From an uncultured Atopobiaceae bacterium (GTDB lineage Bacteria > Actinomycetota > Coriobacteriia > Coriobacteriales > Atopobiaceae), in the NCBI GenBank assembly GCA_944320975.1, contig CALUJM010000006.1:1-64000 (forward strand): 64,000 bases of DNA, read 5' to 3'. The translations under genes were made by a program, and so were the position numbers. The notes below the pieces were generated by a model that saw only the letters and a program-made list of their open reading frames with translations, ran no database searches and was not told the origin of the DNA. This document shows positions 1 through 64,000 of the stretch, piece after piece. Position 1 is the first letter of the stretch. Each line of letters starts with the position of its first letter.

Positions 1-185
1 GTCACCTCGTCGAGCTCCGCGAACTCGTCGCGCATCGCGTTCTCGATGGCGGAGGAGCTCGCGATCATGTCGTGCAGAATCTGCTTCTTCTCCTCGAGGG
101 TGAAGCTCTCGGGCGAGATGTTCATGAGCTCCGCCATGAAGTAGGCGTGGTCCTCGGCGTCCTCGAGTGCCTTCCAGTCAGTCAT
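1..185 (-). CDS. Partial hypothetical protein (N-terminal 61 residues)
   Basis: Only the N-terminus is in the window; the gene runs off the left edge. The ATG at 185-183 has GGAG about 7 bases upstream on the minus strand, which supports this start. The visible part begins MTDWKALEDAEDHAYFMAEL and is acidic and probably helical. I recognise no family. Its codon use is like the rest of the chromosome and unlike the AT-rich patch to the right of the insertion sequence. Confidence 0.6.
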   Translation of the reverse strand, partial: MTDWKALEDAEDHAYFMAELMNISPESFTLEEKKQILHDMIASSSAIENAMRDEFAELDEV

Positions 186-329
186 GTCTGTGCTCCAATT
201 CTCTCATGTGGTGAGATTTCCCCTTGTCTGGGGTGGTACGAATTCCGGTACGAATAAACCTGTTCTAAGCGTTTCAGTGCGTTGCGGACTGTTGGCCTAG
301 AGTCTTCGTTACACCATTATCTACCTGCG

Positions 330-1675
330 AGAATGTTGCACTTTGTTGGCAGCTGTTCTGAACTGCTCTACGGCCCCCAATTAGCGTCCAGGTAAGGAAG
401 GAGGGCACGGCCCGCCCCGGTATGATTCGAGTTGCCTAGACAAGAAGCATATTGGAGGAGAGCCATGCCCGATCCCATTGTATCTTTGAACGAGGAGTCG
501 CTGAAGGCGGACCTGCGCGAGCTCGTCAGGAGGACCGTCGAGGAGATGCCGGACGGCCTTCTGGACGAGGAGGCGGACGACCTCGTCGGGGCAGAGCGCT
601 ACGAGAGGACCGCCGAGCGGGAGGCCTACCGCGCCGGGCACTACGAGCGGAGGCTCACGACGACGTCCGGCGAGGCCGCGATCCGCATGCCCAAGCTCAA
701 GGGGATGAGGTTCACCACGGCGATCATCGAGCGCTGCCGGCGCCGGGAGACCTCGGTCGAGGAGGCGATGATCGAGACGTGCCTGGCCGGGGTCTCGACC
801 AGGCGCATCGAGGACGCCTCCGAGACCCTCTGGGGGTCGAGCGTCTCGGCCGCCACCGTCTCCAACCTCGACGAGAAGGCGTTCGCGTCGGTCGAGGAGT
901 GGAGGAACAGGCCCCTCGACCGGGCCTGCCCCTACGCCTGCGTGGACGGCATCCACCTCAAGCGCAGCTGGGGCGGGAGCTACGAGAACGTCGCCGCGAT
1001 GGTGGCGATAGGGGTCAACGACGACGGCTGCCGCGAGGTCATAGGCGCCGCCGAGGGCTTCACGGAGTCCGCTGAGTGCTGGCGGGAGTTCCTGTCGTGG
1101 CTCGAGTCGCGCGGCCTCCGCGGCGTGAGGATGCTCGCCGGCGACAAGGCCGCCGGCATGGTCGGCTCCATCGCGGAGGTGTTCCCGGGCGCGGCCTACC
1201 AGCGCCGCGCCGCGCGCTTCTACCGCAACGTGCTCTCAAGGCGCCCAAGTCGAAGCGGCCGAAGGTCGCGGCCATGCTCGAGGCCATCCACGCCATGGAG
1301 TCGCGCGGGGCGTCCGAGGCCAAGGCCCTCGAGGTCGCATCCGAGCTCGAGAAGTCCAAACCCGGGGAGGCCGCCAAGGCGGTCAGGGGAGGCTGCGCCG
1401 AGACCCTGACCCACACGCGCTTCCCGCGCGAGCGCTGGCGGAGAATCAGGACCAACAACGCCATCGAGCGCCTGAACCGCGAGATACGCAGGCGCACGCG
1501 CGTGGTCGGCACCTTCCCCGACGGGAACTCCGCCCTCATGCTCGTGACCGCGCGGCTCAAGTACGTCGCGGAGAGCGAATGGGGCCCCGCCGCTATCTGG
1601 ACGTGACGCTGCTGGAGGGGTAGCCGCACCGGAGGGCGGGCCTATGGGGCTGTCGGAAAGTGCGCAAGAATCTTG
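330..1675 (+). mobile_element. IS256-family insertion sequence, decayed
   Basis: A single transposase of the IS256 type fills the element. The right end reads as GCACTTTCCGACAGCC on the complementary strand (about 1641-1672), and a degraded version, TGCACTTTGTTGGCAGC, is found at about 337-353, so these are the probable terminal inverted repeats. The exact ends and a target duplication could not be fixed. The element borders an AT-rich stretch and carries disabling frameshifts, so it is an old or dying copy. Confidence 0.6.
465..1623 (+). pseudogene. IS256-family transposase, two frameshifts
   Basis: The reading frame starts at the ATG at 465 behind GGAGGAG. It codes for a DDE transposase of the IS256/Mutator-like family: the DGIHLKRSWGG segment carries the first catalytic Asp, and NAIERLNREIRRRTRVVGTF is the typical C-terminal signature. 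At about 1238 one base is missing from CTCTCAAGGCGCC, which moves the frame. A second shift at about 1585 is needed to reach the family-typical ending RRYLDVTLLEG and the stop at 1621-1623. IS256 transposases are normally one continuous frame of about 390-400 residues, so this copy is not expected to be active without sequence correction. Confidence 0.85.
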
Positions 1676-2033
1676 ACGGTACCAACCCCCTTGCCTCGAA
1701 CCTTAAACCTACCCTAAAGAGTTATTACAAGAACAACCCCCTCCCCGTCAATACTTTCCACCCGTTTTTGGTGCCTGAATTCATATTGAAATGCGCAGCT
1801 TGTGGCACAAATTTTTCATTTGTTAATCATGAGGGACTGAACTTGTTAATGGGTCAACATTAGGCAGGTTATGCGGGAGGGGTGCCATGATACGGCGTTT
1901 CTGCTGGTAGGCCCGAGGGGCGCTTCATGCGTTTCTGTATTATTTGCTATTTGATATTATGAGTGCAGGCTGTCTACCTGCGGGAACGTTATCACACGGT
2001 ACCTTGCGTTGTGTCCGACGGGGTCGGGCTCCC
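1676..2033. other. AT-rich gene-free stretch beside the IS
   Basis: Base composition here is far lower in GC than anywhere else nearby. A 67-codon open frame from GTG 1660 overlaps the IS end, has no ribosome site and no recognisable family, and is not called. Near 1970-1990 the word CTACCTGCGGGAACGTT resembles CTACCTGCGAGAATGTT at about 320-336 on the other side of the IS, and the CTGCGGAAA word found inside the family A repeats. The stretch may be a relic of an older insertion. Confidence 0.5.
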
Positions 2034-2711
2034 CTACTTCTTGTGCCTGGGCGGCTCCACGGGCTCCGACCACAGCCTCGCGGGCCATGCCGTCTCCAGG
2101 CGCAGGCGCTCGCCGGTCACGGGGTGGTCGAGCTCCTCGCGCCAAGCGTGGAGCAGCAGGCCCGAGGTACTTCTCGCCCCGCCGTAGAGAGCGTCCCCCA
2201 CGATGGGAAAGCCCAGCGACGCCAGGTGCACGCGGATCTGGTGGCGCCTTCCGGTCCTGAGCTCCACCAGCAGCAGCGACCGCCCTCCGGCCTGCGCGAT
2301 CTTGCGCACGCGGGTCTCGGCCGGCTTTCCTTGGCCCGGGCGGCAGGCGCGCATACGCTTTGCGTCGTGGCGGTCGCGGCCGATGGGCGCGCGGACGACC
2401 CGCTCCTCCCAGGGGAAGCGGCCCGAGACCACGGCCAGGTAGGTCTTGCACATGCCGTGGCCCGCAACCTGGGCGTCGAGCGCCGGCTGCGTGGCGCGGT
2501 CGAGCGAGAAGATGACGATTCCGGTGGTCTCCACGTCCAGGCGCTGGACGGGCTGGGGGCGCGGGGGCTCCGGGTGCGTGCGGGCGAGATGCCCCGCGAC
2601 GACGTCGGTGAGCGTGCGGGCGCCCGTGCCGTCGCCGTGCACCAAGATCCCGGCGGGCTTGTCGCAGGCCAGGAGGGTGTCGTCCTCGTATATCACGCGC
2701 GCTTCGTCCAT
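2034..2711 (-). CDS. RluA-family RNA pseudouridine synthase
   Basis: Predicted to isomerise uridine to pseudouridine in rRNA or tRNA. The 225-residue protein has the RluA active-site region QRLDVETTGIVIF, where the Asp of RLD is the catalytic nucleophile, followed by the RTGRRHQIRVHLASLG motif and the family ending with GDALYGG. The frame stays open upstream through a repeat, but ATG 2711 is chosen because AAGGAG lies at 2723-2728 and the family homology starts there. It has no N-terminal S4 domain, so it is a short RluA/RluC-type enzyme; the exact target cannot be read from the sequence. It is divergent from the Fic gene. Confidence 0.85.
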   Translation of the reverse strand: MDEARVIYEDDTLLACDKPAGILVHGDGTGARTLTDVVAGHLARTHPEPPRPQPVQRLDVETTGIVIFSLDRATQPALDAQVAGHGMCKTYLAVVSGRFPWEERVVRAPIGRDRHDAKRMRACRPGQGKPAETRVRKIAQAGGRSLLLVELRTGRRHQIRVHLASLGFPIVGDALYGGARSTSGLLLHAWREELDHPVTGERLRLETAWPARLWSEPVEPPRHKK

Positions 2712-2761
2712 GCGGGGTGCGGCTCCTTTCGAGGTAACGCTAGCACAGGCGGGGCCGCCGC

Positions 2762-2883
2762 GGGAGGGTATGTACAGTGGGCCGGGCGGGAGGTTCTTCT
2801 CGGCGGGTCGTCTAGCTGCGGAAACGCGAGGGGCGCGGGTTGGGACGGTGTACATACCCTCTGGGGGCGGTGTACATACCCTC
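2762..2883. repeat. Family A palindromic element (copy A1)
   Basis: Left arm: one GAGGGTATGTACA unit. Right arm: two inverted units, TGTACATACCCTC, at 2849 and 2871, exactly 22 bp apart. The core carries GTTCTTCTCG and CTGCGGAAACG. It lies between the divergent rluA-like and fic genes, just upstream of the fic operator. Confidence 0.9.
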
Positions 2884-2902
2884 GCGGGCGTCACAGAGAT
2901 TG

Positions 2903-2957
2903 AAAACCAAGGTTACGGTCATAACCTTGGTTTTCTGGTAGGCTAAACCAAGGTTAT
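2903..2957. promoter_or_regulatory. Probable operator of the fic gene
   Basis: A 13+13 inverted repeat, AAAACCAAGGTTA at 2903-2915 and its complement at 2922-2934, is separated by 6 bp. A further half-site, AAACCAAGGTTAT, is at 2945-2957, just before the fic ribosome site. This is a typical repressor arrangement. The likely binder is the Fic protein's own C-terminal winged helix or an unlinked regulator (inference). Confidence 0.6.
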
Positions 2958-2973
2958 CCCGAGGAGGATGCGT

Positions 2974-4257
2974 ATGGGCGTCTATGAGACCGCATATTGG
3001 CTGACCGACACGTGGGGCATGAGTCGCAAGGAGTCCCGCAGCGGGGTCTACCACCCGTATCGCCCTGACCTCGTGTCCGGCCGCGATCACCCGCTCTCCC
3101 CCTCTTCCATCGCCGCCGTCTCACGCGCCGAGTCCGCGATACGCGCGCTCAACGCGTCCCCTGTTGACCTCACGGACACGGAGCCCCTCGCGCGCCTGAT
3201 CCTGAGGGCGGAGGCGCTCGCGTCGTCGCGCATCGAGGGGCTGGAGATGCCCGCCGGAAGGCTGCTGGAGTTCGAGGCGCTGGACGAGCTCGGCGTGCCC
3301 CATCGGGTCGACGGCACGGAGGCCGCGGTCATGGGAAACATCGCCGCCATGCGCGAGGGCATCGACCGAGCGGCCAGGGCACCGGAGCTCTCCGTGGAAG
3401 ACCTCTGCAGGATCAACGCGCGTCTGCTGGAAGGCACGGGTGCGAACGCCGCCTCCTACGCCGGGCGTCTGAGGCGGGAGCAGAACTGGATCGGGGGCAA
3501 CCGGGTGAACCCCATCGGGGCTGCGTACGTCCCCCCGAGGCCGGAGCTCGTGCCCGAGCTCATGGACGACCTGGTGCGCTTCTGCAACGAGTCCGAGCTG
3601 CCGCCCGTGGCGGTCGCGGCGATAGCACACGCGCAGATGGAGACCATCCACCCCTTCGCCGACGGCAACGGGCGCACCGGCCGCGCGCTCGTGCACGTCA
3701 TCCTGAGGCGAGGGGGGACGGCGCCGCGCATGGTCCCGCCGGTCTCGCTGGTGCTCGCGACGGACCGGCAGCGCTACATCGACAACCTGGCGGCATACCG
3801 GACGACCGACGAGCCGGGAAGCAGGGCGGCGGATGAGGCGGCGAGCGAGTGGGTGGCGTACTTCGCCGACGCGTGCATGGTCGCGTGCGAGCGGGCCCAG
3901 CTCTTTGAGGCGCGCATCGACGAGTTGAGGCGAAGCTGGAGGGACGCCGTGCGACCGCGCGCCAACTCCGCCGCCGATCTGCTTCTCGACGTGCTGCCGA
4001 GTACGCCCGTGGTGAGCGTGGAGTCCGCGGCACGCCTCACGGGGAGGAGCCGGGAGGCGGCGCGCAACGCGATCGCCGCCCTCGTGGACGCCGGGGTCCT
4101 CTACCAGAGCGCCAAGAACCGGAAGAGCAACATCTACTCCGCGCGGGAGGTGCTCGAGGCGTTCACGGCGTACGAGCGGGCGCTCGCGGTCCCCGGCGGG
4201 GACACGGCGACGGAGCGCCTCGCGCGGCGCGTGCCGCAGAGGCCGCGGCGGGGCTGA
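2974..4257 (+). CDS. Fic family protein with C-terminal winged helix
   Basis: Fic proteins transfer AMP or other phosphate groups to target proteins. The core motif HPFADGNGRTGRAL is at residues about 226-239. The upstream SSRIEG at about 84-89 matches the inhibitory helix motif (S/T)xxxE(G/N), which marks a self-inhibited class II Fic. Residues about 330-405 form a winged-helix DNA-binding domain (SAARLTGRSREAARNAIAAL). ATG 2974 is preferred over ATG 2968 because GAGGAGG at 2961-2967 is then 6 bases away. The conserved inverted repeat just upstream suggests autoregulation. It could act as a toxin-like module or as a housekeeping AMPylator; the target is unknown. Confidence 0.88.
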   Translation: MGVYETAYWLTDTWGMSRKESRSGVYHPYRPDLVSGRDHPLSPSSIAAVSRAESAIRALNASPVDLTDTEPLARLILRAEALASSRIEGLEMPAGRLLEFEALDELGVPHRVDGTEAAVMGNIAAMREGIDRAARAPELSVEDLCRINARLLEGTGANAASYAGRLRREQNWIGGNRVNPIGAAYVPPRPELVPELMDDLVRFCNESELPPVAVAAIAHAQMETIHPFADGNGRTGRALVHVILRRGGTAPRMVPPVSLVLATDRQRYIDNLAAYRTTDEPGSRAADEAASEWVAYFADACMVACERAQLFEARIDELRRSWRDAVRPRANSAADLLLDVLPSTPVVSVESAARLTGRSREAARNAIAALVDAGVLYQSAKNRKSNIYSAREVLEAFTAYERALAVPGGDTATERLARRVPQRPRRG

Positions 4258-4310
4258 GGGGGCTTCCGTCCTGCCCGCGGGAGGACTGAGGGGGCTTCCA
4301 TCCCGGCTGC

Positions 4311-4476
4311 GGGAGGGTGTGTACAGTGGGCCGTCAGGGTATGTACAGTCGGCCATCAGGGTATGTACAGTGCGCCGGTCGGGAGGTTCTTCTCGGCGGG
4401 CCGTTTAGCTGCGGAAACGTGTGGGACGCGGGCTGGGGCGGTGTACATACCCTCAGAGGGCGGTGTACATACCCTC
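4311..4476. repeat. Family A palindromic element (copy A2)
   Basis: Three left units start at 4313, 4335 and 4357 and two right units at 4442 and 4464, all at exact 22-bp steps. The core is almost the same as A1 (GTTCTTCTCGGCGGG, then CTGCGGAAACG). It fills the space between fic and the efflux operon; 4491-4675 holds nothing else I can name. Confidence 0.9.
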
Positions 4477-4675
4477 GCGGGCGTCGTTGCGCGGGCGGCT
4501 CGCGGGGCGGCGTCTTGCGGATGGCGTCCCGCGGGAGGGTGACAGTATCGTAAGCTGCGCCGCTCAGCTGCGGTTTTGAGGCCGTTGCCGGCGCCGGCCG
4601 CCGAGACGCCGCGTTCGGCGCCCCTCCGATGGGCTACGCTCGGGTGGTTGGATGAGCCGCGGGCCGGAGGATGCC

Positions 4676-6349
4676 ATGACGCGCGAGGACCACACGAAGC
4701 AGGGAGCCGGCGACGAGACGCAGTACATGCCCGTCCAGGAGCCGATCGGCGTCATCCAGCGCGGACCCGTGCGCGACGCCGGCCCGGCGCCGGATTCCGT
4801 GACGCCCCCGGTGGCGGGCGCCGACCCCGCGCCCGGGCCCTCCCCCGACCCCGAGGAGTCCGACGAGGACGTCGAGGCGCGCCTGGCCTACGAGTCGCTC
4901 ATGCGGCACCGCAAGGCGCGCCGGCGCAAGAAGCTCATCGCCGCGGGCGTGGCGGGCGGCGTGGTGCTGGCCGCCGCGATCGCGTGGGGCGTGGTCACGG
5001 GCCAGTCCAACCAGGCGACCGACGTCCCGCAGATCCAGACCGTTCCGGTCTTCCGCGGCGAGTTCTCCGAGTCCGTGCAGGCCACGGGCACCGCGCAGCC
5101 GCTCTCCTCTGTGGTGGTGACGCCCGAGGTCGACGGCATCATCGAGACCGTCAACGTGGCGGAGGGCTCCACGGTCCAGGAGGGCGACGTCCTTCTCACC
5201 GTGCGCAACGACGACCTCGACCGCGCCGTGCGCGAGGCGGAGATCTCCGTGCGCAGCGCCAAGGCGGGCGTGGCCTCCGCGCAGGACGCCTACGACCAGA
5301 CCTTCAAGAGCTACGGCGCCGCCACCGCGGCGCGCACCTCCGTCGACATGCAGTCGGCCGATGCTGCCGGCTCCGATGCGAGCTCCGGCACCGAAGACGC
5401 CGCCTCCGGCGAGGTCGCCCTCCAGGACACCTCCGGGATGCCCCCGGTCTCCGACCCCGGCGCGGGCGACGGCACCGACGCCGTCCCGGGCGCCACCTGG
5501 GCCGACGTCCAGCAGGCAGCCGCGCAACTCGACTCCGCAAAGCTCACGCTCGAGAGCGCTCAGCAGGCCTACGAGGACGCCGTGAGCACGGCCGCCAAGC
5601 GCACCGTGAAGGCCCCGTCCTCGGGCTCCGTGGTGGTGATGAACGCGGTGCCGGGCGCCGCCCTGGGCGCCGGCGGCGTCACCGGAGCGGACGGGAGCTC
5701 GTCCGGCACGCTGATCCAGATCGCCGACCTCTCCCAGATGACGGTGAAGGTGCAGGTCAACGAGGTCGACATCTCCCGCATCGCCGTGGGGCAGGGGGCG
5801 CGCGTGTCCTTCTCGGCCCTTCCGGGGACCATGCTGGACGCGCAGGTGACGCGCATCTCCACCGTGGCGGCGGCCGACCCGTACGGCTACAACTACGGCG
5901 TGGTGACCTACGACGTGGAGCTTCTCATCCCCGAGCCCACACCCGAGCTCAAGCCCGGCATGACCGCCAACGTGGAGATCTTGCTGCAGCACGTCCCGGA
6001 CGCCATGACGGTGCCCGTCTCCGCCCTGGCGACCGACGACGGGCAGAGCTGGTACGTCTACGTGATGACCGACGAGCAGACGCAGGCCTGCGAGAAGCGC
6101 GAGGTCACCGTGACCGCGCAGAGCGCGACCAATGCGGCGCTCGAGGGCGACCTCGCGGACGGCGACCTGGTGGTGCTTGACCCGTACTCGGTGCCGGCCG
6201 ACGGCGCGGGCGGCGGGGGCGTCGCTGCGGACGGCGGCGGGGATGTCACCGGCGGCGGCGCCGTCGTGCTCGAGGGCGACGCCTCGGCCGAGGCGGGCGC
6301 CGAGGACGTCGCGACCGGCGACGCCGCAGCGGCCGAGCCGGCGGCCTAG
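4676..6349 (+). CDS. MacA/HlyD-type efflux adaptor, membrane-anchored
   Basis: Adaptor subunit of a MacAB-like ABC export system. An N-terminal cytoplasmic Pro/Asp-rich segment is followed by one membrane helix (residues about 85-105) and a lipoyl-like half (VAEGSTVQEGDVLLTVRNDD). Next comes a helical hairpin broken by a Ser/Ala/Asp-rich insert, a beta-barrel domain (VKVQVNEVDISRIAVGQGAR) and a Gly/Ala-rich tail of about 60 residues. ATG 4676 with CGGAGG at 4665-4670 is chosen over the weaker ATG 4652. The stop is one base before the ATPase start, so the three genes form an operon. In Gram-positive relatives such systems export peptides or drugs; the substrate here is unknown. Confidence 0.85.
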   Translation: MTREDHTKQGAGDETQYMPVQEPIGVIQRGPVRDAGPAPDSVTPPVAGADPAPGPSPDPEESDEDVEARLAYESLMRHRKARRRKKLIAAGVAGGVVLAAAIAWGVVTGQSNQATDVPQIQTVPVFRGEFSESVQATGTAQPLSSVVVTPEVDGIIETVNVAEGSTVQEGDVLLTVRNDDLDRAVREAEISVRSAKAGVASAQDAYDQTFKSYGAATAARTSVDMQSADAAGSDASSGTEDAASGEVALQDTSGMPPVSDPGAGDGTDAVPGATWADVQQAAAQLDSAKLTLESAQQAYEDAVSTAAKRTVKAPSSGSVVVMNAVPGAALGAGGVTGADGSSSGTLIQIADLSQMTVKVQVNEVDISRIAVGQGARVSFSALPGTMLDAQVTRISTVAAADPYGYNYGVVTYDVELLIPEPTPELKPGMTANVEILLQHVPDAMTVPVSALATDDGQSWYVYVMTDEQTQACEKREVTVTAQSATNAALEGDLADGDLVVLDPYSVPADGAGGGGVAADGGGDVTGGGAVVLEGDASAEAGAEDVATGDAAAAEPAA

Positions 6350-6350
6350 C

Positions 6351-7193
6351 ATGACGCCCGCCATCGACATCCAGCGCGCCTGGCGCATCTACGAGACCGC
6401 CGCGGGCTACACGCCGGCGCTGCGCGGCGTCACCCTCACGGTGGCGCGCGGCGAGTTCCTGGCCATCATGGGACCGTCGGGCTCGGGCAAGTCCACGCTG
6501 ATGAACATCCTGGGCTGCCTCGACCGCCCCACCTCCGGGACGTATCGGCTCGAGGGCATCGACGTCACCGAGCTCTCCGAGGACGACCTCGCCCACGTGC
6601 GCGCGAGCCGCCTGGGCTTTGTCTTCCAGTCGTTCAACCTGCTGCCGCGCGCGACGGTGCTGCGCAACGTCATGCTGCCGCTGGTCTACTCCGACCTGCC
6701 GCCGCGCGACCGCGAGCTCGCCGCGTGGCGCGCCCTGCGCTCGGTGGGCCTGCCCGAGGAGCATTACCTCCACCGCTCAAACGAGCTCTCCGGCGGCCAG
6801 ATGCAGCGCGTCGCCATCGCGCGCGCCCTGGTCAACGACCCGGCGATCATCTTCGCCGACGAGCCCACCGGCAACCTCGACACCGCCACCGGCGAGATGG
6901 TCATGGGGACCTTCCGCCGCATGCAGGCCCGCGGCAAGACCATTGTGCTGATCACGCACGACCCCGAGGTCGCGGCCTGGGCCGACCGCACCGTGCACAT
7001 CCGCGACGGCAAGCTCTTCTCGGACGAGGAGGAGCGCCGCTACCTGGCGGGGCTCGCCGCGCGCGAGGCCGCTGCCGAGAAGGGCGAGGGCCCCGGCGGC
7101 GCGTCCTTATCGGCATCCGCGTCCTTCTCGGCCGGCGCCGGGCCCGCTGCTGCCGCGCGGCGCGCGCTCCTTTTGGGGGTGCCCGCGCTATGA
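6351..7193 (+). CDS. MacB-type ABC transporter ATPase
   Basis: ATPase of the LolD/MacB export subfamily. It has Walker A GPSGSGKST, Q-loop FQSFNLLP, signature LSGGQMQRVAIARAL, Walker B IIFADEP and the switch His in ITHD. The normal domain ends near residue 230. The last 40 or so residues form an unusual Ala/Ser/Gly-rich tail whose DNA contains GTCCTTATCG and GTCCTTCTCG, copies of the dispersed motif of this genome. The TGA stop overlaps the permease ATG (ATGA at 7190-7193), which implies translational coupling. Confidence 0.92.
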   Translation: MTPAIDIQRAWRIYETAAGYTPALRGVTLTVARGEFLAIMGPSGSGKSTLMNILGCLDRPTSGTYRLEGIDVTELSEDDLAHVRASRLGFVFQSFNLLPRATVLRNVMLPLVYSDLPPRDRELAAWRALRSVGLPEEHYLHRSNELSGGQMQRVAIARALVNDPAIIFADEPTGNLDTATGEMVMGTFRRMQARGKTIVLITHDPEVAAWADRTVHIRDGKLFSDEEERRYLAGLAAREAAAEKGEGPGGASLSASASFSAGAGPAAAARRALLLGVPAL

Positions 7194-8443
7194 GAGCCCG
7201 CGACCTCGCGTACGAGACCTCGTCGGCGCTGCTCGCCAACCGGGCGCGCACGCTGCTCACCGTGCTGGGCATCGTCATCGGCATCGGGGCCGTGATCGCC
7301 ATGACCGCGCTGATCGACGGCGTGAAGGCGCAGCTCGTGGGGCAGCTCGGCCTCAACATGTCGCGCACCGTGAGCATCACGTGCTGGCCGCCGGGCAACC
7401 AGTCGCTCGACCAGGACGACATCGAGGAGATCGGCCAGGCGCTGGCGGGCGACTACGAGTTCGTGACCGGGTTCACGTACACGAGTGCGCAGGCGTCCTC
7501 GAGCACGGCCTCGCTCGACTACCTCAACATCAACGCCTGCGAGCCCGAGTACTTCCTCGCGATGGGCTACGAGGCCGCGCGCGGGCGGCTCTTCGACGCC
7601 GAGGAGTGCGAGGAGGGCGCGATGGTCGTGGTGCTGGGCGGGAGCTCGGTGAAGAACCTCTTCGGGTCGCCCGACGCCGACTGCGTGGGGCAGACCGTGC
7701 GCATCGGCTCGTCGCAGTACACCGTGGTGGGCGTGGTCGACGAGGGCTTCACCTACGACAACGACACCGCCTACATGCCGGCCGAGACCGCCGTGACGCG
7801 CCTGATCGGCCAGGGCAACTACGGCAGCTGGCAGATCATGGGCTTTGCGCGCGAGGGGTCGGACATGTACGCCGTTGCCGCCGCGACTGAGTCCTACCTC
7901 TACAGCCGCTACAACATCCCCTACCCCGAGGAGGGCCAGACGAGCTTCTCGAGCGACGAGGGCTACGTCTACGTGCAGACCGCACAGGAGCTGATCGACC
8001 AGCTCGACGCCACCACGGCGACCTTCCGCATGCTGGCGCTGGCCGTGGCCGGGATCTCGCTTCTGGTGGGAGGCATCGGCATCATGAACATGATGCTCAC
8101 CAACGTGACCGAGCGCATCCGCGAGATCGGCCTGCGCAAGGCGCTGGGCGCGCGCCGCGGCGACATCACGGGGCAGTTTTTGCTGGAGAGCGTCACGATC
8201 TGCATCGTGGGCGGCGTGCTGGGAATCGGCGTGGGGTACGGCGGCGCGTGGCTGCTCGCCAGCGTGGCGGGCTCGGCGCTGGGGTCGATGATGGGGGCGA
8301 GCGAGGCCATCGTGCCCGTGATCTCGCCGGCGACCGTGGCGATGGCGACAGGAATCTGCGTGGGGATCGGCGTGGTCTTCGGCTGGTACCCGGCGCGGCG
8401 CGCGGCGAAGATGGACCCGGTGGAGTCGCTGCGGTACCAGTAA
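7190..8443 (+). CDS. MacB-like ABC transporter permease (FtsX family)
   Basis: A 417-residue permease with one N-terminal membrane helix (LLTVLGIVIGIGAVIAMTAL), a large extracytoplasmic MacB-PCD domain, and three C-terminal helices with the FtsX signature, including GIGIMNMMLTNVTERIREIG and RKALGARR. It ends with the usual PARRAAKMDPVESLRYQ. It works with the two upstream gene products as a tripartite or two-part exporter. Gene order adaptor-ATPase-permease is typical of the yknXYZ/macAB class in Gram-positives. Confidence 0.92.
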   Translation: MRARDLAYETSSALLANRARTLLTVLGIVIGIGAVIAMTALIDGVKAQLVGQLGLNMSRTVSITCWPPGNQSLDQDDIEEIGQALAGDYEFVTGFTYTSAQASSSTASLDYLNINACEPEYFLAMGYEAARGRLFDAEECEEGAMVVVLGGSSVKNLFGSPDADCVGQTVRIGSSQYTVVGVVDEGFTYDNDTAYMPAETAVTRLIGQGNYGSWQIMGFAREGSDMYAVAAATESYLYSRYNIPYPEEGQTSFSSDEGYVYVQTAQELIDQLDATTATFRMLALAVAGISLLVGGIGIMNMMLTNVTERIREIGLRKALGARRGDITGQFLLESVTICIVGGVLGIGVGYGGAWLLASVAGSALGSMMGASEAIVPVISPATVAMATGICVGIGVVFGWYPARRAAKMDPVESLRYQ

Positions 8444-8497
8444 CGGCAGGAGGTTCTACTCGCCCGGCGTCCTTCTCGCCCTGCGCCGACCGCTTCT

Positions 8498-8638
8498 GAG
8501 GGTATGTACACCGCCCCCTGAGGGTATGTACACCGCCCCGGCGGCGCGTTCTTCTCGTCAGCGCCCTGACCTGCGGATTTGCAGCCCGCACTTGATGGCG
8601 GGGTGTACATACCCTCAAGGGGCGGTGTACATACCCTC
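8498..8638. repeat. Family A palindromic element (copy A3)
   Basis: Left units start at 8498 and 8520 and right units at 8604 and 8626, all 22 bp apart. The core has GTTCTTCTCGTCAGCG and CCTGCGGATTTGCAG. It lies between the convergent permease and hicB genes and could fold into a long hairpin that ends both transcripts. Confidence 0.9.
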
Positions 8639-8659
8639 AGGACTCTCGATCGGCGCGGG

Positions 8660-8980
8660 CTAGATGCGGGCTGCGACCAGCTGGTTGATGGAGACGCCGG
8701 CCTCCGCCGCCTCCATTGCGACGCGGCGGTGCTCCTCTGGCGGGATGCGCAGCGAGAGGTGCCCGGAGTAGCGACGGGAACCCATGGGAAGCGGCGCGTC
8801 CCTCCCCTCCTCCTCGAGGATCTCCAGCGCCTCCCGCACGACGTCGACCATGCCGTGAAGCGCCTCGTCCTGCGTATCCCCCAGGCTTGAGAGGCTTGGA
8901 AACTCCAACGTCGACGCGACGAAGCACCCGTCGGCCTCGGACCAGAAGACGCGGTACGTGTATGCGCGCGGGTCATGCAT
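8660..8980 (-). CDS. hicB: HicB-type antitoxin
   Basis: Antitoxin of a HicAB pair. The N-terminal half is the degenerate RNase H-like HicB fold (YTYRVFWSEADGCFVAS, then the LGDTQDEALHGMVDVV helix). The C-terminus is a ribbon-helix-helix DNA-binding segment (LSLRIPPEEHRRVAMEAAEA). ATG 8980 is preferred over GTG 8989 because GGAG is then 10 bases away instead of 1. It overlaps the end of hicA by 8 bases, so toxin precedes antitoxin in one message, as in most HicAB operons. Confidence 0.85.
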   Translation of the reverse strand: MHDPRAYTYRVFWSEADGCFVASTLEFPSLSSLGDTQDEALHGMVDVVREALEILEEEGRDAPLPMGSRRYSGHLSLRIPPEEHRRVAMEAAEAGVSINQLVAARI

Positions 8981-9224
8981 GGCGCTCACGCTCCAATCGC
9001 TCGATGGCAGACAGCAGCTGGCGGACCTGATACGCCTTGGCGAACTTCCCGCTCTCCTGAAGGTTTACGAGCGGGTCTCCGCGCCACGGCATCGAGAAGA
9101 AGTGGTGAGACCCCCTGACGCGCGGCGGGCCAAAGTAGTGAGTTGCGACGCGAACCGCATCTCTGAAGCTCACACCGCGGGGATTCGTCCTCATGAGCGC
9201 GAGGATGGTCTCTACTGATGGCAT
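8973..9224 (-). CDS. hicA: HicA-type mRNA interferase toxin
   Basis: An 83-residue toxin that cleaves mRNA when free of HicB. The key His is in GSHHFF, and the double-stranded-RNA-binding-like layout of the family is visible (SFRDAVRVATHYFGPPRVRGSHH, shorter here than in some relatives; quoted with the His pair at its end). The start ATG 9224 follows AGGAG by 8 bases. It is transcribed with hicB; repeats A3 and A4 flank the pair on both sides. Confidence 0.85.
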   Translation of the reverse strand: MPSVETILALMRTNPRGVSFRDAVRVATHYFGPPRVRGSHHFFSMPWRGDPLVNLQESGKFAKAYQVRQLLSAIERLERERHA

Positions 9225-9302
9225 CTCCTCAACTCCTATGATAGCGTATGTGGTATCAGATTAACTTGAGTTCGCGTGACGGGCGGCGAATGTCCCGCCG
9301 TT

Positions 9303-9399
9303 GAGGGTATGTACACCGCCCCGGCAGCGCGTTCTTCTCGTCAGCGCCCTGACCTGCGGATTTGCAGCCCGCACTCGATGGTGGGGTGTACATACCCTC
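9303..9399. repeat. Family A palindromic element (copy A4)
   Basis: The simplest copy: one left unit at 9303 and one right unit at 9387, with a core nearly identical to A3 and A5. It sits upstream of hicA and just behind the 3' end of the nuclease-like gene. Confidence 0.9.
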
Positions 9400-9418
9400 C
9401 AAGCTCGTGCCCGAGCCA

Positions 9419-10372
9419 CTAGAGGGCGAGCAACTCGCGGACCAGGGCGCTCTGACGAAGCCGATAGGCGTCATCGTCGGGAATCCGCGCGCCCGCCCGC
9501 GCCGCGACCTTGCGCACCAGCTCGTCGAGCATCTGGTCGTTGCCGAGCATGCCCTTCGTGACGGAGCGCACCATCCATCCCATGTCGCGCAGGCCCTCGT
9601 TTCGCGTGTTGTCCTCGTCGACCTTTGCCTTGGAGCGATGCCAGAGGTAGCTGTCGTACTCGAGGATGATTCCCAACGCGCGCCAGCAGAGGTCGACCGT
9701 AAGATAGGGCTTGCCCTGCGCTACCTGCAGCGACGGGGGGATGTCGATACGAAGGTTGAGCTCGGGACGCGGCAGGCCGCACCCGCCCAGCTCGACGGGC
9801 AGCGTGAAGAGGAGGACCACGACCGTCTCCATGGGCGAGCGAGAGCCCTCGACCACGTACGCGAGCGCCTCCCTAACGCGACGGGCGCCGTAGCCGTGGT
9901 TCTTCTCGAAGTGAGCGATGAGGTCGTCAACTGTGGTGAGCGGGGGCCGCTTGTGGAAACCTCCCTCCGCACGCGGGGAGCGCGCATACCCGCCGCAGAT
10001 CTCCATGCCCGTGGCGACGCGCCGCGCGATGGTGGACCCGCCCGCCATCTGCTGAAGGCAAAACTGCGGCGAGGCCATGAGGACCTGGTCGGTAAGCTGG
10101 TAGAGCGCGCCGTCCGGGAGCTCGGTCGACCAGACGTGGCAGCGCAGCCGCCGCGAGCGTATGCGCCCCTCCGCGGACGAGACGAGGATATGCAGCGGAC
10201 GCGCGGCGGTGGCCTCGATGCGGGCGGCCGCGAGGTCGATCCCGGAGAGGCTCGCGGCATCCGGAAGCGACCAAGCCCCGTCGGCCGGCGGGACGCAGGG
10301 TCCTTCCAGGCGGTCGGCAAGGCCGACCTCCGCCCAGCGTGCAAGTGCCGATATGCCGCAGATCGTAATCAT
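9419..10372 (-). CDS. Putative endonuclease-fold protein (Vsr/DUF559-like C-terminus)
   Basis: A 317-residue protein with no certain family. The C-terminal part (ILEYDSYLWH, then KVDEDNTRNEGLRDMGW) has the pattern of Vsr/DUF559-type nucleases: an acidic residue, a His after it and a following D..R helix. The N-terminal two thirds (ICGISALARWAEVGLADRL onward) resembles the uncharacterised actinobacterial proteins often annotated near AbiEi-like antitoxins. MITICGISAL at 10372 is taken as the start, but 10402 is also open and neither has a clear ribosome site. It lies alone between two family A repeats, next to HicAB, so a defence or addiction role is possible but unproven. Confidence 0.55.
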   Translation of the reverse strand: MITICGISALARWAEVGLADRLEGPCVPPADGAWSLPDAASLSGIDLAAARIEATAARPLHILVSSAEGRIRSRRLRCHVWSTELPDGALYQLTDQVLMASPQFCLQQMAGGSTIARRVATGMEICGGYARSPRAEGGFHKRPPLTTVDDLIAHFEKNHGYGARRVREALAYVVEGSRSPMETVVVLLFTLPVELGGCGLPRPELNLRIDIPPSLQVAQGKPYLTVDLCWRALGIILEYDSYLWHRSKAKVDEDNTRNEGLRDMGWMVRSVTKGMLGNDQMLDELVRKVAARAGARIPDDDAYRLRQSALVRELLAL

Positions 10373-10597
10373 GCGGCCTATGGTAGCTGGGCGGACTTGC
10401 ATGACTCTGACGCCCAGCTGTCACCAAGCTTCGCGAGCGCTGACGCCAGGCTTTGAGGCGAGTCGTGATGCCCAGCTCAGGGGGATGAGAGAAAAAGCGC
10501 CTGATGAAGGGCTAATCGGAGCCGGGAGGGCAAACGTCCACAGCAACTCCATGCGATGAGGGTGAGCGGCGCGGGCGGGGCTCCAAGGCGGCGCCTG

Positions 10598-10738
10598 GAG
10601 GGTATGTACACCGACCGTTCAGGGTATGTACACCGTCTCGGCGGCACGTTCTTATCGGCAGCGCTCTGACCTGCGGATTTGCAGCCCGCACTCGATGGCG
10701 GGGTGTACATACCCTCTGGGGGCGGTGTACATACCCTC
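10598..10738. repeat. Family A palindromic element (copy A5)
   Basis: Left units at 10598 and 10620, right units at 10704 and 10726 (22-bp steps). The core has GTTCTTATCGGCAGCG, a one-base variant of the common word, and CCTGCGGATTTGCAG. The remaining space from 10403 to 10597 shows nothing recognisable. Confidence 0.9.
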
Positions 10739-10790
10739 AAAATCGAGACACGCGGCCCGGCGGCGGCGCGGGCGAGAAGGACGACCCTCC

Positions 10791-12104
10791 CTACCCCAGG
10801 CGCGCCCTCACGGCGTCGACCAGCTCCGCGACCGGGACCTGGACCTGCTCGTGGCTCGCCATGTCGCGCAGCGTGACCGCGCCGGCCGCGACCTCGTCGG
10901 CTCCCACGACCACGCAGACGCGGGCGTGCAGCTTGTCGGCCTGCTTGAACTGGCTCTTGAGCGAGCGTCCCTGGTAGTCGGCCTCGGTGCGAATCCCCGC
11001 CCGGCGCAGCGCCAGACACGCATCGAAGGCCGACGCACGCTCGGCCGCACCGGTGCAGGCCACGTAGACGCAGCTCGGCTCCTCGCCGCCCATCTCCACG
11101 CCCTGCTCGGCCAGCGCCAGAGCGATGCGCTCGAAGCCCACCGCAAAGCCCAGGCCCGGGGTGGGCTTGCCGCCCTCGAGCTCCATCAGGCCGTCGTAGC
11201 GACCGCCGCCGCCGATGGCGCCCACGCCCGCGCCCACGGCCTCCACCTCGAAGACCGTGCGGGTGTAGTAGTCGAGGCCGCGCACGAGCGTGGGGTCCTC
11301 GACGTAGGCCACGCCCGCGGCGTCCAGGTAGCGCTTGACGGCGACGTAGTGCTCGGCGCAGTCCTCGCAGAGGTTGTCCGGCGCGAGCGGGGCGCCCTTC
11401 ATGACCTCGCGGCAGTGGTCGTTCTTGCAGTCGAAGGCGCGCAGCGGGTTGATCTGCGCTCGCTCGAGGCAGTCCTCGCACATCTCGTCCGCGTGGTCGA
11501 GGATGAAGGCGCGGACCTTGTCGCGGTAGGCGGGGCGGCACGCGGCGTCGCCCATCGAGTTGATGACCAGGCGCAGGTCGTCGCGCGCGAAGCCCAGGCG
11601 CTCGAAGTACTCCATGAGCATGATGATGCACTCGGCGTCGGCCGCGGGGTCGGCGGCGCCCAGCCACTCGACGCCCACCTGGTGGAACTGGCGCAGGCGA
11701 CCCTTCTGCGGGCGCTCGCCGCGGAACATCGCCTCGGCGTACCAGAGCTTGGCAGGGGCGGCACCCTGCGGCACGAAGTTGTTCTCGACCGCGGCGCGCA
11801 CCACGCCTGCCGTGCCCTCGGGGCGCATGGCCATGCGCTGGCGCGGCTTGAGGTGGGACTCGCTGCCGCGCTCGAGCACGTCGGGCAGCAGCGCGCCCGA
11901 GAAGACGCGGAACATCTCCTTGCGCACGACGTCCGTGGACTCGCCGATGCCGTGGACGAAGGTGTCCACCTGCTCGATCGCCGGCGTCTCGATCATGTCG
12001 AAGCCGTAGGCGCCAAACAGGTCGCGCGCCACGTCCTGCATCCGCTGCCAGGCGCGCATGTAGCCGCCGAAGAGGTCCTCGGTGCCCTGAACCTTCTGTC
12101 CCAT
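10791..12104 (-). CDS. hisS: Histidyl-tRNA synthetase
   Basis: Charges tRNA-His with histidine; class II synthetase of 437 residues, the normal length. It shows the N-terminal VQGTEDL start, motif 2 (MFRGERPQKGRLRQFHQ), the HisA motif region RGLDYYTRTVFE and motif 3 (GLGFAVGFERI), followed by an anticodon-binding domain. The conserved Gln and Arg residues of the histidine site are present. It stands alone here, with no aspS behind it, and family A repeat A5 is at its 3' end. Confidence 0.97.
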   Translation of the reverse strand: MGQKVQGTEDLFGGYMRAWQRMQDVARDLFGAYGFDMIETPAIEQVDTFVHGIGESTDVVRKEMFRVFSGALLPDVLERGSESHLKPRQRMAMRPEGTAGVVRAAVENNFVPQGAAPAKLWYAEAMFRGERPQKGRLRQFHQVGVEWLGAADPAADAECIIMLMEYFERLGFARDDLRLVINSMGDAACRPAYRDKVRAFILDHADEMCEDCLERAQINPLRAFDCKNDHCREVMKGAPLAPDNLCEDCAEHYVAVKRYLDAAGVAYVEDPTLVRGLDYYTRTVFEVEAVGAGVGAIGGGGRYDGLMELEGGKPTPGLGFAVGFERIALALAEQGVEMGGEEPSCVYVACTGAAERASAFDACLALRRAGIRTEADYQGRSLKSQFKQADKLHARVCVVVGADEVAAGAVTLRDMASHEQVQVPVAELVDAVRARLG

Positions 12105-12163
12105 CCTGCGGGTCCCTTCTCGCGTGGTTTCCGGCGTCTAAGTATAGCGCGGACGAGCGACAT

Positions 12164-12242
12164 GAAATAACGCGCACAGTTTGCCATGCGCGTTATTTCC
12201 AACTGCCGATATGTGAAATCAAAGCAAACGGTGCGCGCTGTT
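12164..12242. repeat. Family B palindromic element (copy B1)
   Basis: Inner hairpin GAAATAACGCGCA / TGCGCGTTATTTC (12164-12199) sits within outer arms AACGCGCACAGTTTGC and its near-complement ending at 12242. The word TTTGATTTCACATATCGGC on the minus strand matches copy B3. The common GAGAAGGAC word follows at 12246. Confidence 0.75.
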
Positions 12243-12277
12243 GGCGAGAAGGACCTCGCGTGGAGGCCCTCGACCCG

Positions 12278-13324
12278 CTAGCAGATCTTGACGACCCAGC
12301 CCTCCGGGCCCTCGACCTCGCCGGCCTGGATGCCGGTGAGGGTCTCGCGCAGCTTGGCCATGACGGGGCCGACGTGCTCCATGCCGCCCTCGCCGAAGAC
12401 GACCTCGGTGTCGCCGTTCACGACCTTGCCGACCGGCGAGATCACGGCCGCCGTGCCGCACATGCCGCACTCGACGAAGGCGCCGCTCGCGACCTCCTCG
12501 AACTTGACCGGGCGCTCCACCACGGTCATGCCGAGCAGCTCCTGCGCCACCTGCACGAGGCTGCGGCGCGTGATCGACGGCAGGATGGAGTCGGTCGCGG
12601 ACTGCGGCACCACGAGCACGCCGTCCTTATCCACGAACAGGAAGTTGGCGCCGCCGGACTCCTCCACGAAGGTGTGGGTCTGCGGGTCGAGGAACATGTT
12701 GTCCGCAAACCCTTCGGCGTGCGCCTGCACGCTCGGGTAGAGCGACATCGCGTAGTTGAGGCCGGCCTTGATGGCACCGGTGCCATGGGGCGCGGCGCGG
12801 TCGTACTCGGGGACCTTGACGGCAACGGGCTTGACGCCGCCGGAGTAGTACGGGCCCACGGGCGTCACGAGGATGCGGAACTGGTACTCGTCGGCGGGCT
12901 TCACACCGATGACCTCGCCGGTGGCCACCATGAACGGGCGCACGTAGAGCGTGGCACCGGAGCCGAAGGGCGGCACCCACGCCTCGTTGGCCTTGACGAC
13001 CATCTTGACGGCCTCGACGAACTTGTCCTCCGGGAAGGGCGGCATCACGATGCGGCGCGCGGAGTCGGCCATGCGGGAGGCGTTGAGGTCCGGGCGGAAG
13101 CAGACGATGTCCCCGGCGGCGGTGGTGTAGGCCTTGAGGCCCTCGAAGACCTCCTGGCAGTAGTGGAAGATGCCCGCGCACTCGGAGAGCGTGAGGGTGT
13201 GGTCGGTAGTGAGGCCGCCCTCCTCCCAGGCGCCGTCCTTGTAGTTGCAGACGTAGCTGTAGTCTGTCGGCTGGTAGGCAAAGCCGAGGCTGCCCCAGTC
13301 GATGTCCCTCTTCTCCACTGCCAT
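12278..13324 (-). CDS. ilvE: Branched-chain amino acid aminotransferase
   Basis: PLP enzyme of fold type IV that makes Val, Leu and Ile from their keto acids. The PLP lysine is in GAIKAGLNYA, and the long-type BCAT pattern is seen in FHYCQEVFEGLKAY and EESGGANFLF. 348 residues is normal for the actinobacterial/eukaryotic-like long form. The ATG has AGGGGG upstream. It is monocistronic on the minus strand, with a 300-bp leader that holds a possible small RNA on the other strand. No T-box or attenuator was seen. Confidence 0.95.
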   Translation of the reverse strand: MAVEKRDIDWGSLGFAYQPTDYSYVCNYKDGAWEEGGLTTDHTLTLSECAGIFHYCQEVFEGLKAYTTAAGDIVCFRPDLNASRMADSARRIVMPPFPEDKFVEAVKMVVKANEAWVPPFGSGATLYVRPFMVATGEVIGVKPADEYQFRILVTPVGPYYSGGVKPVAVKVPEYDRAAPHGTGAIKAGLNYAMSLYPSVQAHAEGFADNMFLDPQTHTFVEESGGANFLFVDKDGVLVVPQSATDSILPSITRRSLVQVAQELLGMTVVERPVKFEEVASGAFVECGMCGTAAVISPVGKVVNGDTEVVFGEGGMEHVGPVMAKLRETLTGIQAGEVEGPEGWVVKIC

Positions 13325-13511
13325 GGTTGCCCCCTCGTGCCGGGATTACGTGCCGTGTGCTGCTTGCTGCGAAGACGATACCCCCTTTCCGGGCGAGAAG
13401 AACGACGGGTTGCGGAGGTTGTAACATTGCGCACGCACGGGCAGAGGGCCCCGCAACGCACACGGGGACCGGCCCGGGAATACCCACGGTCTGTGGGGTG
13501 GCCGAAACGGG

Positions 13512-13612
13512 TATACTCGGTATCGAGCAGAGGGTGAGCGCCCTCCTGTGAGGCATTTGTACTTTGTGGGGTAACGCCCACGCGGAACAGCCGCCTGCCG
13601 GGGCGGCTGTTT
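13512..13612 (+). ncRNA. Candidate small structured RNA facing the 26-residue peptide gene
   Basis: A -10-like TATACT (13512-13517) is followed by three consecutive hairpins: GAGGG-TGAGCG-CCCTC, GTGGG-GTAAC-GCCCAC, and the terminator AACAGCCGCC-TGCCGG-GGCGGCTGTT ending near 13609. The -35 region is poor. The RNA would be about 90 nt and would converge on the small membrane-peptide gene through a shared terminator. It matches no RNA family I know; the alternative is that only the terminator is real. Confidence 0.35.
13584..13612. terminator. Bidirectional hairpin terminator
   Basis: Stem AACAGCCGCC / GGCGGCTGTT with a 6-base loop. AAC on one side and GTTT on the other give short U-tracts in both directions, so it can end the minus-strand peptide message and the plus-strand candidate RNA. 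Confidence 0.6.
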
Positions 13613-13639
13613 CCATATGGAAGGGGCGTCACCCGCGCG

Positions 13640-13720
13640 CTATCTGGTCAGAAGGACCACGAAGGCGACCGCCAAGACCAGCACGGCCGCAGCAAGCAGC
13701 AGCAAGGTGAGCTTATCCAT
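13640..13720 (-). CDS. Small hydrophobic membrane peptide (26 residues), possible type I toxin
   Basis: Begins MDKLTLLLLAAAVLVLAVAF and ends with VVLLTR: one membrane helix with a charged residue at each end. The ATG at 13720 has an excellent ribosome site (GGAGGG, then 6 bases) and a near-consensus promoter 58 bp upstream, so it is clearly expressed despite its size. Its 3' end faces a short structured RNA across a bidirectional terminator, as in Fst/par-type type I toxin-antitoxin loci. There is no sequence match to a known toxin that I can assert; a small membrane regulator is the alternative. Confidence 0.65.
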   Translation of the reverse strand: MDKLTLLLLAAAVLVLAVAFVVLLTR

Positions 13721-13777
13721 AGGAACCCTCCAATCTCCCCGCAAGGACTGGGAGGGCACCGCCCGCTCGATGGGCCA

Positions 13778-13806
13778 ATTATACGCGCTTCTCATCTTAT
13801 TTACAA
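13778..13806 (-). promoter_or_regulatory. Near-consensus promoter of the small peptide
   Basis: -35 TTGTAA (13801-13806) and -10 TATAAT (13778-13783) on the minus strand, with exactly 17 bp between them. This is among the best sigma-70-type promoters seen in the window, unusual for a 26-codon gene. Confidence 0.8.
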
Positions 13807-13884
13807 ACATGTGTTCGTAGTTCCTGAGGTTCAGACGGCGTACAATCATGCCGAGAAAAGCGCCGAGAAGAACCGAGGCACACC

Positions 13885-14937
13885 ATGCGCATGTTCCGCA
13901 ACGACTACTCCGAGGGCGCCGCGCCCGAGATTCTGGCCGCGCTCGTGGCGACCAACGACGAGCAGACCGTCGGCTACACCGAGGGCGACGCCCACTGCGA
14001 GCGCGCCCGCGAGCTCATCCGCGCGGCGTGCGGGCGCGACGACGTCGACGTGGAGTTCTGCATCGGCGGGACCTCGGCCAACGTCATCGGCGTGACCGGG
14101 CTGCTGCGCGACTGGGAGGGCGCCGTCTGCACGCCGGACGCCCACATCAACGTGCACGAGACCGGCGCCGTGGCGGCGTGCGGCCGCACCGTGCTGCCCA
14201 CGGACGACCGCGACGGCTTCCTCTCCCCCGAGGCCGCCGAGCGCGTCTGGCGCTTCCAGACCTCGACGGGCCGCCACATGACGCGCCCCGGCTGCGTCTA
14301 CATCTCCAACACCACCGAGATCGGCGGCGTGTGGGACCTCGAGCGCTTCGACGCGATCTGCGACTGGGCAGACGGCCACGGGCTGCCGGTGTTCCTCGAC
14401 GGCGCGCGCCTGGGGTCCGGCCTCACCTCACCGGCAGCCGGCGGGCTCACGCTGGAGCACATCGCAAGCCGCTGCGGTGCCTTCTACATCGGCGGCACCA
14501 AGAACGGCATGCTCATGGGCGAGGCCATGGTCATCTCCGACCCGCGCCTGCGCGAGGCCTTCCCGTTCCTCCAGAAGGAGCGCGGCGGGCTGCTCGCCAA
14601 GGGCCGCCTGCTCGGTGTGCAGTTCGAGGCGGCGTTCGAGCCCGCCGCGGACGGCGGCGAGGCGCTCTACTGGCGGCTTGCCCGCCATGCCAACGAGCGT
14701 GCGCTGAGGCTGCGTGACGGCATGCGCGAACTGGGCTTCGAGCAGTACGGCGACTCCGCGTCCAACCAGCAGTTCTTTGTCATGACGCCGGCGCAGCGCG
14801 ACGCCTTCGAGGCAGCGTGCGGGTGCGAGACCTTCTACGAGCTGCCGGACGGCAACGTGGTCGCGCGCTTTGTCTGCTCCTGGGCCACGGGCGAGAAGGA
14901 CGTGGACCAGCTCCTCTCCCTTGCCGCGACCCTGTAA
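13885..14937 (+). CDS. ltaE: Threonine aldolase family PLP enzyme
   Basis: Predicted to cleave L-threonine or L-allo-threonine to glycine and acetaldehyde. It belongs to the beta-eliminating lyase group, with the PLP lysine in FYIGGTKNGML and the Asp that binds the PLP nitrogen in FLDGARLGSG. 350 residues is typical. The ATG has CGAGG upstream. The TAA stop at 14935-14937 lies inside the palindromic repeat that follows. The segment ATGEKDVDQLL near the C-terminus is encoded by a copy of the GAGAAGGAC word. Confidence 0.9.
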   Translation: MRMFRNDYSEGAAPEILAALVATNDEQTVGYTEGDAHCERARELIRAACGRDDVDVEFCIGGTSANVIGVTGLLRDWEGAVCTPDAHINVHETGAVAACGRTVLPTDDRDGFLSPEAAERVWRFQTSTGRHMTRPGCVYISNTTEIGGVWDLERFDAICDWADGHGLPVFLDGARLGSGLTSPAAGGLTLEHIASRCGAFYIGGTKNGMLMGEAMVISDPRLREAFPFLQKERGGLLAKGRLLGVQFEAAFEPAADGGEALYWRLARHANERALRLRDGMRELGFEQYGDSASNQQFFVMTPAQRDAFEAACGCETFYELPDGNVVARFVCSWATGEKDVDQLLSLAATL

Positions 14938-15002
14938 ATTGGGGACAGTCCCCAAATTACAGAAAAGTTTTATGTGAATTGGGGACTGTCCCCAATTTAC
15001 AG
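14932..15002. repeat. GGGGACAGTCCCC palindromic repeat, paired
   Basis: Two GGGGAC(A/T)GTCCCC palindromes in mirror order, with outer arms CTGTAAATTGGGGAC / GTCCCCAATTTACAG. It joins two convergent genes and supplies the TAA stop codons of both (14935-14937 plus strand, 14997-14999 minus strand). It probably also ends both transcripts. Confidence 0.9.
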
Positions 15003-15638
15003 ACGCAGGCCGACGAAGGTGTCGATGAGCTCGTCGGCGCCGCTCAGGTCCTGGCCGATCGCGCAGCGCGTGCAACCGAACGTATGGCAGCCCGCCGCCC
15101 GCCCGGCCGCCACGCCCGTCGACGAGTCCTCAAAGACCACCGCATGCGCGGCGTCCACGCCCAGAAACTCGAGCGCGCGCCGGTAGGGCTCTGGGTCCGG
15201 CTTGCAGCGCGTGACCATGTCCCCATAGACCATCACGTCAAAGAGGTCGGTCGCGCGCAGGCGGTTGAGCGCCGTGAGGACGCAGCGGGCGATCGTGGTC
15301 GACACCAGCCCGACGGCGATCCCGCGCTCGCGCAACCCAACCAGAAGCTCGCGCGCGCCCGGCTCGAGCTCGAGGTCCGCCTCGGAGTACGTGCGGTAGC
15401 AGTGGTCGCGCAGGCGCTCGTAGTCGTCGATCGTGTACGGCGAGCCATGGCGCTCCAGGATCGGCGGCACCACCACACGGTCGTCCCCGCCGGAGAGCGC
15501 GTGGAGCTCCTGCTCGGAGATGGGCACGTCCAGCTGCGCGAGCACCTCCTGCACGAGCACGAGGTTGTGGCGCTCCGTGTCGCAGAGCGTCCCGTCAAAG
15601 TCAAAGAGCACGGCGTCGATGCGCTCCGGGCGCGCCAT
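14997..15638 (-). CDS. HAD-superfamily phosphatase (beta-phosphoglucomutase/phosphatase type)
   Basis: A 213-residue HAD hydrolase: motif I DFDGTLCDTE, motif II in LVSTT, the motif III lysine in CKPDPEPY, and motif IV in VVFEDSSTG. An alpha-helical cap between motifs I and II puts it in the PGMB/DhlB-like subfamily, which acts on small phosphorylated metabolites. The true start is ATG 15638 with AAGGAGG 5 bases upstream, although the frame is open to 15734. The stop codon comes from the flanking repeat, so the last residues (FVGLRL) may differ from the ancestral end. Confidence 0.85.
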   Translation of the reverse strand: MARPERIDAVLFDFDGTLCDTERHNLVLVQEVLAQLDVPISEQELHALSGGDDRVVVPPILERHGSPYTIDDYERLRDHCYRTYSEADLELEPGARELLVGLRERGIAVGLVSTTIARCVLTALNRLRATDLFDVMVYGDMVTRCKPDPEPYRRALEFLGVDAAHAVVFEDSSTGVAAGRAAGCHTFGCTRCAIGQDLSGADELIDTFVGLRL

Positions 15639-15750
15639 CGCGGCCTCCTTAGGGTCGGCGGTTGGGCAGGCAGGCGGTTGGTGGCAGCAGTGTAGCAGAC
15701 CGCCGCTGACCTGCATGTCAAAGCATTTTGGCACGGCCCAGCGCCATGGC

Positions 15751-16209
15751 TCAGAGCGCGATCTCGTCGTACGCGACGTGATTGTGTCGCTCCATCCACG
15801 AGAAGAACTCCTCGGGCGTGCGCACGGGTATCGCAGAGCGCCCGAAGTCGCGCGCGTTTCTCGTCACGATGACGGCTGCGTCGATGCTCGTCGCGACCTG
15901 GTACACCAGCGCGTCCTCGAAGTCGGGCCAGTCGGACTCCAGCGCCCGGTCCACCTCGCGCTCCCCCGGCGCGCACACGCGCACAAAGCGGCGCAGGGCG
16001 AGCAGCGCCTCGCGCGCAGCAGGCACGCACGACGCGCGTCCGCCGTTGCTTAGCACATAGGACACGTCGGTCACCTGCGACGAGCTCGCCCAGAGCTCGT
16101 AGTCCCCCATCTCGGCAAAGACCATGAGCTTCCGCGCAAGGGCATAGAAGTCGCCGCACCGGGCGAGAAAATCAACGAGCACGTTGCTGTCCGCGAGCAC
16201 GCGAATCAT
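15751..16209 (-). CDS. PIN-domain toxin (VapC-like)
   Basis: A 152-residue PIN-domain ribonuclease. Acidic residues expected for the metal site are visible: DSNVLVDFL near the N-terminus, DFEDALVYQVA in the middle and TRNARDF near the end. The ATG overlaps the stop of the upstream antitoxin (ATGA, 16206-16209). Such toxins usually cut tRNA or rRNA; the target here is unknown. Confidence 0.85.
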   Translation of the reverse strand: MIRVLADSNVLVDFLARCGDFYALARKLMVFAEMGDYELWASSSQVTDVSYVLSNGGRASCVPAAREALLALRRFVRVCAPGEREVDRALESDWPDFEDALVYQVATSIDAAVIVTRNARDFGRSAIPVRTPEEFFSWMERHNHVAYDEIAL

Positions 16210-16508
16210 CGAACGTCCCCCATCTGGCCGTCCTTGGCAAGACGCTCCATCCGCGCCTGCCTCACGTCCATCGCCGCAAAACGCTCGTCAAGCTCGACCT
16301 TGGGCACGGCGTCCACCGCCGCGATGGCGGCGCGCAGCCGCGCCTCCCGTCCCTCCTCAGAGGCCGAGAAGGGCAGCGCACGCCGCGAGATCACATAGTC
16401 ATAGAGTTCGTTGATCACCTGCGAGGCGTTGGTCCCCAGCTCCTTGAGCAGCTGGTTGCCCAGCTCCTTCTTGGCCTGCGACATCCGCCCCGTAACCATC
16501 GCGTCCAC
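16206..16508 (-). CDS. RelB/DinJ-like antitoxin
   Basis: About 100 residues with an N-terminal ribbon-helix-helix of the RelB/DinJ type (ELGNQLLKELGTNASQVINE, followed by LPF) and a charged C-terminal toxin-binding tail. The GTG at 16508 is chosen because GGAGG is 6 bases upstream; ATG 16499 and 16523 are in frame but badly placed. Pairing a DinJ-like antitoxin with a PIN toxin, as here, is a mixed combination found in several phyla. A perfect palindrome just upstream is its probable operator. Confidence 0.8.
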   Translation of the reverse strand: MDAMVTGRMSQAKKELGNQLLKELGTNASQVINELYDYVISRRALPFSASEEGREARLRAAIAAVDAVPKVELDERFAAMDVRQARMERLAKDGQMGDVR

Positions 16509-16525
16509 AGCCCACCTCCCCATTT

Positions 16526-16540
16526 GTTGTACGGTACAAC
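16526..16540. promoter_or_regulatory. Operator palindrome of the RelB-PIN operon
   Basis: GTTGTAC-G-GTACAAC is a perfect 7+1+7 inverted repeat, 18 bp before the antitoxin start. Its place and symmetry fit binding by the ribbon-helix-helix antitoxin dimer. Confidence 0.65.
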
Positions 16541-16602
16541 TTTACCATACTCCGCCGCAACACCGAGGCCACGTCCTTCTCGCCTCATGCACCCGACCGC
16601 CC

Positions 16603-16743
16603 GAGGGTATGTACACCCCCGCTTCAGGGTATGTACACCATCCGATTCCGGACAATCAACATTTCCGCAGGTAAACAAGCTACCGAGAAGAACGCTCAGC
16701 CCCAAAATGTGTACACACCCTCAAGGCGAGGTGTACATACCCT
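16603..16743. repeat. Family A palindromic element (copy A6, divergent core)
   Basis: Left units at 16603 and 16625. The right units are a diverged one at about 16709 (GTGTACACACCC) and a good one at 16731. The core is read in the opposite orientation (CGAGAAGAACG at 16684) with TTTCCGCAGG nearby. This is the last copy in the window; none is seen after 17 kb. Confidence 0.85.
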
Positions 16744-16800
16744 AGCGCGGCATCAACCCCGCGCCCTTCCTTTTCCGGTAAGAGAACCCGTTCAGAGACG

Positions 16801-16888
16801 GCCGCCCCGCCGGCCCCTCTGACTTTCTAAGCAGGATCTTTCGCGAAGCGCAGTCCTGCGTGAAAGTCAGAGGGGCCGGCGGGGCGGC
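16801..16888. repeat. Long hairpin with perfect 27-bp arms
   Basis: Arms 16801-16827 and 16862-16888 are exact complements. The loop holds a second short stem, GCAGGA / TCCTGC. It lies behind the DUF47 gene and may end its transcript; it matches no other element in the window. Confidence 0.85.
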
Positions 16889-16913
16889 AAAGCGCGATGA
16901 ACGTTCTTCTCGC

Positions 16914-17540
16914 CTACGCGTCCTTCATGATGATGTCGCGCACGATGCCGGAGACGCGGTCGCACGCATCGAGGCACAGCTCCATGCGGTCGAAGATGCG
17001 CAGCCAGGTGACCGCATACTTGCCGGAGGCCTCCTCCTCGTCGGAGAAGAGGCGGCGCAGAGCCTGCTGGTAGACGGTGTCGCCCTCGTCCTCGACGGTG
17101 CCGACCTCGATGGCCTTCTCCAGGACCACGCGGTCCTTCTTGTAGTCGGGCAGGTGGTCGATCATCTCCTTCATCTCGTTCACTGCGTGGACCGTGAGCT
17201 CAGAGATCTGCTTGGCCTCGAGGCGCAGGTCGGAGATGTTGAAGAGGTCCATGCGCACCGCGACGCCGTACATGGAGTCCACGACGTCGTCCATGGCAAG
17301 GGCGAGCGACGAGATGTCCTCGCGGTCGATCGGCGTGATGAAGGAGGTGTAGAGCTTGGCCATGATGGCCTTGACGCGCTCGTCGGCCTTGGACTCGTAG
17401 ACCTTCATCTGCGGGATGGAGCTCATCGACTCGGGGAAGTCGCAGATGATGGTGTTGTACTCGTCCGCAGCCTCGACGATGAGGGCAGCGAACTCCTTGA
17501 GCATGGTGTAGAACTCGTCTTCCTTCTTGATGCGGGGCAT
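16914..17540 (-). CDS. PhoU-like DUF47 protein (Pit accessory)
   Basis: A 208-residue all-helical DUF47/PhoU-like protein with the acidic metal-binding helices of the family (EAADEYNTIICDFPE, LAMDDVVDSMYGV, IFDRMELCLDACDRV). These proteins are encoded next to low-affinity phosphate transporters and are thought to regulate them. It is 82 bp downstream of the pit gene on the same strand, so it is co-transcribed. The ATG follows AGGAG. A short stem, AGCGGCG/CGCCGCT (17597-17614), sits between the two genes. Confidence 0.88.
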   Translation of the reverse strand: MPRIKKEDEFYTMLKEFAALIVEAADEYNTIICDFPESMSSIPQMKVYESKADERVKAIMAKLYTSFITPIDREDISSLALAMDDVVDSMYGVAVRMDLFNISDLRLEAKQISELTVHAVNEMKEMIDHLPDYKKDRVVLEKAIEVGTVEDEGDTVYQQALRRLFSDEEEASGKYAVTWLRIFDRMELCLDACDRVSGIVRDIIMKDA

Positions 17541-17622
17541 GTGGACTCCTTTGTCGGGTCGGGCGATAAGAACGTCGATAAGAGCGGTCGAGAAAAGCGG
17601 CGGGCTCGCCGCTCAAGCGGGA

Positions 17623-18672
17623 CTAGAACAGGACGAGGAAGAGTTTGGCGAGCAGGTAGCCGATGACGCCGCAGCCCGGGAACGTGAACACCCAGGTGAG
17701 GACCATCTCCTTGGCCACGCCCCAGTTGACGGACTTGGGGTCCTTGGCGGCGCCGGCTCCCATGATGGCGGCGGTCTTGGTGTGGGTGGTGGAGACGGGC
17801 AGGCCCGTCAGCGTGGCGATGAGCAGGGATGCCGTGGCAGAGACCGAGGCGGCGAAACCCTGGTACTTGTCCAGGCGCACCATCTCCATGCCGACCTTCT
17901 TGATGATCTTCTTGCCGCCCACGGCGGTGCCGATGGCCATCACCGCGGCGCAGAGCACCATGATCCACAGCGGGAAGCCGCCCATCTCGCCCACCGTCAT
18001 GTTGAGCGAGAGCGCGATGGCGAGCATCGCCGTGGACATGAACTTCTGACCGTCCTGCGCGCCGTGCATGAGGGCGACGCCGGCGGCGCCGAGCACCTGC
18101 ATGCGACCGAAGAAGTTGTTTGCCGTGCGGCGGTCGGCGTTCTTGCAGGCGATGGGGATAACCTTGGAGATGACCCAGCCGGCGATAAATCCCAGAACGG
18201 TGGAGAGCACGAGGCCGTAGACGACCTTGACCCACTCGCCCATGTTGACGCCGTCGAGGCCGCCGGAGACGGCGAGGGCGCCGCCGGTGAGGCCGGCGAT
18301 CAGCGCGTGGCTCTCGGAGGTGGGGATGCCAAAGGCCCAGGCTCCCAGGCCCCAGGCCACGATGCCCACCGTAGCGGCCGCCAGGGCGATGAGGGCGGCG
18401 TGGCTGTCGCCGCCGAAGTCCACCATGCCGGAGATGGTGTCGGCGACGGCCGTGGAGATGAACGACATCGCCACGAGGCCAACGAAGTTGCAGATGACCG
18501 ACATGAGAATCGCCGAGTCCACGTCGATCGAGCGGGTACCGACGGGCTCGGCGATGGCGTTGGCGGCATCCGTCGCGCCGTTCACGAAGATCGTGCCCAT
18601 GACGAGCAGCATCACGATCACGAGGAACGGGTTGGTCGAAAGGACGCCCAGGAACTGTTCGAAGCTAATCAA
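17623..18672 (-). CDS. pit: Inorganic phosphate transporter, PiT family
   Basis: Membrane protein that imports metal-phosphate with protons. 349 residues, about 10 membrane helices, and the two PiT signatures: GATDAANAIAEPVGTR near the N-terminus and GLPVSTTHTKTAAIMG near the C-terminus, with GIPTSESHALIAGLTGG between. The start is a TTG (18670-18672) with AAGGAAG about 10 bases upstream; no better ATG exists before the conserved region. It forms an operon with the DUF47 gene. Confidence 0.92.
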   Translation of the reverse strand: MISFEQFLGVLSTNPFLVIVMLLVMGTIFVNGATDAANAIAEPVGTRSIDVDSAILMSVICNFVGLVAMSFISTAVADTISGMVDFGGDSHAALIALAAATVGIVAWGLGAWAFGIPTSESHALIAGLTGGALAVSGGLDGVNMGEWVKVVYGLVLSTVLGFIAGWVISKVIPIACKNADRRTANNFFGRMQVLGAAGVALMHGAQDGQKFMSTAMLAIALSLNMTVGEMGGFPLWIMVLCAAVMAIGTAVGGKKIIKKVGMEMVRLDKYQGFAASVSATASLLIATLTGLPVSTTHTKTAAIMGAGAAKDPKSVNWGVAKEMVLTWVFTFPGCGVIGYLLAKLFLVLF

Positions 18673-18831
18673 GAGCGCACTCGCTTCCTTAAGGTCGCTG
18701 ACAGTTATGTCACAGCTTTGTAAACGCCTGATAAGGATAGCGTAAAGTGGTACATCGCAGGGCGAGACGGGCGTGGAGTCGTCCGCCGTTCGCCGCCTCT
18801 TACAAAGCCCTTACATTATGCCGATTGGGGA

Positions 18832-18936
18832 CTGCCGATTGGGGACGGGTTATTTCCGTCAGACGAAACGGGACAGGTTTGACAAGCAAACCTGTCCCGT
18901 TTCGTCTGACGGAAATAACCCGTCCCCAATCGGCAG
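18832..18936. repeat. Perfect 50-bp palindrome (GGGGACGGGTT type)
   Basis: Left arm 18832-18881 and right arm 18887-18936 are exact complements over 50 bp with a 5-base loop, ACAAG. The arms contain GATTGGGGACGGGTT and CGGGACAGGTTT. A direct copy of GCCGATTGGGGACTG precedes it. It ends 7 bp before the beta-glucosidase stop codon. Confidence 0.95.
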
Positions 18937-18943
18937 AGCCAGC

Positions 18944-21420
<2,477 letters not shown>

Positions 21421-21461
21421 GCGGCCGGGACCGCGGCCCGCGGAGTCGCAGCGCCTCAGAT

Positions 21462-21533
21462 GGTTCTCCGCGAAAATACCGCAGTTTGGGGCCCATGTTT
21501 ACGTACCAAACTGCGATATCTTCGCGGAGAACC
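21462..21533. repeat. Palindromic repeat with 28-bp arms
   Basis: Arms GGTTCTCCGCGAA...CAGTTTGG and complement differ at 2 of 28 positions, with loop GGCCCATGTTTACGTA. The loop word CCCATGTTT also occurs in the repeat at 36351-36475, which hints at a relation. It is 40 bp behind the rpiR stop. Confidence 0.85.
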
Positions 21534-21582
21534 TCGCGGCCGAGAAGGGCGGGCGGTCGCGACGGCGTCTCTGGCGCGGCGC

Positions 21583-21772
21583 GGACCCAAATACCGATTT
21601 GGGTTGTTGGTGGACCCAAATCGGGATTTGGGTCCCGAGCCGAGGGCACTTCTCGGCAGGCGGACTACATCGCGGGCCGATAATAACGTTGTTATTTAAT
21701 GGTTTAATCGAGAAGATTCTGTCTCAGTCCGGGCTTCCTGCTGCGCGGACCCAAATTCCGATTTGGATCCGC
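21583..21772. repeat. Three GGACCCAAAT hairpins in 190 bp
   Basis: Hairpins of the form GGACCCAAAT-4 nt-ATTTGGGTCC occur at about 21583-21605, 21612-21634 (perfect) and 21745-21772 (GCGGACCCAAAT...ATTTGGATCCGC). Between them is an AT-rich piece with AATAACGTTGTTATT. The cluster lies upstream of the tRNA-Thr terminator; 21421-21815 holds no gene. Confidence 0.8.
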
Positions 21773-21815
21773 GACAGTGAGTCGCAACCAGGCACCGCGA
21801 CCGGGCGGCGGCACG

Positions 21816-21847
21816 AAAAAAGGTCAGAGACCAAAGGGTCTCTGACC
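21816..21847 (-). terminator. Rho-independent terminator of tRNA-Thr
   Basis: Stem GGTCAGAGACC with its complement (21822-21847), followed on the minus strand by TTTTTT (21816-21821). It is 13 bp past the CCA end of the tRNA. Confidence 0.92.
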
Positions 21848-21859
21848 TGTGCATTTGGC

Positions 21860-21935
21860 TGGAGCCAGCTACCAGACTCGAACTGGTGACCCCCGCTTTA
21901 CGAGAGCGGTGCTCTACCAACTGAGCTAAGCTGGC
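21860..21935 (-). tRNA. tRNA-Thr(CGT)
   Basis: Cloverleaf on the minus strand: acceptor GCCAGCT/AGCTGGC, D-arm GCTC...GAGC, anticodon stem CCGCT/AGCGG with loop CTCGTAA giving anticodon CGT (codon ACG), T-arm ACCAG-TTCGAGT-CTGGT, discriminator T and an encoded CCA at 21860-21862. Confidence 0.97.
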
Positions 21936-21951
21936 GTGTCAGCGAATAATT

Positions 21952-21980
21952 ACTATACGAGAAGCTCCGCCGCCGCGCAA
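21952..21980 (-). promoter_or_regulatory. Promoter of tRNA-Thr
   Basis: -35 TTGCGC (21975-21980) and -10 TATAGT (21952-21957) on the minus strand with a 17-bp spacer; the mature tRNA begins 16 bp after the -10. Confidence 0.75.
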
Positions 21981-21999
21981 GCACGTTTTTCTCGGCCGC

Positions 22000-22034
22000 G
22001 CTGTGACAATTTAACCTGTCCTCATTGTCACAGC
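22000..22034. repeat. TGTGACAAT...ATTGTCACA palindromic repeat (family C)
   Basis: GCTGTGACAAT stem, loop with AACCTGTCCTC, complementary stem ATTGTCACAGC. It overlaps the 3' end of the DUF523-PNP gene, whose TGA stop is read from TGTGACA. Confidence 0.9.
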
Positions 22035-23218
22035 AGCCGCAGCACGCCGCGGACGAGCGCCTCGAAGTTCTCCGCGTGCTTCTCGGCCTCGGCAAGCACC
22101 GTCTCGTGGCTGACCGCCGGCGCCCCGGACTCGTTGGCCGCCAGCGTGAGCCCCAGCACATTCATGCCCAGCGCCCGCGCCATCACGACCTCGCACACCG
22201 TGGACATGCCCACGTAGGACACCCCGAGCGTCCTCAGCGCGGCGACCTCTGCCGGCGTCTCGAAGCACGGCCCGAGCACGCCCGCGTAGACGCCCTCCTC
22301 CACGGCGATGCCCAGGTCGTCGGCCACGCCGCGCGCGATGGTGCGCAGGTAGGGTGAGTAGGCGTCGTTCATGTCCACGAACGGGCTCTCCACGTCGCGC
22401 AGCCCCTCCCACTCGGCGAGCGGGTTGCGCCCGGTGAGGTTGATCTGGTCGGTCAGGATTCCCAGGCCCACGTGCGCCTGGCCCGGCACCGCGCCCGTGG
22501 CGCAGGCAAAGATGATGTCGCGGCAGCCCAGGTGGTGCGCATGGCGAACGAGGGCAGTGACCTCAGCGGCGCTATAGCCCTGATAGAGGTGGATACGCCC
22601 GGGGTAGACCACCACGGGCACGTCGTCGATGGAGCCCACGGTGACTTCGAAGCGATGCCCGGCGACGGGCCGCGCCCCCTGGGGAAAGCCCTCGATGTCG
22701 CGATAGTCGATGCGGCGCACCGGCCGCACGAGCGACCCCAGGTGCCCCAGGCCGCTTCCCAGCACGATGGCGACGGGGTGCTCGACGCTCGGCTTGCACG
22801 CCCTCACGGTATCCTCGGTGACCACGCAGATCCCCTCCCTCTCGAGCCGCGCCGCAAAGACGCCCTGGCCCGGAACGAGCCTTCCAGAGTAGGTTCCATC
22901 GTAGACGAGTCCCACGCCGCACGACGGGCTCTTTGCCTTGAGGACGGCCAATTGGACCGGTGAGCGTCTCACCGCGTCCAGGCACCTCCGGGCTCCCAGG
23001 TCGAAATCCTCGGTCACGTCGCGCCCGTCGGCGAGAAGGACGCGCCCCCCGAGCTGCTCTGCGGGCGGGCGCGGCACGGGAAGCCCGCTCGCGGTCTCGG
23101 GGCACACGCGAAGGACGTCGACCTTCTCGGCCAGCTCGAGCACCTCGGAAACGGGCTTGGAGCCCCCGTCGTAGCGGACGGGGGCTCCAAGCAGGCAGGC
23201 GCTTATCGCGACGCGCAT
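22028..23218 (-). CDS. DUF523 - purine nucleoside phosphorylase fusion
   Basis: A 396-residue two-domain protein. Residues 1 to about 145 are a DUF523 domain (ISACLLGAPVRYDG, KAKSPSCGVGLVYDG, with conserved Cys residues). From about 147 on it is a PNP of the trimeric type: IVLGSGLG phosphate loop, GRIHLYQGYS, ATGAVPGQAHVG and the late YVGMSTVCEVVMARA region. PNPs split purine nucleosides with phosphate to base plus ribose-1-phosphate. The DUF523 role is unknown. ATG 23218 overlaps the upstream gene's TGA by one base (TGATG). The TGA stop of this gene lies in a palindromic repeat. PNP normally stands alone at about 270 residues, so this is a fusion. Confidence 0.88.
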   Translation of the reverse strand: MRVAISACLLGAPVRYDGGSKPVSEVLELAEKVDVLRVCPETASGLPVPRPPAEQLGGRVLLADGRDVTEDFDLGARRCLDAVRRSPVQLAVLKAKSPSCGVGLVYDGTYSGRLVPGQGVFAARLEREGICVVTEDTVRACKPSVEHPVAIVLGSGLGHLGSLVRPVRRIDYRDIEGFPQGARPVAGHRFEVTVGSIDDVPVVVYPGRIHLYQGYSAAEVTALVRHAHHLGCRDIIFACATGAVPGQAHVGLGILTDQINLTGRNPLAEWEGLRDVESPFVDMNDAYSPYLRTIARGVADDLGIAVEEGVYAGVLGPCFETPAEVAALRTLGVSYVGMSTVCEVVMARALGMNVLGLTLAANESGAPAVSHETVLAEAEKHAENFEALVRGVLRLL

Positions 23219-24234
23219 CAGGACGCCGCCAGGGTGCCGACTTGGATGGTCGCGTGGGAGAGGATGCTGCCCGTGTAGGAGGTCCACTCCTCGGTCAGCT
23301 GCGTCGAGGCGTCGGAGTAGGCGCTGTAGGCCACGTTGTAGGCCGCCTCCGCGGCTGCATAGGTCGCCGCGTCGTTGGTGATCTCGTAGGTCGAGAGCGT
23401 GGCGTAGTAGTCGCCGTCGGTGCGGGCCCAGGTGCCGGCCTCGGAGTCCCACTCGTCGCCGAGAAGGGCGATGATGTAGCTGGCGTAGTCGGCCGTGGGG
23501 GTGTCCTCGGCGCCCTCCTCGGGCTCGGTCGGCTCGGCGGGCTGCTCGGGAAGCGTGGTCTCGCAGACGGCTTCGCGCAGCTTGGTGACGATGACGCTCT
23601 GCTCGAAGGTGTCGTAGACGGTCTGCTCGTCGATGCCGTAGAGCTCGGCGATCGTGGCGAGGTCGGCGCTGCCCAGCATCTGCTCGGCGTAGTCGGAGAC
23701 CTCCTCGTCGGTCGCCGTGATGCCGCGGTCCTCCGCGTCGGCCAGGATGACCATGTTCTGGGCATAGACGAGGATCTCGGAGGCGGTGGGCACGGAGTAG
23801 GTGCCGTCGTCGTTGACGACGGACTCCACCGTGCCGCCGCCGGCGGTCAGCACGTCGCGCGCGGTGACGTTCTCGCGCTGGCCGTTGTAGGTGAAGGTGG
23901 CGATGGCGCTGTCGAGCTCGCCGGCGGAGAGGGTCGTGCGCCCGTCGAGGGAGACGCTGCCGGCGGAGGCGCCGCCGAGCAGGAAGTAGCCGCCGAGCAC
24001 ACCCACCACGAGCGCGGCAACGCAGATCGCGACCCACACGGGGGCGGAGAGCCCGCGGTGCGCGGGGTCCGCAGCGGGCTCGGGGTCCGCAGCGGGCTCG
24101 GGGTCGAGGTCCTTCTCGGGCTCGGCCTGCGGCTCGACGTCCTTCTCGGGCTCGGCCTGCGGCTCGACGTCCTTCTCGGGCTCGAGCGCCTCGTCCTTCT
24201 CGGGCTCGTCGGTGATCTTGTCCTGGTCTGCCAT
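23218..24234 (-). CDS. Membrane-anchored SurA-N/foldase-like protein
   Basis: 338 residues. The cytoplasmic N-terminus has tandem copies of EPEKDVEPQA-like units (residues about 10-45), then a membrane helix (VWVAICVAALVVGVLGGYFL), then an extracytoplasmic domain. That domain looks like the SurA/PrsA N-terminal chaperone region (EILVYAQNMVILADAEDRGI, TDEEVSDYAEQML) without a parvulin isomerase domain. Each EPEKD unit is encoded by GAGCCCGAGAAGGAC, i.e. the dispersed genome motif in tandem. It is translationally coupled to the downstream PNP fusion. The start ATG has GGAGAG upstream. A role in folding secreted proteins is inferred only. Confidence 0.65.
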   Translation of the reverse strand: MADQDKITDEPEKDEALEPEKDVEPQAEPEKDVEPQAEPEKDLDPEPAADPEPAADPAHRGLSAPVWVAICVAALVVGVLGGYFLLGGASAGSVSLDGRTTLSAGELDSAIATFTYNGQRENVTARDVLTAGGGTVESVVNDDGTYSVPTASEILVYAQNMVILADAEDRGITATDEEVSDYAEQMLGSADLATIAELYGIDEQTVYDTFEQSVIVTKLREAVCETTLPEQPAEPTEPEEGAEDTPTADYASYIIALLGDEWDSEAGTWARTDGDYYATLSTYEITNDAATYAAAEAAYNVAYSAYSDASTQLTEEWTSYTGSILSHATIQVGTLAAS

Positions 24235-24343
24235 GGGTCTCTCCTCACGTCGGGCACAGGGTTCGCGCCCCTTACATGTTCGAGCTTAAGATTTTATGAC
24301 AAGAAGGGCGCCGCCGCGCGACGCCCTCCGTTCCCCCACAAAC

Positions 24344-24907
24344 CTATGCGAGAGCTTGAAGGATCTCGGCCGAGAAGGACTTGATGTAGCCCGAGCCGTT
24401 CTCCGCGTCAAACTTGACGCGCGCCGCGAGCGCCTCCTTGGTCGCATCGGACGCGGCGCCCTGGGCGAGCCCCAGCAGCGCTGCCAGCATGTCGCGGTAC
24501 TCGGCGTCGCCGTGGTAGCACTGGATGGCCTCGTCCACGAGCGGCCAGACCTCGTCGGAGCGCTCGGGCGAGCTCGCGCCGAGGCGGCACAGGAACTCGA
24601 AGGCCGCCAGGCGCACCGTCGCGGAGCCGTCATCGAACAGCGAGGCCTCCGCGCCGTCGAAGGCGCCCGCGACGCGGTCGGCGTCCTCGAGCGCGACGGC
24701 GCTGAGGGCGTCCAGGATCTCCCAGCGCGTCTGGGCCTCCGGACGGAAGAGCGCGTCGATCAGGGCGTCGGCGTGTGGCGCCACCACGGACACGTTGGCG
24801 CGCGCTGCCAGCGCGATCGTGTGCGCGACCTCCTGGCGGCGGCGCCTGCTGGAGCCCGAGAGCTCCTCGACGAGGCCCGAGATGTCCGGGGTTTCGGTAT
24901 CAGCCAT
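24344..24907 (-). CDS. HEAT-repeat-like helical protein
   Basis: 187 residues made of helical pairs that look like 4-5 HEAT repeats (DALIDALFRPEAQTRWEILD, LFDDGSATVRLAAFEFLCRL). No enzyme motif. Its end, YIKSFSAEILQAL, is encoded over a GAGAAGGAC word. It follows the NYN gene on the same strand after 11 bp, so the two are probably one operon. Function unknown; HEAT repeats usually bind protein partners. Confidence 0.7.
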   Translation of the reverse strand: MADTETPDISGLVEELSGSSRRRRQEVAHTIALAARANVSVVAPHADALIDALFRPEAQTRWEILDALSAVALEDADRVAGAFDGAEASLFDDGSATVRLAAFEFLCRLGASSPERSDEVWPLVDEAIQCYHGDAEYRDMLAALLGLAQGAASDATKEALAARVKFDAENGSGYIKSFSAEILQALA

Positions 24908-24918
24908 GTCTGTCCTCC

Positions 24919-25701
24919 CTACTCGCAGAACCCGTCGACCACGGCCGTGCCGCTCTTGGGGTCCTGGTGAATCTCGATGAATCCGAGCTTGGCCGCCTCG
25001 CGCAGCAGCGCGGTGAACGAGCGGTAGCCGTACGACGCCTCCGAGAACTGCGGGCGCTTGCGCTTCATCGTGTCCTTGAGGCGCGATGCCAGGATGAAGC
25101 TGTCGCTCTCGCGCTGGAGCGCGTCGATGGTCTCAAAGAGCAGCTGGTAGCAGTCCTGCTTCTCGCGCGGCACCTTGCCGGAGAAGTCGGGGATGCCCGC
25201 GCCGCGGGTGATGTCCTCGTAGAAGATGAACTCGTCGCAGACCTCCGTGAGCAGGCTGCTCGTGGCCTCCTTCATGCCCACGCCGATGACCGTCTTGCCA
25301 AACTCCTTGAGCTTGGAGACCAGCGGAGAGAAGTCCGAGTCGCCGGAGAGGATGGCGAAGGTGTCGATGTGGTCCTTGGTCAGGCAGATCTCCATGGCGT
25401 CCACCGCGAGGCGGATGTCGGCGGAGTTCTTGCCGGTGTAGGCGCGGTCCGGGATCTCGATGAGCTCGATGCCGAGCTCGTGGAGGGGCGTTACGGCGTC
25501 CGAGAAGCGCTGCCAGTCGCAGTAGGCGCGCTTCGCGGTGATGCGGCCCTTGTCGACCAGGCGTTCGAGGATGAGCTTGACGTCGGGCAGCGGGCCGGGC
25601 TCCTGATGGCCGCGGCGGTTGCGGCGGCCGGTGCCCAGGGCGAGGTTCTCGAAGTCGATGAGCACCGCGATTGAGCTCTGCGGATTGTCGGTCGTGTTCA
25701 T
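24919..25701 (-). CDS. NYN-domain ribonuclease-like protein with OST-HTH/LOTUS domain
   Basis: 260 residues. The N-terminal NYN (LabA/DUF88) domain of the PIN fold carries its acidic residues in VLIDFENL, DIRLAVDAM and ILSGDSDFSPLV, and is expected to cut or bind RNA. The C-terminal part (about 180-260; FILASRLKDTMKRKRPQFSE) is an OST-HTH/LOTUS RNA-binding module. This domain pair is known in bacterial NYN proteins of unclear role. ATG 25701 is used because the homology starts there; AAGGAG lies a little far upstream (13 bases). Confidence 0.85.
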   Translation of the reverse strand: MNTTDNPQSSIAVLIDFENLALGTGRRNRRGHQEPGPLPDVKLILERLVDKGRITAKRAYCDWQRFSDAVTPLHELGIELIEIPDRAYTGKNSADIRLAVDAMEICLTKDHIDTFAILSGDSDFSPLVSKLKEFGKTVIGVGMKEATSSLLTEVCDEFIFYEDITRGAGIPDFSGKVPREKQDCYQLLFETIDALQRESDSFILASRLKDTMKRKRPQFSEASYGYRSFTALLREAAKLGFIEIHQDPKSGTAVVDGFCE

Positions 25702-25737
25702 GAAGCGGGTGGTTCTCCTTGTCCTGCATGATTCAAC

Positions 25738-25772
25738 ATGATCCAAAAGGGGACAGTCCCCTTTTGGATCAT
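25738..25772. repeat. GGGGACAGTCCCC palindrome
   Basis: A 35-bp palindrome: ATGATCCAAAAGGGGAC-A-GTCCCCTTTTGGATCAT. It is upstream of the NYN gene and directly beside family B copy B2. Confidence 0.92.
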
Positions 25773-25781
25773 TCGCATAGC

Positions 25782-25854
25782 AACGCACACAGTTCCGTTG
25801 CGTATTCTATATCCCCCGGATATTTTTTGGCAAAACCGGAACTGTGCGTGTTAT
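25782..25854. repeat. Family B palindromic element (copy B2)
   Basis: Outer arms AACGCACACAGTTCCG and CGGAACTGTGCGTGTTAT; the centre has the inner stem ATATC-CCCCG-GATAT. It is AT-rich compared with its surroundings and ends 23 bp from the dehydrogenase stop. Confidence 0.8.
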
Positions 25855-25877
25855 GTGGCGGGCCGGGCGCGCGGCAG

Positions 25878-26915
25878 CTAGTGCTCGTGGTCGTGGCAGT
25901 GGCACTCGTGGCCGTGTCCGTGGCCGCCGCAGCACTCGTGGCCGTCGCCGTGCTCGTGGTCGTGGCCGCAGCAGCACTCGTGCTCGTCATCCTCGTCGCC
26001 TTGGTCGAGCAGGGACCAGTCGAGGCCGGCGGCCGCGCAGGCGGCCTCCTCCTGATAGAGCAGCGTCAGGGCCTGCGTGCCCATGCGCGAGCCGCCGATC
26101 TGGCAGAGCATGTCAAAGAGGGTGAACGCGGTCTCGGCGCCGGGAAGGGTGATCTCCAGTTCCTCGGAGCGCTGGAGAGCCAGGCCGATGTCCTTGCGCA
26201 GGTGCTCGGCGAGAAACCCGGGCTTGTAGTCGCCCGCAAGGGACTTGGGCGCCAGGGTCCTGGACGCACCGGAGCCGCCCGTGCCGGACGCCATCACCTC
26301 GAGGACCTTCTCGGCGTCGATGCCCGACTGCTCGGCGAGGGCCAGGGCATCCGCATAGCCCACCATGCAGGAGGCCAGCGAGACCTGGTTGCAGAGCTTG
26401 GCGGTCTGACCGCCGCCGGGCTGGTCGAAGTAGAAGATCTTGGACGAGAAGGACTCGAGCACCGGGAGCACGGGCGCGGCGGCGGTCTCGGAGATGCCCG
26501 CGATGAGGGTGAGGGTGCCGTCGATCGCGCCCTGCTCGCCGCCCGTGACCGGGCAGTCGAAGGCGTGCTTGTCCTCGACCTCGGCGGCGTCGTGGATGTC
26601 GCGCGCGAGCTGCGGGGAGCTCGTCGTGAGGTCGATCAGCCAGGCGCCCTTCTTGGCGGTGCGGATCAGTCCGTCGGTGGCGAGGTAGACGTCCTCGACG
26701 TCGCCGGGGTAGCCCACCATAGTGAAGATGACGTCGGCGTCTGCGGCTGCCTCTGCGGGGGTATCGGCCCAGTGCGCGCCGCGGGCGAGAAGGGCCTCGG
26801 CCTTCTCCTTGGTGCGGTTGTTGACGGTGAGGTCATAGCCGGCGTCCATGATGTGGCCGGCGATGTTGGCGCCCATGATGCCGGTGCCGATGAAGGCGAT
26901 CTTGCGAATCTGCAA
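25878..26915 (-). CDS. Beta-hydroxyacid dehydrogenase family enzyme with His/Cys-rich tail
   Basis: 345 residues. The NAD(P)-binding N-terminus (IAFIGTGIMGANIAGHIM), substrate motif DCPVTGGEQGA and catalytic-lysine region GGGQTAKLCNQ place it with 3-hydroxyisobutyrate dehydrogenases / tartronate semialdehyde reductases. The start is TTG 26915 with AAAGGA 6 bases upstream. After the normal end (about residue 300) comes a tail of about 40 residues with a CCCGHDHEHGDGHECCGG-like pattern, rich in His, Cys and acid, which should bind Ni, Zn, Co or Cu. Such tails are known on SlyD or HypB but are not standard in this family. Substrate unknown. Confidence 0.85.
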   Translation of the reverse strand: MQIRKIAFIGTGIMGANIAGHIMDAGYDLTVNNRTKEKAEALLARGAHWADTPAEAAADADVIFTMVGYPGDVEDVYLATDGLIRTAKKGAWLIDLTTSSPQLARDIHDAAEVEDKHAFDCPVTGGEQGAIDGTLTLIAGISETAAAPVLPVLESFSSKIFYFDQPGGGQTAKLCNQVSLASCMVGYADALALAEQSGIDAEKVLEVMASGTGGSGASRTLAPKSLAGDYKPGFLAEHLRKDIGLALQRSEELEITLPGAETAFTLFDMLCQIGGSRMGTQALTLLYQEEAACAAAGLDWSLLDQGDEDDEHECCCGHDHEHGDGHECCGGHGHGHECHCHDHEH

Positions 26916-26949
26916 AGCGGTTCCTTTCTTTACCAATTAGGACAGGCTG

Positions 26950-27027
26950 GCGTGTGACAATTAGGACAGGTTAAATTGTCACACAGCAGAGCGTGTGACA
27001 ATTTAACCTGTCCTAATTGTCACACGC
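26950..27027. repeat. Perfect 35-bp palindrome (family C)
   Basis: Arms 26950-26984 and 26993-27027 are exact complements with an 8-base loop, AGCAGAGC. Each arm is itself the unit TGTGACAATTAGGACAGG followed by TTAAATTGTCACA. It ends 8 bp before the DegV stop codon. Confidence 0.95.
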
Positions 27028-27035
27028 TCCCGTGG

Positions 27036-28088
27036 CTACTGTCCGCGGACCTTGCGGGCGATGCGGTCGGTGAACGAGAGGCTCTCGCGGCGGTCCTTGC
27101 CCCAGAACAGCAGCGCGACCATCCCGGGGCCCACGTGCGCGCCGATGACCGGTCCCACCGAGCTGTAGATGATGGGGACGTCGGCGCAGCCCGGCTCGCG
27201 GCGCACCTGCTCGGCGAGCCACATCGCGTCCTTCTCGGCATCCGCCGACACGATGGCCATGGGGAGCTTCTCGTCCCCGCCCTCGGCGCCGAGGTAGTTG
27301 GCCTTGAAGTCTGCCAGGATCGCGCGCAGGGCCTTCTTGCGGCCGCGGCACATGCCGCGCAGCGTGAGGGCTCCGTTGGTGTCATAGGAGAGCTCGGGCT
27401 TGATGTCGAGCTTGCCGCCCACCGTGGCCGCGGCCGGCGGGATGCGACCGCCGCGCGCGAGGGCGTCGAAGGAGTCGAGCGTGAAGTAGCCGTGGATGTA
27501 GTAGCGCGCCTCCTCGGCCCAGGCCACGAGCTCCTTTGCCGTGAGCCCCTTGGCAGCCTGGTTCACGGCCTCCAGGGCGAGCAGCTCGGCTGCCGCCGAC
27601 GGGCAGACGTTGTCCACGACGTAGATCTCGAAGTCGGGGTGGCTCTCGCGGACCATCTCGGCCGCCTGGCGGGCGGCGTCGACGCTCGAGGAGAGGCCGC
27701 GGGTGAAGGCCAGGTAGACCGTCGGCGTGCCCTCCTGCGCCGCGCGCTCGAAGACCTCGAGGTAGTGGCCCGGTGTGACGGCCGAGGTGGTGGCCGTCTC
27801 GCCGGCGCGCATGCGGTCGTAGAACTCCTTGGGGGTCATGGACTTCCAGAGGTCGTCGACGTGCTCCTCCCCGCTCATGACGTAGGTGAAGTTCACGACC
27901 TCGACCCCGAGCGCCTCGGCGACGCCGGGCGCGAAGTCGGCACAGGAGTCGACGATGATCCTCACGTTGGACGCGCGATGATACGCGCGGCCCAGGCGCG
28001 CAGCCTCCTGCGACGCCTGGGCGTTGGTGTCTGATTCGAGCCCCTGCGCGGCGGCCGGGACGTTGTTCGTGGTATCGCTACTGCTCAT
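27036..28088 (-). CDS. DegV family fatty-acid-binding protein
   Basis: 350 residues. DegV/FakB-type proteins bind a fatty acid and present it to the kinase FakA. Visible are IIVDSCADF near the N-terminus, TTSAVTPGHYLEVFE around the ligand Ser/Thr, and FDALARGGRIPPAAA. An N-terminal extension of about 40 residues (Ser/Asn/Ala-rich) precedes the domain. The start overlaps the hpf gene by 11 bp on the same strand. SADAEKDAMW is encoded over a GAGAAGGAC word. Confidence 0.88.
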   Translation of the reverse strand: MSSSDTTNNVPAAAQGLESDTNAQASQEAARLGRAYHRASNVRIIVDSCADFAPGVAEALGVEVVNFTYVMSGEEHVDDLWKSMTPKEFYDRMRAGETATTSAVTPGHYLEVFERAAQEGTPTVYLAFTRGLSSSVDAARQAAEMVRESHPDFEIYVVDNVCPSAAAELLALEAVNQAAKGLTAKELVAWAEEARYYIHGYFTLDSFDALARGGRIPPAAATVGGKLDIKPELSYDTNGALTLRGMCRGRKKALRAILADFKANYLGAEGGDEKLPMAIVSADAEKDAMWLAEQVRREPGCADVPIIYSSVGPVIGAHVGPGMVALLFWGKDRRESLSFTDRIARKVRGQ

Positions 28089-28671
28089 TCTCTTCCTCGA
28101 TCTTGGGCTTGATGATGCCGTACCCGCCGTTCTTGCGGTGGTAGATGACGTTGACGAGTCCGGTGGTGGCGTTGGTGAAGACGTAGAAGTCGTGGCCGAT
28201 GAGGTCGGTCTGGACGAGGGCCTCCTCCTCCGTCATGGGGAACAGGTCGATGTACTTCTCGCGCACGAGCTGGTCGTCCTCGGTCTCGTCCGGGGCGGGC
28301 TCGATGAGGGAGGCGAGGTCCTCCTGCGTCACTGCCCCGCTCTTGGCGGCGGCGACGCGCTGGCGGCGGTCGATGACGCGGGTCTTGTACTTGCGCAGCT
28401 GGCGGGTGACCTTGTCGGCGGCGTCGTCGATGGCGGCGAACATGTCATCGGAGCTCGCGACCACGCGCACGACGTTGTCACGGACGAAGACCGTGACCTC
28501 GCACGTCTTGCGCTCGGGGTTGGAGGGGTTCTTGTCGACGCGAAGAACGACATCGCAGGTCATGGGCTTGATATCGAACACCTTGAGCGCGTTTCCGACC
28601 TTCTCCTCAACGTGAGCGCGAAGAGAGTCGGAGACTCCCACCTTGCGGCCCGAGATCTTGATGTCAACCAT
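28078..28671 (-). CDS. hpf: Ribosome hibernation promoting factor, long form
   Basis: 197 residues. The N-terminal RaiA/HPF domain (MVDIKISGRKVGVSDSLRAH) binds in the ribosomal decoding centre. The C-terminal domain (EALVQTDLIGHDFYVFTNA, then YHRKNGGYGIIKPK) pairs ribosomes into 100S dimers. The ATG has AGGAGG. It is the first gene of a two-gene unit with degV. Confidence 0.95.
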   Translation of the reverse strand: MVDIKISGRKVGVSDSLRAHVEEKVGNALKVFDIKPMTCDVVLRVDKNPSNPERKTCEVTVFVRDNVVRVVASSDDMFAAIDDAADKVTRQLRKYKTRVIDRRQRVAAAKSGAVTQEDLASLIEPAPDETEDDQLVREKYIDLFPMTEEEALVQTDLIGHDFYVFTNATTGLVNVIYHRKNGGYGIIKPKIEEENEQ

Positions 28672-28836
28672 GCGAACCTCCTAACGATTGCCATGGGCGG
28701 TCGCGGCTGGCGCGTCCGCTCCTAGGACATTGATACCCAAATGCGGGCGGGGCATTCCCCCCACATCCGGTCACCAACTGCCTGAGCGGCATGGTCCTCT
28801 CGGCGTGCGTCGGCCGCGCGCCCGAGGACGGGCCGG

Positions 28837-29889
28837 CTACAGGTACTCGGTCTCGTCGGTCGCGGCGTCGTCGGCAGAGGTCTGGTCCGCGGCCTCGCCG
28901 TCCTGCTCGTCGGTCGTCTCGCCGTCCTCGTCCGCGGCCTCGCCGTCCTGCTCGTCCGCGTCCTGGCCCTGCGGCTCGGGCAGGCCCGTGACGGTCGTGG
29001 CCTCGGTGAGGACCGGGAACTCGCCCACCCAGCGGCTCTTGGCGATGTCCGCGACGCCGTTGGACTGGATCTCGTCGAGCGCCAGCTCGACGTTGGCCTG
29101 GAGCTCCGTGGAGTCGGTGGACACGCCGATGCCCACGGGCACGGGCGCGTCGAGGGTCCCCGCGAAGAAGACGCTGTCGTAGCTGCAGGCGAGGTAGGCG
29201 CCCGCGTAGGCATCGCAGACCACGTAGTCGACCGAGCCGGAGGAGAGCGCGTCGAAGGCCTCGTTGAGGTTGGAGAAGGTCTGCTCGGAGACGCCCAGGC
29301 CCAGCTCCTCGAGGGCGGCCTGCGAGACCGAGTTGTCCTGGACGCCCACCGTGGCGCCGCTGAGCTCGGACGCGGCGACGGGGACCGACGCGACCTCGGA
29401 GGAGCTGAAGACGCCCAGCGCGCTCTGGGCGTAGGAGCCCACCACGGCGCAGTTGGTCTCCGTCGACTCCACGCCCATGACGATGTCGCACGACGCGACG
29501 CCCGAGGCGACGTTTTGGATGGTGACGAACTCGACGCTGCCGAGGCCGAGCTCGTCGGCCAGGGCGTAGGCGGTGTCGATGTCGATGCCCATGTGCGAGT
29601 CCCCGTCTCCGGCGATGACGAACGGGGCGGTGCCGGCGGTCTGGACGCCCACCGTGAGGGTCCCGGGCGTGATCAGGTCGGCATCGCTCACGGCGGGCAC
29701 GAGCTCGTCGCGGCGCTGCGCGCGGGCCTCGTCCACCGAGACGGGGTCGGTGAAGTCGCGGACGACGCTCTGGATGGCGTCGTTCACCTCGGTGGGGACG
29801 CCGGGGATGCCCGAGCACCCCGTGACGAGCGTGAGAGAGAGGACGGCGGCGGCCGCCCCCAGGACAGTGTGGATTCGCGAGCGCTCCAT
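28837..29889 (-). CDS. Solute-binding lipoprotein (family 3 type)
   Basis: 350 residues. A signal peptide with lipobox LVTGC (Cys about residue 25) anchors it outside the membrane. The body resembles amino-acid-type periplasmic binding proteins (GTLTVGVQTAGTAPFVIAGD, MGIDIDTAYALADELGLGSV, VGVQDNSVSQAALEELG). The last 50 residues are acidic imperfect repeats of DEQDGEAADEDGE type. No permease or ATPase is next to it, so it is an orphan binding protein or partner of a distant ABC transporter. GGGAG precedes the ATG. Confidence 0.85.
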   Translation of the reverse strand: MERSRIHTVLGAAAAVLSLTLVTGCSGIPGVPTEVNDAIQSVVRDFTDPVSVDEARAQRRDELVPAVSDADLITPGTLTVGVQTAGTAPFVIAGDGDSHMGIDIDTAYALADELGLGSVEFVTIQNVASGVASCDIVMGVESTETNCAVVGSYAQSALGVFSSSEVASVPVAASELSGATVGVQDNSVSQAALEELGLGVSEQTFSNLNEAFDALSSGSVDYVVCDAYAGAYLACSYDSVFFAGTLDAPVPVGIGVSTDSTELQANVELALDEIQSNGVADIAKSRWVGEFPVLTEATTVTGLPEPQGQDADEQDGEAADEDGETTDEQDGEAADQTSADDAATDETEYL

Positions 29890-30291
29890 GGCAGACTCCC
29901 GTCAACGCGTTCTTATCGTGCGCCTCTCCCAGCTGACCTGGTCTTTGCCCCCACACCCGCGCACCGGGGACGTCGCTTGCGGCGCCGCGGCGCCTCCACT
30001 GTTGCCCCTCTCGCCCGCGAGGCCGGATGCCTCATGAGTATGACGGGCGGTGCGACTTACCTCTAGGACGAGCCATGATCGCCCGCACGCGCACGCACGG
30101 GCTTACGTGGATCCCTTTGCCCTCGTCTGGCATGGACTAGGGCGGTGCCGGGGGCGCCGCCCGCAACCACAGACCTGGTCGAGACGTCTGTCAAGTATAA
30201 CCCCTCCCGGCAGGACCCGGGGGCGGGGGACAAATACCGGGGGGCGGGAGGCGGGAGCGTCGTCCCGGAGACGTTCGCCCCGCCGCCGCGG
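29890..30291. other. 400-bp gap without a recognised gene
   Basis: Upstream of the lipoprotein gene (minus strand) and behind comF. On the minus strand there is a TTATACT box at about 30196-30202, followed by stems ACAGAC/GTCTGT and GGGCGG/CCGCCC, so a structured leader is possible. I could not match it to a riboswitch class or to RNase P, tmRNA or SRP RNA. One GTTCTTATCG variant of the common word is at 29909. Confidence 0.4.
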
Positions 30292-31023
30292 CTACCAGAC
30301 GCGAGCGAGGACGCATGCCGTGACCTGTGCCGCGCCGCGGGCGAGAAGGGCGCGGGAGGCCTCGTTCAGGGACGCGCCGGTCGTGGCGACGTCATCGAGC
30401 AGCAGCAGTCGCGCTCCCGACACGTCCTCGACGGCGCGCATCGTGCCGGCGAGGTTCTCCGCGCGCTCGGAGCGGCCGAGCTCGCGCTGGTCGCGGGCGC
30501 GCGGGCGGACCAGCACGTCGGCCAGGGGAATCCCCGAGATCGCGGCCAGCTCGCGGGACACGAGCTCCATGTGGTCGTAGCCGCGCCGGGAGCAGGCGGC
30601 GGCCGTCGCCGGGACGAAGCACACCCCGTCGACGCGTGAGGGCGAGAAGCGCGGGAGGCCGTCGGCGGCGGGCCACGCGGACGCCTCCTCGAGGGCGGTG
30701 AGCATGGCGGCCGCCATCACCGGCGCCAGGCGCAGCTCGTGGGCATCCTTCAGCGCCGTGACCATGCGGGCGGGCGCGCCGCGGAACCCGAGGGCGGCCA
30801 CGGTCGCGCGGGGGACCCAGGTGCCGTCGCACTCCGTGCAGGTGAGAAACCCGTACGGCGCGCCGCACGTCGGGCACGCCAGGCGCTGCTCGACCCACGG
30901 CAGCGCGGCTCGGCACTCGTCGCAGAGAAGCTCGCCGGGCTGGTCGCACCCCGCGCAGCGCGTGGGCCACAGGGCCTCCGCGAGGCCCTCCCCCAGCTGG
31001 GCGACAAGACGGCCGATACGCAT
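30292..31023 (-). CDS. comF: ComF-family phosphoribosyltransferase-like protein
   Basis: 243 residues. An N-terminal zinc finger (CAGCDQPGELLCDECRAALP and CPTCGAPYG...CTEC) is followed by a phosphoribosyltransferase-fold domain with the pyrophosphate loop LLLLDDVATTGAS. ComF proteins are needed for taking transforming DNA into the cytosol in Bacillus and Haemophilus. No comEA/comEC is in the window. Its presence fits the dispersed-motif hypothesis for DNA uptake, though ComF is widespread. The start is ATG 31023 with AAGGGGG. Divergent from the next gene. Confidence 0.9.
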   Translation of the reverse strand: MRIGRLVAQLGEGLAEALWPTRCAGCDQPGELLCDECRAALPWVEQRLACPTCGAPYGFLTCTECDGTWVPRATVAALGFRGAPARMVTALKDAHELRLAPVMAAAMLTALEEASAWPAADGLPRFSPSRVDGVCFVPATAAACSRRGYDHMELVSRELAAISGIPLADVLVRPRARDQRELGRSERAENLAGTMRAVEDVSGARLLLLDDVATTGASLNEASRALLARGAAQVTACVLARVW

Positions 31024-31205
31024 GCGACCCCCTTCCGTTCGCGGATGGGGGTCGCCTCGGTGAGGGTAGCGTAGCACAAGGGCGGGCGCACGAGGGAAGA
31101 GCCGCGCGGTGTAGGATGGTCCCAGAATCCGTCCGCGTCCCCGTCGGTCCGGATTTCCCGGGCGCCGCGGGGCCCCGGCGCAATGGCGGGGCGAGAGGAG
31201 GGGCA

Positions 31206-32384
31206 ATGAGAACGATCGTCTGCGACCTCACGCGCGCGCAGCTCTCGGCCTCCGGCCTCGCGCACGACGCCGCGATCTGCCGCGAGGAGCTCGCGGCGGG
31301 CGCCGACTGCACGGGCTGCTTCGGCTGCTGGGTGCGCACACCCGGCGCCTGCGTCATACGCGACGACCTCGGCGACCTCGGCGTTCTTCTCGCCCGCACG
31401 GACGAGCTGGCGGTGGTGTCGCGCATGACGTTCGGATGGGTCTCCCCGCTCGTCAAGCGCGCGCTCGACCGCTCGATCGGCTACCTGCACCCCGACTTCC
31501 GCGTGGCTGACGGCCAGCTGCACCACCGCATGCGCTACGCGGGCCACGATCTGGCGCTGAGCCTGCGGCTCTACGGGCCCTCCACGGGGTCCGAGCGCGC
31601 ATGCGCCCGGGCCGTCGCCGCGGCCAACGCCCTCAACCTGGGCGCGCGCCTGACAGGCGTCCGGTTTCCCGCAGACGAGAAGGACCTGGCTGCCGAGAAT
31701 GACGCGCCCCCCGTCGCCGCGGCCGAGCCGCCCGTGCCCGGGCGCGGCCTTCCTCGTCGCGTCGCCCTTGTGAACGCGAGCCCACGCAGGAGCCGCTCCG
31801 CCACCGCGCGCCTGCTCGGCGACCTCGCCGAGGCCCTGCCCGTCTACGCGCGGATGGCCGGCGTCGACGCTCCGGAGCTCGTGTGCGCGACGGCGCGCGA
31901 CGCGGGCCTGCCCGCCGGCTGCGACGCCGTGGTCCTGGGCTACCCGCTCTACGTGGATGCGCTGCCGAGCGGACTGGTTGACCTGCTGGTTCGTGCGCGT
32001 GGCGAGCTTGCTCCGGGCACGCGGGTCTATGCCCTCGCCAACATGGGGTTCTATGAGGCGGAGCAGGTCTCGCCGTCCTTCTCGGTCATCGAGGGCTTCT
32101 GCGCCGAGGCGGGGCTCTGCTGGTCGGGCGGGGTGGCCGTGGGCGCGGGCGGCATGGTGCTGCCCGTTGCCAGGACGCCGCGCATGGGCATGATGCGCCG
32201 CGGCGTCTCCGAGGCGGTCGACCAGCTGGTCACGGCGCTGCTCGCGGGCGCGGACGCCGGAGCGATAGAAGCGCGACCGCCCGTCCCGCGCTTTGCGTAC
32301 AAGCTCGCCGCCGAGGCGCAGTGGCGCCGCCTCGCGCGCGAGCACGGCGCCGACCTCGACGCGCGCCCCGCGGACGCAGGCTGA
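31206..32384 (+). CDS. Flavodoxin-fold NAD(P)H-dependent reductase-like protein
   Basis: 392 residues. The first half looks like an NADPH-dependent FMN reductase of the iron-sulfur flavoprotein type (CTGCFGCWVRTPGACVIRDD, then SRMTFGWVSPLVKRALDR). The second half is another flavodoxin-like unit (VALVNASPRRSRSATARLL, CDAVVLGYPLYVDALPSG). A duplicated flavin-fold protein seems likely. The hinge EKDLAAEN is encoded over a GAGAAGGAC word. ATG 31206 follows GGAGGGG. Electron donor and substrate are unknown. Confidence 0.75.
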   Translation: MRTIVCDLTRAQLSASGLAHDAAICREELAAGADCTGCFGCWVRTPGACVIRDDLGDLGVLLARTDELAVVSRMTFGWVSPLVKRALDRSIGYLHPDFRVADGQLHHRMRYAGHDLALSLRLYGPSTGSERACARAVAAANALNLGARLTGVRFPADEKDLAAENDAPPVAAAEPPVPGRGLPRRVALVNASPRRSRSATARLLGDLAEALPVYARMAGVDAPELVCATARDAGLPAGCDAVVLGYPLYVDALPSGLVDLLVRARGELAPGTRVYALANMGFYEAEQVSPSFSVIEGFCAEAGLCWSGGVAVGAGGMVLPVARTPRMGMMRRGVSEAVDQLVTALLAGADAGAIEARPPVPRFAYKLAAEAQWRRLAREHGADLDARPADAG

Positions 32385-32399
32385 GCCGCGGGCGGACGT

Positions 32400-32690
32400 C
32401 CTTCTCGGCCGTCCCTCCGCCCGCACTTCTCGCCCGCACTCGTTGCCCGCACTTCTTGCCCGCACTCATGAGTGCGGGCCGGAACGCACTCGATGCGCGC
32501 ACTTGGGGGCAGACGCCGAGACGCCGCGCGCACTCGATGCCCCGGGACGCAAAACCGCCCGCACTTCTTGCCCGCACTCATGAGTGCGGGCCGGCACCCG
32601 AGCGATACCGAGAAGTGCGGGCGGGATCCAAGCGGACGCCGAGAAGTGCGGGCCGGCACCCGAGCGATGCCGAGAAGTGCGCGGGGCCTA
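32400..32690. repeat. GC-rich repeat cluster of CCCGCACT units
   Basis: Direct and inverted copies of CCCGCACTTCTTGCCCGCAC and CACTCATGAGTGCGGGC (about 32449-32475 and 32561-32593), plus three copies of CCGAGAAGTGCG, a one-base variant of the common word. It fills the space between convergent genes; no open gene. Probably a dense run of degraded palindromes. Confidence 0.75.
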
Positions 32691-33698
32691 GCGCGCGAAG
32701 AGCGCGCAGGCGTTGTTCCAGAAGGCGTCGTAGGTCGCCTGGCGCGTGCCGCGGCCGCCCTTCTCGCGGACGTCGGCCACCGTCGCGGCCGTGAACGCGA
32801 CCATCGCGGGCTCGCACTCAGCGCCGCGCAGGGGCACCGGAGCCATGTAGGGGCTGTCGGTCTCCGTGAGCAGGTAGCGCTCTGCGCAGAACGTCGCGGC
32901 CTCGCGGATGTCGTCGGAGCGCGTGAAGGTCACCGCGCCGCCGAAGGCGATGCGGCAGTCCAGGCGCGTGAAGCTCTCGAGCACCCTGATGCCGCTCGTG
33001 AAGCAGTGCAGGTCGCAGCCGGCCTCGGGAACGCCCTCCTCCTCGAGGATGCGCGCGGCGTCGCGGTGCGCGCCGCAGCGGACGTCGTTGGCGGCGTCGC
33101 GGATGTGCAGCTGCACGGGCAGCCCCAGCTCGCCCGCGAGGCGCAGGTGCGCGCGGAAGACCTCCTCCTGCACCGGGTAGGGCACCGTGCTGGAGGGGCC
33201 GTAGTCCAGGCCGAACTCGCCCACGCCCACGCAGCGGGGGCTGGCCAGCAGCTCGCGCAGGCGGGCCATGACGTCGTCATCGAACTTCTCGGCGCCGTAG
33301 GGGTGCGCGCCGGCGACGATGCGCACGTTGTCGAGGAGGTCGGGCGCGTCGTAGCCCTCGAAGGCGGGCGGGACGAAGCCGTGCTCCGCGCAGGCGGCGA
33401 GCCCGGCGCGGGCGCGCTCGACCTGCTCGTCGAGCCAGCTCAGCAGCGCGGGGACGCTCTCCCACCTGCGGGGGACGTCGTCGATGGGGTCGATGGGAAC
33501 CACGAGCAGGCGCACGCCCGCGAGCGCCGCGCGCACGAGCGCGACCGCGGGGTCGAGCTCGCGGAAGCTCGTGAGGTGGCCGTGGGTGTCCGCGAGCGGC
33601 GCGAGCGGCTCGGGCATCGTGTACGCGACGCCCTTGTAGTCGTGGAAGAGCTCGCCGTCGGCGAGCGAGAGGTCCTCGAAGGAGACGGGGTTGGACAT
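32688..33698 (-). CDS. tatD: TatD family DNase
   Basis: 336 residues, a TIM-barrel metal hydrolase. Metal ligands are in DTHGHL (HxH), GVGEFGLDYG, QLHIRDA, LHCFTSG and TETDSPY, all in the right order. Members are DNases and D-aminoacyl-tRNA deacylases. It is somewhat longer than the usual 260 residues because of an N-terminal leader and an insert before VRIVAGAHPYG. Follows rsmA on the same strand after 9 bp. Confidence 0.92.
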   Translation of the reverse strand: MSNPVSFEDLSLADGELFHDYKGVAYTMPEPLAPLADTHGHLTSFRELDPAVALVRAALAGVRLLVVPIDPIDDVPRRWESVPALLSWLDEQVERARAGLAACAEHGFVPPAFEGYDAPDLLDNVRIVAGAHPYGAEKFDDDVMARLRELLASPRCVGVGEFGLDYGPSSTVPYPVQEEVFRAHLRLAGELGLPVQLHIRDAANDVRCGAHRDAARILEEEGVPEAGCDLHCFTSGIRVLESFTRLDCRIAFGGAVTFTRSDDIREAATFCAERYLLTETDSPYMAPVPLRGAECEPAMVAFTAATVADVREKGGRGTRQATYDAFWNNACALFAR

Positions 33699-33707
33699 GG
33701 TGTGCTC

Positions 33708-34568
33708 CTAGCTCTGGTTCCTACACGAAAGCGCCTCGGCGAGGCGGACGAAGTCCTCGGGCGCCAGGGTCTCGGCCCGGCAGGTGGGCGCGATGCCGCA
33801 GGCGGCGAAGGCCGCGTCGAGCGCGTCCTTATCATAGCCCGAGGCGGACATGGAGTTGCGGATGGTCTTGCGGCGCTGCGCGAAGGCGGCGTCGATCACG
33901 GCGGACACGGGCGCGACGAGCTCCGGCGCCACGAGCGGCGCGCGGTCGATGCGCACCACCGCGGAGTTCACGTGCGGCGGCGGCATGAAGTTGCCCGGGC
34001 CCACCTCGAAGCGCCCGGTCACGCGGCCGAGAAGCGCGAGCTTCGCCGTGTACGCGCCGTAGGTGCGGTTGCCCGGCGCGGCGCAGATGCGGTCCGCGAC
34101 CTCGGCCTGCACCATCACCACGGCGCGGCGCAGCTCCGGCATTGACTGCATGAAGGCCAGGATGATCGTGGCGGCCACGTTGTAGGGCAGGTTCGAGACG
34201 AGCGCGGTGGGCGAGCCGCCGGCGGCCTCCGCGATCTTCTCTGCCGGGACGCGCAGGGCGTCGCCCATGATAAACGAGAAGTTCGGGTGCGCCGCGGCGT
34301 GGGCCGAGAGCACGGGCTCGAGCTCGCGGTCCATCTCGACGGAGACCACGCGCCCCGCCTCGGCGAGAAGTGCCAGCGTGAGCGTGCCGATGCCGGGGCC
34401 CACCTCGAGCACGCGCTCGTCGGGCGACAGCTCCGCCAGCGCCATGATCTTCTCGATCACGGCGTTGTTGACCAGGAAGTTCTGGCCCAAGCTGTGCTTG
34501 GTGGCGAGCCCGTAGGCCTCGAGGAGCGCCCTCGTGGCGCCGGGGCTCGCCAGCGGAGACCCTGCCAC
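33708..34568 (-). CDS. rsmA: 16S rRNA dimethyladenosine transferase (KsgA)
   Basis: Methylates A1518 and A1519 of 16S rRNA. 286 residues: KHSLGQNFLVN, SAM motif VLEVGPGIGTLTLALL, catalytic NLPYNVAA and the C-terminal MPPPHVNSAVVRID. The start is GTG 34568, 5 bp behind the metG stop, so the two are coupled. The reading frame is open far upstream, but only this start gives a normal KsgA N-terminus. Confidence 0.95.
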   Translation of the reverse strand: MAGSPLASPGATRALLEAYGLATKHSLGQNFLVNNAVIEKIMALAELSPDERVLEVGPGIGTLTLALLAEAGRVVSVEMDRELEPVLSAHAAAHPNFSFIMGDALRVPAEKIAEAAGGSPTALVSNLPYNVAATIILAFMQSMPELRRAVVMVQAEVADRICAAPGNRTYGAYTAKLALLGRVTGRFEVGPGNFMPPPHVNSAVVRIDRAPLVAPELVAPVSAVIDAAFAQRRKTIRNSMSASGYDKDALDAAFAACGIAPTCRAETLAPEDFVRLAEALSCRNQS

Positions 34569-34573
34569 GGCGC

Positions 34574-36184
34574 CTACTTCTTCGCCGTGTCGAGGCGCGG
34601 GAAGAGCGCGTCGCCCTTGGTCACGGGCACGCCGCCGGCAAGGCCGCCCCAGGCGCAGGCGGCGCGCAGGTCGTCGGTGGACGCCTCGGCCTCGAGCGAC
34701 ATGCGGCGCAGGACCTCGGCAGAGGTCTCGGGCATGAACGGCGCGAGCAGGTGGGCGCAGATGCGGATGGACTCGAGCAGGTCGCGGATGATGTCGGCGA
34801 GCTCGCCGGCGCGCTCCGGGTCCTTGGCCACGGCCCAGGGCGCGGAGTCCTCGATGAAGTGGTTGGCGGCGTGGACGAGCTCCATCACCGCGTCCTTGGC
34901 GCCGGCGTAGTCGAAGACCTCCATACGGCTCGCGTAGCGCTCGTAGATGCCCTCGGCCACACCGCGGAGCACGCCGTCCTTCTCGGCCCAGCCCGCCGGG
35001 CACTCCGGCGTCGCGCCGTCGAAGTACTTGGCGCTCATGTTGAGCGAGCGGGACACGAGGTTGCCCCAGCTGTTGGCGAGGTCGGCGTTGTATACCTGCT
35101 CCATGCGCTCGAAGGAGATGGCAGAGTCGTCGCCGTGGACCACGTCGGTCATGAAGTAGTAGCGGTAGCCCTCGACGCCCAGCAGGTTGATGACGTCGCG
35201 CGGGGCGATCGCGTTGCCGCGGGACTTGGACATCTTCTCCGCCTGGCCGGTCTCGGGGTTGCGCACCGTGAGGAAGCCGTGAACGAAGACGTGCTCGGGC
35301 AGGGCCTCGCCGATGGCCATGAGCATCGCGGGCCAGAGGATGCAGTGGAAGCGGATGATGTCCTTGCCGATGAGGTGGCACTGGGCCGGCCAGCGGCGCG
35401 CGAGCTCGGCCACGGAGGCCGGGTCGTCGAGGCTGTAGCCCACAGCGGTCATGTAGTTGAGCAGAGCGTCGAACCACACGTAGGTGACGTGCTTGTCGTC
35501 GAAGGGGACCTTGATGCCCCAGTCGAAGGTCGTGCGGGAGACCGAGGTGTCCGTGAGGCCGCCCTCGACGAAGCTGCGGACCTCGTTCATGCGGAAGTCG
35601 GGCTGGACGAAGTCGGGGTGCTCGTCGTAGAGCGCCAGGAGGCGGTCCTGGAAGGCGGAGAGCTTGAAGAAGTAGGACTCCTCCTGGACGCGCTCCAGCG
35701 GGCGGCCGCAGTCCGGGCAGAGGTGCTCGCCCTTGGTGCCGCGCTCCTCGTCGGCCTTCTCGACCTGGGTCTCGGTGAAGTAGGTCTCCTCCGGCACGCA
35801 GTACCAGCCGTCGTAGGAGCCCTTGTAGAGGTAGCCCGACTCGAGCATGCGGTCCCAGAGGTACTGGACCGCGTGGTGCTGGCGGGGCTCGGTGGTGCGG
35901 ATGAAGTCGTCGTTGGAGACCTCGAGCTCGCTCCAGAGGTCCTGGAAGAGCGGGGCCTGGGAGTCGCACCACTGCTGCGGGGTCATGTCGTGCTGGGCGG
36001 CGGCCTCGGCGACCTTCTCGCCGTGCTCGTCCATGCCGGTCAGGAACTTGACGTCGTAGCCCGCGGCGCGGCGGAAGCGCGCCTGGACGTCGGCGAGCAG
36101 GGTGCAGTACGCGGTGCCCAGGTGCGGCGCGGCGTTGACGTAGTAGATCGGGGTGGTGACGAAGTAGGACGGCTTCTCTGCCAT
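34574..36184 (-). CDS. metG: Methionyl-tRNA synthetase
   Basis: 536 residues, class I. The HIGH-type motif is in PIYYVNAAPHLGTAY and KMSKS in KMSKSRGNAI; the zinc site CPDCGRPL is present once, and there is no C-terminal tRNA-binding domain (short form). GWAEKDGVLRG is encoded over a GAGAAGGAC word. First gene of metG-rsmA-tatD. Confidence 0.97.
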   Translation of the reverse strand: MAEKPSYFVTTPIYYVNAAPHLGTAYCTLLADVQARFRRAAGYDVKFLTGMDEHGEKVAEAAAQHDMTPQQWCDSQAPLFQDLWSELEVSNDDFIRTTEPRQHHAVQYLWDRMLESGYLYKGSYDGWYCVPEETYFTETQVEKADEERGTKGEHLCPDCGRPLERVQEESYFFKLSAFQDRLLALYDEHPDFVQPDFRMNEVRSFVEGGLTDTSVSRTTFDWGIKVPFDDKHVTYVWFDALLNYMTAVGYSLDDPASVAELARRWPAQCHLIGKDIIRFHCILWPAMLMAIGEALPEHVFVHGFLTVRNPETGQAEKMSKSRGNAIAPRDVINLLGVEGYRYYFMTDVVHGDDSAISFERMEQVYNADLANSWGNLVSRSLNMSAKYFDGATPECPAGWAEKDGVLRGVAEGIYERYASRMEVFDYAGAKDAVMELVHAANHFIEDSAPWAVAKDPERAGELADIIRDLLESIRICAHLLAPFMPETSAEVLRRMSLEAEASTDDLRAACAWGGLAGGVPVTKGDALFPRLDTAKK

Positions 36185-36350
36185 AGGTGCTCCTCATGAC
36201 GGACTTTGGCATGCGGGGTCGATTGTACTATTCCGAGCCGATCCGCGGGCCGGGCGGCCATCGGCCGCGGCGGCGCCACGGGCCGACGTTCTTCTCGCCC
36301 GCCGCAGTCCCCTGCCCCGCCGCGGCCCCCGTGGCCCTGCGGCCCCGACG

Positions 36351-36475
36351 AACTTGGATACGTCTGTACTTTAGCCTCGGCCCCCATGTTTGCTCTCCGC
36401 GTATACGCAGGTAGACGGGCCGGAGGTTTTTCTCATCCATTCGAACGGGCAGTTTAAGTACAGACGTAGGCGAGT
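36351..36475. repeat. MITE-like palindromic element
   Basis: Ends TACGTCTGTACTT and AAGTACAGACGTA are inverted over about 21 bp with 5 mismatches. The inside has CCCATGTTT, CGCGTATACGCAGG and GTTTTTCTC, a variant of the common word. No coding capacity. Lies upstream of metG. Confidence 0.65.
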
Positions 36476-36564
36476 TTGTGCCCCTGCGGGGCAGGCCGAG
36501 CCGGCGGCGGGCGTGGTTCGGGCCGACTGTCACTCCCCCGCCGCGGCGGCGCGCCAAAGAGTGG

Positions 36565-36708
36565 GGTTGTGTGCAACAAGTTTGATGCAACCGTTGCCCG
36601 AGGGCACCTTTTCAGAGCCGGGCAGAGCGTTCTTCTCGCTTGTAGGCTGATTTCTTAATGTATTGATAATTAGCTCGACAAGCAGCATCAAAGATGTTGC
36701 ACACAACC
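36565..36708. repeat. MITE-like palindromic element with 24-bp ends
   Basis: Ends GGTTGTGTGCAACA.GTTTGATGC and complement match at 22 of 24 positions. The 96-bp interior has GCGTTCTTCTCGCTTG and an AT-rich piece. Next to the previous element, in a 790-bp gene-free region. Confidence 0.8.
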
Positions 36709-36975
36709 GGCAAGTCCGGCCGGAAGACGCCGGGCGCCCGGACGCGGGGCGGGCTAAAACCCACAACCGAGGTTTTGCGGAGCATGTGTCAGGGCCCCCG
36801 GCGGCGGCGCAGGATGGACGGGGCGGCAGAAGACCCACCGCAGGAAGAGGCCGAGAAGGACGGGCGAGTCAAGGCGTGGGCCGAGAAGGACGCCCAGCCG
36901 AGAAGAACCTCGCGGCAGCAAGGCGCCCGCCCGCCAAGGCGGCGGACGGGCGCGCTCGCGAAACGGCTCCGGGAC
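36709..36975. other. Gene-free stretch with clustered GAGAAGRAC words and a GC hairpin
   Basis: Three copies of the dispersed word lie within 55 bp (about 36852, 36880 and 36899), all in the same orientation. Then a strong stem GCGCCCGCCCGCC / GGCGGACGGGCGC (36925-36955) precedes the 3' end of the OYE remnant. No gene recognised. Confidence 0.6.
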
Positions 36976-37536
36976 CTAGATTGCCAAGCCCGCCTCGTAG
37001 CCCTCGCGCGAGGCGACCAGCGCGTTGCCGGCCTTCACGGCGCAGCCGACGACCCGCACGTCGTCGCAGTGGCGGCGAGCGATCTCCTCGAGCGGGTTAT
37101 ACGCCTTGTAGCCGAAGGCCGAGATGACGGTGGCAGCCGGCAGCGTGTGCTCGCCGCCCTCGGCGTCCGCGTAGACCACGCCGTAGCCCGTCGCGCCGGC
37201 AGCGTCGCCGCCGGCCTCGCCGCTCCAGCTGGAGACGGAGCTGTCGACCTCCACGTCCGTCTCGATGCGCCTGACCGTGGCGTTAACATGCGGCTTCACG
37301 CCCGACGTGGCGAGCATGCCCATGAGGACCTGCTTGGTAATGGGCATCATGTCCAGGCAGAGGTCGCCGCGCATCTCGAGCACCGAGACGTCATCGCGGT
37401 ACTGGGCCACGAAGTCCGCCGCGCCCATCTTGACGAGGGTGTCGGCCATCTCCGGGTCGTTCACGCGGTTGGAGAGGAGCACGGGGATGCTCACCACCCG
37501 CTTGATCAGCGCGCCGACAGGCCCAAACCGATGCAT
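36976..37536 (-). pseudogene. Remnant of an old-yellow-enzyme / enoate reductase-type flavoprotein
   Basis: 186 codons. The first 45 residues are the end of an OYE TIM barrel (VSIPVLLSNRVNDPEMADTL, GAADFV). They join directly to the far C-terminal nucleotide-binding domain (QVLMGMLATSGVKPHVNATV, VISAFGYKAYNP, VKAGNALVASREGYEAGLAI). The cysteine cluster for the iron-sulfur centre and the FAD-binding GxGxxG that should lie between are missing. Full-length relatives (2,4-dienoyl-CoA reductase, BaiCD type) have about 650 residues. There is no ribosome site, and repeat B3 is 7 bp from its start. I read it as an in-frame deletion relic. Confidence 0.75.
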
Positions 37537-37542
37537 AGCCGA

Positions 37543-37617
37543 TTAACGCACACAGTTTGTTTTGATTTCATATATCCGCAGATGATTTCAACGCGCTTTG
37601 CAATCTGTGCGCGTTAT
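37543..37617. repeat. Family B palindromic element (copy B3)
   Basis: Outer arms TTAACGCACACAGTTTG and CAATCTGTGCGCGTTA; interior TTTGATTTCATATATCCGC, matching B1 on the opposite strand. AT-rich. It lies between the OYE remnant and rsmI. Confidence 0.8.
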
Positions 37618-37632
37618 TTCGACGGCCCGGCG

Positions 37633-38502
37633 CTAGCGCGCGGCAGCGACCACCTTGTCGTAGACGTCGGCGCGGGGAAGCGAGAAGGACTTGGCCAGCC
37701 GCTTGGCGAGCGCGCTTTTTGGCTCGCCGGCCTCCAGACCGGCGGCGATCTCCTCCTCGAGCGTCCGCGAGGGACCGGCGGCGACAGCCCGGCGAGCCCC
37801 GAGCTCGTCGGCCTCGGGCGCCGCGATCACGATCACGCACTCGCCGCGGAGCTCCCCGCGCGCCGCCACCAGCTCCGCGAGCTCCGCCGCCGCGCCGCGC
37901 AGGACCTCCTCGTGGAGCTTGGTGAGCTCGCGCACGAGCGCCACGCGCCGGCACGGCATAACCTCCGCGATCCGCGCGAGCGTCTCCGCCGCACGGCGCG
38001 GGCTCTCGTAGACCACGAGCGTCCCCGGCACGACGGCGAGCTCCTCCAGGCGGGAGCGCTGCGCGCCGGCCTTCCTCGGCAGGAAGCCCTCGAAGAAGAA
38101 GTGATCGCTTGCGAGGCCCGACGCCACGAGCGCGCAGGTGACGGCGCTCGGCCCCGGCACCACCTCAACGCGCAGGCCCGCCTCGAGCGCGGCGTCGACG
38201 AGTCGCTGGCCGGGGTCGCTCACGCCCGGCATGCCCGCATCGGAGACGAAGGCCACGCGCTCCCCCGCCGCTATGCGGTCCAGGACGCCCGCGATCTTCT
38301 CGGCCATGACGTTCTCGTCGCAGCGCTCCAAGCGAACGTGCAGGCCGAAGGCGCTCATGAGGCGCCCGGTCACGCGCGTGTCCTCGCACAGCACGAGGTC
38401 CGCCTCGCCGAGCGTGCGGATAACGCGCGGCGAGGCGTCCTCGAGGTTGCCTATGGGGGTGCCGACGACGCTGAGCACGCCTGCAGACGGCGCCTCCGTC
38501 AT
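37633..38502 (-). CDS. rsmI: 16S rRNA (cytidine-1402 2'-O) methyltransferase
   Basis: 289 residues of the tetrapyrrole-methylase fold: VVGTPIGNLEDASPRV at the N-terminus, VLCEDTRVT, VAFVSDAGMPGVSDPG and VVPGPSAV. Methylates C1402 in the ribosomal P site. The ATG overlaps the TGA of the GH5-like gene (TGATG). LAKSFSLPRADVY near the end is encoded over a GAGAAGGAC word on the other strand. Confidence 0.95.
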   Translation of the reverse strand: MTEAPSAGVLSVVGTPIGNLEDASPRVIRTLGEADLVLCEDTRVTGRLMSAFGLHVRLERCDENVMAEKIAGVLDRIAAGERVAFVSDAGMPGVSDPGQRLVDAALEAGLRVEVVPGPSAVTCALVASGLASDHFFFEGFLPRKAGAQRSRLEELAVVPGTLVVYESPRRAAETLARIAEVMPCRRVALVRELTKLHEEVLRGAAAELAELVAARGELRGECVIVIAAPEADELGARRAVAAGPSRTLEEEIAAGLEAGEPKSALAKRLAKSFSLPRADVYDKVVAAAR

Positions 38503-39545
38503 CAGACGATCATCCCGCGCTCGAAGGTGGCAAGGGCCACGCGCGCGTCCCACCCGGCGAGAAGACCGCTGGTCTTCCAGGTGTTGAAGAACCACGCCGG
38601 GCACTTCTCGTAGGCGCCGAGCTGCTCGGAGGTGTAGACGCGCTCGAGGGCGATGCGCCCCTCGGGCGTCATCTGGGCGTCCGGGATGGGCAGCGACGAA
38701 GACCACTTGCCCACCATCACGGGCATCCCCGAGCGGCGCGCCTCGCGCAGGTGGCGCTCGTGGGAGGCCACGAGCTTGCGGACGCCGGAGGGGCCGGAGA
38801 CGTCGGTGCTCGTGGAGACGCGGTCGAGATGGCAGTCAAGCCAGACGTTGACGTAGTGGCGCTGCGCCATGAAGCGGCCCCAGCCGCCGGGGACGCCGCC
38901 GTCGGGGATGATGACCACGGGGTCCTCCCCTGCGGCGCTGCGCACGAGCTCATAGGCCTCGCGATAGTAATTGCGCAGGCGATGGATGGGCACGCCGTCC
39001 GTGAGGGCGAGGCCGCGGCGGACCTGCGGCACCGCGTCGTCCGCGAGCTCGATGCCAAAGAAGCCGGCGCGCATGGCGTAGCGCTTGGCGAGGGCGTAGA
39101 CCACGTCGAGGACGCGCTCGCGCGGGACGTGGCAGTCCGCGTTGTCGGGCGCGACGCCGTTGTCGCCGCAGGGCGCACCGGGGTTCATGGCGAGGACGAA
39201 GACGACGTTGAGGCCGATCTCCTCCGCCCACTCGAGCGCCTGGTCGACGTACTCGATGCAGCCCACGTACGGGCCGGGCTCAGGGCCCTGATCACCGTAG
39301 ACGTACCACGGGACCGGAAGGCGCACGGCGTTGAATCCGCGCGAGGCGATCTTGACGAAGTCCTCGCGCGTTATGAACTCGTCGCGGTGCCCGCGCACGA
39401 AGTCCGCGTAGCGTCTGGGTCCGAGCGCGGTGACGAGAGCCTGCTCGTCCAGCGCACCCGCCTCGGCGAAGAGCTCGGGCGTCACCCACGACTCAAGCGT
39501 CAACCAACCGGTCAGGTTGACCCCATGCAGGGAATGGCTTCCCAT
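38502..39545 (-). CDS. GH5-like (exo-beta-1,3-glucanase type) protein lacking both catalytic Glu
   Basis: 347 residues with the GH5_9/EXG1 fold markers HGVNLTGWLTLESWVTPELF at the start, GFNAVRLPVPWY and VNVWLDCHLDR. The acid/base motif (IGIELLNEP in active members) reads FGIELADDAVP, with Asp169-Asp170 in place of Asn-Glu. The nucleophile motif VGEWS reads VGKWS (Lys280; AAG, one base from GAG). So it should not hydrolyse glycosides but may still bind a glucan. GGAGG precedes the ATG; a -10-like TATACT is at about 39585. Coupled to rsmI. A sugar-binding or regulatory role is inferred. Confidence 0.75.
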   Translation of the reverse strand: MGSHSLHGVNLTGWLTLESWVTPELFAEAGALDEQALVTALGPRRYADFVRGHRDEFITREDFVKIASRGFNAVRLPVPWYVYGDQGPEPGPYVGCIEYVDQALEWAEEIGLNVVFVLAMNPGAPCGDNGVAPDNADCHVPRERVLDVVYALAKRYAMRAGFFGIELADDAVPQVRRGLALTDGVPIHRLRNYYREAYELVRSAAGEDPVVIIPDGGVPGGWGRFMAQRHYVNVWLDCHLDRVSTSTDVSGPSGVRKLVASHERHLREARRSGMPVMVGKWSSSLPIPDAQMTPEGRIALERVYTSEQLGAYEKCPAWFFNTWKTSGLLAGWDARVALATFERGMIV

Positions 39546-39746
39546 GACGCACCTCCGCTCTCACGATCATGCCCTTTACGCAAGTATAGTCACCGGACCG
39601 GACAGAAATCGACCTCGGGGTCAACGAGATGGCCGACGGCCCCGCGCGGCGGGCGGGCGGCACCCGCGAGCTGGAGCGCGTTGGGACGCGGACGGGCCGT
39701 AACGCAGCGTCACCCGCAGACGCCGCCCCTCCCGCGGGCGACGCAC

Positions 39747-40169
39747 CTACTCGGCGAGATACGTCGCGCAGTTGAGCGGGGTCTCGTACACGTCCACCTG
39801 CGCGCAGGGCAGCCCGCGCTCGCGCAGGCGGTCGCAGAAGTGCCGGGCGAGGTTCTCGGCCGTGGTGCGGAAGGGCAGGATGGTAAGGCTGAAGCCCTCC
39901 CCCTCCAGAGCCTCGATCGTGGCGGGGCGCAGGGTGCCCTCCTCCACGAGGAAGGTGTGGTCGAACTCCTCCGCGAGCGCGCGGACCTCCCGCTTGAAGG
40001 CGCCGAAGTCGCAGACCATGTCGCGCTCGGTGCCGGCGGCGCCCAGCTCGGGCGTGCGCAGGTAGGCGACGACGCGCCAACGGTGGCCGTGGAGGTTCTC
40101 GCACTTGCCGTGGTAGTCCGCGAGGAAGTGCGCGGAGTCGAAGCTGGCCTCGGTCTTGAGTCCGTACAT
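39747..40169 (-). CDS. queD: 6-carboxy-tetrahydropterin synthase (QueD/PTPS family)
   Basis: 140 residues with the zinc-binding CENLHGHRW (CxxxHGH) and a further His in FDHTFLVEEGTL. Acts in queuosine/7-deazaguanine synthesis from GTP-derived pterin. The usual partner genes queC, queE and folE are not nearby. AAAGGA precedes the ATG. The catalytic Cys and His fit QueD better than a true PTPS, but biochemical specificity cannot be read. Confidence 0.88.
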   Translation of the reverse strand: MYGLKTEASFDSAHFLADYHGKCENLHGHRWRVVAYLRTPELGAAGTERDMVCDFGAFKREVRALAEEFDHTFLVEEGTLRPATIEALEGEGFSLTILPFRTTAENLARHFCDRLRERGLPCAQVDVYETPLNCATYLAE

Positions 40170-40240
40170 GGGGGTCCTTTCGGGCTTTGGGTGGGGGCTC
40201 TATGGTAGCGCGCGCCGGGCGAGAAGGACACGGGGTCGCC

Positions 40241-40666
40241 TCACGAGCCGGCGATGCGCTCGAGCAGCCCGTCGGCGTCCACCTTCTCGAAGCCGGCGCT
40301 GAGAAATCCAGGGGCGTCGCGCGTGAGAAGGAAGTCGCAGTCCGTGAGCTCCGCCGCAGCGCGGACGAGGCCGTCCTCGAAATCCGGCTCGTCCGAGTCC
40401 AGCGCCGCATCGACGATGGACGGCGTGAGGTTGACGAGCGCGAACATGCGCCGCAGCTCGCGAATCGCCCTGCGGGCCGACGGCTCGTCCCCATAGTGGC
40501 GGCAATAGACGTAGTAGACGTCCTTGAGCGCAGAGGAGAGGACGCACCCCTCGAAGTCGCCCGACCCAAGCAGTGCGACGACTGCCGCGACGGTGCGCCC
40601 GTGAGCGGGGCGGCTCGAGGACACGAGGTCGATCAAGACGTTGGTATCGACCATGACCCTATGCAT
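40241..40666 (-). CDS. PIN-domain toxin (VapC-like)
   Basis: 141 residues. The PIN metal residues are in MVDTNVLIDLV, EPDFEDGLVRAAA and LTRDAPGF. It starts 8 bp inside the antitoxin gene, so the pair is translationally coupled. It differs clearly from the PIN toxin at 15.8 kb and has a different antitoxin class. Confidence 0.88.
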   Translation of the reverse strand: MHRVMVDTNVLIDLVSSSRPAHGRTVAAVVALLGSGDFEGCVLSSALKDVYYVYCRHYGDEPSARRAIRELRRMFALVNLTPSIVDAALDSDEPDFEDGLVRAAAELTDCDFLLTRDAPGFLSAGFEKVDADGLLERIAGS

Positions 40667-40931
40667 AGCGGCGTCCGATCAGCTCGCGGTCCGCGGAACG
40701 AGAGTCGTCCTCCCACGGGAGGTCGGGCTGGTCCGCCACGGCGTCCAGCAGGCGCGCGAGAGCCTCCCGCCGCGCCCTCCTGCCGTCATCGGCCGACCGG
40801 ATGACGAGCGTGCCCTCGCCGGCATACTCGACCTCCACCTTGCTGCCAACGGCAAAGGCCTCATCCACGATACTCGCCGGGATGAACACCGCACGGCTGT
40901 TCCCGACTCTGGAAACGGTCGCAGTTGACAT
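40659..40931 (-). CDS. AbrB/MazE-type antitoxin
   Basis: 90 residues. The N-terminal SpoVT-AbrB swapped-hairpin domain (VSRVGNSRAVFIPASIVD, VGSKVEVEYAGEGTLVI) binds DNA; the C-terminal tail (RRYA end) neutralises the PIN toxin. GAGGAGGAG precedes the ATG. A perfect palindrome over the -10 box is the likely autoregulatory site. Confidence 0.85.
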   Translation of the reverse strand: MSTATVSRVGNSRAVFIPASIVDEAFAVGSKVEVEYAGEGTLVIRSADDGRRARREALARLLDAVADQPDLPWEDDSRSADRELIGRRYA

Positions 40932-40962
40932 GGCTCCTCCTCACCTGTGGCTCTTGTCGGTA

Positions 40963-40977
40963 TTATAACCGTTATAA
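40963..40977. promoter_or_regulatory. Operator palindrome over the antitoxin promoter
   Basis: TTATAAC-C-GTTATAA is a perfect 7+1+7 inverted repeat that contains the minus-strand -10 TATAAT (40962-40967), 31 bp before the antitoxin ATG. Binding here would block the operon's own promoter. Confidence 0.7.
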
Positions 40978-41062
40978 CAAGCTCATATCCGAAAGAGGGC
41001 CAGGTCCGTAGTCCGCCGTTGGGGTACCATGTCCGGGCACAACATGACACGAAGGAGCCGCC

Positions 41063-43624
41063 ATGCTTTCCCGGAGCTTTGCCGAACATGCCGCCGAGCG
41101 CTACGCCGAGCGCCGTCCCCTGCTGGGCGAGAAGGACCGCGAGGTCGAGGCGTTTCTCGCCTCCCTGCCGCGTGACGAGGAGCTGCTCACCCGCTTCTTC
41201 GTGGCGACGCTGCCGCTGACGGACGTCTTCGACACGCCGCTGCCGCCGCTGCTCTCCTACGCGCGCCACGCCCTCATGCTGCGCGAGGGGCCCGCAGCGG
41301 GGCTTCCCGAGGACCTCTTCGTGCACTACGTGGCCTACCCCCGCATCAACAACGAGCCTCTCGAGGACGTGCGCCCCGCGCTCTGGGCCGAGCTTTCGCC
41401 GCGCGTGGCGGGGCTCTCCGCGGAGCGCGCCGTGATCGAGGTCAACTACTGGTGCGCCGAGATGGCCACATACCAGACAACCGACGGTCGGACGCTCGGC
41501 GCGCGCGGCGTGATCGCCGCGGCGGCAGGGCGCTGCGGCGAGGAGTCCACGCTGCTCGTGACGGCCCTGCGCGCGGTGGGCGTCCCGGCGCGCCAGCTCT
41601 ACACGCCCTGGTGGGCGCACTGCGACGACAACCACGCCTGGGTCGAGGCATACGCCGACGGGGCCTGGCACTACCTGGGCGCCTGCGAGCCGGAGGAGGC
41701 GCTCGACCGCGGCTGGTTCACCGCCGCGTCAGGTCGCGCGCCGATGGTGAGCACGCGGCTGTTCTCCGACTTTGGCTGCGAGGCGGGCGAGGTCCTCATG
41801 CGCAGCGGGTGCGCGCACGTGGTCAACGTCACGAGCTCCTATGCGGACGCGGCGCAGCTCGCGGTGCGCGTGGTGGACGCTGACGGCGCCGCCGTCCCGG
41901 GGGCCGCGGTCTCGCTCGAGGTGCTCAACATGGCCGGATGGCGACCGCTCGTGACGCTTGCGACCGACGTTTCCGGCGGCTGCGCCGTGACTCTCGGCAA
42001 GGGGACGGTGCGCGTGCACGCGTCTGCCGGCGAGCTCATGGCCGAGAAGGACGTGGACGTCGCGGAGGTCTCCGAGGTGACGCTCGCGCTCGCGGCGGCA
42101 CCCGCGGCCGGGGGCTGGCACGACCTCGACGTCCGCGCGCCCGAGGACCATCCCGCGCGCACGCAGGCGCTCTCCGCGGAGGCCGCCGCGCGCGGCCGGG
42201 ACCGCAAGCGCGCTGCCGACGAGCTGCGCCGCGGCCGCGTCGAGGCGATGCGCGCGCACGCCGCCGTGCTCGCCGCGCGTGCCGCGGAGCTGCGCCCGGG
42301 CGATGACGGAGCTGCCGTGGCGCGCATCCTGGACGACGCCCTGGGCAACGCGGACGAGGTCTTCTCGTTTCTGACCGCCGGGCCCGAGCCGGAGCGGTGC
42401 GCGCTCCTTGAGACCCTCGCCGAGAAGGACTGGCTCGACCTCTCCGCCGACGTGCTGGAGGGCCACCTCATCGCCGCGCTGGCCGCGCGCGAGTCCGGAC
42501 CCTGCCGCGGGCTCGACCGCGCGACCTGGGAGCGCTCCGTGCTCTGCCCGCGCGTGCACCTCGAGCACCTGAGCGCGTGGCGCCCGCAGCTCGCGGACAT
42601 GATCGATGACGAGCTGGGCCAGCTGGTGGCGAGCGATCCGGCGGCTGCGTGGCGGCTGCTTGCGAGCCGCATGTCCTTCTCGCCCGCCGAGCACGTGGCC
42701 AAGCTCGTGGGCACGCCCGTCGGCGCGCTGGCCTCGGGGCAGGCGTCCCAGATCACGCTGCGGACCCTGTTCGTGGCGGTCTGCCGCACGCTGGGGGTCC
42801 CCGCGCGCCTGGCGCCGGCCGACCTGCGCGCCGAGGTCCTTCTCGGCGGTGCGTGGACCTGCGTGGAGGGCGCCGCCGCATCCGAGCGCACCTTCCCGCT
42901 GAGCCTGACCGCGCCGGAGGGGCGCGCACTCGCCTACGGCACCGACGTCACGGTGGCGCGGCTGGGAAGCTCGATGCAGGTGAGCGGGCAGGAGCTCTAC
43001 GGCTTCCATGAGCTCGACCTGTGGGGGCAGGACCCCGCGCACCTGGAGGTGCCGGCAGGGACCTATCGCGTGACCACGACGACGCGCCTGCCCAACGGCA
43101 ACCAGCAGGCGAGCGAGCGGGTCTTCGAGGTGCGCGGCCCCACGAGCGTGGAGCTGCGCCTGCGCGAGCCCCGAGCGGACCAGATGCTGCAGCGCATCCC
43201 GTTGCCGGACGCGGCGGAGCTGGCGCCCAGCGGGGGCCTGGCGGTGCTCGCCTTCCTGGAGCTTGCCGAGGAGCCCACGGAGCACCTGGAGAACGAGCTC
43301 GCAGACGCCGCCGTCGCGCTCGCGGCCGAGAAGATCGCGCTCACGCTGGTCGCGCGCGAGGACGCGGCGACTGCCGAGGCCGACCCCACGCTCGCGCGCT
43401 GCCTCTCTGCCCTGCGCGGCGCCGGAGCCGACGTGACGCTTGCGCGCGACGACTTCTCCGAGCTGCCGGAGCGCCTCGCGCGCCGCATGTTCGCCAACCC
43501 GGAGCTGCTGCCGCTGGCGGCCCTGCTCGACTGCCGCGCCGGCGAGCCGGTGGGCCTGTTCGCCCGCGGCGGCTACGCGGTGGGCACCGTCGAGCTCATG
43601 GAGCGCCTCTCCGCCCTGGCGTAG
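41063..43624 (+). CDS. Transglutaminase-like cysteine hydrolase, large
   Basis: 853 residues. The transglutaminase-core Cys is in AAGRCGEESTLLVTAL (about residue 157), the His in CDDNHAWVEAYADG and the Asp just after in the YLGACEPEEALDRGW region; such proteins are proteases or transglutaminases. A carboxypeptidase-like beta domain (VRVVDADGAAVPGAAVSLEV) and a helical middle follow. A second region with LRTLFVAVCRTLGVPARLAP looks like a repeat of the transglutaminase lead-in without its Cys. No signal peptide. Strong GAAGGAG site. The gene holds several GAGAAGGAC words (LGEKDRE, MAEKDVD, LAEKDWL). Confidence 0.8.
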   Translation: MLSRSFAEHAAERYAERRPLLGEKDREVEAFLASLPRDEELLTRFFVATLPLTDVFDTPLPPLLSYARHALMLREGPAAGLPEDLFVHYVAYPRINNEPLEDVRPALWAELSPRVAGLSAERAVIEVNYWCAEMATYQTTDGRTLGARGVIAAAAGRCGEESTLLVTALRAVGVPARQLYTPWWAHCDDNHAWVEAYADGAWHYLGACEPEEALDRGWFTAASGRAPMVSTRLFSDFGCEAGEVLMRSGCAHVVNVTSSYADAAQLAVRVVDADGAAVPGAAVSLEVLNMAGWRPLVTLATDVSGGCAVTLGKGTVRVHASAGELMAEKDVDVAEVSEVTLALAAAPAAGGWHDLDVRAPEDHPARTQALSAEAAARGRDRKRAADELRRGRVEAMRAHAAVLAARAAELRPGDDGAAVARILDDALGNADEVFSFLTAGPEPERCALLETLAEKDWLDLSADVLEGHLIAALAARESGPCRGLDRATWERSVLCPRVHLEHLSAWRPQLADMIDDELGQLVASDPAAAWRLLASRMSFSPAEHVAKLVGTPVGALASGQASQITLRTLFVAVCRTLGVPARLAPADLRAEVLLGGAWTCVEGAAASERTFPLSLTAPEGRALAYGTDVTVARLGSSMQVSGQELYGFHELDLWGQDPAHLEVPAGTYRVTTTTRLPNGNQQASERVFEVRGPTSVELRLREPRADQMLQRIPLPDAAELAPSGGLAVLAFLELAEEPTEHLENELADAAVALAAEKIALTLVAREDAATAEADPTLARCLSALRGAGADVTLARDDFSELPERLARRMFANPELLPLAALLDCRAGEPVGLFARGGYAVGTVELMERLSALA

Positions 43625-43653
43625 AGCGTCCGAAATCCGCACCTTCCGCATTT

Positions 43654-43713
43654 GCCCAGGTGCCGAAATCGGGCTATCTGCGTAAATAGGTGCCGGGATT
43701 TTGGCACCTGGGC
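43654..43713. repeat. Palindromic repeat with CCCAGGTGCC arms
   Basis: Arms GCCCAGGTGCCGAAATC and GATTTTGGCACCTGGGC, with a direct repeat of AGGTGCCGGG in the loop. Lies between the convergent transglutaminase and ricT genes; a GCCGAGAAGAACC word follows at 43723. Confidence 0.8.
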
Positions 43714-43744
43714 GAACGCCGCGGCCGAGAAGAACCTGCGGCAG

Positions 43745-45273
43745 CTACTCGCCGCCGGCGGGCGAGCCGCCCTCGGAACCGGCGCCCCCGCGGCCGCGGC
43801 CGCCGCGGCGACGGCGGCGGCGCGCCTTGGGAGCGTCCTCGCCGCCCTGCAGGTGCTTGGGCGCCGGGCGCTGGCCGTCCTGGGCCTGGGCCGCACCTCC
43901 CTGGGCCTGCGCTGCGCGCCTGCGGCGCGACGGCTGCATGCCACGCGGCGCCGTGCCCTTCTCGGCCGCGGCCTGGCCGCCCTTGTCGCCCGGACGGCGC
44001 GTGCGCTTGACGGGCTGCTGCCCGGAGCCGGAGCTGGAGCCGTTGCCCGAAGCCTGCGCGTTCGCGCCCGCGGCGGGATCGGCGCCCTCGGCGGCCTGGT
44101 GGTGACGGCGGCGCCTCGTGCCCGGTTGCGATCCGGCCGCAGCCTCGGCGGGGGCGGCGGCGTTGCCGGCTCCCCCGTCGCCCGGGCGGCGCTTGCGGCG
44201 ACGGCGCGTGGCGCCCTCCTCCGCGCCAGCGGCGGAAGAGCCCGCGGCCTCGCGGTCCTTCTCGCCCTGCGGCGCAGCGCCCCCGGAGCGGCGGCGCTTG
44301 CGGCGCGTCTCCACGAAGAGGTCCGAGGCGTCGACCTCAGGCTCATGCGTGACGCCCATCTTGCGGTCGAGCTCGGCCAGGGCCATCTGCACGTCCGGCG
44401 AGTCCAGCTTGTCCAGGACCTCGCGCGTGACGGTATCCGGACGGCAGGGGCAGCCCAGCTCCTCGGACTTCTTGTGCGCGGCCTCGGAGGCGACCATGTC
44501 GGCGAGCGCCACGCGGATCTGCTTGCCGCTCTCCAGGCGCAGGACGATCTGCTCCTTGGGCGTGTCGTACTCGATGATCTTGCCCTTGCCGAGCGGCGTG
44601 TCGATCACGGCGTTGCGCTTGGGCGCGCGGCCCTTGAAGTCGCGGTAGGCCTCGAACTCGTAGCGCAGGCAGCACATGAGGCGGCCGCACGCGCCGGAGA
44701 TCTTGGTGGAGTTGAGGGGCAGGTCCTGCTCCTTTGCCATGCGGATGGAGACCGGGTCGAAGCCCATGGCGAAGCGGCGGCAGCAGAGCTCCTGACCGCA
44801 GTGGCCGTAGCCGCCCACGATGGCGGCCTCCTCGCGCACGCCGATCTGGCGCATGTCGATGCGCACGTGGAACTCGCGGGCGAGGTCCCGCACGAGCTGG
44901 CGGAAGTCGACGCGCTCCTCGGCGGCGAAGTAGCAGACGGCCTTGTCGCCGTCGAAGAGGTACTCGACTCCCACCGGCTTCATGTCCAGACCGGACTCGG
45001 CGACGTGACGGCGGAAGGCCGGCATGGACTCCTCGCCGCGGCGCTCCAGCTCCTCGGCGCGGTCGATGTCCTCGTCGGTGGCGATGCGCAGGACCTCGCG
45101 CAGCTGGGCGTGCCCGATGGCCTGGGCGAGCTCCTCCTCGGTGACCTCGCGGGCGTCGCCCGTGGCGAGGCCGAACTCGTGGCCGCGCTCGGTGGAGCAG
45201 ATGACGTGGTCGCCCTCCTGGGCGCCCGTGCCGGCCGGATCGAACCACAGGTCGCGGGCGGCGTAGGTGAACC

Positions 45274-45295
<22 letters not shown>
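43745..45295 (-). CDS. ricT: PSP1-domain protein RicT (YaaT) with long basic tail
   Basis: 516 residues. The N-terminal PSP1 domain (to about residue 290) has the Cys motifs GYGHCGQELCCRRF and SGACGRLMCCLRYE of RicT, which in Bacillus forms the Fe-S RicAFT complex that acts with RNase Y. The last 220 residues are a disordered Arg/Gly/Ala-rich extension with runs such as RRRRRRGGRGRGG, likely RNA-binding and absent from Bacillus RicT. Overlaps holB by 22 bp. Confidence 0.92.
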
Positions 45296-46430
<1,135 letters not shown>

Positions 46431-46434
<4 letters not shown>

Positions 46435-47054
46435 CCCCACAGGTCCGCGCACGCGGCGAGCAGGCGGTCGGTGACCGCGCCTTTCTCGCCCAGGGCGTCC
46501 ACGACGCGCACGCGACCGGGTTCCTGCTCCGCGAGGCGCAGGTAGGCCGCGCGCACGCGCTCCTGGAAGGCGAGGCCCTCGGCCTCCATGCGGTCCGCGC
46601 CCCCGGCGGTGGCGCGCGCGTAGCCGACGGAAGGCTCGAGGTCCAGCACCAGCGTGCGGTCCGGCGCGCAGCCGCAGCCGCCGAGCTCGTTGGCGCGGCG
46701 CACGAGCGCGTCGTCGAGCCCGCGGCCGCCGGCCTGGTAGGCGTAGGTGGAGTCGTAGTAGCGGTCGCACAGGACCACGGCGCCGCGGGCGAGCGCGGGC
46801 TCTATCACCTGGCGCACGAGCTGGGCGCGGCTGGCCTCGTAGAGCAGAAGCTCGCACTCCGGGGCCATCTCGGCGTTGGCGGGGTCCAGCAGCAGCGCGC
46901 GCACCTTCTCGGAGATGGGCGTGCCGCCGGGCTCGCGCAGGCGCACGACCTCGCGGCCGCGAGCGGCGAGCGCGTCGGCGAGCAGCGCGGCCTGCGTCGA
47001 CTTGCCGCAGCCGTCCGCCCCCTCGAGCGTTATGAAGATGCCCCGAGCGCCCAT
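46431..47054 (-). CDS. tmk: Thymidylate kinase
   Basis: Makes dTDP from dTMP. 207 residues: P-loop LEGADGCGKSTQ, LREPGGTPISEKVRALLL, DRYYDSTYAYQ and the lid region. ATG 47054 with AAAGGGG. First gene of tmk-holB-ricT, which are all translationally coupled. Confidence 0.95.
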
Positions 47055-47179
47055 GCGCCCCCTTTCGGTCGTCAGTCCTTCCATGGTAGCGCCTCCGGGG
47101 GCGCGCCACGAGAACGCCATGCGGCCCGAGAAGGACCGGGGGCCGAGAGGGGCGCGCGGGCCGGAAAAGCCCGCTGCCC

Positions 47180-49030
47180 TCAGCTGCGCGGAGCCTCGGG
47201 CTCGCCCGCAGCCAGCTTGCTCACACGCCGGTCGTAGGTGAGAAGCCCGTTGGTCTCCTCCTCCACGTCGGAAAGCTGCGTGTACACGAACCCGGCCAGC
47301 CCCGCGCCCCGCAGCGCGAGCGCGCGGTCGAGAAGGTCGCGCACCTCGCGGGCAAACTGGGCACCGTCCTCCGCCCGCTCGTAGCCGTACGACGTCTCTA
47401 GGCACACGTGGCCCGGCACCGACCAGCTTACGCCGCCGAACTCGGAGATCATGAAGGCGCGCGGCGCGCGGGCTCGGTCGGGCCAGACCTCGAGCGGCCG
47501 GAAGTAGTTGTGCACGCCGCGGACGTCCCCGCACCAGCGGTCGTACCAGCCGCTCGTGGCGCAGACCAGGCGCGTGGGGTCCAAGGCGCGGACGTCGTCG
47601 CAGGCCGAGCGGGCGTCGAACTGGCCCCAGCCCTCGTTGAAGAGGGTCCAGCCCACCACGCAGGGGTGCCCGCGCAGCAGGCGCACCGTGCCGTCGCAGG
47701 TCGCGCGCCACTCGCGCCGGTAGCTCGGGTCGTCCGCGGCAAGCCGCCGCGTGGCGCGCGGCCCCTCGTCCGATGCCATGTCCCAGCTCGCCCGGAACAG
47801 CGTGGGCTTGTAGCTCGTCTGCCAGGCGCTATACGCTCCCCCGCCTGAGACCATGTCCTGCCAAACCAAGATCCCCAGGCGGTCGCACAGCGCGTAGAAG
47901 CGGCGCGACTCCACCTTCACGTGCATGCGCAGCATGTTGAATCCCAGCTCGCGCGCCGCCATGATGTCGTGGGCGAAGGCCGCCTCGGAGGGCGCCGTCA
48001 TGAGTCCGTCGGGCCAGTAGCCCTGCTCGAGCACGCCGCGCAGGAAGAGCGTCTTGCCGTTGAGGCGCACCCGGGGCTTCCCCGCCTCGTCCGGGCTCAC
48101 CTCGACGGTGCGAAAGCCGCAGTAGCTGCGCACGCGGTCGGCCCCAAAGGCGATCTCGACGTCGTAGAGGTGCGGGTCGCTCGGGCGCCAGAGATGCGGC
48201 TCCTCGACGTCGAGCGCCAGCCTCACCTCGCGCGCGCCCGCGGACCGAACCGAGGCGCTCGCGACCTCGCGGCCCCCGTCGAGCAGCCGCGCGAACAGCG
48301 TGCCCTCGCCCTCAAGCCCCGCCGTGAGCACGAGCCGCCCCTCGGCAGGACGCGCGTCCAGAGAAAGCTCGCTCACATGCGCCGCGGGCACGACCTCGCA
48401 CCACACGTCCTGCCAGATGCCGCTCTGGGCCGTGTACCAGATGCCGCCGCGCTCCAGGCGCTGCTTGCCGCGCAGCTGCGTGCCGGTGTCGCTCGGGTCG
48501 AAGACGCACAGGGCGAGCTGGTTGGCGCCCGGGCGCAACTCGTCGGTCACGTCGGCCGAGAAGGGCAGGTAGCCGCCCACGTGCTCGCACACGGGAGCGC
48601 CGTTCACAAAGACCGCGCACGCCCAGTCGACGGCCTCGAAGTGCAGGATGAGGCGCTCCCCCTCGGCGAGCTCCGGCGGCTCGAAGCCGCGGCGGTACCA
48701 GAGGAGCTCGTCGGGCTGCAGCTGCCTGCCCACGCCGGAGAGCGGTGCCTCGGGCGAGAAGGGCACGCGGATGTCCTGCCACCCGCCGATGGGGGGAAGG
48801 GCGCTGCGCCAGCCGGTCTCGGCGTCGGCGCAGAAGACGAACGCGCACTCCCAGACGCCGTTGAGCGAGACCCACGAATCGCGCCTCAGCTGCGGGCGGG
48901 GGTGCGACGCCGGCGGGAGGTCCTTCTCGCCTGCCGCGATCTTCTCGCCCCACGGCGTCAGGAGCTGCGCGAGCTCCACGTCCTCCGGCGGACGGGGCCT
49001 GCTCGCGAGGACGCGCTTGATGTCGAGCAT
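47180..49030 (-). CDS. Glycoside hydrolase family 2 (beta-galactosidase/glucuronidase type)
   Basis: 616 residues with the three GH2 parts: jelly-roll (WYRRGFEPPELAEGERLILH), immunoglobulin-like domain and TIM barrel. The acid/base Glu is in FNEGWGQF and the nucleophile Glu in MISEFGGVSW. No signal peptide, so it acts inside the cell. ATG 49030 is preferred over 49036 because GGAGGGG is then about 8 bases away. An inserted guest in the topA-tmk interval. The exact sugar is not clear. Confidence 0.9.
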   Translation of the reverse strand: MLDIKRVLASRPRPPEDVELAQLLTPWGEKIAAGEKDLPPASHPRPQLRRDSWVSLNGVWECAFVFCADAETGWRSALPPIGGWQDIRVPFSPEAPLSGVGRQLQPDELLWYRRGFEPPELAEGERLILHFEAVDWACAVFVNGAPVCEHVGGYLPFSADVTDELRPGANQLALCVFDPSDTGTQLRGKQRLERGGIWYTAQSGIWQDVWCEVVPAAHVSELSLDARPAEGRLVLTAGLEGEGTLFARLLDGGREVASASVRSAGAREVRLALDVEEPHLWRPSDPHLYDVEIAFGADRVRSYCGFRTVEVSPDEAGKPRVRLNGKTLFLRGVLEQGYWPDGLMTAPSEAAFAHDIMAARELGFNMLRMHVKVESRRFYALCDRLGILVWQDMVSGGGAYSAWQTSYKPTLFRASWDMASDEGPRATRRLAADDPSYRREWRATCDGTVRLLRGHPCVVGWTLFNEGWGQFDARSACDDVRALDPTRLVCATSGWYDRWCGDVRGVHNYFRPLEVWPDRARAPRAFMISEFGGVSWSVPGHVCLETSYGYERAEDGAQFAREVRDLLDRALALRGAGLAGFVYTQLSDVEEETNGLLTYDRRVSKLAAGEPEAPRS

Positions 49031-49181
49031 GGTCATCCCCTCCGACGCGACGACGCGGTCATTGCCTTCCATCCATGATACGGGAGCCCGAGCGCTCTGC
49101 ACCTGCGGTTGAATGCCGCGGGAGACCCGAGCTCCGCCGAGAAGGACGCGGGGCCGAGAAGAACCTCGACCCCGCGCCTCG

Positions 49182-51698
49182 TCACGACTTCTTCTTTGTG
49201 CCGCGCCTTCCGCCGGCGGCCCTGCCGCGGCCGCGCGTCACCTTGGCGGCCTCCTTCTTCTCGCGGCCCGGGCAGCTCATGTTGGGGCAGAGCTTCCAGG
49301 GGCCGCGGGCGGTGGTCACCACGACCATCGGAGCTCCGCAGTCCGGGCAGGTCTCGCCTGTGGCCTCGAGCTTGCCGCGGGCGGGCAGCGGATAGCTCGT
49401 CCCGCAGTCGTCGTAGTTGGTGCAGCGGATGAAGCGCTTGCCGCTCTTCTCGGATTTGTGCGCCACGAGGCGCCCCTCGCGCCCGGCCTCGGCGCACGCG
49501 GGGCAGGCGCCCACGTCCACGTCGGGCTCGCGGTTGGTGGGGCATGCCGGGTTGATGCAGGTCTCGTACGCGCGGCTTCGGAACGGCTGCACCTTCACGC
49601 GCGGCGCGCCGCACTCCGGGCAGACCGCGGCATCGCCCTCGAGCGCGGAGATCTTGCCCTGGGGCAGCGGGTAGGTGACGTCGCACTCCGGCCAGCCCAT
49701 GCAGCCAGCAAAGCTGCCTCGGGTCTTGGCCGAGGTCTTGACCACGAGGTCCTTGCCGCACTTGGGGCAGGTTCCGATCTTGGCGTCGGCGGTGACGGCG
49801 TCGGCGATGGAGTCGGAGAGGTCGTCGACGTGCTCCACGAGCGCGTCCATGAGGCCGGCGAGCAGCGCGCGGGAGTGGTTGACCACCTGCCCCTGCGTCT
49901 CGGAGCCCTCCGCCACGCGCGTCATGTCGTCCTCGAGCTCGGCCGTCATGTCGGCCGAGGTGATGCGCGGCGCGTAGGTGGTGAGGGCGTCGATGATCGC
50001 CATGCCGAGCTGGCTGGGCTCGACCGGGTCGTTCTTGAAGTACTTGCGCTCGTAGAGCGTATCGATGATGCTCGCGCGCGTGGACTTGGTGCCGAGGCCC
50101 CGCTTCTCCATCTCCTGGATGAGCTTGCCCTGGCTGTAGCGCGCGGGCGGCTCGGTCTGCTTGGCGAGCAGCTCCATCTCGGAGATGCCCACGACGTCGC
50201 CCTCCGCCAGCGCGGGGAGCTGGTCGTCCTTCTTGAGGCCGTAGGGGTAGATCGCGCGGAAGCCCGGGTTCACGAGCACGCTGCCGCTCACGGTGAACGG
50301 CTCGCCCGCGACGTCGATGGTGACCTTGGTGCCCTCGAGCGTGGCAGGCCCCATGAGCGTGGCCAGGAAGCGCCGCGCGATGAGGTTGTAGAGCTTCCAC
50401 GCCGCGGGCTGGAGCTTGTCGGGGGATGCCGCCGCCGTGGGGTAGATGGGCGGGTGGTCGGTGGTCTCCTCCTTGCCGCGGGTTGCGGTGAGCTTGGGCT
50501 GGGACAGGAGCGCCTGGCAGGTGCCGGCGTACTGCGGGACCTTGGCGAGCGTGCGCACGCAGTCGCGCAGGTCGAGCGAACTCGGGTAGACGGTGTTGTC
50601 CACGCGCGGGTACGAGATGAGGCCGTCCATGTAGAGGCTCTCGGCGAGGCGCATCGTGCGCGCCGGCGAGATGCCCTCAGCGGCGGCCGCCGCCTGCAGC
50701 GAGGTGGTGTTGAACGGCGCGGGCGGGCGCTGGGTGCGGCTCTTGCGCTCCACGGCCGTCACGCGGCCCTCGGCGGCGTCCGCCACGCGCCCGAAGGCGG
50801 CGTCGGCGGCGTCCTTCTCCCAGAAGCGGCCGGTGGCGTGCGTGATGCGGAACGGGCCCGCGGCGTCGCCGTCCTTCTCGGCCTGCCCCTGGATGACCCA
50901 GTAGTCCTCGGGCTTGAAGGCGAGGCGCTCTCGCTCGCGCTCCACCACGAGGGCGAGCGTCGGCGTCTGGACGCGGCCGGCGGAGCGCACGTTACCGAGC
51001 CCCGACCAGCGCGCGGCCGTGAGGTAGCGCGTGAGGACGGCGCCCCAGATCAAGTCGATGTACTGGCGCGACTCGCCGGCGTCGGCGAGGTCCTGGTCCA
51101 GCTCCACGAGGTTGGCGAAGGCGTGGTCGATCTCGGCCTTGGTGAAGGCGGAGTAGCGGGCGCGGGCCACGGGCACGTCTGGGGCGACCTCGCGGATCTG
51201 GCGCAGGGCGTCGGAGCCGATGAGCTCGCCCTCGCGGTCGAAGTCCGTGCCGATGACCACGCTGTCGGCCTTCTTGGCCAGGTTCTTGAGGGCGCGGATG
51301 ATCTCCTTCTCGGCGGGGAGCTTCTCGATGGGCGCCCACACCAGGTACGGCAGGCTCGCGATCTTCCAGCCCTTGAGATCTATGCCGTCCGCCAGGAACG
51401 GCTTGCGCTTGGACTTGTAGGGCGGGCGGGCGAGGCCGTCGGGCACATCGGCGGGCAGCAGCTCGCCGTCGGCGGTGAGGCCCTGCCAGCCGTCCTGCCG
51501 GTTGAAGGTCAGCTGGATCGGGAAGTCCACCTTGAGGATGTGGCCGCGCAGGCCGATCGTGACGTTGTCCTCCCCGCCCACGCGGAAGCGGTAGACCGGC
51601 GTGTTGTAGACCTTGTCCGCCGTCGGCTTGCCGGACTCGGAGAGCAGGCGCGCGATCTGCTGCGCCGCGTCGTTCTTCTCGGTGACGATCAGCCTCAC
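49182..51698 (-). CDS. topA: Type IA DNA topoisomerase, archaeal-like, with four zinc ribbons
   Basis: 838 residues. Relaxes negatively supercoiled DNA. Toprim residues are in VIGTDFDREGELIG; the catalytic Tyr is in LISYPRVDNTVYP, where the bacterial form normally reads ITYMRTDS, so this is the archaeal/reverse-gyrase-like type. The C-terminus has four CxxC...C zinc-ribbon units (from about residue 620) and a basic KKKS end. It is the only topoisomerase I in the window. VTEKNDAAQQ at the start and QAEKDGDAAG are encoded over the dispersed word. Confidence 0.92.
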   Translation of the reverse strand: MRLIVTEKNDAAQQIARLLSESGKPTADKVYNTPVYRFRVGGEDNVTIGLRGHILKVDFPIQLTFNRQDGWQGLTADGELLPADVPDGLARPPYKSKRKPFLADGIDLKGWKIASLPYLVWAPIEKLPAEKEIIRALKNLAKKADSVVIGTDFDREGELIGSDALRQIREVAPDVPVARARYSAFTKAEIDHAFANLVELDQDLADAGESRQYIDLIWGAVLTRYLTAARWSGLGNVRSAGRVQTPTLALVVERERERLAFKPEDYWVIQGQAEKDGDAAGPFRITHATGRFWEKDAADAAFGRVADAAEGRVTAVERKSRTQRPPAPFNTTSLQAAAAAEGISPARTMRLAESLYMDGLISYPRVDNTVYPSSLDLRDCVRTLAKVPQYAGTCQALLSQPKLTATRGKEETTDHPPIYPTAAASPDKLQPAAWKLYNLIARRFLATLMGPATLEGTKVTIDVAGEPFTVSGSVLVNPGFRAIYPYGLKKDDQLPALAEGDVVGISEMELLAKQTEPPARYSQGKLIQEMEKRGLGTKSTRASIIDTLYERKYFKNDPVEPSQLGMAIIDALTTYAPRITSADMTAELEDDMTRVAEGSETQGQVVNHSRALLAGLMDALVEHVDDLSDSIADAVTADAKIGTCPKCGKDLVVKTSAKTRGSFAGCMGWPECDVTYPLPQGKISALEGDAAVCPECGAPRVKVQPFRSRAYETCINPACPTNREPDVDVGACPACAEAGREGRLVAHKSEKSGKRFIRCTNYDDCGTSYPLPARGKLEATGETCPDCGAPMVVVTTARGPWKLCPNMSCPGREKKEAAKVTRGRGRAAGGRRGTKKKS

Positions 51699-51710
51699 GA
51701 CATCACCTGC

Positions 51711-52499
51711 CTAGAGACGGTCGAAGTCGCGCTGCTCGTAGTCCTCGCGGCCCCACTTGAGGGCAGCCTTGCCGTCGCGCGCGATGATGATGTAGCGGGC
51801 CACGGCCAGGGCGGCCTCGTACAGGGCGATAAGGACGGCGAACATGAGGACCATCGTGACCGGCGAGGCGTCGGGCGTCACGCAGGCGGAGAGCGCCATG
51901 AGCGCCACGTAGACGGTCCTCCACTGGGAGCGGAAGGTCTTGTACGGCACCAGGTGGAAGATCGACAGGTAGAAGATGACGAGCGGCAGCTGGAACGCCA
52001 GGCCGAAGCCGATCTCGAGCAGCATGTAGATGTTGAGGTAGTCCTCGGCGTCGGCCATGGACTGCGCGAACTCGAAGGTCTGGTCGAGCAGCCAGCCAAA
52101 CGCGGCGGGCTGGATGACGAAGTAGCAGAAGATCATGCCCAGGAAGAACAGTGCGACCATCGCGCCCACGGTGGGCACGACCCACTTGCGCTCGTTGGGC
52201 TTGAGCGCCGGCAGGAAAAATCCCATGATCTGCCAGATGATGATCGGCGAGCACACGATCACCGAGAAGAACAGGGCGACCTTGAAGCGGATGGTGAAGC
52301 CGCCGAGCGCGCTGAAGACGTAGAGGTCGCCGCCGCGCATGGCGGAGCGGATCTGGTCGATCATCATCTCGATGAGCGTGGGCGTGGCCATGTAGACGAC
52401 GAGCGCGCCAACGATGATGGCGACCACGATGATTGTGATGCGCCGCCTGAGCTCGCCGAGGTGGTCCATGATGGGCATGCGTGCGGGTCCGATCGGCAT
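51711..52499 (-). CDS. tatC: Sec-independent translocase TatC
   Basis: 262 residues, six membrane helices, with the family opening MDHLGELRRRI and the conserved Glu/Pro positions (FSVIVCSPIIIWQIMGFF, GLAFQLPLVIFYLS). Receives twin-arginine signal peptides. It is 3 bp downstream of the tatA/B gene, one operon. Confidence 0.95.
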   Translation of the reverse strand: MPIGPARMPIMDHLGELRRRITIIVVAIIVGALVVYMATPTLIEMMIDQIRSAMRGGDLYVFSALGGFTIRFKVALFFSVIVCSPIIIWQIMGFFLPALKPNERKWVVPTVGAMVALFFLGMIFCYFVIQPAAFGWLLDQTFEFAQSMADAEDYLNIYMLLEIGFGLAFQLPLVIFYLSIFHLVPYKTFRSQWRTVYVALMALSACVTPDASPVTMVLMFAVLIALYEAALAVARYIIIARDGKAALKWGREDYEQRDFDRL

Positions 52500-52502
52500 G
52501 GC

Positions 52503-53225
52503 TTAGGCCTCCTTCTTGGTGGACTTGGCGGCGCTGAGCCAGCTGGGGACGGCACCGGTCCCGGCGGGCTTACCGGCGGGGGCAGCGTCGTCGACGGCGG
52601 GGGCGGCCTCGCCCGCTCCACGCTCCTCGCCGCGCTCGTCGCTCGCTTCGAGAGTCGCAGCGGAGCCGTCCTCGCCGGCGACGGCGCCCTCCGAGCGAGA
52701 GGGGCGCTTCATCGAGTACAGGTCGGCGGCCGACGGCTTGGCGGCAGCCGGCTTGGGCTGGGCCGCGGCGGGCCTGGGGGCGACGGCCTCGGCGTCGGCG
52801 TCGAGGTCGGCGTCTTCATCGGCGTCTGCCGCGTCTGCCTGCTCGGCGGCGGCGCGGTCGGCGGCCTCCTTGGCCTCGGCCTCGCGGGCGGCCTTCTCGG
52901 CGGCGAGGCGCTTCTTGCGCTCGGCGAAGGTCTCGGTCCTTCTCGGCGCCGGAGCGTCCTCGCCCTCGGGGGCGTCGAGGTCGGCGTCCTCGTCGAGCTC
53001 AGCCGCGCGGTTGCGCGTGGGCTTGCCCGCGCTCGCGTTCATGGCCTCCGCGGCGGGGTCGAGGACCTCGCTCTGGACCACCTGCGTGAAGCCCTCCTGA
53101 GCCTGCTTGAACTGCCGCAGCGCGCGGCCGATCGTCCTACCCATGCCCGGGAGCTTGTCCGGGCCAAAGATCAGGAACGCGAACAGCAGGATGAGGAAGA
53201 GCTCTGTTCCTCCGATACCAAACAC
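52503..53225 (-). CDS. TatA/TatB-type protein with long acidic tail
   Basis: 240 residues. A single N-terminal helix (MFGIGGTELFLILLFAFLIF) and amphipathic helix (GPDKLPGMGRTIGRALRQF) are typical of TatA/TatB. The remaining 170 residues are Ala/Glu/Asp-rich and disordered, much longer than a usual TatA. With one such gene next to tatC it may serve as TatB or as a combined subunit. Confidence 0.88.
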   Translation of the reverse strand: MFGIGGTELFLILLFAFLIFGPDKLPGMGRTIGRALRQFKQAQEGFTQVVQSEVLDPAAEAMNASAGKPTRNRAAELDEDADLDAPEGEDAPAPRRTETFAERKKRLAAEKAAREAEAKEAADRAAAEQADAADADEDADLDADAEAVAPRPAAAQPKPAAAKPSAADLYSMKRPSRSEGAVAGEDGSAATLEASDERGEERGAGEAAPAVDDAAPAGKPAGTGAVPSWLSAAKSTKKEA

Positions 53226-53246
53226 GTTCTATCCTTCCGTCGTGCC

Positions 53247-53579
53247 CTAGCGGGCCTCGTCCTCGCGAATGTTGAGCTCGGAGGAGACCCCGAGCAGCCC
53301 GAGCACGCGGGCGACGTTTCTCTGCGGGCGCGCGACCTCCAGGCGGACGCCCTTCTCGGCGGCGCGGTGCGCGGCGCCCACCAGGACGCCGATGCCCGTC
53401 GAGTCGATGTAGGGGACCCCGGCCAGGTCGACCGTGACGTCGGTGACGTCCGACCCGAGGCGGCCGTCGAGCGCGGAGCGCAGCTCGTCGGCGTTGGAGA
53501 CGTCGACCTCGCCGGAGACGAGGATGACGCTGCCCGCGGCGCTGGCCGCGGCGCTTCTGATGTCGATGGAAAGGCTCAT
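53247..53579 (-). CDS. STAS-domain anti-anti-sigma factor-like protein
   Basis: 110 residues with SGEVDVSNADELRSALDGRL and the phosphorylatable Ser in YIDSTGIGVLV. Such proteins relieve sigma factors by binding a kinase/anti-sigma partner. No RsbW-like kinase is adjacent. Lies between the TPR gene and tatA/B in one direction. Confidence 0.85.
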   Translation of the reverse strand: MSLSIDIRSAAASAAGSVILVSGEVDVSNADELRSALDGRLGSDVTDVTVDLAGVPYIDSTGIGVLVGAAHRAAEKGVRLEVARPQRNVARVLGLLGVSSELNIREDEAR

Positions 53580-53600
53580 GGGTCCTCCTCTGGACGCGAG

Positions 53601-54401
53601 CTAGTCGTTGGTGTCCGCAGCCGCGGCGTCGTCAGCGGACGCATCGTCGTCGGTCGCGGCGTCGGCGGCCGCGTCGTCGTCGGTCGCGGCGTCGTCGGAG
53701 CTCTCGCTCTCCTCGAGCGCGGAGAGACGCTGCTCGGCAGCGCTCTTGGCGCCGGCCTCGTCGTCCGGGTCGAGCTCGATGGCCTTCTCGTAGGCCGCCT
53801 TGGCCTCGTCGATCCTGCCGGTGCTCTCATAGAGCACGCCGAGCGTCTCCCAGCCGGGCGCGTAGTCGGGGAAGGCGGTCGTGGCCTCCTCGAGCGAGGT
53901 CGTGGCCTCATCGGTCTTGCCCTGGTAGTAGAGGCACAGCGCGCGGCTCACGCGGACGTCCGAGGAGTCCTCGTGGCCGAGGTAGTCGTCATAGCGCTCG
54001 ACTGCCTTGTCGAGCAGGTCGTTGCCGTGCGTCACGTCGTCGTCGTTCTGCGCGAGCATGAGGACGCTCGTGCCCCAGGAGGAATAGTAGCTTCCAAGCT
54101 GGAGCAGGGAGTCGGTGTCATCGGGGTTCTCGGCCACCTTGGCCTCGAGATCGTCCACGATGCCCTGGTAGTTCTCGTCCATCGTCTCGACGGTGTACTC
54201 CTGGGTCTGCGAGTTCTGCGACTGGACGACGGCGGCGAGCGCGCCGGCCAGCGTCGACCCGGCGAAAATCACGATGAAGATGATGATGACGACCTTCTGG
54301 AAGCGAGAGAGCTCGCCCGGCTTGCGCTGAGCGCGCTTCTTGGGCTGCCCCTTCTTGGAGGCCTTCTTGTCCTGCGCCCCGGACTTCTTGCTGTCCGCCA
54401 T
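53601..54401 (-). CDS. Membrane-anchored TPR protein
   Basis: 266 residues. A Lys-rich N-terminus, one membrane helix (VVIIIFIVIFAGSTLAGALA) and about four tetratricopeptide repeats (VETMDENYQGIVDDLEAKVA, AWETL-like GWETLGVLYESTGRIDEAKA), then an Asp/Ala repeat tail. It may scaffold envelope or secretion proteins beside the Tat operon (inference). GAGGAG lies about 11 bases before ATG 54401. Confidence 0.8.
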   Translation of the reverse strand: MADSKKSGAQDKKASKKGQPKKRAQRKPGELSRFQKVVIIIFIVIFAGSTLAGALAAVVQSQNSQTQEYTVETMDENYQGIVDDLEAKVAENPDDTDSLLQLGSYYSSWGTSVLMLAQNDDDVTHGNDLLDKAVERYDDYLGHEDSSDVRVSRALCLYYQGKTDEATTSLEEATTAFPDYAPGWETLGVLYESTGRIDEAKAAYEKAIELDPDDEAGAKSAAEQRLSALEESESSDDAATDDDAAADAATDDDASADDAAAADTND

Positions 54402-54574
54402 CGTTTGACACTCCTCACGTACGTGTTGGCTATCGGGCCCTTGCCCGCAAGCTTTTAGCATAGGCCAAGGGCCCCTCCCCCGCGGGGGGAGAAGTCCTGC
54501 GCGATGACAATAACAGAATTCCGCGGCGGCGAGAAACCCGGCAGCCTCGCGGCGGCGCCGCGGCGCTCGCGCCC

Positions 54575-55861
54575 CTACGCGCGCTCGGCCTTGGCGAGGC
54601 GGGCGGACACGAGCTTGACCGCCACCACGAACACGTCGAGCGCCTGGCCGAGCTCCTCGAGCGAGGGGTAGGTCGGCGCGATGCGGATGTTGGTGTCACG
54701 CGGGTCGCGGCCGTAGGGCCAGGGCGCGCCGGCGCCGGTCAGCGTGACGCCCAGCTCCTTGGCGAGGGCCACGATCGCCTTGGCCGACCCCTCCGGGCCC
54801 TCGAAGCTCACGAAGTAGCCGCCCTTGGGGTGCGTCCACGTGGCGACGCCCAGCTCGCCGAGGCCGGCGGAGAGCTTCTCCTCCACCAGCGCAAAGCGCG
54901 GCGCCACCACGGCGGCGTGGCGCCTCATGTGCTCGGCGACGCCCGCGGCGTCCTTCAGGAACTTGACGTGCGCGAGCTGGGAGACCTTCTCCGGGGAGAC
55001 GCGCATGGCCGAGAACGCGCGGCGCAGCTCCGCCATGTCGGACGGGGACGCCGTGACCCACGCCATGCCGGAGCTGGGGAAGGTCACCTTGGCCGTGGAC
55101 GCGAACTCGTAGACGAGGTTGTCGGCGCCCGCCTCCGCGAGCGCGTCGAAGATGTTGAGCAGGGGCTCGCCCTCGCCGGCGAAGGTGTGCACGGCGTAGG
55201 CGTTGTCCCAGAAGATGCGGAAGTCGGGGGCAGCGGGCTTGAGGGCTGCGAAGGCGCGCACAACGTCGTCGGAGTAGGTGATGCCGGTGGGGTTGGCGTA
55301 CCTGGGCACGCACCAGATGCCCTTGACCTGCGGGTCCTTCTCGACCAGCTCGCGCACGACGTCCATGTCCGGACCGTCCTCGCGCATGGGCACCGGGACG
55401 TTCTCGATGCCGAAGCTCTCGGTCACGGTGAAGTGGCGGTCGTAGCCGGGCGCGGGGCAGAGGAACTTGACGGTCCCCTGCTGGCACCAGGGCTTGCAGC
55501 CGGCGATGCCGTGGACGTAGCCGTTCTCGACGCAGTCGTACATGAGGTTGAGGCTCGAGGAGCCGATGACGCTCACGTTGGCGGGGTCGACGCCGAGCAG
55601 CTCGGCGGCGAGGGCGCGCGCGGAGGGCAGGCCGTCGGGGTCACCGTAGTTGTCGACCGAGGAGCCGCCGTCGGTGAGGTCGGTCTCGCTGGTCACGAGG
55701 TCGAGCATGGGCTTGGAAAGCGCGGTCTGCTCGGGGCTCGGCTTGCCGCGGGCCATGTCAAGCTTGAGGTTCAGGGCGCGCAGGTCGTCCGCCTGGCGCT
55801 CGAGGTCGGCGAGGGCGGCGTCGAGCGCGGCATCGGTCATGTTCTGATACGCGGATGTCAT
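54575..55861 (-). CDS. Class I aminotransferase, AspT (MocR-like) subgroup
   Basis: 428 residues. The PLP lysine is in FASTAKVTFPSSG; DMARGKPSPEQ at about residue 36 and NYGDPDGLPSARAL are typical of the actinobacterial aspartate aminotransferase subgroup Ic. Likely interconverts aspartate and oxaloacetate. Stands alone; the ATG follows GGAGGAAC. Confidence 0.9.
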   Translation of the reverse strand: MTSAYQNMTDAALDAALADLERQADDLRALNLKLDMARGKPSPEQTALSKPMLDLVTSETDLTDGGSSVDNYGDPDGLPSARALAAELLGVDPANVSVIGSSSLNLMYDCVENGYVHGIAGCKPWCQQGTVKFLCPAPGYDRHFTVTESFGIENVPVPMREDGPDMDVVRELVEKDPQVKGIWCVPRYANPTGITYSDDVVRAFAALKPAAPDFRIFWDNAYAVHTFAGEGEPLLNIFDALAEAGADNLVYEFASTAKVTFPSSGMAWVTASPSDMAELRRAFSAMRVSPEKVSQLAHVKFLKDAAGVAEHMRRHAAVVAPRFALVEEKLSAGLGELGVATWTHPKGGYFVSFEGPEGSAKAIVALAKELGVTLTGAGAPWPYGRDPRDTNIRIAPTYPSLEELGQALDVFVVAVKLVSARLAKAERA

Positions 55862-55970
55862 GGTTCCTCCTCCGGGATTCCCGTCTAAGGGTCCCGCCTA
55901 GTATAGATGCATTCCGCCACGGGGCTGCTACCATGTTTGGGACGAAAAGAAGCGCTTACAGGGAGGCCAC

Positions 55971-56237
55971 ATGTTCGGGACGGACGTTCGCAGCGAGGAC
56001 TACGGCGAGCTGCAGCGACTCGTCGACGCCATCTTTGTGCCGGGCGTCTCCTCGGCCGCCACCTGCTCCAAGCTCGACGTGGTGACGCGCGCGGAGATCT
56101 TCGACCTGAGCGCCGACCTCGCCGAGGTCGTGGAGGCCCTCCCCTCGCGCACCTACACGCGCCAGCGCCTCTGCGACCAGATCAACTCCATCCTGATCGG
56201 CCACGGCTGGGCCGGCACCTACGGCACCGTCGAGTAA
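55971..56237 (+). CDS. Hypothetical protein, 88 residues
   Basis: Good ribosome site (GGGAGGCC, 5 bases) before the ATG. The product (start MFGTDVRSEDYGELQRLVDA, end GHGWAGTYGTVE) is likely helical and resembles no family I can name. A paired-motif terminator follows it, which supports a real transcript. Upstream, the -10-like box is unclear. Confidence 0.7.
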   Translation: MFGTDVRSEDYGELQRLVDAIFVPGVSSAATCSKLDVVTRAEIFDLSADLAEVVEALPSRTYTRQRLCDQINSILIGHGWAGTYGTVE

Positions 56238-56276
56238 AAGCACGGCCAACCCGCGACCTTTCGGCATATACGACAC

Positions 56277-56350
56277 GGGCGCCCCCGTTCTTCTCGCCCG
56301 GCGACTTCTGCGCGCAGCGCGGTGAGCCGGAGAGAAGAACGGGGGCGCCC
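56277..56350. terminator. Inverted pair of GAGAAGAAC words forming a terminator-like hairpin
   Basis: Arms 56277-56295 and 56332-56350 are exact complements over 19 bp (GGGCGCCCCCGTTCTTCTC and its complement). Each arm contains one copy of the dispersed word. It sits tail-to-tail between two convergent genes, so it could end both messages. Confidence 0.8.
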
Positions 56351-56376
56351 CCTGGTGCGTATGGGACGAGCGCTGC

Positions 56377-57174
56377 CTACTCCTCGTCGAGGGCGGCCAC
56401 GATCTCGTCGGTCATGTCCATGGTGTGGTAGACGTTCTGGACGTCCTCCAGCTCGTCGAGGCGGTCGACGAGGCGCTGGACCTTCTTGGCGTCGGCCACG
56501 GAGACCTGCGTCGGGGTCGTGGGGACCATGGTGAGCTCGGAGCCCTTGACCTCGATGCCCTGCTCCTCGAGGGACTTCTGGACGTCCTGCATCTTGTCGT
56601 AGGCGGTCCAGACGATCCACTCCTCGCCGGCGTCCTCGTAGTCCTCGCCGCCGGCCTCGGCCACGGCCATCATGAACTCGTCCTCGTCGACGGCGTTCTC
56701 CTTGTCGGCGACCTTCTTGTCCTCGGACTTGATGATCTTCTCGACAGCGATGGAGCCCTTGCGCTCGAACTGGAACGCGACGGAGCCGGAGGTGCCGAGC
56801 GAGCCGCCGGAGTGGGAGAAGGCGGAGCGCACGTCGGCGGCGGTGCGGTTCTTGTTGTCGGTCAGGCAGTCGACGTAGACTGCCACGCCGGCGGGACCGT
56901 AGCCCTCGTAGGTGATCTCGGCGTAGTTGGCGGCGTCGGAGCCGGAGCCAAAGGCCTTGTCGATAGCGGCCTTGATCTTGGCGTTGGGCATGGAGACCAT
57001 ACGGGCGCGGGCAACGGCGGCCGCGAGGGTGGCGTTGTTGTCCGGGTTGGGGTCGCCGCCGAGCTTGGCCGCAACGGTGATGTTGCGGGAGAGCTTGGAG
57101 AAGAGCGACGAGCGCTTGGCGTCGATGGCGGCCTTCTTGTGCTTGGTGGTTGCCCACTTAGAGTGTCCGGACAT
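56377..57174 (-). CDS. YebC/PmpR-family transcription or translation regulator
   Basis: 265 residues: MSGHSKWATTKHKKAAIDAK at the start, the RNITVAAKLGGDPNPDNNATL region and the long DADKVQRLVDRLDELEDVQN-like C-terminus. Members regulate transcription and help ribosomes over proline stretches. ATG 57174 with AAGGAG 6 bases away; the second ATG at 57180 is too close. Confidence 0.93.
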   Translation of the reverse strand: MSGHSKWATTKHKKAAIDAKRSSLFSKLSRNITVAAKLGGDPNPDNNATLAAAVARARMVSMPNAKIKAAIDKAFGSGSDAANYAEITYEGYGPAGVAVYVDCLTDNKNRTAADVRSAFSHSGGSLGTSGSVAFQFERKGSIAVEKIIKSEDKKVADKENAVDEDEFMMAVAEAGGEDYEDAGEEWIVWTAYDKMQDVQKSLEEQGIEVKGSELTMVPTTPTQVSVADAKKVQRLVDRLDELEDVQNVYHTMDMTDEIVAALDEE

Positions 57175-57289
57175 GTACATCTCCTTCTTGCCCCGCTTGC
57201 GGCTGCCCTCCGCGCGAGGCCCTCGACAATGATTCATGGCATGAAACATGCCTACGATATCCAAGTGTCGCTGGGTTGTAAAGGGCCGT

Positions 57290-57386
57290 GGCGACGGGGG
57301 CGTGTGACAATTAGGACAGGTTGGATTGTCACATCGAACCGATGTGACAATCCAACCTGTCCTAATTGTCACACGCCCCCGTCGCC
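57290..57386. repeat. Perfect 47-bp palindrome (family C, extended)
   Basis: Left arm 57290-57336, loop AAC, right arm 57340-57386; the arms are exact complements over all 47 positions. The inner part is the TGTGACAATTAGGACAGG unit. The outer GGCGACGGGGGC on both sides is not part of the other family C copies. Confidence 0.96.
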
Positions 57387-57390
57387 GCAC

Positions 57391-58101
57391 TCACAGGTCG
57401 TACTTGGCAACGACGCGGCGAATCGCGCGGCCCCAGGGCTGCCAGATCGCCGCGAGAAAGACCGCCGTCGCCGCGCCGTGCGTCACGTCGAGCGGCAAGC
57501 TCGCCGCGCAGGCAGCGAGCGCGGCAGGCCAGGTGAGCGGCTGGACGTAGCCGAGAACGTGGTAGCCGTTCAGGATGAGGCCGTAGACCAGGCCGGAGAC
57601 TATGCCCCAGCCGTAGAGGACCGGCGTGCGGGAGAGCAGGTCCTTCTCCCCCAGGAGACCGCCGACGTAGCCCACGAGACCCCACGCATACATCTGCCAG
57701 GGCGTCCACGGCCCTTGGCCGAAGAAGAAGTTCGAGAGCAGGGCGGCGAGCGCACCCACCACAAATCCGCTGCGCCGGCCGAGCGCCGCACCCGCCACGA
57801 TGGCGATCGCCGAGACCGGCTTGACGTCCGGGAGCGGGGCAAAGAGCACCCGACCCGCGGCGGCGAGCGCGGCGAGCACGGCTGTGGGCATGAGCTGGCG
57901 AAGCGCGGGGCGCGAGGCCTCGAAGCCCGCGAACATGAGGCCGACCGCAAGCGCTGCCAGGACCAAGGTGAGGCCGGCCGTCGCACGCACGCCTGCGGCC
58001 GCGAGGGCGACCATGGCAACGGGCACGACCACGAGCGCGGGCGCCTCGGCGGCGCGAATGAGACCGGCGAGCGGCCGGCGTGTTTGCTCATCGACAATCA
58101 T
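57391..58101 (-). CDS. ECF transporter substrate-binding (S) component
   Basis: 236 residues with about six membrane helices and the pattern of CbrT-like S components (AIAIVAGAALGRRSGFVVGA, the following LLSNFFFGQGPWTPWQMYAW). This subunit captures the vitamin; the window's EcfT/EcfA and the upstream riboswitch suggest cobalamin. It starts at ATG 58101 without a clear ribosome site and is divergent from the next gene. Confidence 0.8.
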   Translation of the reverse strand: MIVDEQTRRPLAGLIRAAEAPALVVVPVAMVALAAAGVRATAGLTLVLAALAVGLMFAGFEASRPALRQLMPTAVLAALAAAGRVLFAPLPDVKPVSAIAIVAGAALGRRSGFVVGALAALLSNFFFGQGPWTPWQMYAWGLVGYVGGLLGEKDLLSRTPVLYGWGIVSGLVYGLILNGYHVLGYVQPLTWPAALAACAASLPLDVTHGAATAVFLAAIWQPWGRAIRRVVAKYDL

Positions 58102-58145
58102 GGGTAACAGTTTGCCATAGAGGCGGCGACGTTTAGGGAGGCACC

Positions 58146-58571
58146 ATGCTGTACATCGGCAATTTCAGCTACAACGACGACTCGGACAGCAAGGACAACT
58201 ACTGCCTCATGCCCTGCGTCGTGGAGGCGGACGACGCCGACGAGGCGATGCAGAAGTTCGCCGAGCACTTCCAGCAGATCCGCAAGGGTTCCGACCTGCT
58301 CGACGGCGCGCACGAGATCTACCTCGACTCCCTCTGCGAGCTCGAGGGAGCGCCCTCCGAGCCCGTGATTTGCCAGTGGCAGAAGATCGTGCCCGCGATG
58401 GACGGCCTGTGCTCGATCACGAGTGCGCTCCCCGTGGTAGACGAGGACAGCGACTTCGCCAACGCCTATGGGTGGGGCGAGGACGATGAGGACGAGCACG
58501 GCCACTACGACGACTTGGATGACCTCGACGAGGACGCCATGTCCGAGAGCGAGCCGTTCCTGCTGTTCTAG
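58146..58571 (+). CDS. Hypothetical acidic protein, 141 residues
   Basis: GGGAGG precedes the ATG. Starts MLYIGNFSYNDDSDSKDNYC and ends with a run of Asp/Glu (DEDEHGHYDDLDDLDEDAM). No family recognised. It separates the S component from the rest of the ECF genes and is transcribed the other way. Confidence 0.75.
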   Translation: MLYIGNFSYNDDSDSKDNYCLMPCVVEADDADEAMQKFAEHFQQIRKGSDLLDGAHEIYLDSLCELEGAPSEPVICQWQKIVPAMDGLCSITSALPVVDEDSDFANAYGWGEDDEDEHGHYDDLDDLDEDAMSESEPFLLF

Positions 58572-58603
58572 GGGTCGAGGCGGGACGGGCCGTGCCCGCT
58601 CTG

Positions 58604-58677
58604 CTGCAATTTCGCCCTTCAGTCCATACTTTGCATGATGGCAGCGCAATTTATGGATTGAAGGTCGATTTTGCGCG
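58604..58677. repeat. Palindromic repeat with 23-bp diverged arms
   Basis: Arms GCAATTTCGCCCTTCAGTCC and complement GGATTGAAGGTCGATTTTGC match at about 19 of 23 positions. Sits between convergent genes, 2 bp from the ecfA stop. Confidence 0.75.
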
Positions 58678-58679
58678 GT

Positions 58680-60068
58680 TTACCAGAGCCACGAGTTGGC
58701 GAAGAACTCCGCGGTGGACTCGGTCAGCGTGATTCCACCGTCGAACATAAGCGAGACGCGGTCGGCGACGGCGCGGACAAACCCCATGTCATGCGTGGCG
58801 AGAAGGACGGTCGCACCGTCATCGCGAACCTCTGCCAGGCGCCGCGCGACCCGCTCGCGCTCCGCTCGGTCGAGCCCCTTGGTCGGTTCGTCAAGCAGCA
58901 GGAGACGCGGGCGCACGAGCAGCAGCTTCTCCAGCGCGAGCAGCTGCTGCTGCCCGCCAGAGAGGTCGTAGGGGTGGCGGTCTGCCGCGTCTTCGAGGCC
59001 GATGCGTGCGAGGGCCACGTCGACCTCCGCGCACCCGTATCCGCCGGCTCGCGACCACGCCTTGAGCTCATCTGCCACGGTCTCGCAGGAGAGCAGCGCC
59101 TTGGGCGCCTGAGGCAGGAGCGCCTGCGAAGCGGCGAGCCCGTTGCGCACACGACCGCGAGCGGGTCGCACCACGCCGGCAAGCGCGGAGAGCAGCGTGG
59201 ACTTGCCGCAGCCGTTTGACCCCACGAGCGCGCGGACCTCCCCCTCCCCCACCGTGAGGTCGAGCTCGCGCAAGACCCAGCGAGCGTCGCGGGCGTAGCG
59301 GTACCAGACGTCGTCCGCGAGCAGTGCGCCCTTCCCGATTGTGCGAGCATGGGCCGCCGGGGCCTCCAAGGGGGGCTCTGTCGCGACTTCGGAGAGCGGG
59401 GCCATGCGCACCGACCCGCCCTCGAGGGCAAACGCGCAGGTGGCGTAGTCGGCCATCGTCCAGGGCGCGTGCGTTGCCACCACCACGGTGACGCCGAGCT
59501 CGCGGTTTGCGCGGAAGAGCAGCGAGAGGAAGTTCTTCTCGGCCAGAGGATCGAGCATGCTCGTGGGCTCGTCGAGCAGAAGCAGGCGCGGGCGCATCGC
59601 GAGCGCCGAAGCCAGGGCGAGTACCTGGCGCTGCCCGCCGGAGAGCTCCGCGGTGCGCGCGCGAAACCACGGCTCGATGCCGAGGAAGTTGCAGGTCTCG
59701 GCCACGCGCCGGCGCATCTCGGGCTCGGGCACGCCGAGATTCTCCAAGCCGAAGGCCAGCTCGTGCCACACGGTGTCGCAGACGATCTGCGCGTCCGGGC
59801 TCTGGAAGACGTATCCGACGGCGCGGGCCGAGGCCTGCGCGCCGAACTCGTGCGGGTCCGTCCCGAAAACGCGGACCGAGCCGCCGAGCCGGCCCGCGGG
59901 CGCGATCTCGGGCTTGGCCAGGCGCAGAAGCGTGGACTTGCCCGAGCCCGTTGCACCAACGAGCAGGGCAAACGCGCCTTCGGGCACCGCAAACGAGGCG
60001 TCGAGAAGGACGGGCGACGTCGCGCCCGCATACGAGAAGGACACGCGGTCGAACTCAAGCGCGCTCAT
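58680..60068 (-). CDS. ECF transporter ATPase, fused EcfA-EcfA'
   Basis: 462 residues with two complete ABC ATPase units: Walker A GATGSGKST and GSNGCGKST, signatures LSGGQRQVLALASAL and LSGGQQQLLALEKLL, Walker B LLLLDEPTSM and LLLLDEPTKG. One polypeptide thus replaces the EcfA/EcfA' pair. AAGGAG is 8 bases before ATG 60068. Overlaps the repeat-extended end of ecfT by 14 bp. Confidence 0.92.
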   Translation of the reverse strand: MSALEFDRVSFSYAGATSPVLLDASFAVPEGAFALLVGATGSGKSTLLRLAKPEIAPAGRLGGSVRVFGTDPHEFGAQASARAVGYVFQSPDAQIVCDTVWHELAFGLENLGVPEPEMRRRVAETCNFLGIEPWFRARTAELSGGQRQVLALASALAMRPRLLLLDEPTSMLDPLAEKNFLSLLFRANRELGVTVVVATHAPWTMADYATCAFALEGGSVRMAPLSEVATEPPLEAPAAHARTIGKGALLADDVWYRYARDARWVLRELDLTVGEGEVRALVGSNGCGKSTLLSALAGVVRPARGRVRNGLAASQALLPQAPKALLSCETVADELKAWSRAGGYGCAEVDVALARIGLEDAADRHPYDLSGGQQQLLALEKLLLVRPRLLLLDEPTKGLDRAERERVARRLAEVRDDGATVLLATHDMGFVRAVADRVSLMFDGGITLTESTAEFFANSWLW

Positions 60069-61026
60069 CGGACGTCTCCTTTGGTCGCGGGGGGACGGGT
60101 GAGACAGTGGGGACGGGTTCGTTTGTCTCATGAAGAGCATGAGACAAACGAACCCGTCCCCACTGTCTCACCCGTCCCCGCTGTCTCACCCGCTCCACGT
60201 TCGGAAGCGCCATCAGCAGAGCCCACGGCACGTAGGCCCACCACGGTCCGAGCTCCCCCATCGTGGGGTAGAAGCGCCAGCTCGCGCACAGCTGCCACGC
60301 ACACGCCGCGCAGACGACGAGCAGCCCCGCGACGCCTGCAAGCGCGGCTGCGTCGCGCCCGCGCAGCCGCTCGAGCCGATAGTTCGTGCGCGGGCGGCCC
60401 GATTCCCAGCCGCGGGCCCGCATGGCGTCCGCGCGCTCGACCGAGTCCTCGAGCGACCAGGTGAGCAGCATCGTCGAGGTGCGCGCGAGCTCGTCGCGAA
60501 GCCCCGGGCGCTGCCCGGAGGCCGTACAGGCGGCGACGGTCGCGCGCACCGTCTTCGCCCTGCCGAGCATCTGCGGCACGAGCTGCGACGCCATCGACGC
60601 CACGAGCGGAAGGGTCCGCGCGCGTCGCTCCGACAGCGCGAGCAGGCGGTCCTGGGTCAGCACCGTTGCAGCCCCCTCGAACCACAGCACGGTGGCCACG
60701 AGCAGCGCGCCCATCGTCGCGCCGTACGCGAGGCTCTCCGCGTAGACGCTGCGCGGCCCCACCTTGAAGAGCAGCGTGGAGCCCGATGCCGAGAAGAACG
60801 GGTTGAGCACGCATACGAGCGCGAGCAGGGGCAGCTGCCAGGCGAGCCCGCGCGCCGTCGCGCGCACGCCGCGCGCGAGCAGCGAGAACGCGCACGCGCC
60901 GCCGAGCGACAGCGCCACGAGCACGGGCTGAACCGCCAGCATCGTGAGCACGGCCGTCCCTGCGAAAAGGGTCGCGGGGACGGCCACGTGCCAGGAGTCG
61001 AAGGGTGTGGGACGCGCGGGCGCCAC
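60055..61026 (-). CDS. ECF transporter transmembrane component EcfT, tail encoded by a palindrome
   Basis: 323 residues, several membrane helices, with the EcfT coupling motif (AMRARGWESGRPRTNY, the Ala-Arg-Gly triplet). It joins the ATPases to the S component. The start is GTG 61026 (MAPARPTPFDSW) since no ATG is available before the homology. After VPWALLMALPNVER the frame runs into the 42-bp palindrome, which codes for VRQWGRVRLSHALHETNEPV and neighbours, ending 14 bp inside ecfA. The native C-terminus was probably about 35 residues shorter. Confidence 0.82.
   Translation of the reverse strand: MAPARPTPFDSWHVAVPATLFAGTAVLTMLAVQPVLVALSLGGACAFSLLARGVRATARGLAWQLPLLALVCVLNPFFSASGSTLLFKVGPRSVYAESLAYGATMGALLVATVLWFEGAATVLTQDRLLALSERRARTLPLVASMASQLVPQMLGRAKTVRATVAACTASGQRPGLRDELARTSTMLLTWSLEDSVERADAMRARGWESGRPRTNYRLERLRGRDAAALAGVAGLLVVCAACAWQLCASWRFYPTMGELGPWWAYVPWALLMALPNVERVRQRGRVRQWGRVRLSHALHETNEPVPTVSPVPPRPKETSDERA
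60091..60179. repeat. Perfect 42-bp palindrome (GGGGACGGGTT type)
   Basis: Arms 60091-60132 and 60138-60179 are exact complements with loop AAGAG. Unit: GTGAGACAGTGGGGACGGGTT followed by CGTTTGTCTCAT, a stem-loop whose loop has the same GGGACGGGTT as the palindrome at 18.9 kb. It lies inside the ecfT reading frame. Confidence 0.95.
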
Positions 61027-61052
61027 GTTCTTCTCGCCGCTTCTCTCGCTGG

Positions 61053-61535
61053 CTACTCGGTGAACTCGGTCACGTAGGTCCAGGTGATGACGTCGCCGTC
61101 GGCGACCTCGAGCTGGGAGCAGCCGACCTCCGCCATCTCGCCGTTGACCTCGAACATCCAGCCGCTCATGTCGCCGAAGTCCCCGCCGGCGAGGCCGTTG
61201 ATGCCCTGGACGTACATACCGTAGTCGGAGTCGGATGCGTTGACGTCGGCGCCGGTCGCGACCAGCGCGTCGTAGACCGTGGAGCCCTCGACGAGCTCGA
61301 CGTCGTAGCTCGAGAGCTCGCCCTCGCCGGCCGTGGCGTCGATCTCCACCGTGGCCTCGACCGCGGCCTGCTGCTCCTGACCGGCGTCGGAGGTTGCGTC
61401 GCCGCCGGTCGCGGCCGGTGTGCCGCCGCAGGCAGCGACGGTCAGCGCCAGCGCGACGGCCGCGGCGCCCGCGGCGAGCCTCGTGAGCAGGTTCTTCTCG
61501 GCGTGGTTCTTCTGTGCAAGGTTGCGCATGGACAT
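61053..61535 (-). CDS. DUF4430 lipoprotein (transcobalamin C-terminal-like)
   Basis: 160 residues. Signal peptide with lipobox LTVAACGG. The mature part is a DUF4430 domain (YDVELVEGSTVYDALVATGA, GWMFEVNGEMAEVGCSQLEV), which is related to the cobalamin-binding C-terminal part of transcobalamin. As the first gene of the ECF operon it may deliver the vitamin to the S component. ATG 61535 follows GAGGCACC. Confidence 0.85.
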   Translation of the reverse strand: MSMRNLAQKNHAEKNLLTRLAAGAAAVALALTVAACGGTPAATGGDATSDAGQEQQAAVEATVEIDATAGEGELSSYDVELVEGSTVYDALVATGADVNASDSDYGMYVQGINGLAGGDFGDMSGWMFEVNGEMAEVGCSQLEVADGDVITWTYVTEFTE

Positions 61536-61559
61536 GGTGCCTCACTCTCTCCCTGGAAC

Positions 61560-61690
61560 CAGGGCGTCGGGAGGGCAAGGCGAGGCGGGCGACCGGGCGG
61601 TCGCCGCCTCAAGACACAGCCGGGTGCTGATCCGGAGTCAAACCGGAGCCGTTTTCAACATGACGTAGCAGCTGCGCGAGCCGTGCCCTC
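61560..61690 (-). promoter_or_regulatory. Probable cobalamin riboswitch
   Basis: On the minus strand, TTGAAAACGGCTCCGGTTTG, then ACTCCGG, AGCACCCGGCTGTG follows the order of conserved blocks in the cobalamin riboswitch core (AAUUGAA, GGUGnnAnUCC, GC-CCCGC-ACUGU). A GGTTCCAGGG stem follows before the lipoprotein start. The outer stem was not resolved. It fits the ECF/DUF4430 operon it precedes. Confidence 0.55.
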
Positions 61691-61693
61691 TAT

Positions 61694-62407
61694 TCAAATG
61701 GAGTCCCCAGTGTAGCAGTCTGTCAATTGGGGACTGTCCCCAATTGACAGAAGCGAGGGACGCATGAGGTCGGCCAGGCGGCGGAAGCCCTCCTCGGTAA
61801 GGTGCAGCCCGTCGGCGTAGAGCTCGGCGCGCGTGCGGCCCCGCTCGTCGAGAAACGCATCGAAGACGTCGAGGAAGCTCACGCGCCCGTCGCGGATGAG
61901 CTCGCGCTCCTGGTCCAAGATCATGCGCAGGAGGTCGTTGCTGCGCGCGCACGGCTTGGCGCAGTAGCCGTCGAGCTCCTCCACGCACGGAAGCGGACTC
62001 CACAGCAGCACGCGCGCCTCCGGCAGGTTGCCGAGCACGAGGTCGACGAGGTCGCGCACGCTGCAGGCGACGTCGCGCGGACTCGCCATGACGGTGTTGC
62101 CCAGGTCGTTGGTGCCCACCATCAGCACGACCAGACGCGGGCGGCGCTTGATGACCGCCTCGTCTGCAAGCCAGAGCAGCTCCTCGGAGACGGCGCCCGC
62201 CACGCCGCAGTTCTGGACGCCCGGCAGCTCCGGGAAGAGCCGCTCCACGGGAAAGAGCTGCGTCAGCGAGTCGCCGTAGAAGACCACGCCGCCGGGCTCC
62301 GCGGCATCGGTGGCGCGCACGATCTCGAGCATGCGCTCCAGTTGCGGGCCACGCAGCTGGAAAAAGCACGGGTTGTAGGCCATGTTCTCGCGCACGTTCT
62401 TCTCCAT
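61694..62407 (-). CDS. SGNH/GDSL-family hydrolase, tail encoded by a palindrome
   Basis: 237 residues. Catalytic Ser in FYGDSLTQLFP (block I), the oxyanion Asn in VGTNDLG (block III) and the Asp-His pair in DGLHLTEEG (block V). Likely an esterase or acetylhydrolase of cytoplasmic type, no signal peptide. ATG 62407 (MEKNVREN) is taken; a TTG within a repeat is 21 bases upstream, and neither has a clear ribosome site. The last residues, SIGDSPQLTDCYTGDSI, read through a 31-bp palindrome, so the original end near RRLADLMRPSLL was lost. Confidence 0.85.
   Translation of the reverse strand: MEKNVRENMAYNPCFFQLRGPQLERMLEIVRATDAAEPGGVVFYGDSLTQLFPVERLFPELPGVQNCGVAGAVSEELLWLADEAVIKRRPRLVVLMVGTNDLGNTVMASPRDVACSVRDLVDLVLGNLPEARVLLWSPLPCVEELDGYCAKPCARSNDLLRMILDQERELIRDGRVSFLDVFDAFLDERGRTRAELYADGLHLTEEGFRRLADLMRPSLLSIGDSPQLTDCYTGDSI
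61720..61750. repeat. GGGGACTGTCCCC palindrome
   Basis: Perfect 15+1+15 palindrome CTGTCAATTGGGGAC-T-GTCCCCAATTGACAG. It lies in the translated 3' end of the GDSL hydrolase gene. Confidence 0.93.
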
Positions 62408-62420
62408 CCAAAGAGCGCGG

Positions 62421-62453
62421 TCTGCCAATTGGGGACTGTCCCCATTTTACAGA
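62421..62453. repeat. GGGGACTGTCCCC palindrome, imperfect
   Basis: Same family as 61720-61750 with one-base gaps in each arm. It lies just upstream of the GDSL gene and 8 bp from the end of the short OYE remnant. Both ends of the GDSL gene thus carry the same repeat. Confidence 0.85.
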
Positions 62454-62461
62454 CCCGCAGG

Positions 62462-62581
62462 TTACAGCTCGCGGGCCAGGGTGTAGGCGGCTGCCATCGC
62501 GTCCTTGAAGACACGGTTGCGCACCTCCTGGATGCCGACCTTCAGGGGCGAGAACAGCAGCGGGTACTTCTCGGACGTCAT
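62462..62581 (-). pseudogene. 39-codon remnant of an old-yellow-enzyme-type gene
   Basis: The ATG at 62581 has a strong ribosome site (GAGGAGG). The first 25 residues (YPLLFSPLKVGIQEVRNRVF) match the OYE N-terminal pattern, LFSPLKIGxxxLKNR. They are followed at once by AMAAAYTLAREL and a stop, which looks like the C-terminal helix of the same family. I read it as a gene of about 650 codons reduced to its two ends by one in-frame deletion. It is too short to be active. A real 39-residue peptide is less likely. Confidence 0.6.
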
Positions 62582-62744
62582 GATCGCCTCCTCTCCTTGG
62601 GCTTGCGACAACTATACGCCACAGGGCGAGAAGGACGCGCGCCTTCAGGCCGCGAGCAGCGATGCGGGGATGTCGTGACGCCCGCATGGAGGCCTGATGT
62701 GCGGGTAAACGGCTAGCATTTGCCCTCCGTCGAATCGAGGCCCC

Positions 62745-64000
62745 ATGCGCTGCCGTCCACGCGCCCTGCTCGCCGTCCTTCTCGCCTTCGTTCTTGCGCT
62801 CTCCCCGCTCACCGCCCGCGCCGCGGCCATCTCCAAGCTCACGGACCCGGACACCTCCGCGCGCTGGGAGGAGGTCTTTGGGTCGGGGGCCGGCACCTAC
62901 TCCACCGAGCAGGCCGGTCGCATCTGGGCCGACAAGTCCGTCTACGGCAGCACCGACGAGGCACGCGCCGCCGGGCTGCCGGTGAAGATCGACGTCTCCG
63001 ACCACGGCTTTCTCGTGGGGCTTTCCGCGCTCTCGTCCGCGACGTCGGTGCGGCAGGAGGGCGGGCCCGCCCACGACGTGGTCTTCGTGGTGAGCACCAA
63101 CCGGCTGCTCATGGACATGACCTACGGCGGCCGACCCCAGGCGGGCTACCTCGTCGACGCGCTCAACAGTGCGATCGCACGCCTCATGGCCGAGAACGAC
63201 GACGCCGCCGCGCCCACGCGCGTGGGCGTCGTCGGCTACGACTCCCAGGTCGCGACCCTCATGCCGCTCGACGTCTACGAGCCGGACGCCGAGGGCCGCT
63301 ACCTCGCCTACGAGAACGGCGCGCTCGCGGTCACCGCCGCGGCGGCGAGCGGCGCCCAGACGGCGTCGGTGCCGCTCGGCAACGGGTCCTACCTGCAGCG
63401 GGCCGTGAGCGTCGCGGGCGCCGTGCTCGCAGACGCCGCCGACGACCCGGGCTCGGAGGCGCGCCTGCCCGTGCTCTGCGCGATGGGGCGCTCGACCCCG
63501 CCCATGGCCAGCGTCGACTACGCGAACCCGCCCGCCTACGACGGCGATCCGACCGGCTTTCTGGGCCCGCTGCCCGACAGCCGCGAGAACGGCTACGGAA
63601 CGGACGCGATGCTCGCGACCATGCTCACCATGCGCGACGCGGTCTCGCGCGTGAACGACGCCTGGGGCGCGGGCCGCGAGCTCACGTTCTTCTCGACCGG
63701 GCTGGACACCAGCGACGCGGCAGCCTACCTGCTGGAGACCGCCCACGAGCAGGAGCATCACCCGCTCGTGACCTCGGGGGTCAACCTGAACGACAACCTG
63801 GCCGCGGCCGCGCGGGCCTTCGAGGAGGCCTCGGAGCGGGGCGAGAAGGACGTGACGCTCTCGCTCTACGGGTCCGGGAGCTACGGCATCGTCCCAGAGG
63901 ACGTGACGCTGGCGACCGCCCCCGGCCTGCTCGACGCCGGCGACCCCGCGCGGCTCAGCGTCGTCGACGACTACCTCTCCGCCCACAGCGCCGCCGCGCT
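62745..64000 (+). CDS. Secreted VWA-like surface protein (partial)
   Basis: The N-terminal 418 residues; the gene continues past the window. A signal peptide (LLAVLLAFVLALSPLTARAA) is followed by the segment TDPDTSARWEEVFGSG and AGRIWADKSVYGS, a leader typical of Gram-positive VWA-domain surface proteins. Then comes a VWA-like fold starting at HDVVFVVSTNRLLM. The metal-binding DxSxS motif expected there is not conserved (STNRL). FFSTGLDTSD and GEKDVTLSLYG are encoded over the dispersed word. Likely a cell-wall adhesin or pilus part. Confidence 0.75.
   Translation, partial: MRCRPRALLAVLLAFVLALSPLTARAAAISKLTDPDTSARWEEVFGSGAGTYSTEQAGRIWADKSVYGSTDEARAAGLPVKIDVSDHGFLVGLSALSSATSVRQEGGPAHDVVFVVSTNRLLMDMTYGGRPQAGYLVDALNSAIARLMAENDDAAAPTRVGVVGYDSQVATLMPLDVYEPDAEGRYLAYENGALAVTAAAASGAQTASVPLGNGSYLQRAVSVAGAVLADAADDPGSEARLPVLCAMGRSTPPMASVDYANPPAYDGDPTGFLGPLPDSRENGYGTDAMLATMLTMRDAVSRVNDAWGAGRELTFFSTGLDTSDAAAYLLETAHEQEHHPLVTSGVNLNDNLAAAARAFEEASERGEKDVTLSLYGSGSYGIVPEDVTLATAPGLLDAGDPARLSVVDDYLSAHSAAA

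Follow-up and report, generated by a model that had tools for sequence, protein, structure and literature searches.

A perfect palindrome ahead of yebC in Thermophilibacter resembles a REPIN whose arms were probably matched by self-templated copying, at times with flanking sequence

The window, a stretch of 64,000 nucleotides from the genome of an uncultured Atopobiaceae bacterium of the genus Thermophilibacter, contains a long perfect palindrome at 57290-57386. The palindrome has the stop codon of an ECF transporter S-component gene on one side and, on the other, a promoter-like site that precedes a gene of the yebC/TACO1 family. The features of the locus are as follows.

56377-57174, minus strand: yebC/TACO1-family gene, downstream of the slot that holds the palindrome
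57254-57282, minus strand: promoter-like site TTTACA-17-TATCGT ahead of yebC
57290-57386, no strand: whole palindrome, 47-nt arms, loop AAC at 57337-57339
57290-57303, plus strand: outer arm GGCGACGGGGGCGT, locus-specific and outside the family core (copy comparison)
57304-57332, plus strand: REP unit 1, GTGACAATTAGGACAGGTTGGATTGTCAC, itself a small hairpin (family comparison)
57333-57343, no strand: linker ATCGAACCGAT, 11 nt, self-complementary (linker comparison)
57344-57372, minus strand: REP unit 2, inverted, exactly equal to unit 1 (family comparison)
57373-57386, minus strand: mirror copy of the outer arm (copy comparison)
57391-58101, minus strand: ECF transporter S-component gene, stop codon 5 bp from the palindrome

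A repeat search showed that the two 47-nt arms (57290-57336 and 57340-57386) are 100% complementary around a loop of 3 nt, exactly as stated in the preliminary description of this sequence. The 97 bp are composed of two inverted 29-nt REPs with the 11-nt linker between them, framed on either side by 14 locus-specific bases that mirror each other. The mirrored GGCGACGGGGGC(GT) beyond the repeat core is real, as is its absence from the other copies compared. The loop at 57337-57339 owes its shortness to a chance self-complementarity of the linker ATCGAACCGAT. Linkers with at least 4 such pairs occur in 2 of the 42 doublets of the family described below, which is about the chance expectation; thus, the linkers are not being perfected, whereas the arms are.

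On the minus strand, the RNA of 57290-57386 is predicted to fold at −103.6 kcal/mol, far beyond chance (shuffle mean −41.6, z −16.2), and no RNA family was found at the site by Rfam. Such strong folding directly after a gene would suit selection for an RNA hairpin, either a terminator or an mRNA stabiliser, that keeps the arms paired. We consider this explanation extremely unlikely, since the hairpin has no T run, no terminator-like site (and no intrinsic terminator) was found within 57100-57500, and 47 bp of perfect pairing exceed any known need. Moreover, one related doublet lies in-frame within a gene, and changes present in both arms stay Watson–Crick, where selection on RNA would tolerate G-U pairs.

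Sequence comparison assigned the palindrome to a dispersed family of REP doublets, family C, with at least 42 distinct members in this genome (a lower bound; the genome search gave at least 40 scored candidates). Family C doublets consist of 29-nt units in inverted orientation, separated by linkers of 8-12 nt, and can be folded into one hairpin. Similar doublets or single REPs are present in 8 other genomes of the genus versus none of the 29 genomes of other genera. Among the sites compared, the given copy and most others are intergenic, and one doublet (L174:9399-9467, at C1:15898 of genome G000) lies in-frame within a conserved gene, where the relatives instead have 24 bases that include GGACAGG; this motif recurs in the REP loop. 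Several REP families of the genus have GGACAG in their hairpin loops, and no GTAG/CGTC tag was seen in them. In family C, this tag was found neither within the 29-nt core nor at the hairpin foot, where bases outside the core are not conserved between copies.

The genome encodes five RAYT-like proteins (L058-L062), each beside a different hairpin repeat. All five genes score above the cut-off for PF01797 (Y1_Tnp), and their translations contain HVHLL, with the HUH motif HVH, and RYIHQNP, with the downstream tyrosine of YIHxNP. Scores of 66.9 and 71.1 bits lie below the curated cut-off of 80 for NCBIfam NF047646, the copy on contig C37 (L058) is frameshifted, and the one RAYT tested by sequence matched no solved structure. 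The gene at 94.6 kb (C2:94641) is located between a family C doublet and a family C single REP. Family C thus combines inverted REPs with a short linker, many dispersed copies, and a RAYT gene that has family members on both sides, features that fit REPINs. Judged by these features, the element is most likely of REPIN type and moved by a RAYT, an HUH transposase, encoded elsewhere in the genome.

Perfect as it is, the palindrome at 57290-57386 is not the longest in the window, which also contains the following elements.

18832-18936: perfect palindrome, 50-nt arms, 5-nt loop, from another repeat family with the motifs GGGGACGGGTT and GGGACAGG
22002-22031, no strand: single REP unit of the given palindrome's family
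26950-27027, no strand: second doublet of the given palindrome's family, 35-nt perfect arms
60091-60179: perfect palindrome, 42-nt arms

The last of these overlaps the 3′ end of a minus-strand ORF (60055-61578), and the C-terminus of the encoded ECF T-component-like protein appears, from its sequence, to be specified by the repeat. Short palindromes with a loop of nearly zero are found around GGGGACAGTCCCC or GGGGACTGTCCCC at 25738-25772 and 61719-61751, and a raiA RNA is located at 29924-30183 on the minus strand (141.7 bits, gathering score 101.3).

The preliminary description had raised the possibility of an assembly error, to which the draft state of the window's genome (40 contigs, 91.6% completeness) lends some weight. 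An artefact is nevertheless next to negligible as an explanation, because this genome alone has the family at 42 distinct places, with differing mirrored arms, because other assemblies of the genus contain it too, and because the architecture recurs in many independent copies, including those in single-contig assemblies.

Comparison of the two 29-nt arms within each doublet revealed that they are identical in 41 of 42 cases. Arms taken from different doublets differ at 1.30 positions on average, and the observed matching was equalled in none of 10,000 shuffles. A variable dinucleotide is always the same in both arms of a doublet. Outside of it, five substitutions are present in both arms and two in one arm only, and those present in both preserve Watson–Crick pairs. 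It had been proposed that perfect symmetry reflects either recent formation or active correction. These data support active matching of the arms, whereas recency alone leaves the paired changes unexplained, unless every variant arose from an inverted duplication of its own. Core and linker variants common to several copies show that the doublets do spread as units, and they are what might be expected if the long palindrome transposed whole, outer arms included, and owed its perfection only to recent arrival. That the outer arms vary between copies, and that paired substitutions would not be expected from recency, makes this account very unlikely. Shared descent of already perfect units does contribute to arm identity, as judged from the sequences, yet alone it would not pair a new substitution. 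A separate palindrome, at L208:1950-2068 with its orthologs L207 and L211, has been kept in three species; its arms are matched in G010 (AAAAA on both sides) and mismatched in G006 and G017 (TTTT versus AAAA), making it a candidate for observing arm correction directly.

The symmetry often continues beyond the REPs. Across the 42 copies, the perfect mirrored run outside the REPs has a mean length of 10.9 nt, compared with 0.85 nt for left flanks combined with the right flanks of other copies. It reaches at least 12 nt in 16 of 42 copies and in none of the null pairs. With its 14-nt run, the given palindrome is among these 16, and its mirrored GGCGACGGGGGC thus exemplifies a feature seen throughout the genome. 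The outer arms differ from copy to copy, and at about half of the copies the symmetry reaches locus-specific flanking sequence.

Orthologous sites were compared in four relatives. Automated scoring of 97 site pairs for native arms on one or both sides suffered from too much noise and left most pairs unclassified; individual loci were therefore judged by alignment boundaries, with flags read by eye, several of which turned out to be sites common to one relative only. At L190:5327-5443, the left arm in G017 carries GGCGTTCTGTAG, an inverted copy of the final codons, stop included, of the convergent right-hand gene, whereas G006 and G010 have the coding end on the right only and nothing like GGCGTTCTGTAG on the left. 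At L173:11685, a single REP precedes GCCCCCCAGTTGGTGGG in G017, and G000 has a doublet with an imperfect mirror of the GCCCCCCAGTTGGTGGG flank on its left. Similarly, at L187:1021, the GGCCGC native to the right side of the G017 copy is mirrored in that copy. These alignments indicate that flanking sequence was copied by fold-back into a new arm. The alternative, loss of an arm in the relatives, is less economical where a coding end is concerned.

Other loci have a different appearance. At L178:1327, G000 carries a nested palindrome whose outer stem, as GCGTCG-loop-CGACGC, is all that G010 has there. At L173:6697, GAGTAG forms the end of each of the two convergent genes. By their sequence, both loci favour insertion into a pre-existing hairpin. 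In its general form, this explanation holds that hairpins already in place, such as terminators or older REP palindromes, receive REP doublets from a RAYT in their single-stranded loop, so that the outer arms are remnants of the target. Several arms with partial REP units in nested order are consistent with it, as is the central position of REP dimers in longer palindromes of three other bacteria, Anabaena variabilis, Thermomicrobium roseum, and Halothiobacillus neapolitanus (Di Nocera et al. 2013, PMC3733652). It explains neither the mirroring of flanks that are native to one side, a coding end among them, nor the presence of the same core substitutions in both arms, and we regard it as unlikely to be the main explanation. 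Fold-back copying and insertion into older hairpins probably both occur.

At the yebC locus itself, comparison of about 30 species showed that the content of the slot is variable, that it frequently holds another inverted repeat, and that the slot ends just upstream of the yebC promoter. The partner arm of GGCGACGGGGGC in the hairpin is GCCCCCGTCGCC. Among the species compared, neither a GGCGACGGGGGC hairpin nor a clear one-sided copy is present in the slot, a result that speaks against a pre-existing hairpin here and equally yields no precursor state for the palindrome. Two candidates were rejected: a conserved hairpin at the slot, as no relative has GGCGACGGGGGC there, and a 9-nt partial match in G030 (CCCGTCGCC), as it is within the shuffle range. 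The proposal that the palindrome grew into its neighbourhood is thus supported at the level of the family, by flank symmetry at about half of the copies and by one-sided flanks copied at other loci. The stronger wording that this particular palindrome must have grown is not sustained, given the empty comparison at its own slot and the loci that look pre-existing. Its outer 14 nt either grew by copying or represent an older hairpin that was entered.

SbcCD is a hairpin nuclease that normally destroys such hairpins. A search for it, as suggested by the preliminary description, found SbcD (TIGR00619) above the cut-off in none of 31 genomes of the genus, while 13 of 14 control genomes responded, and the best SbcC-like match in the genome is SMC. 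Since several sister genera of the family do have SbcD (E 1e-35 to 1e-47), its absence looks like a loss. We surveyed 40 to 100 kb per genome for palindromes with perfect arms of at least 30 nt, in small samples and with kinship ignored. There were none in 800 kb from eight SbcD-positive genomes, 11 in 564 kb from seven Thermophilibacter genomes (4 of them within the window chosen for this finding), and none in 300 kb from three SbcD-less genomes of other genera. A simple rule equating SbcD absence with palindromes was rejected, as the three latter genomes and 4 of the 7 Thermophilibacter samples have no arms of this length. SbcD absence is therefore at most permissive, with a source of REPs also needed, and it may explain why palindromes are tolerated in the genus.

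On this evidence, we think it probable that the palindrome is a REPIN perfected by self-templated copying, sometimes together with its flank, in a genus that seems to have lost SbcCD and would therefore make or keep palindromes more easily. Doublets and single REPs are both seen in the genus, and we infer that a doublet, or even a single REP, would fold back in single-stranded DNA, for example at a replication fork. The polymerase would then copy the second arm from the first, at times continuing into the adjoining flank, before rejoining the original template. Such copying would erase differences between arms, which are observed to match, and would add an inverted copy of one flank on the opposite side, letting the arms grow outward; flanks are observed to be mirrored where relatives have the native sequence on one side only. 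With SbcD undetected and SbcCD seemingly lost, intermediates and products would survive, and palindromes would be more easily made or kept, if the loss is indeed causal. By analogy, spread between sites would be due to RAYT, whose gene is flanked by family copies and which would have to be active. A broader version, which we put forward tentatively, is that REP hairpins in this apparently SbcCD-less genus seed repeated fold-back inverted duplication, that a longer perfect palindrome can arise at any REP through capture of its flank, coding ends included, and that replication template switching contributes as much as transposition to the creation and maintenance of REPINs.

Several components of this proposal are already known, namely REPINs, compensatory changes, REP dimers within palindromes, and template-switch correction. 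REPINs with RAYTs are REP doublets that form hairpins, with compensatory arm changes noted (Bertels and Rainey 2011, PMC3116915). The elements described here share with them the inverted doublet, the short linker, the dispersed copies, and a RAYT flanked by the same REP, but differ in that the arms are perfect over the whole REP and the symmetry often continues into locus-specific flank. As in the elements of PMC3733652, REP dimers stand at the centre of longer palindromes; there, however, the surrounding palindromes share a consensus, and imperfect dimers were suggested to escape SbcCD, whereas here the outer arms are mostly locus-specific and no GTAG/CGTC tag was seen. Template-switch correction of quasipalindromes is established in E. 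coli (PMC7202029), and an origin of hairpins by template switching has been described (PMC8794818). In both, one arm templates the other to give perfect inverted repeats, but here this would extend across a dispersed repeat family, with capture of flanks. Yeast deficient in Mre11/Sae2 forms fold-back inverted duplications primed at short inverted repeats (PMC10622511). Impaired Mre11, the homologue of SbcD, and inverted duplication of flanks are common to both situations, although the yeast events are chromosome-scale and follow breaks, while those considered here span tens of bases. What appears to be new is the capture of flanks across the genome, together with its coincidence with SbcD absence: in the open-access literature, we found no description of locus-specific flank capture on such a scale or of this coincidence, and no paper joining Olsenella with REP sequences.

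The genus bears on the question of how REPINs arise and how their symmetry is maintained. It offers natural before/after pairs, in which a single REP, a doublet, and a doublet with mirrored flank can be compared, and its natural SbcCD-minus background would make the roles of template switching, RAYT, and SbcCD separable by experiment. Palindrome growth in bacteria would thereby be linked to the fold-back duplications of Mre11-deficient yeast.
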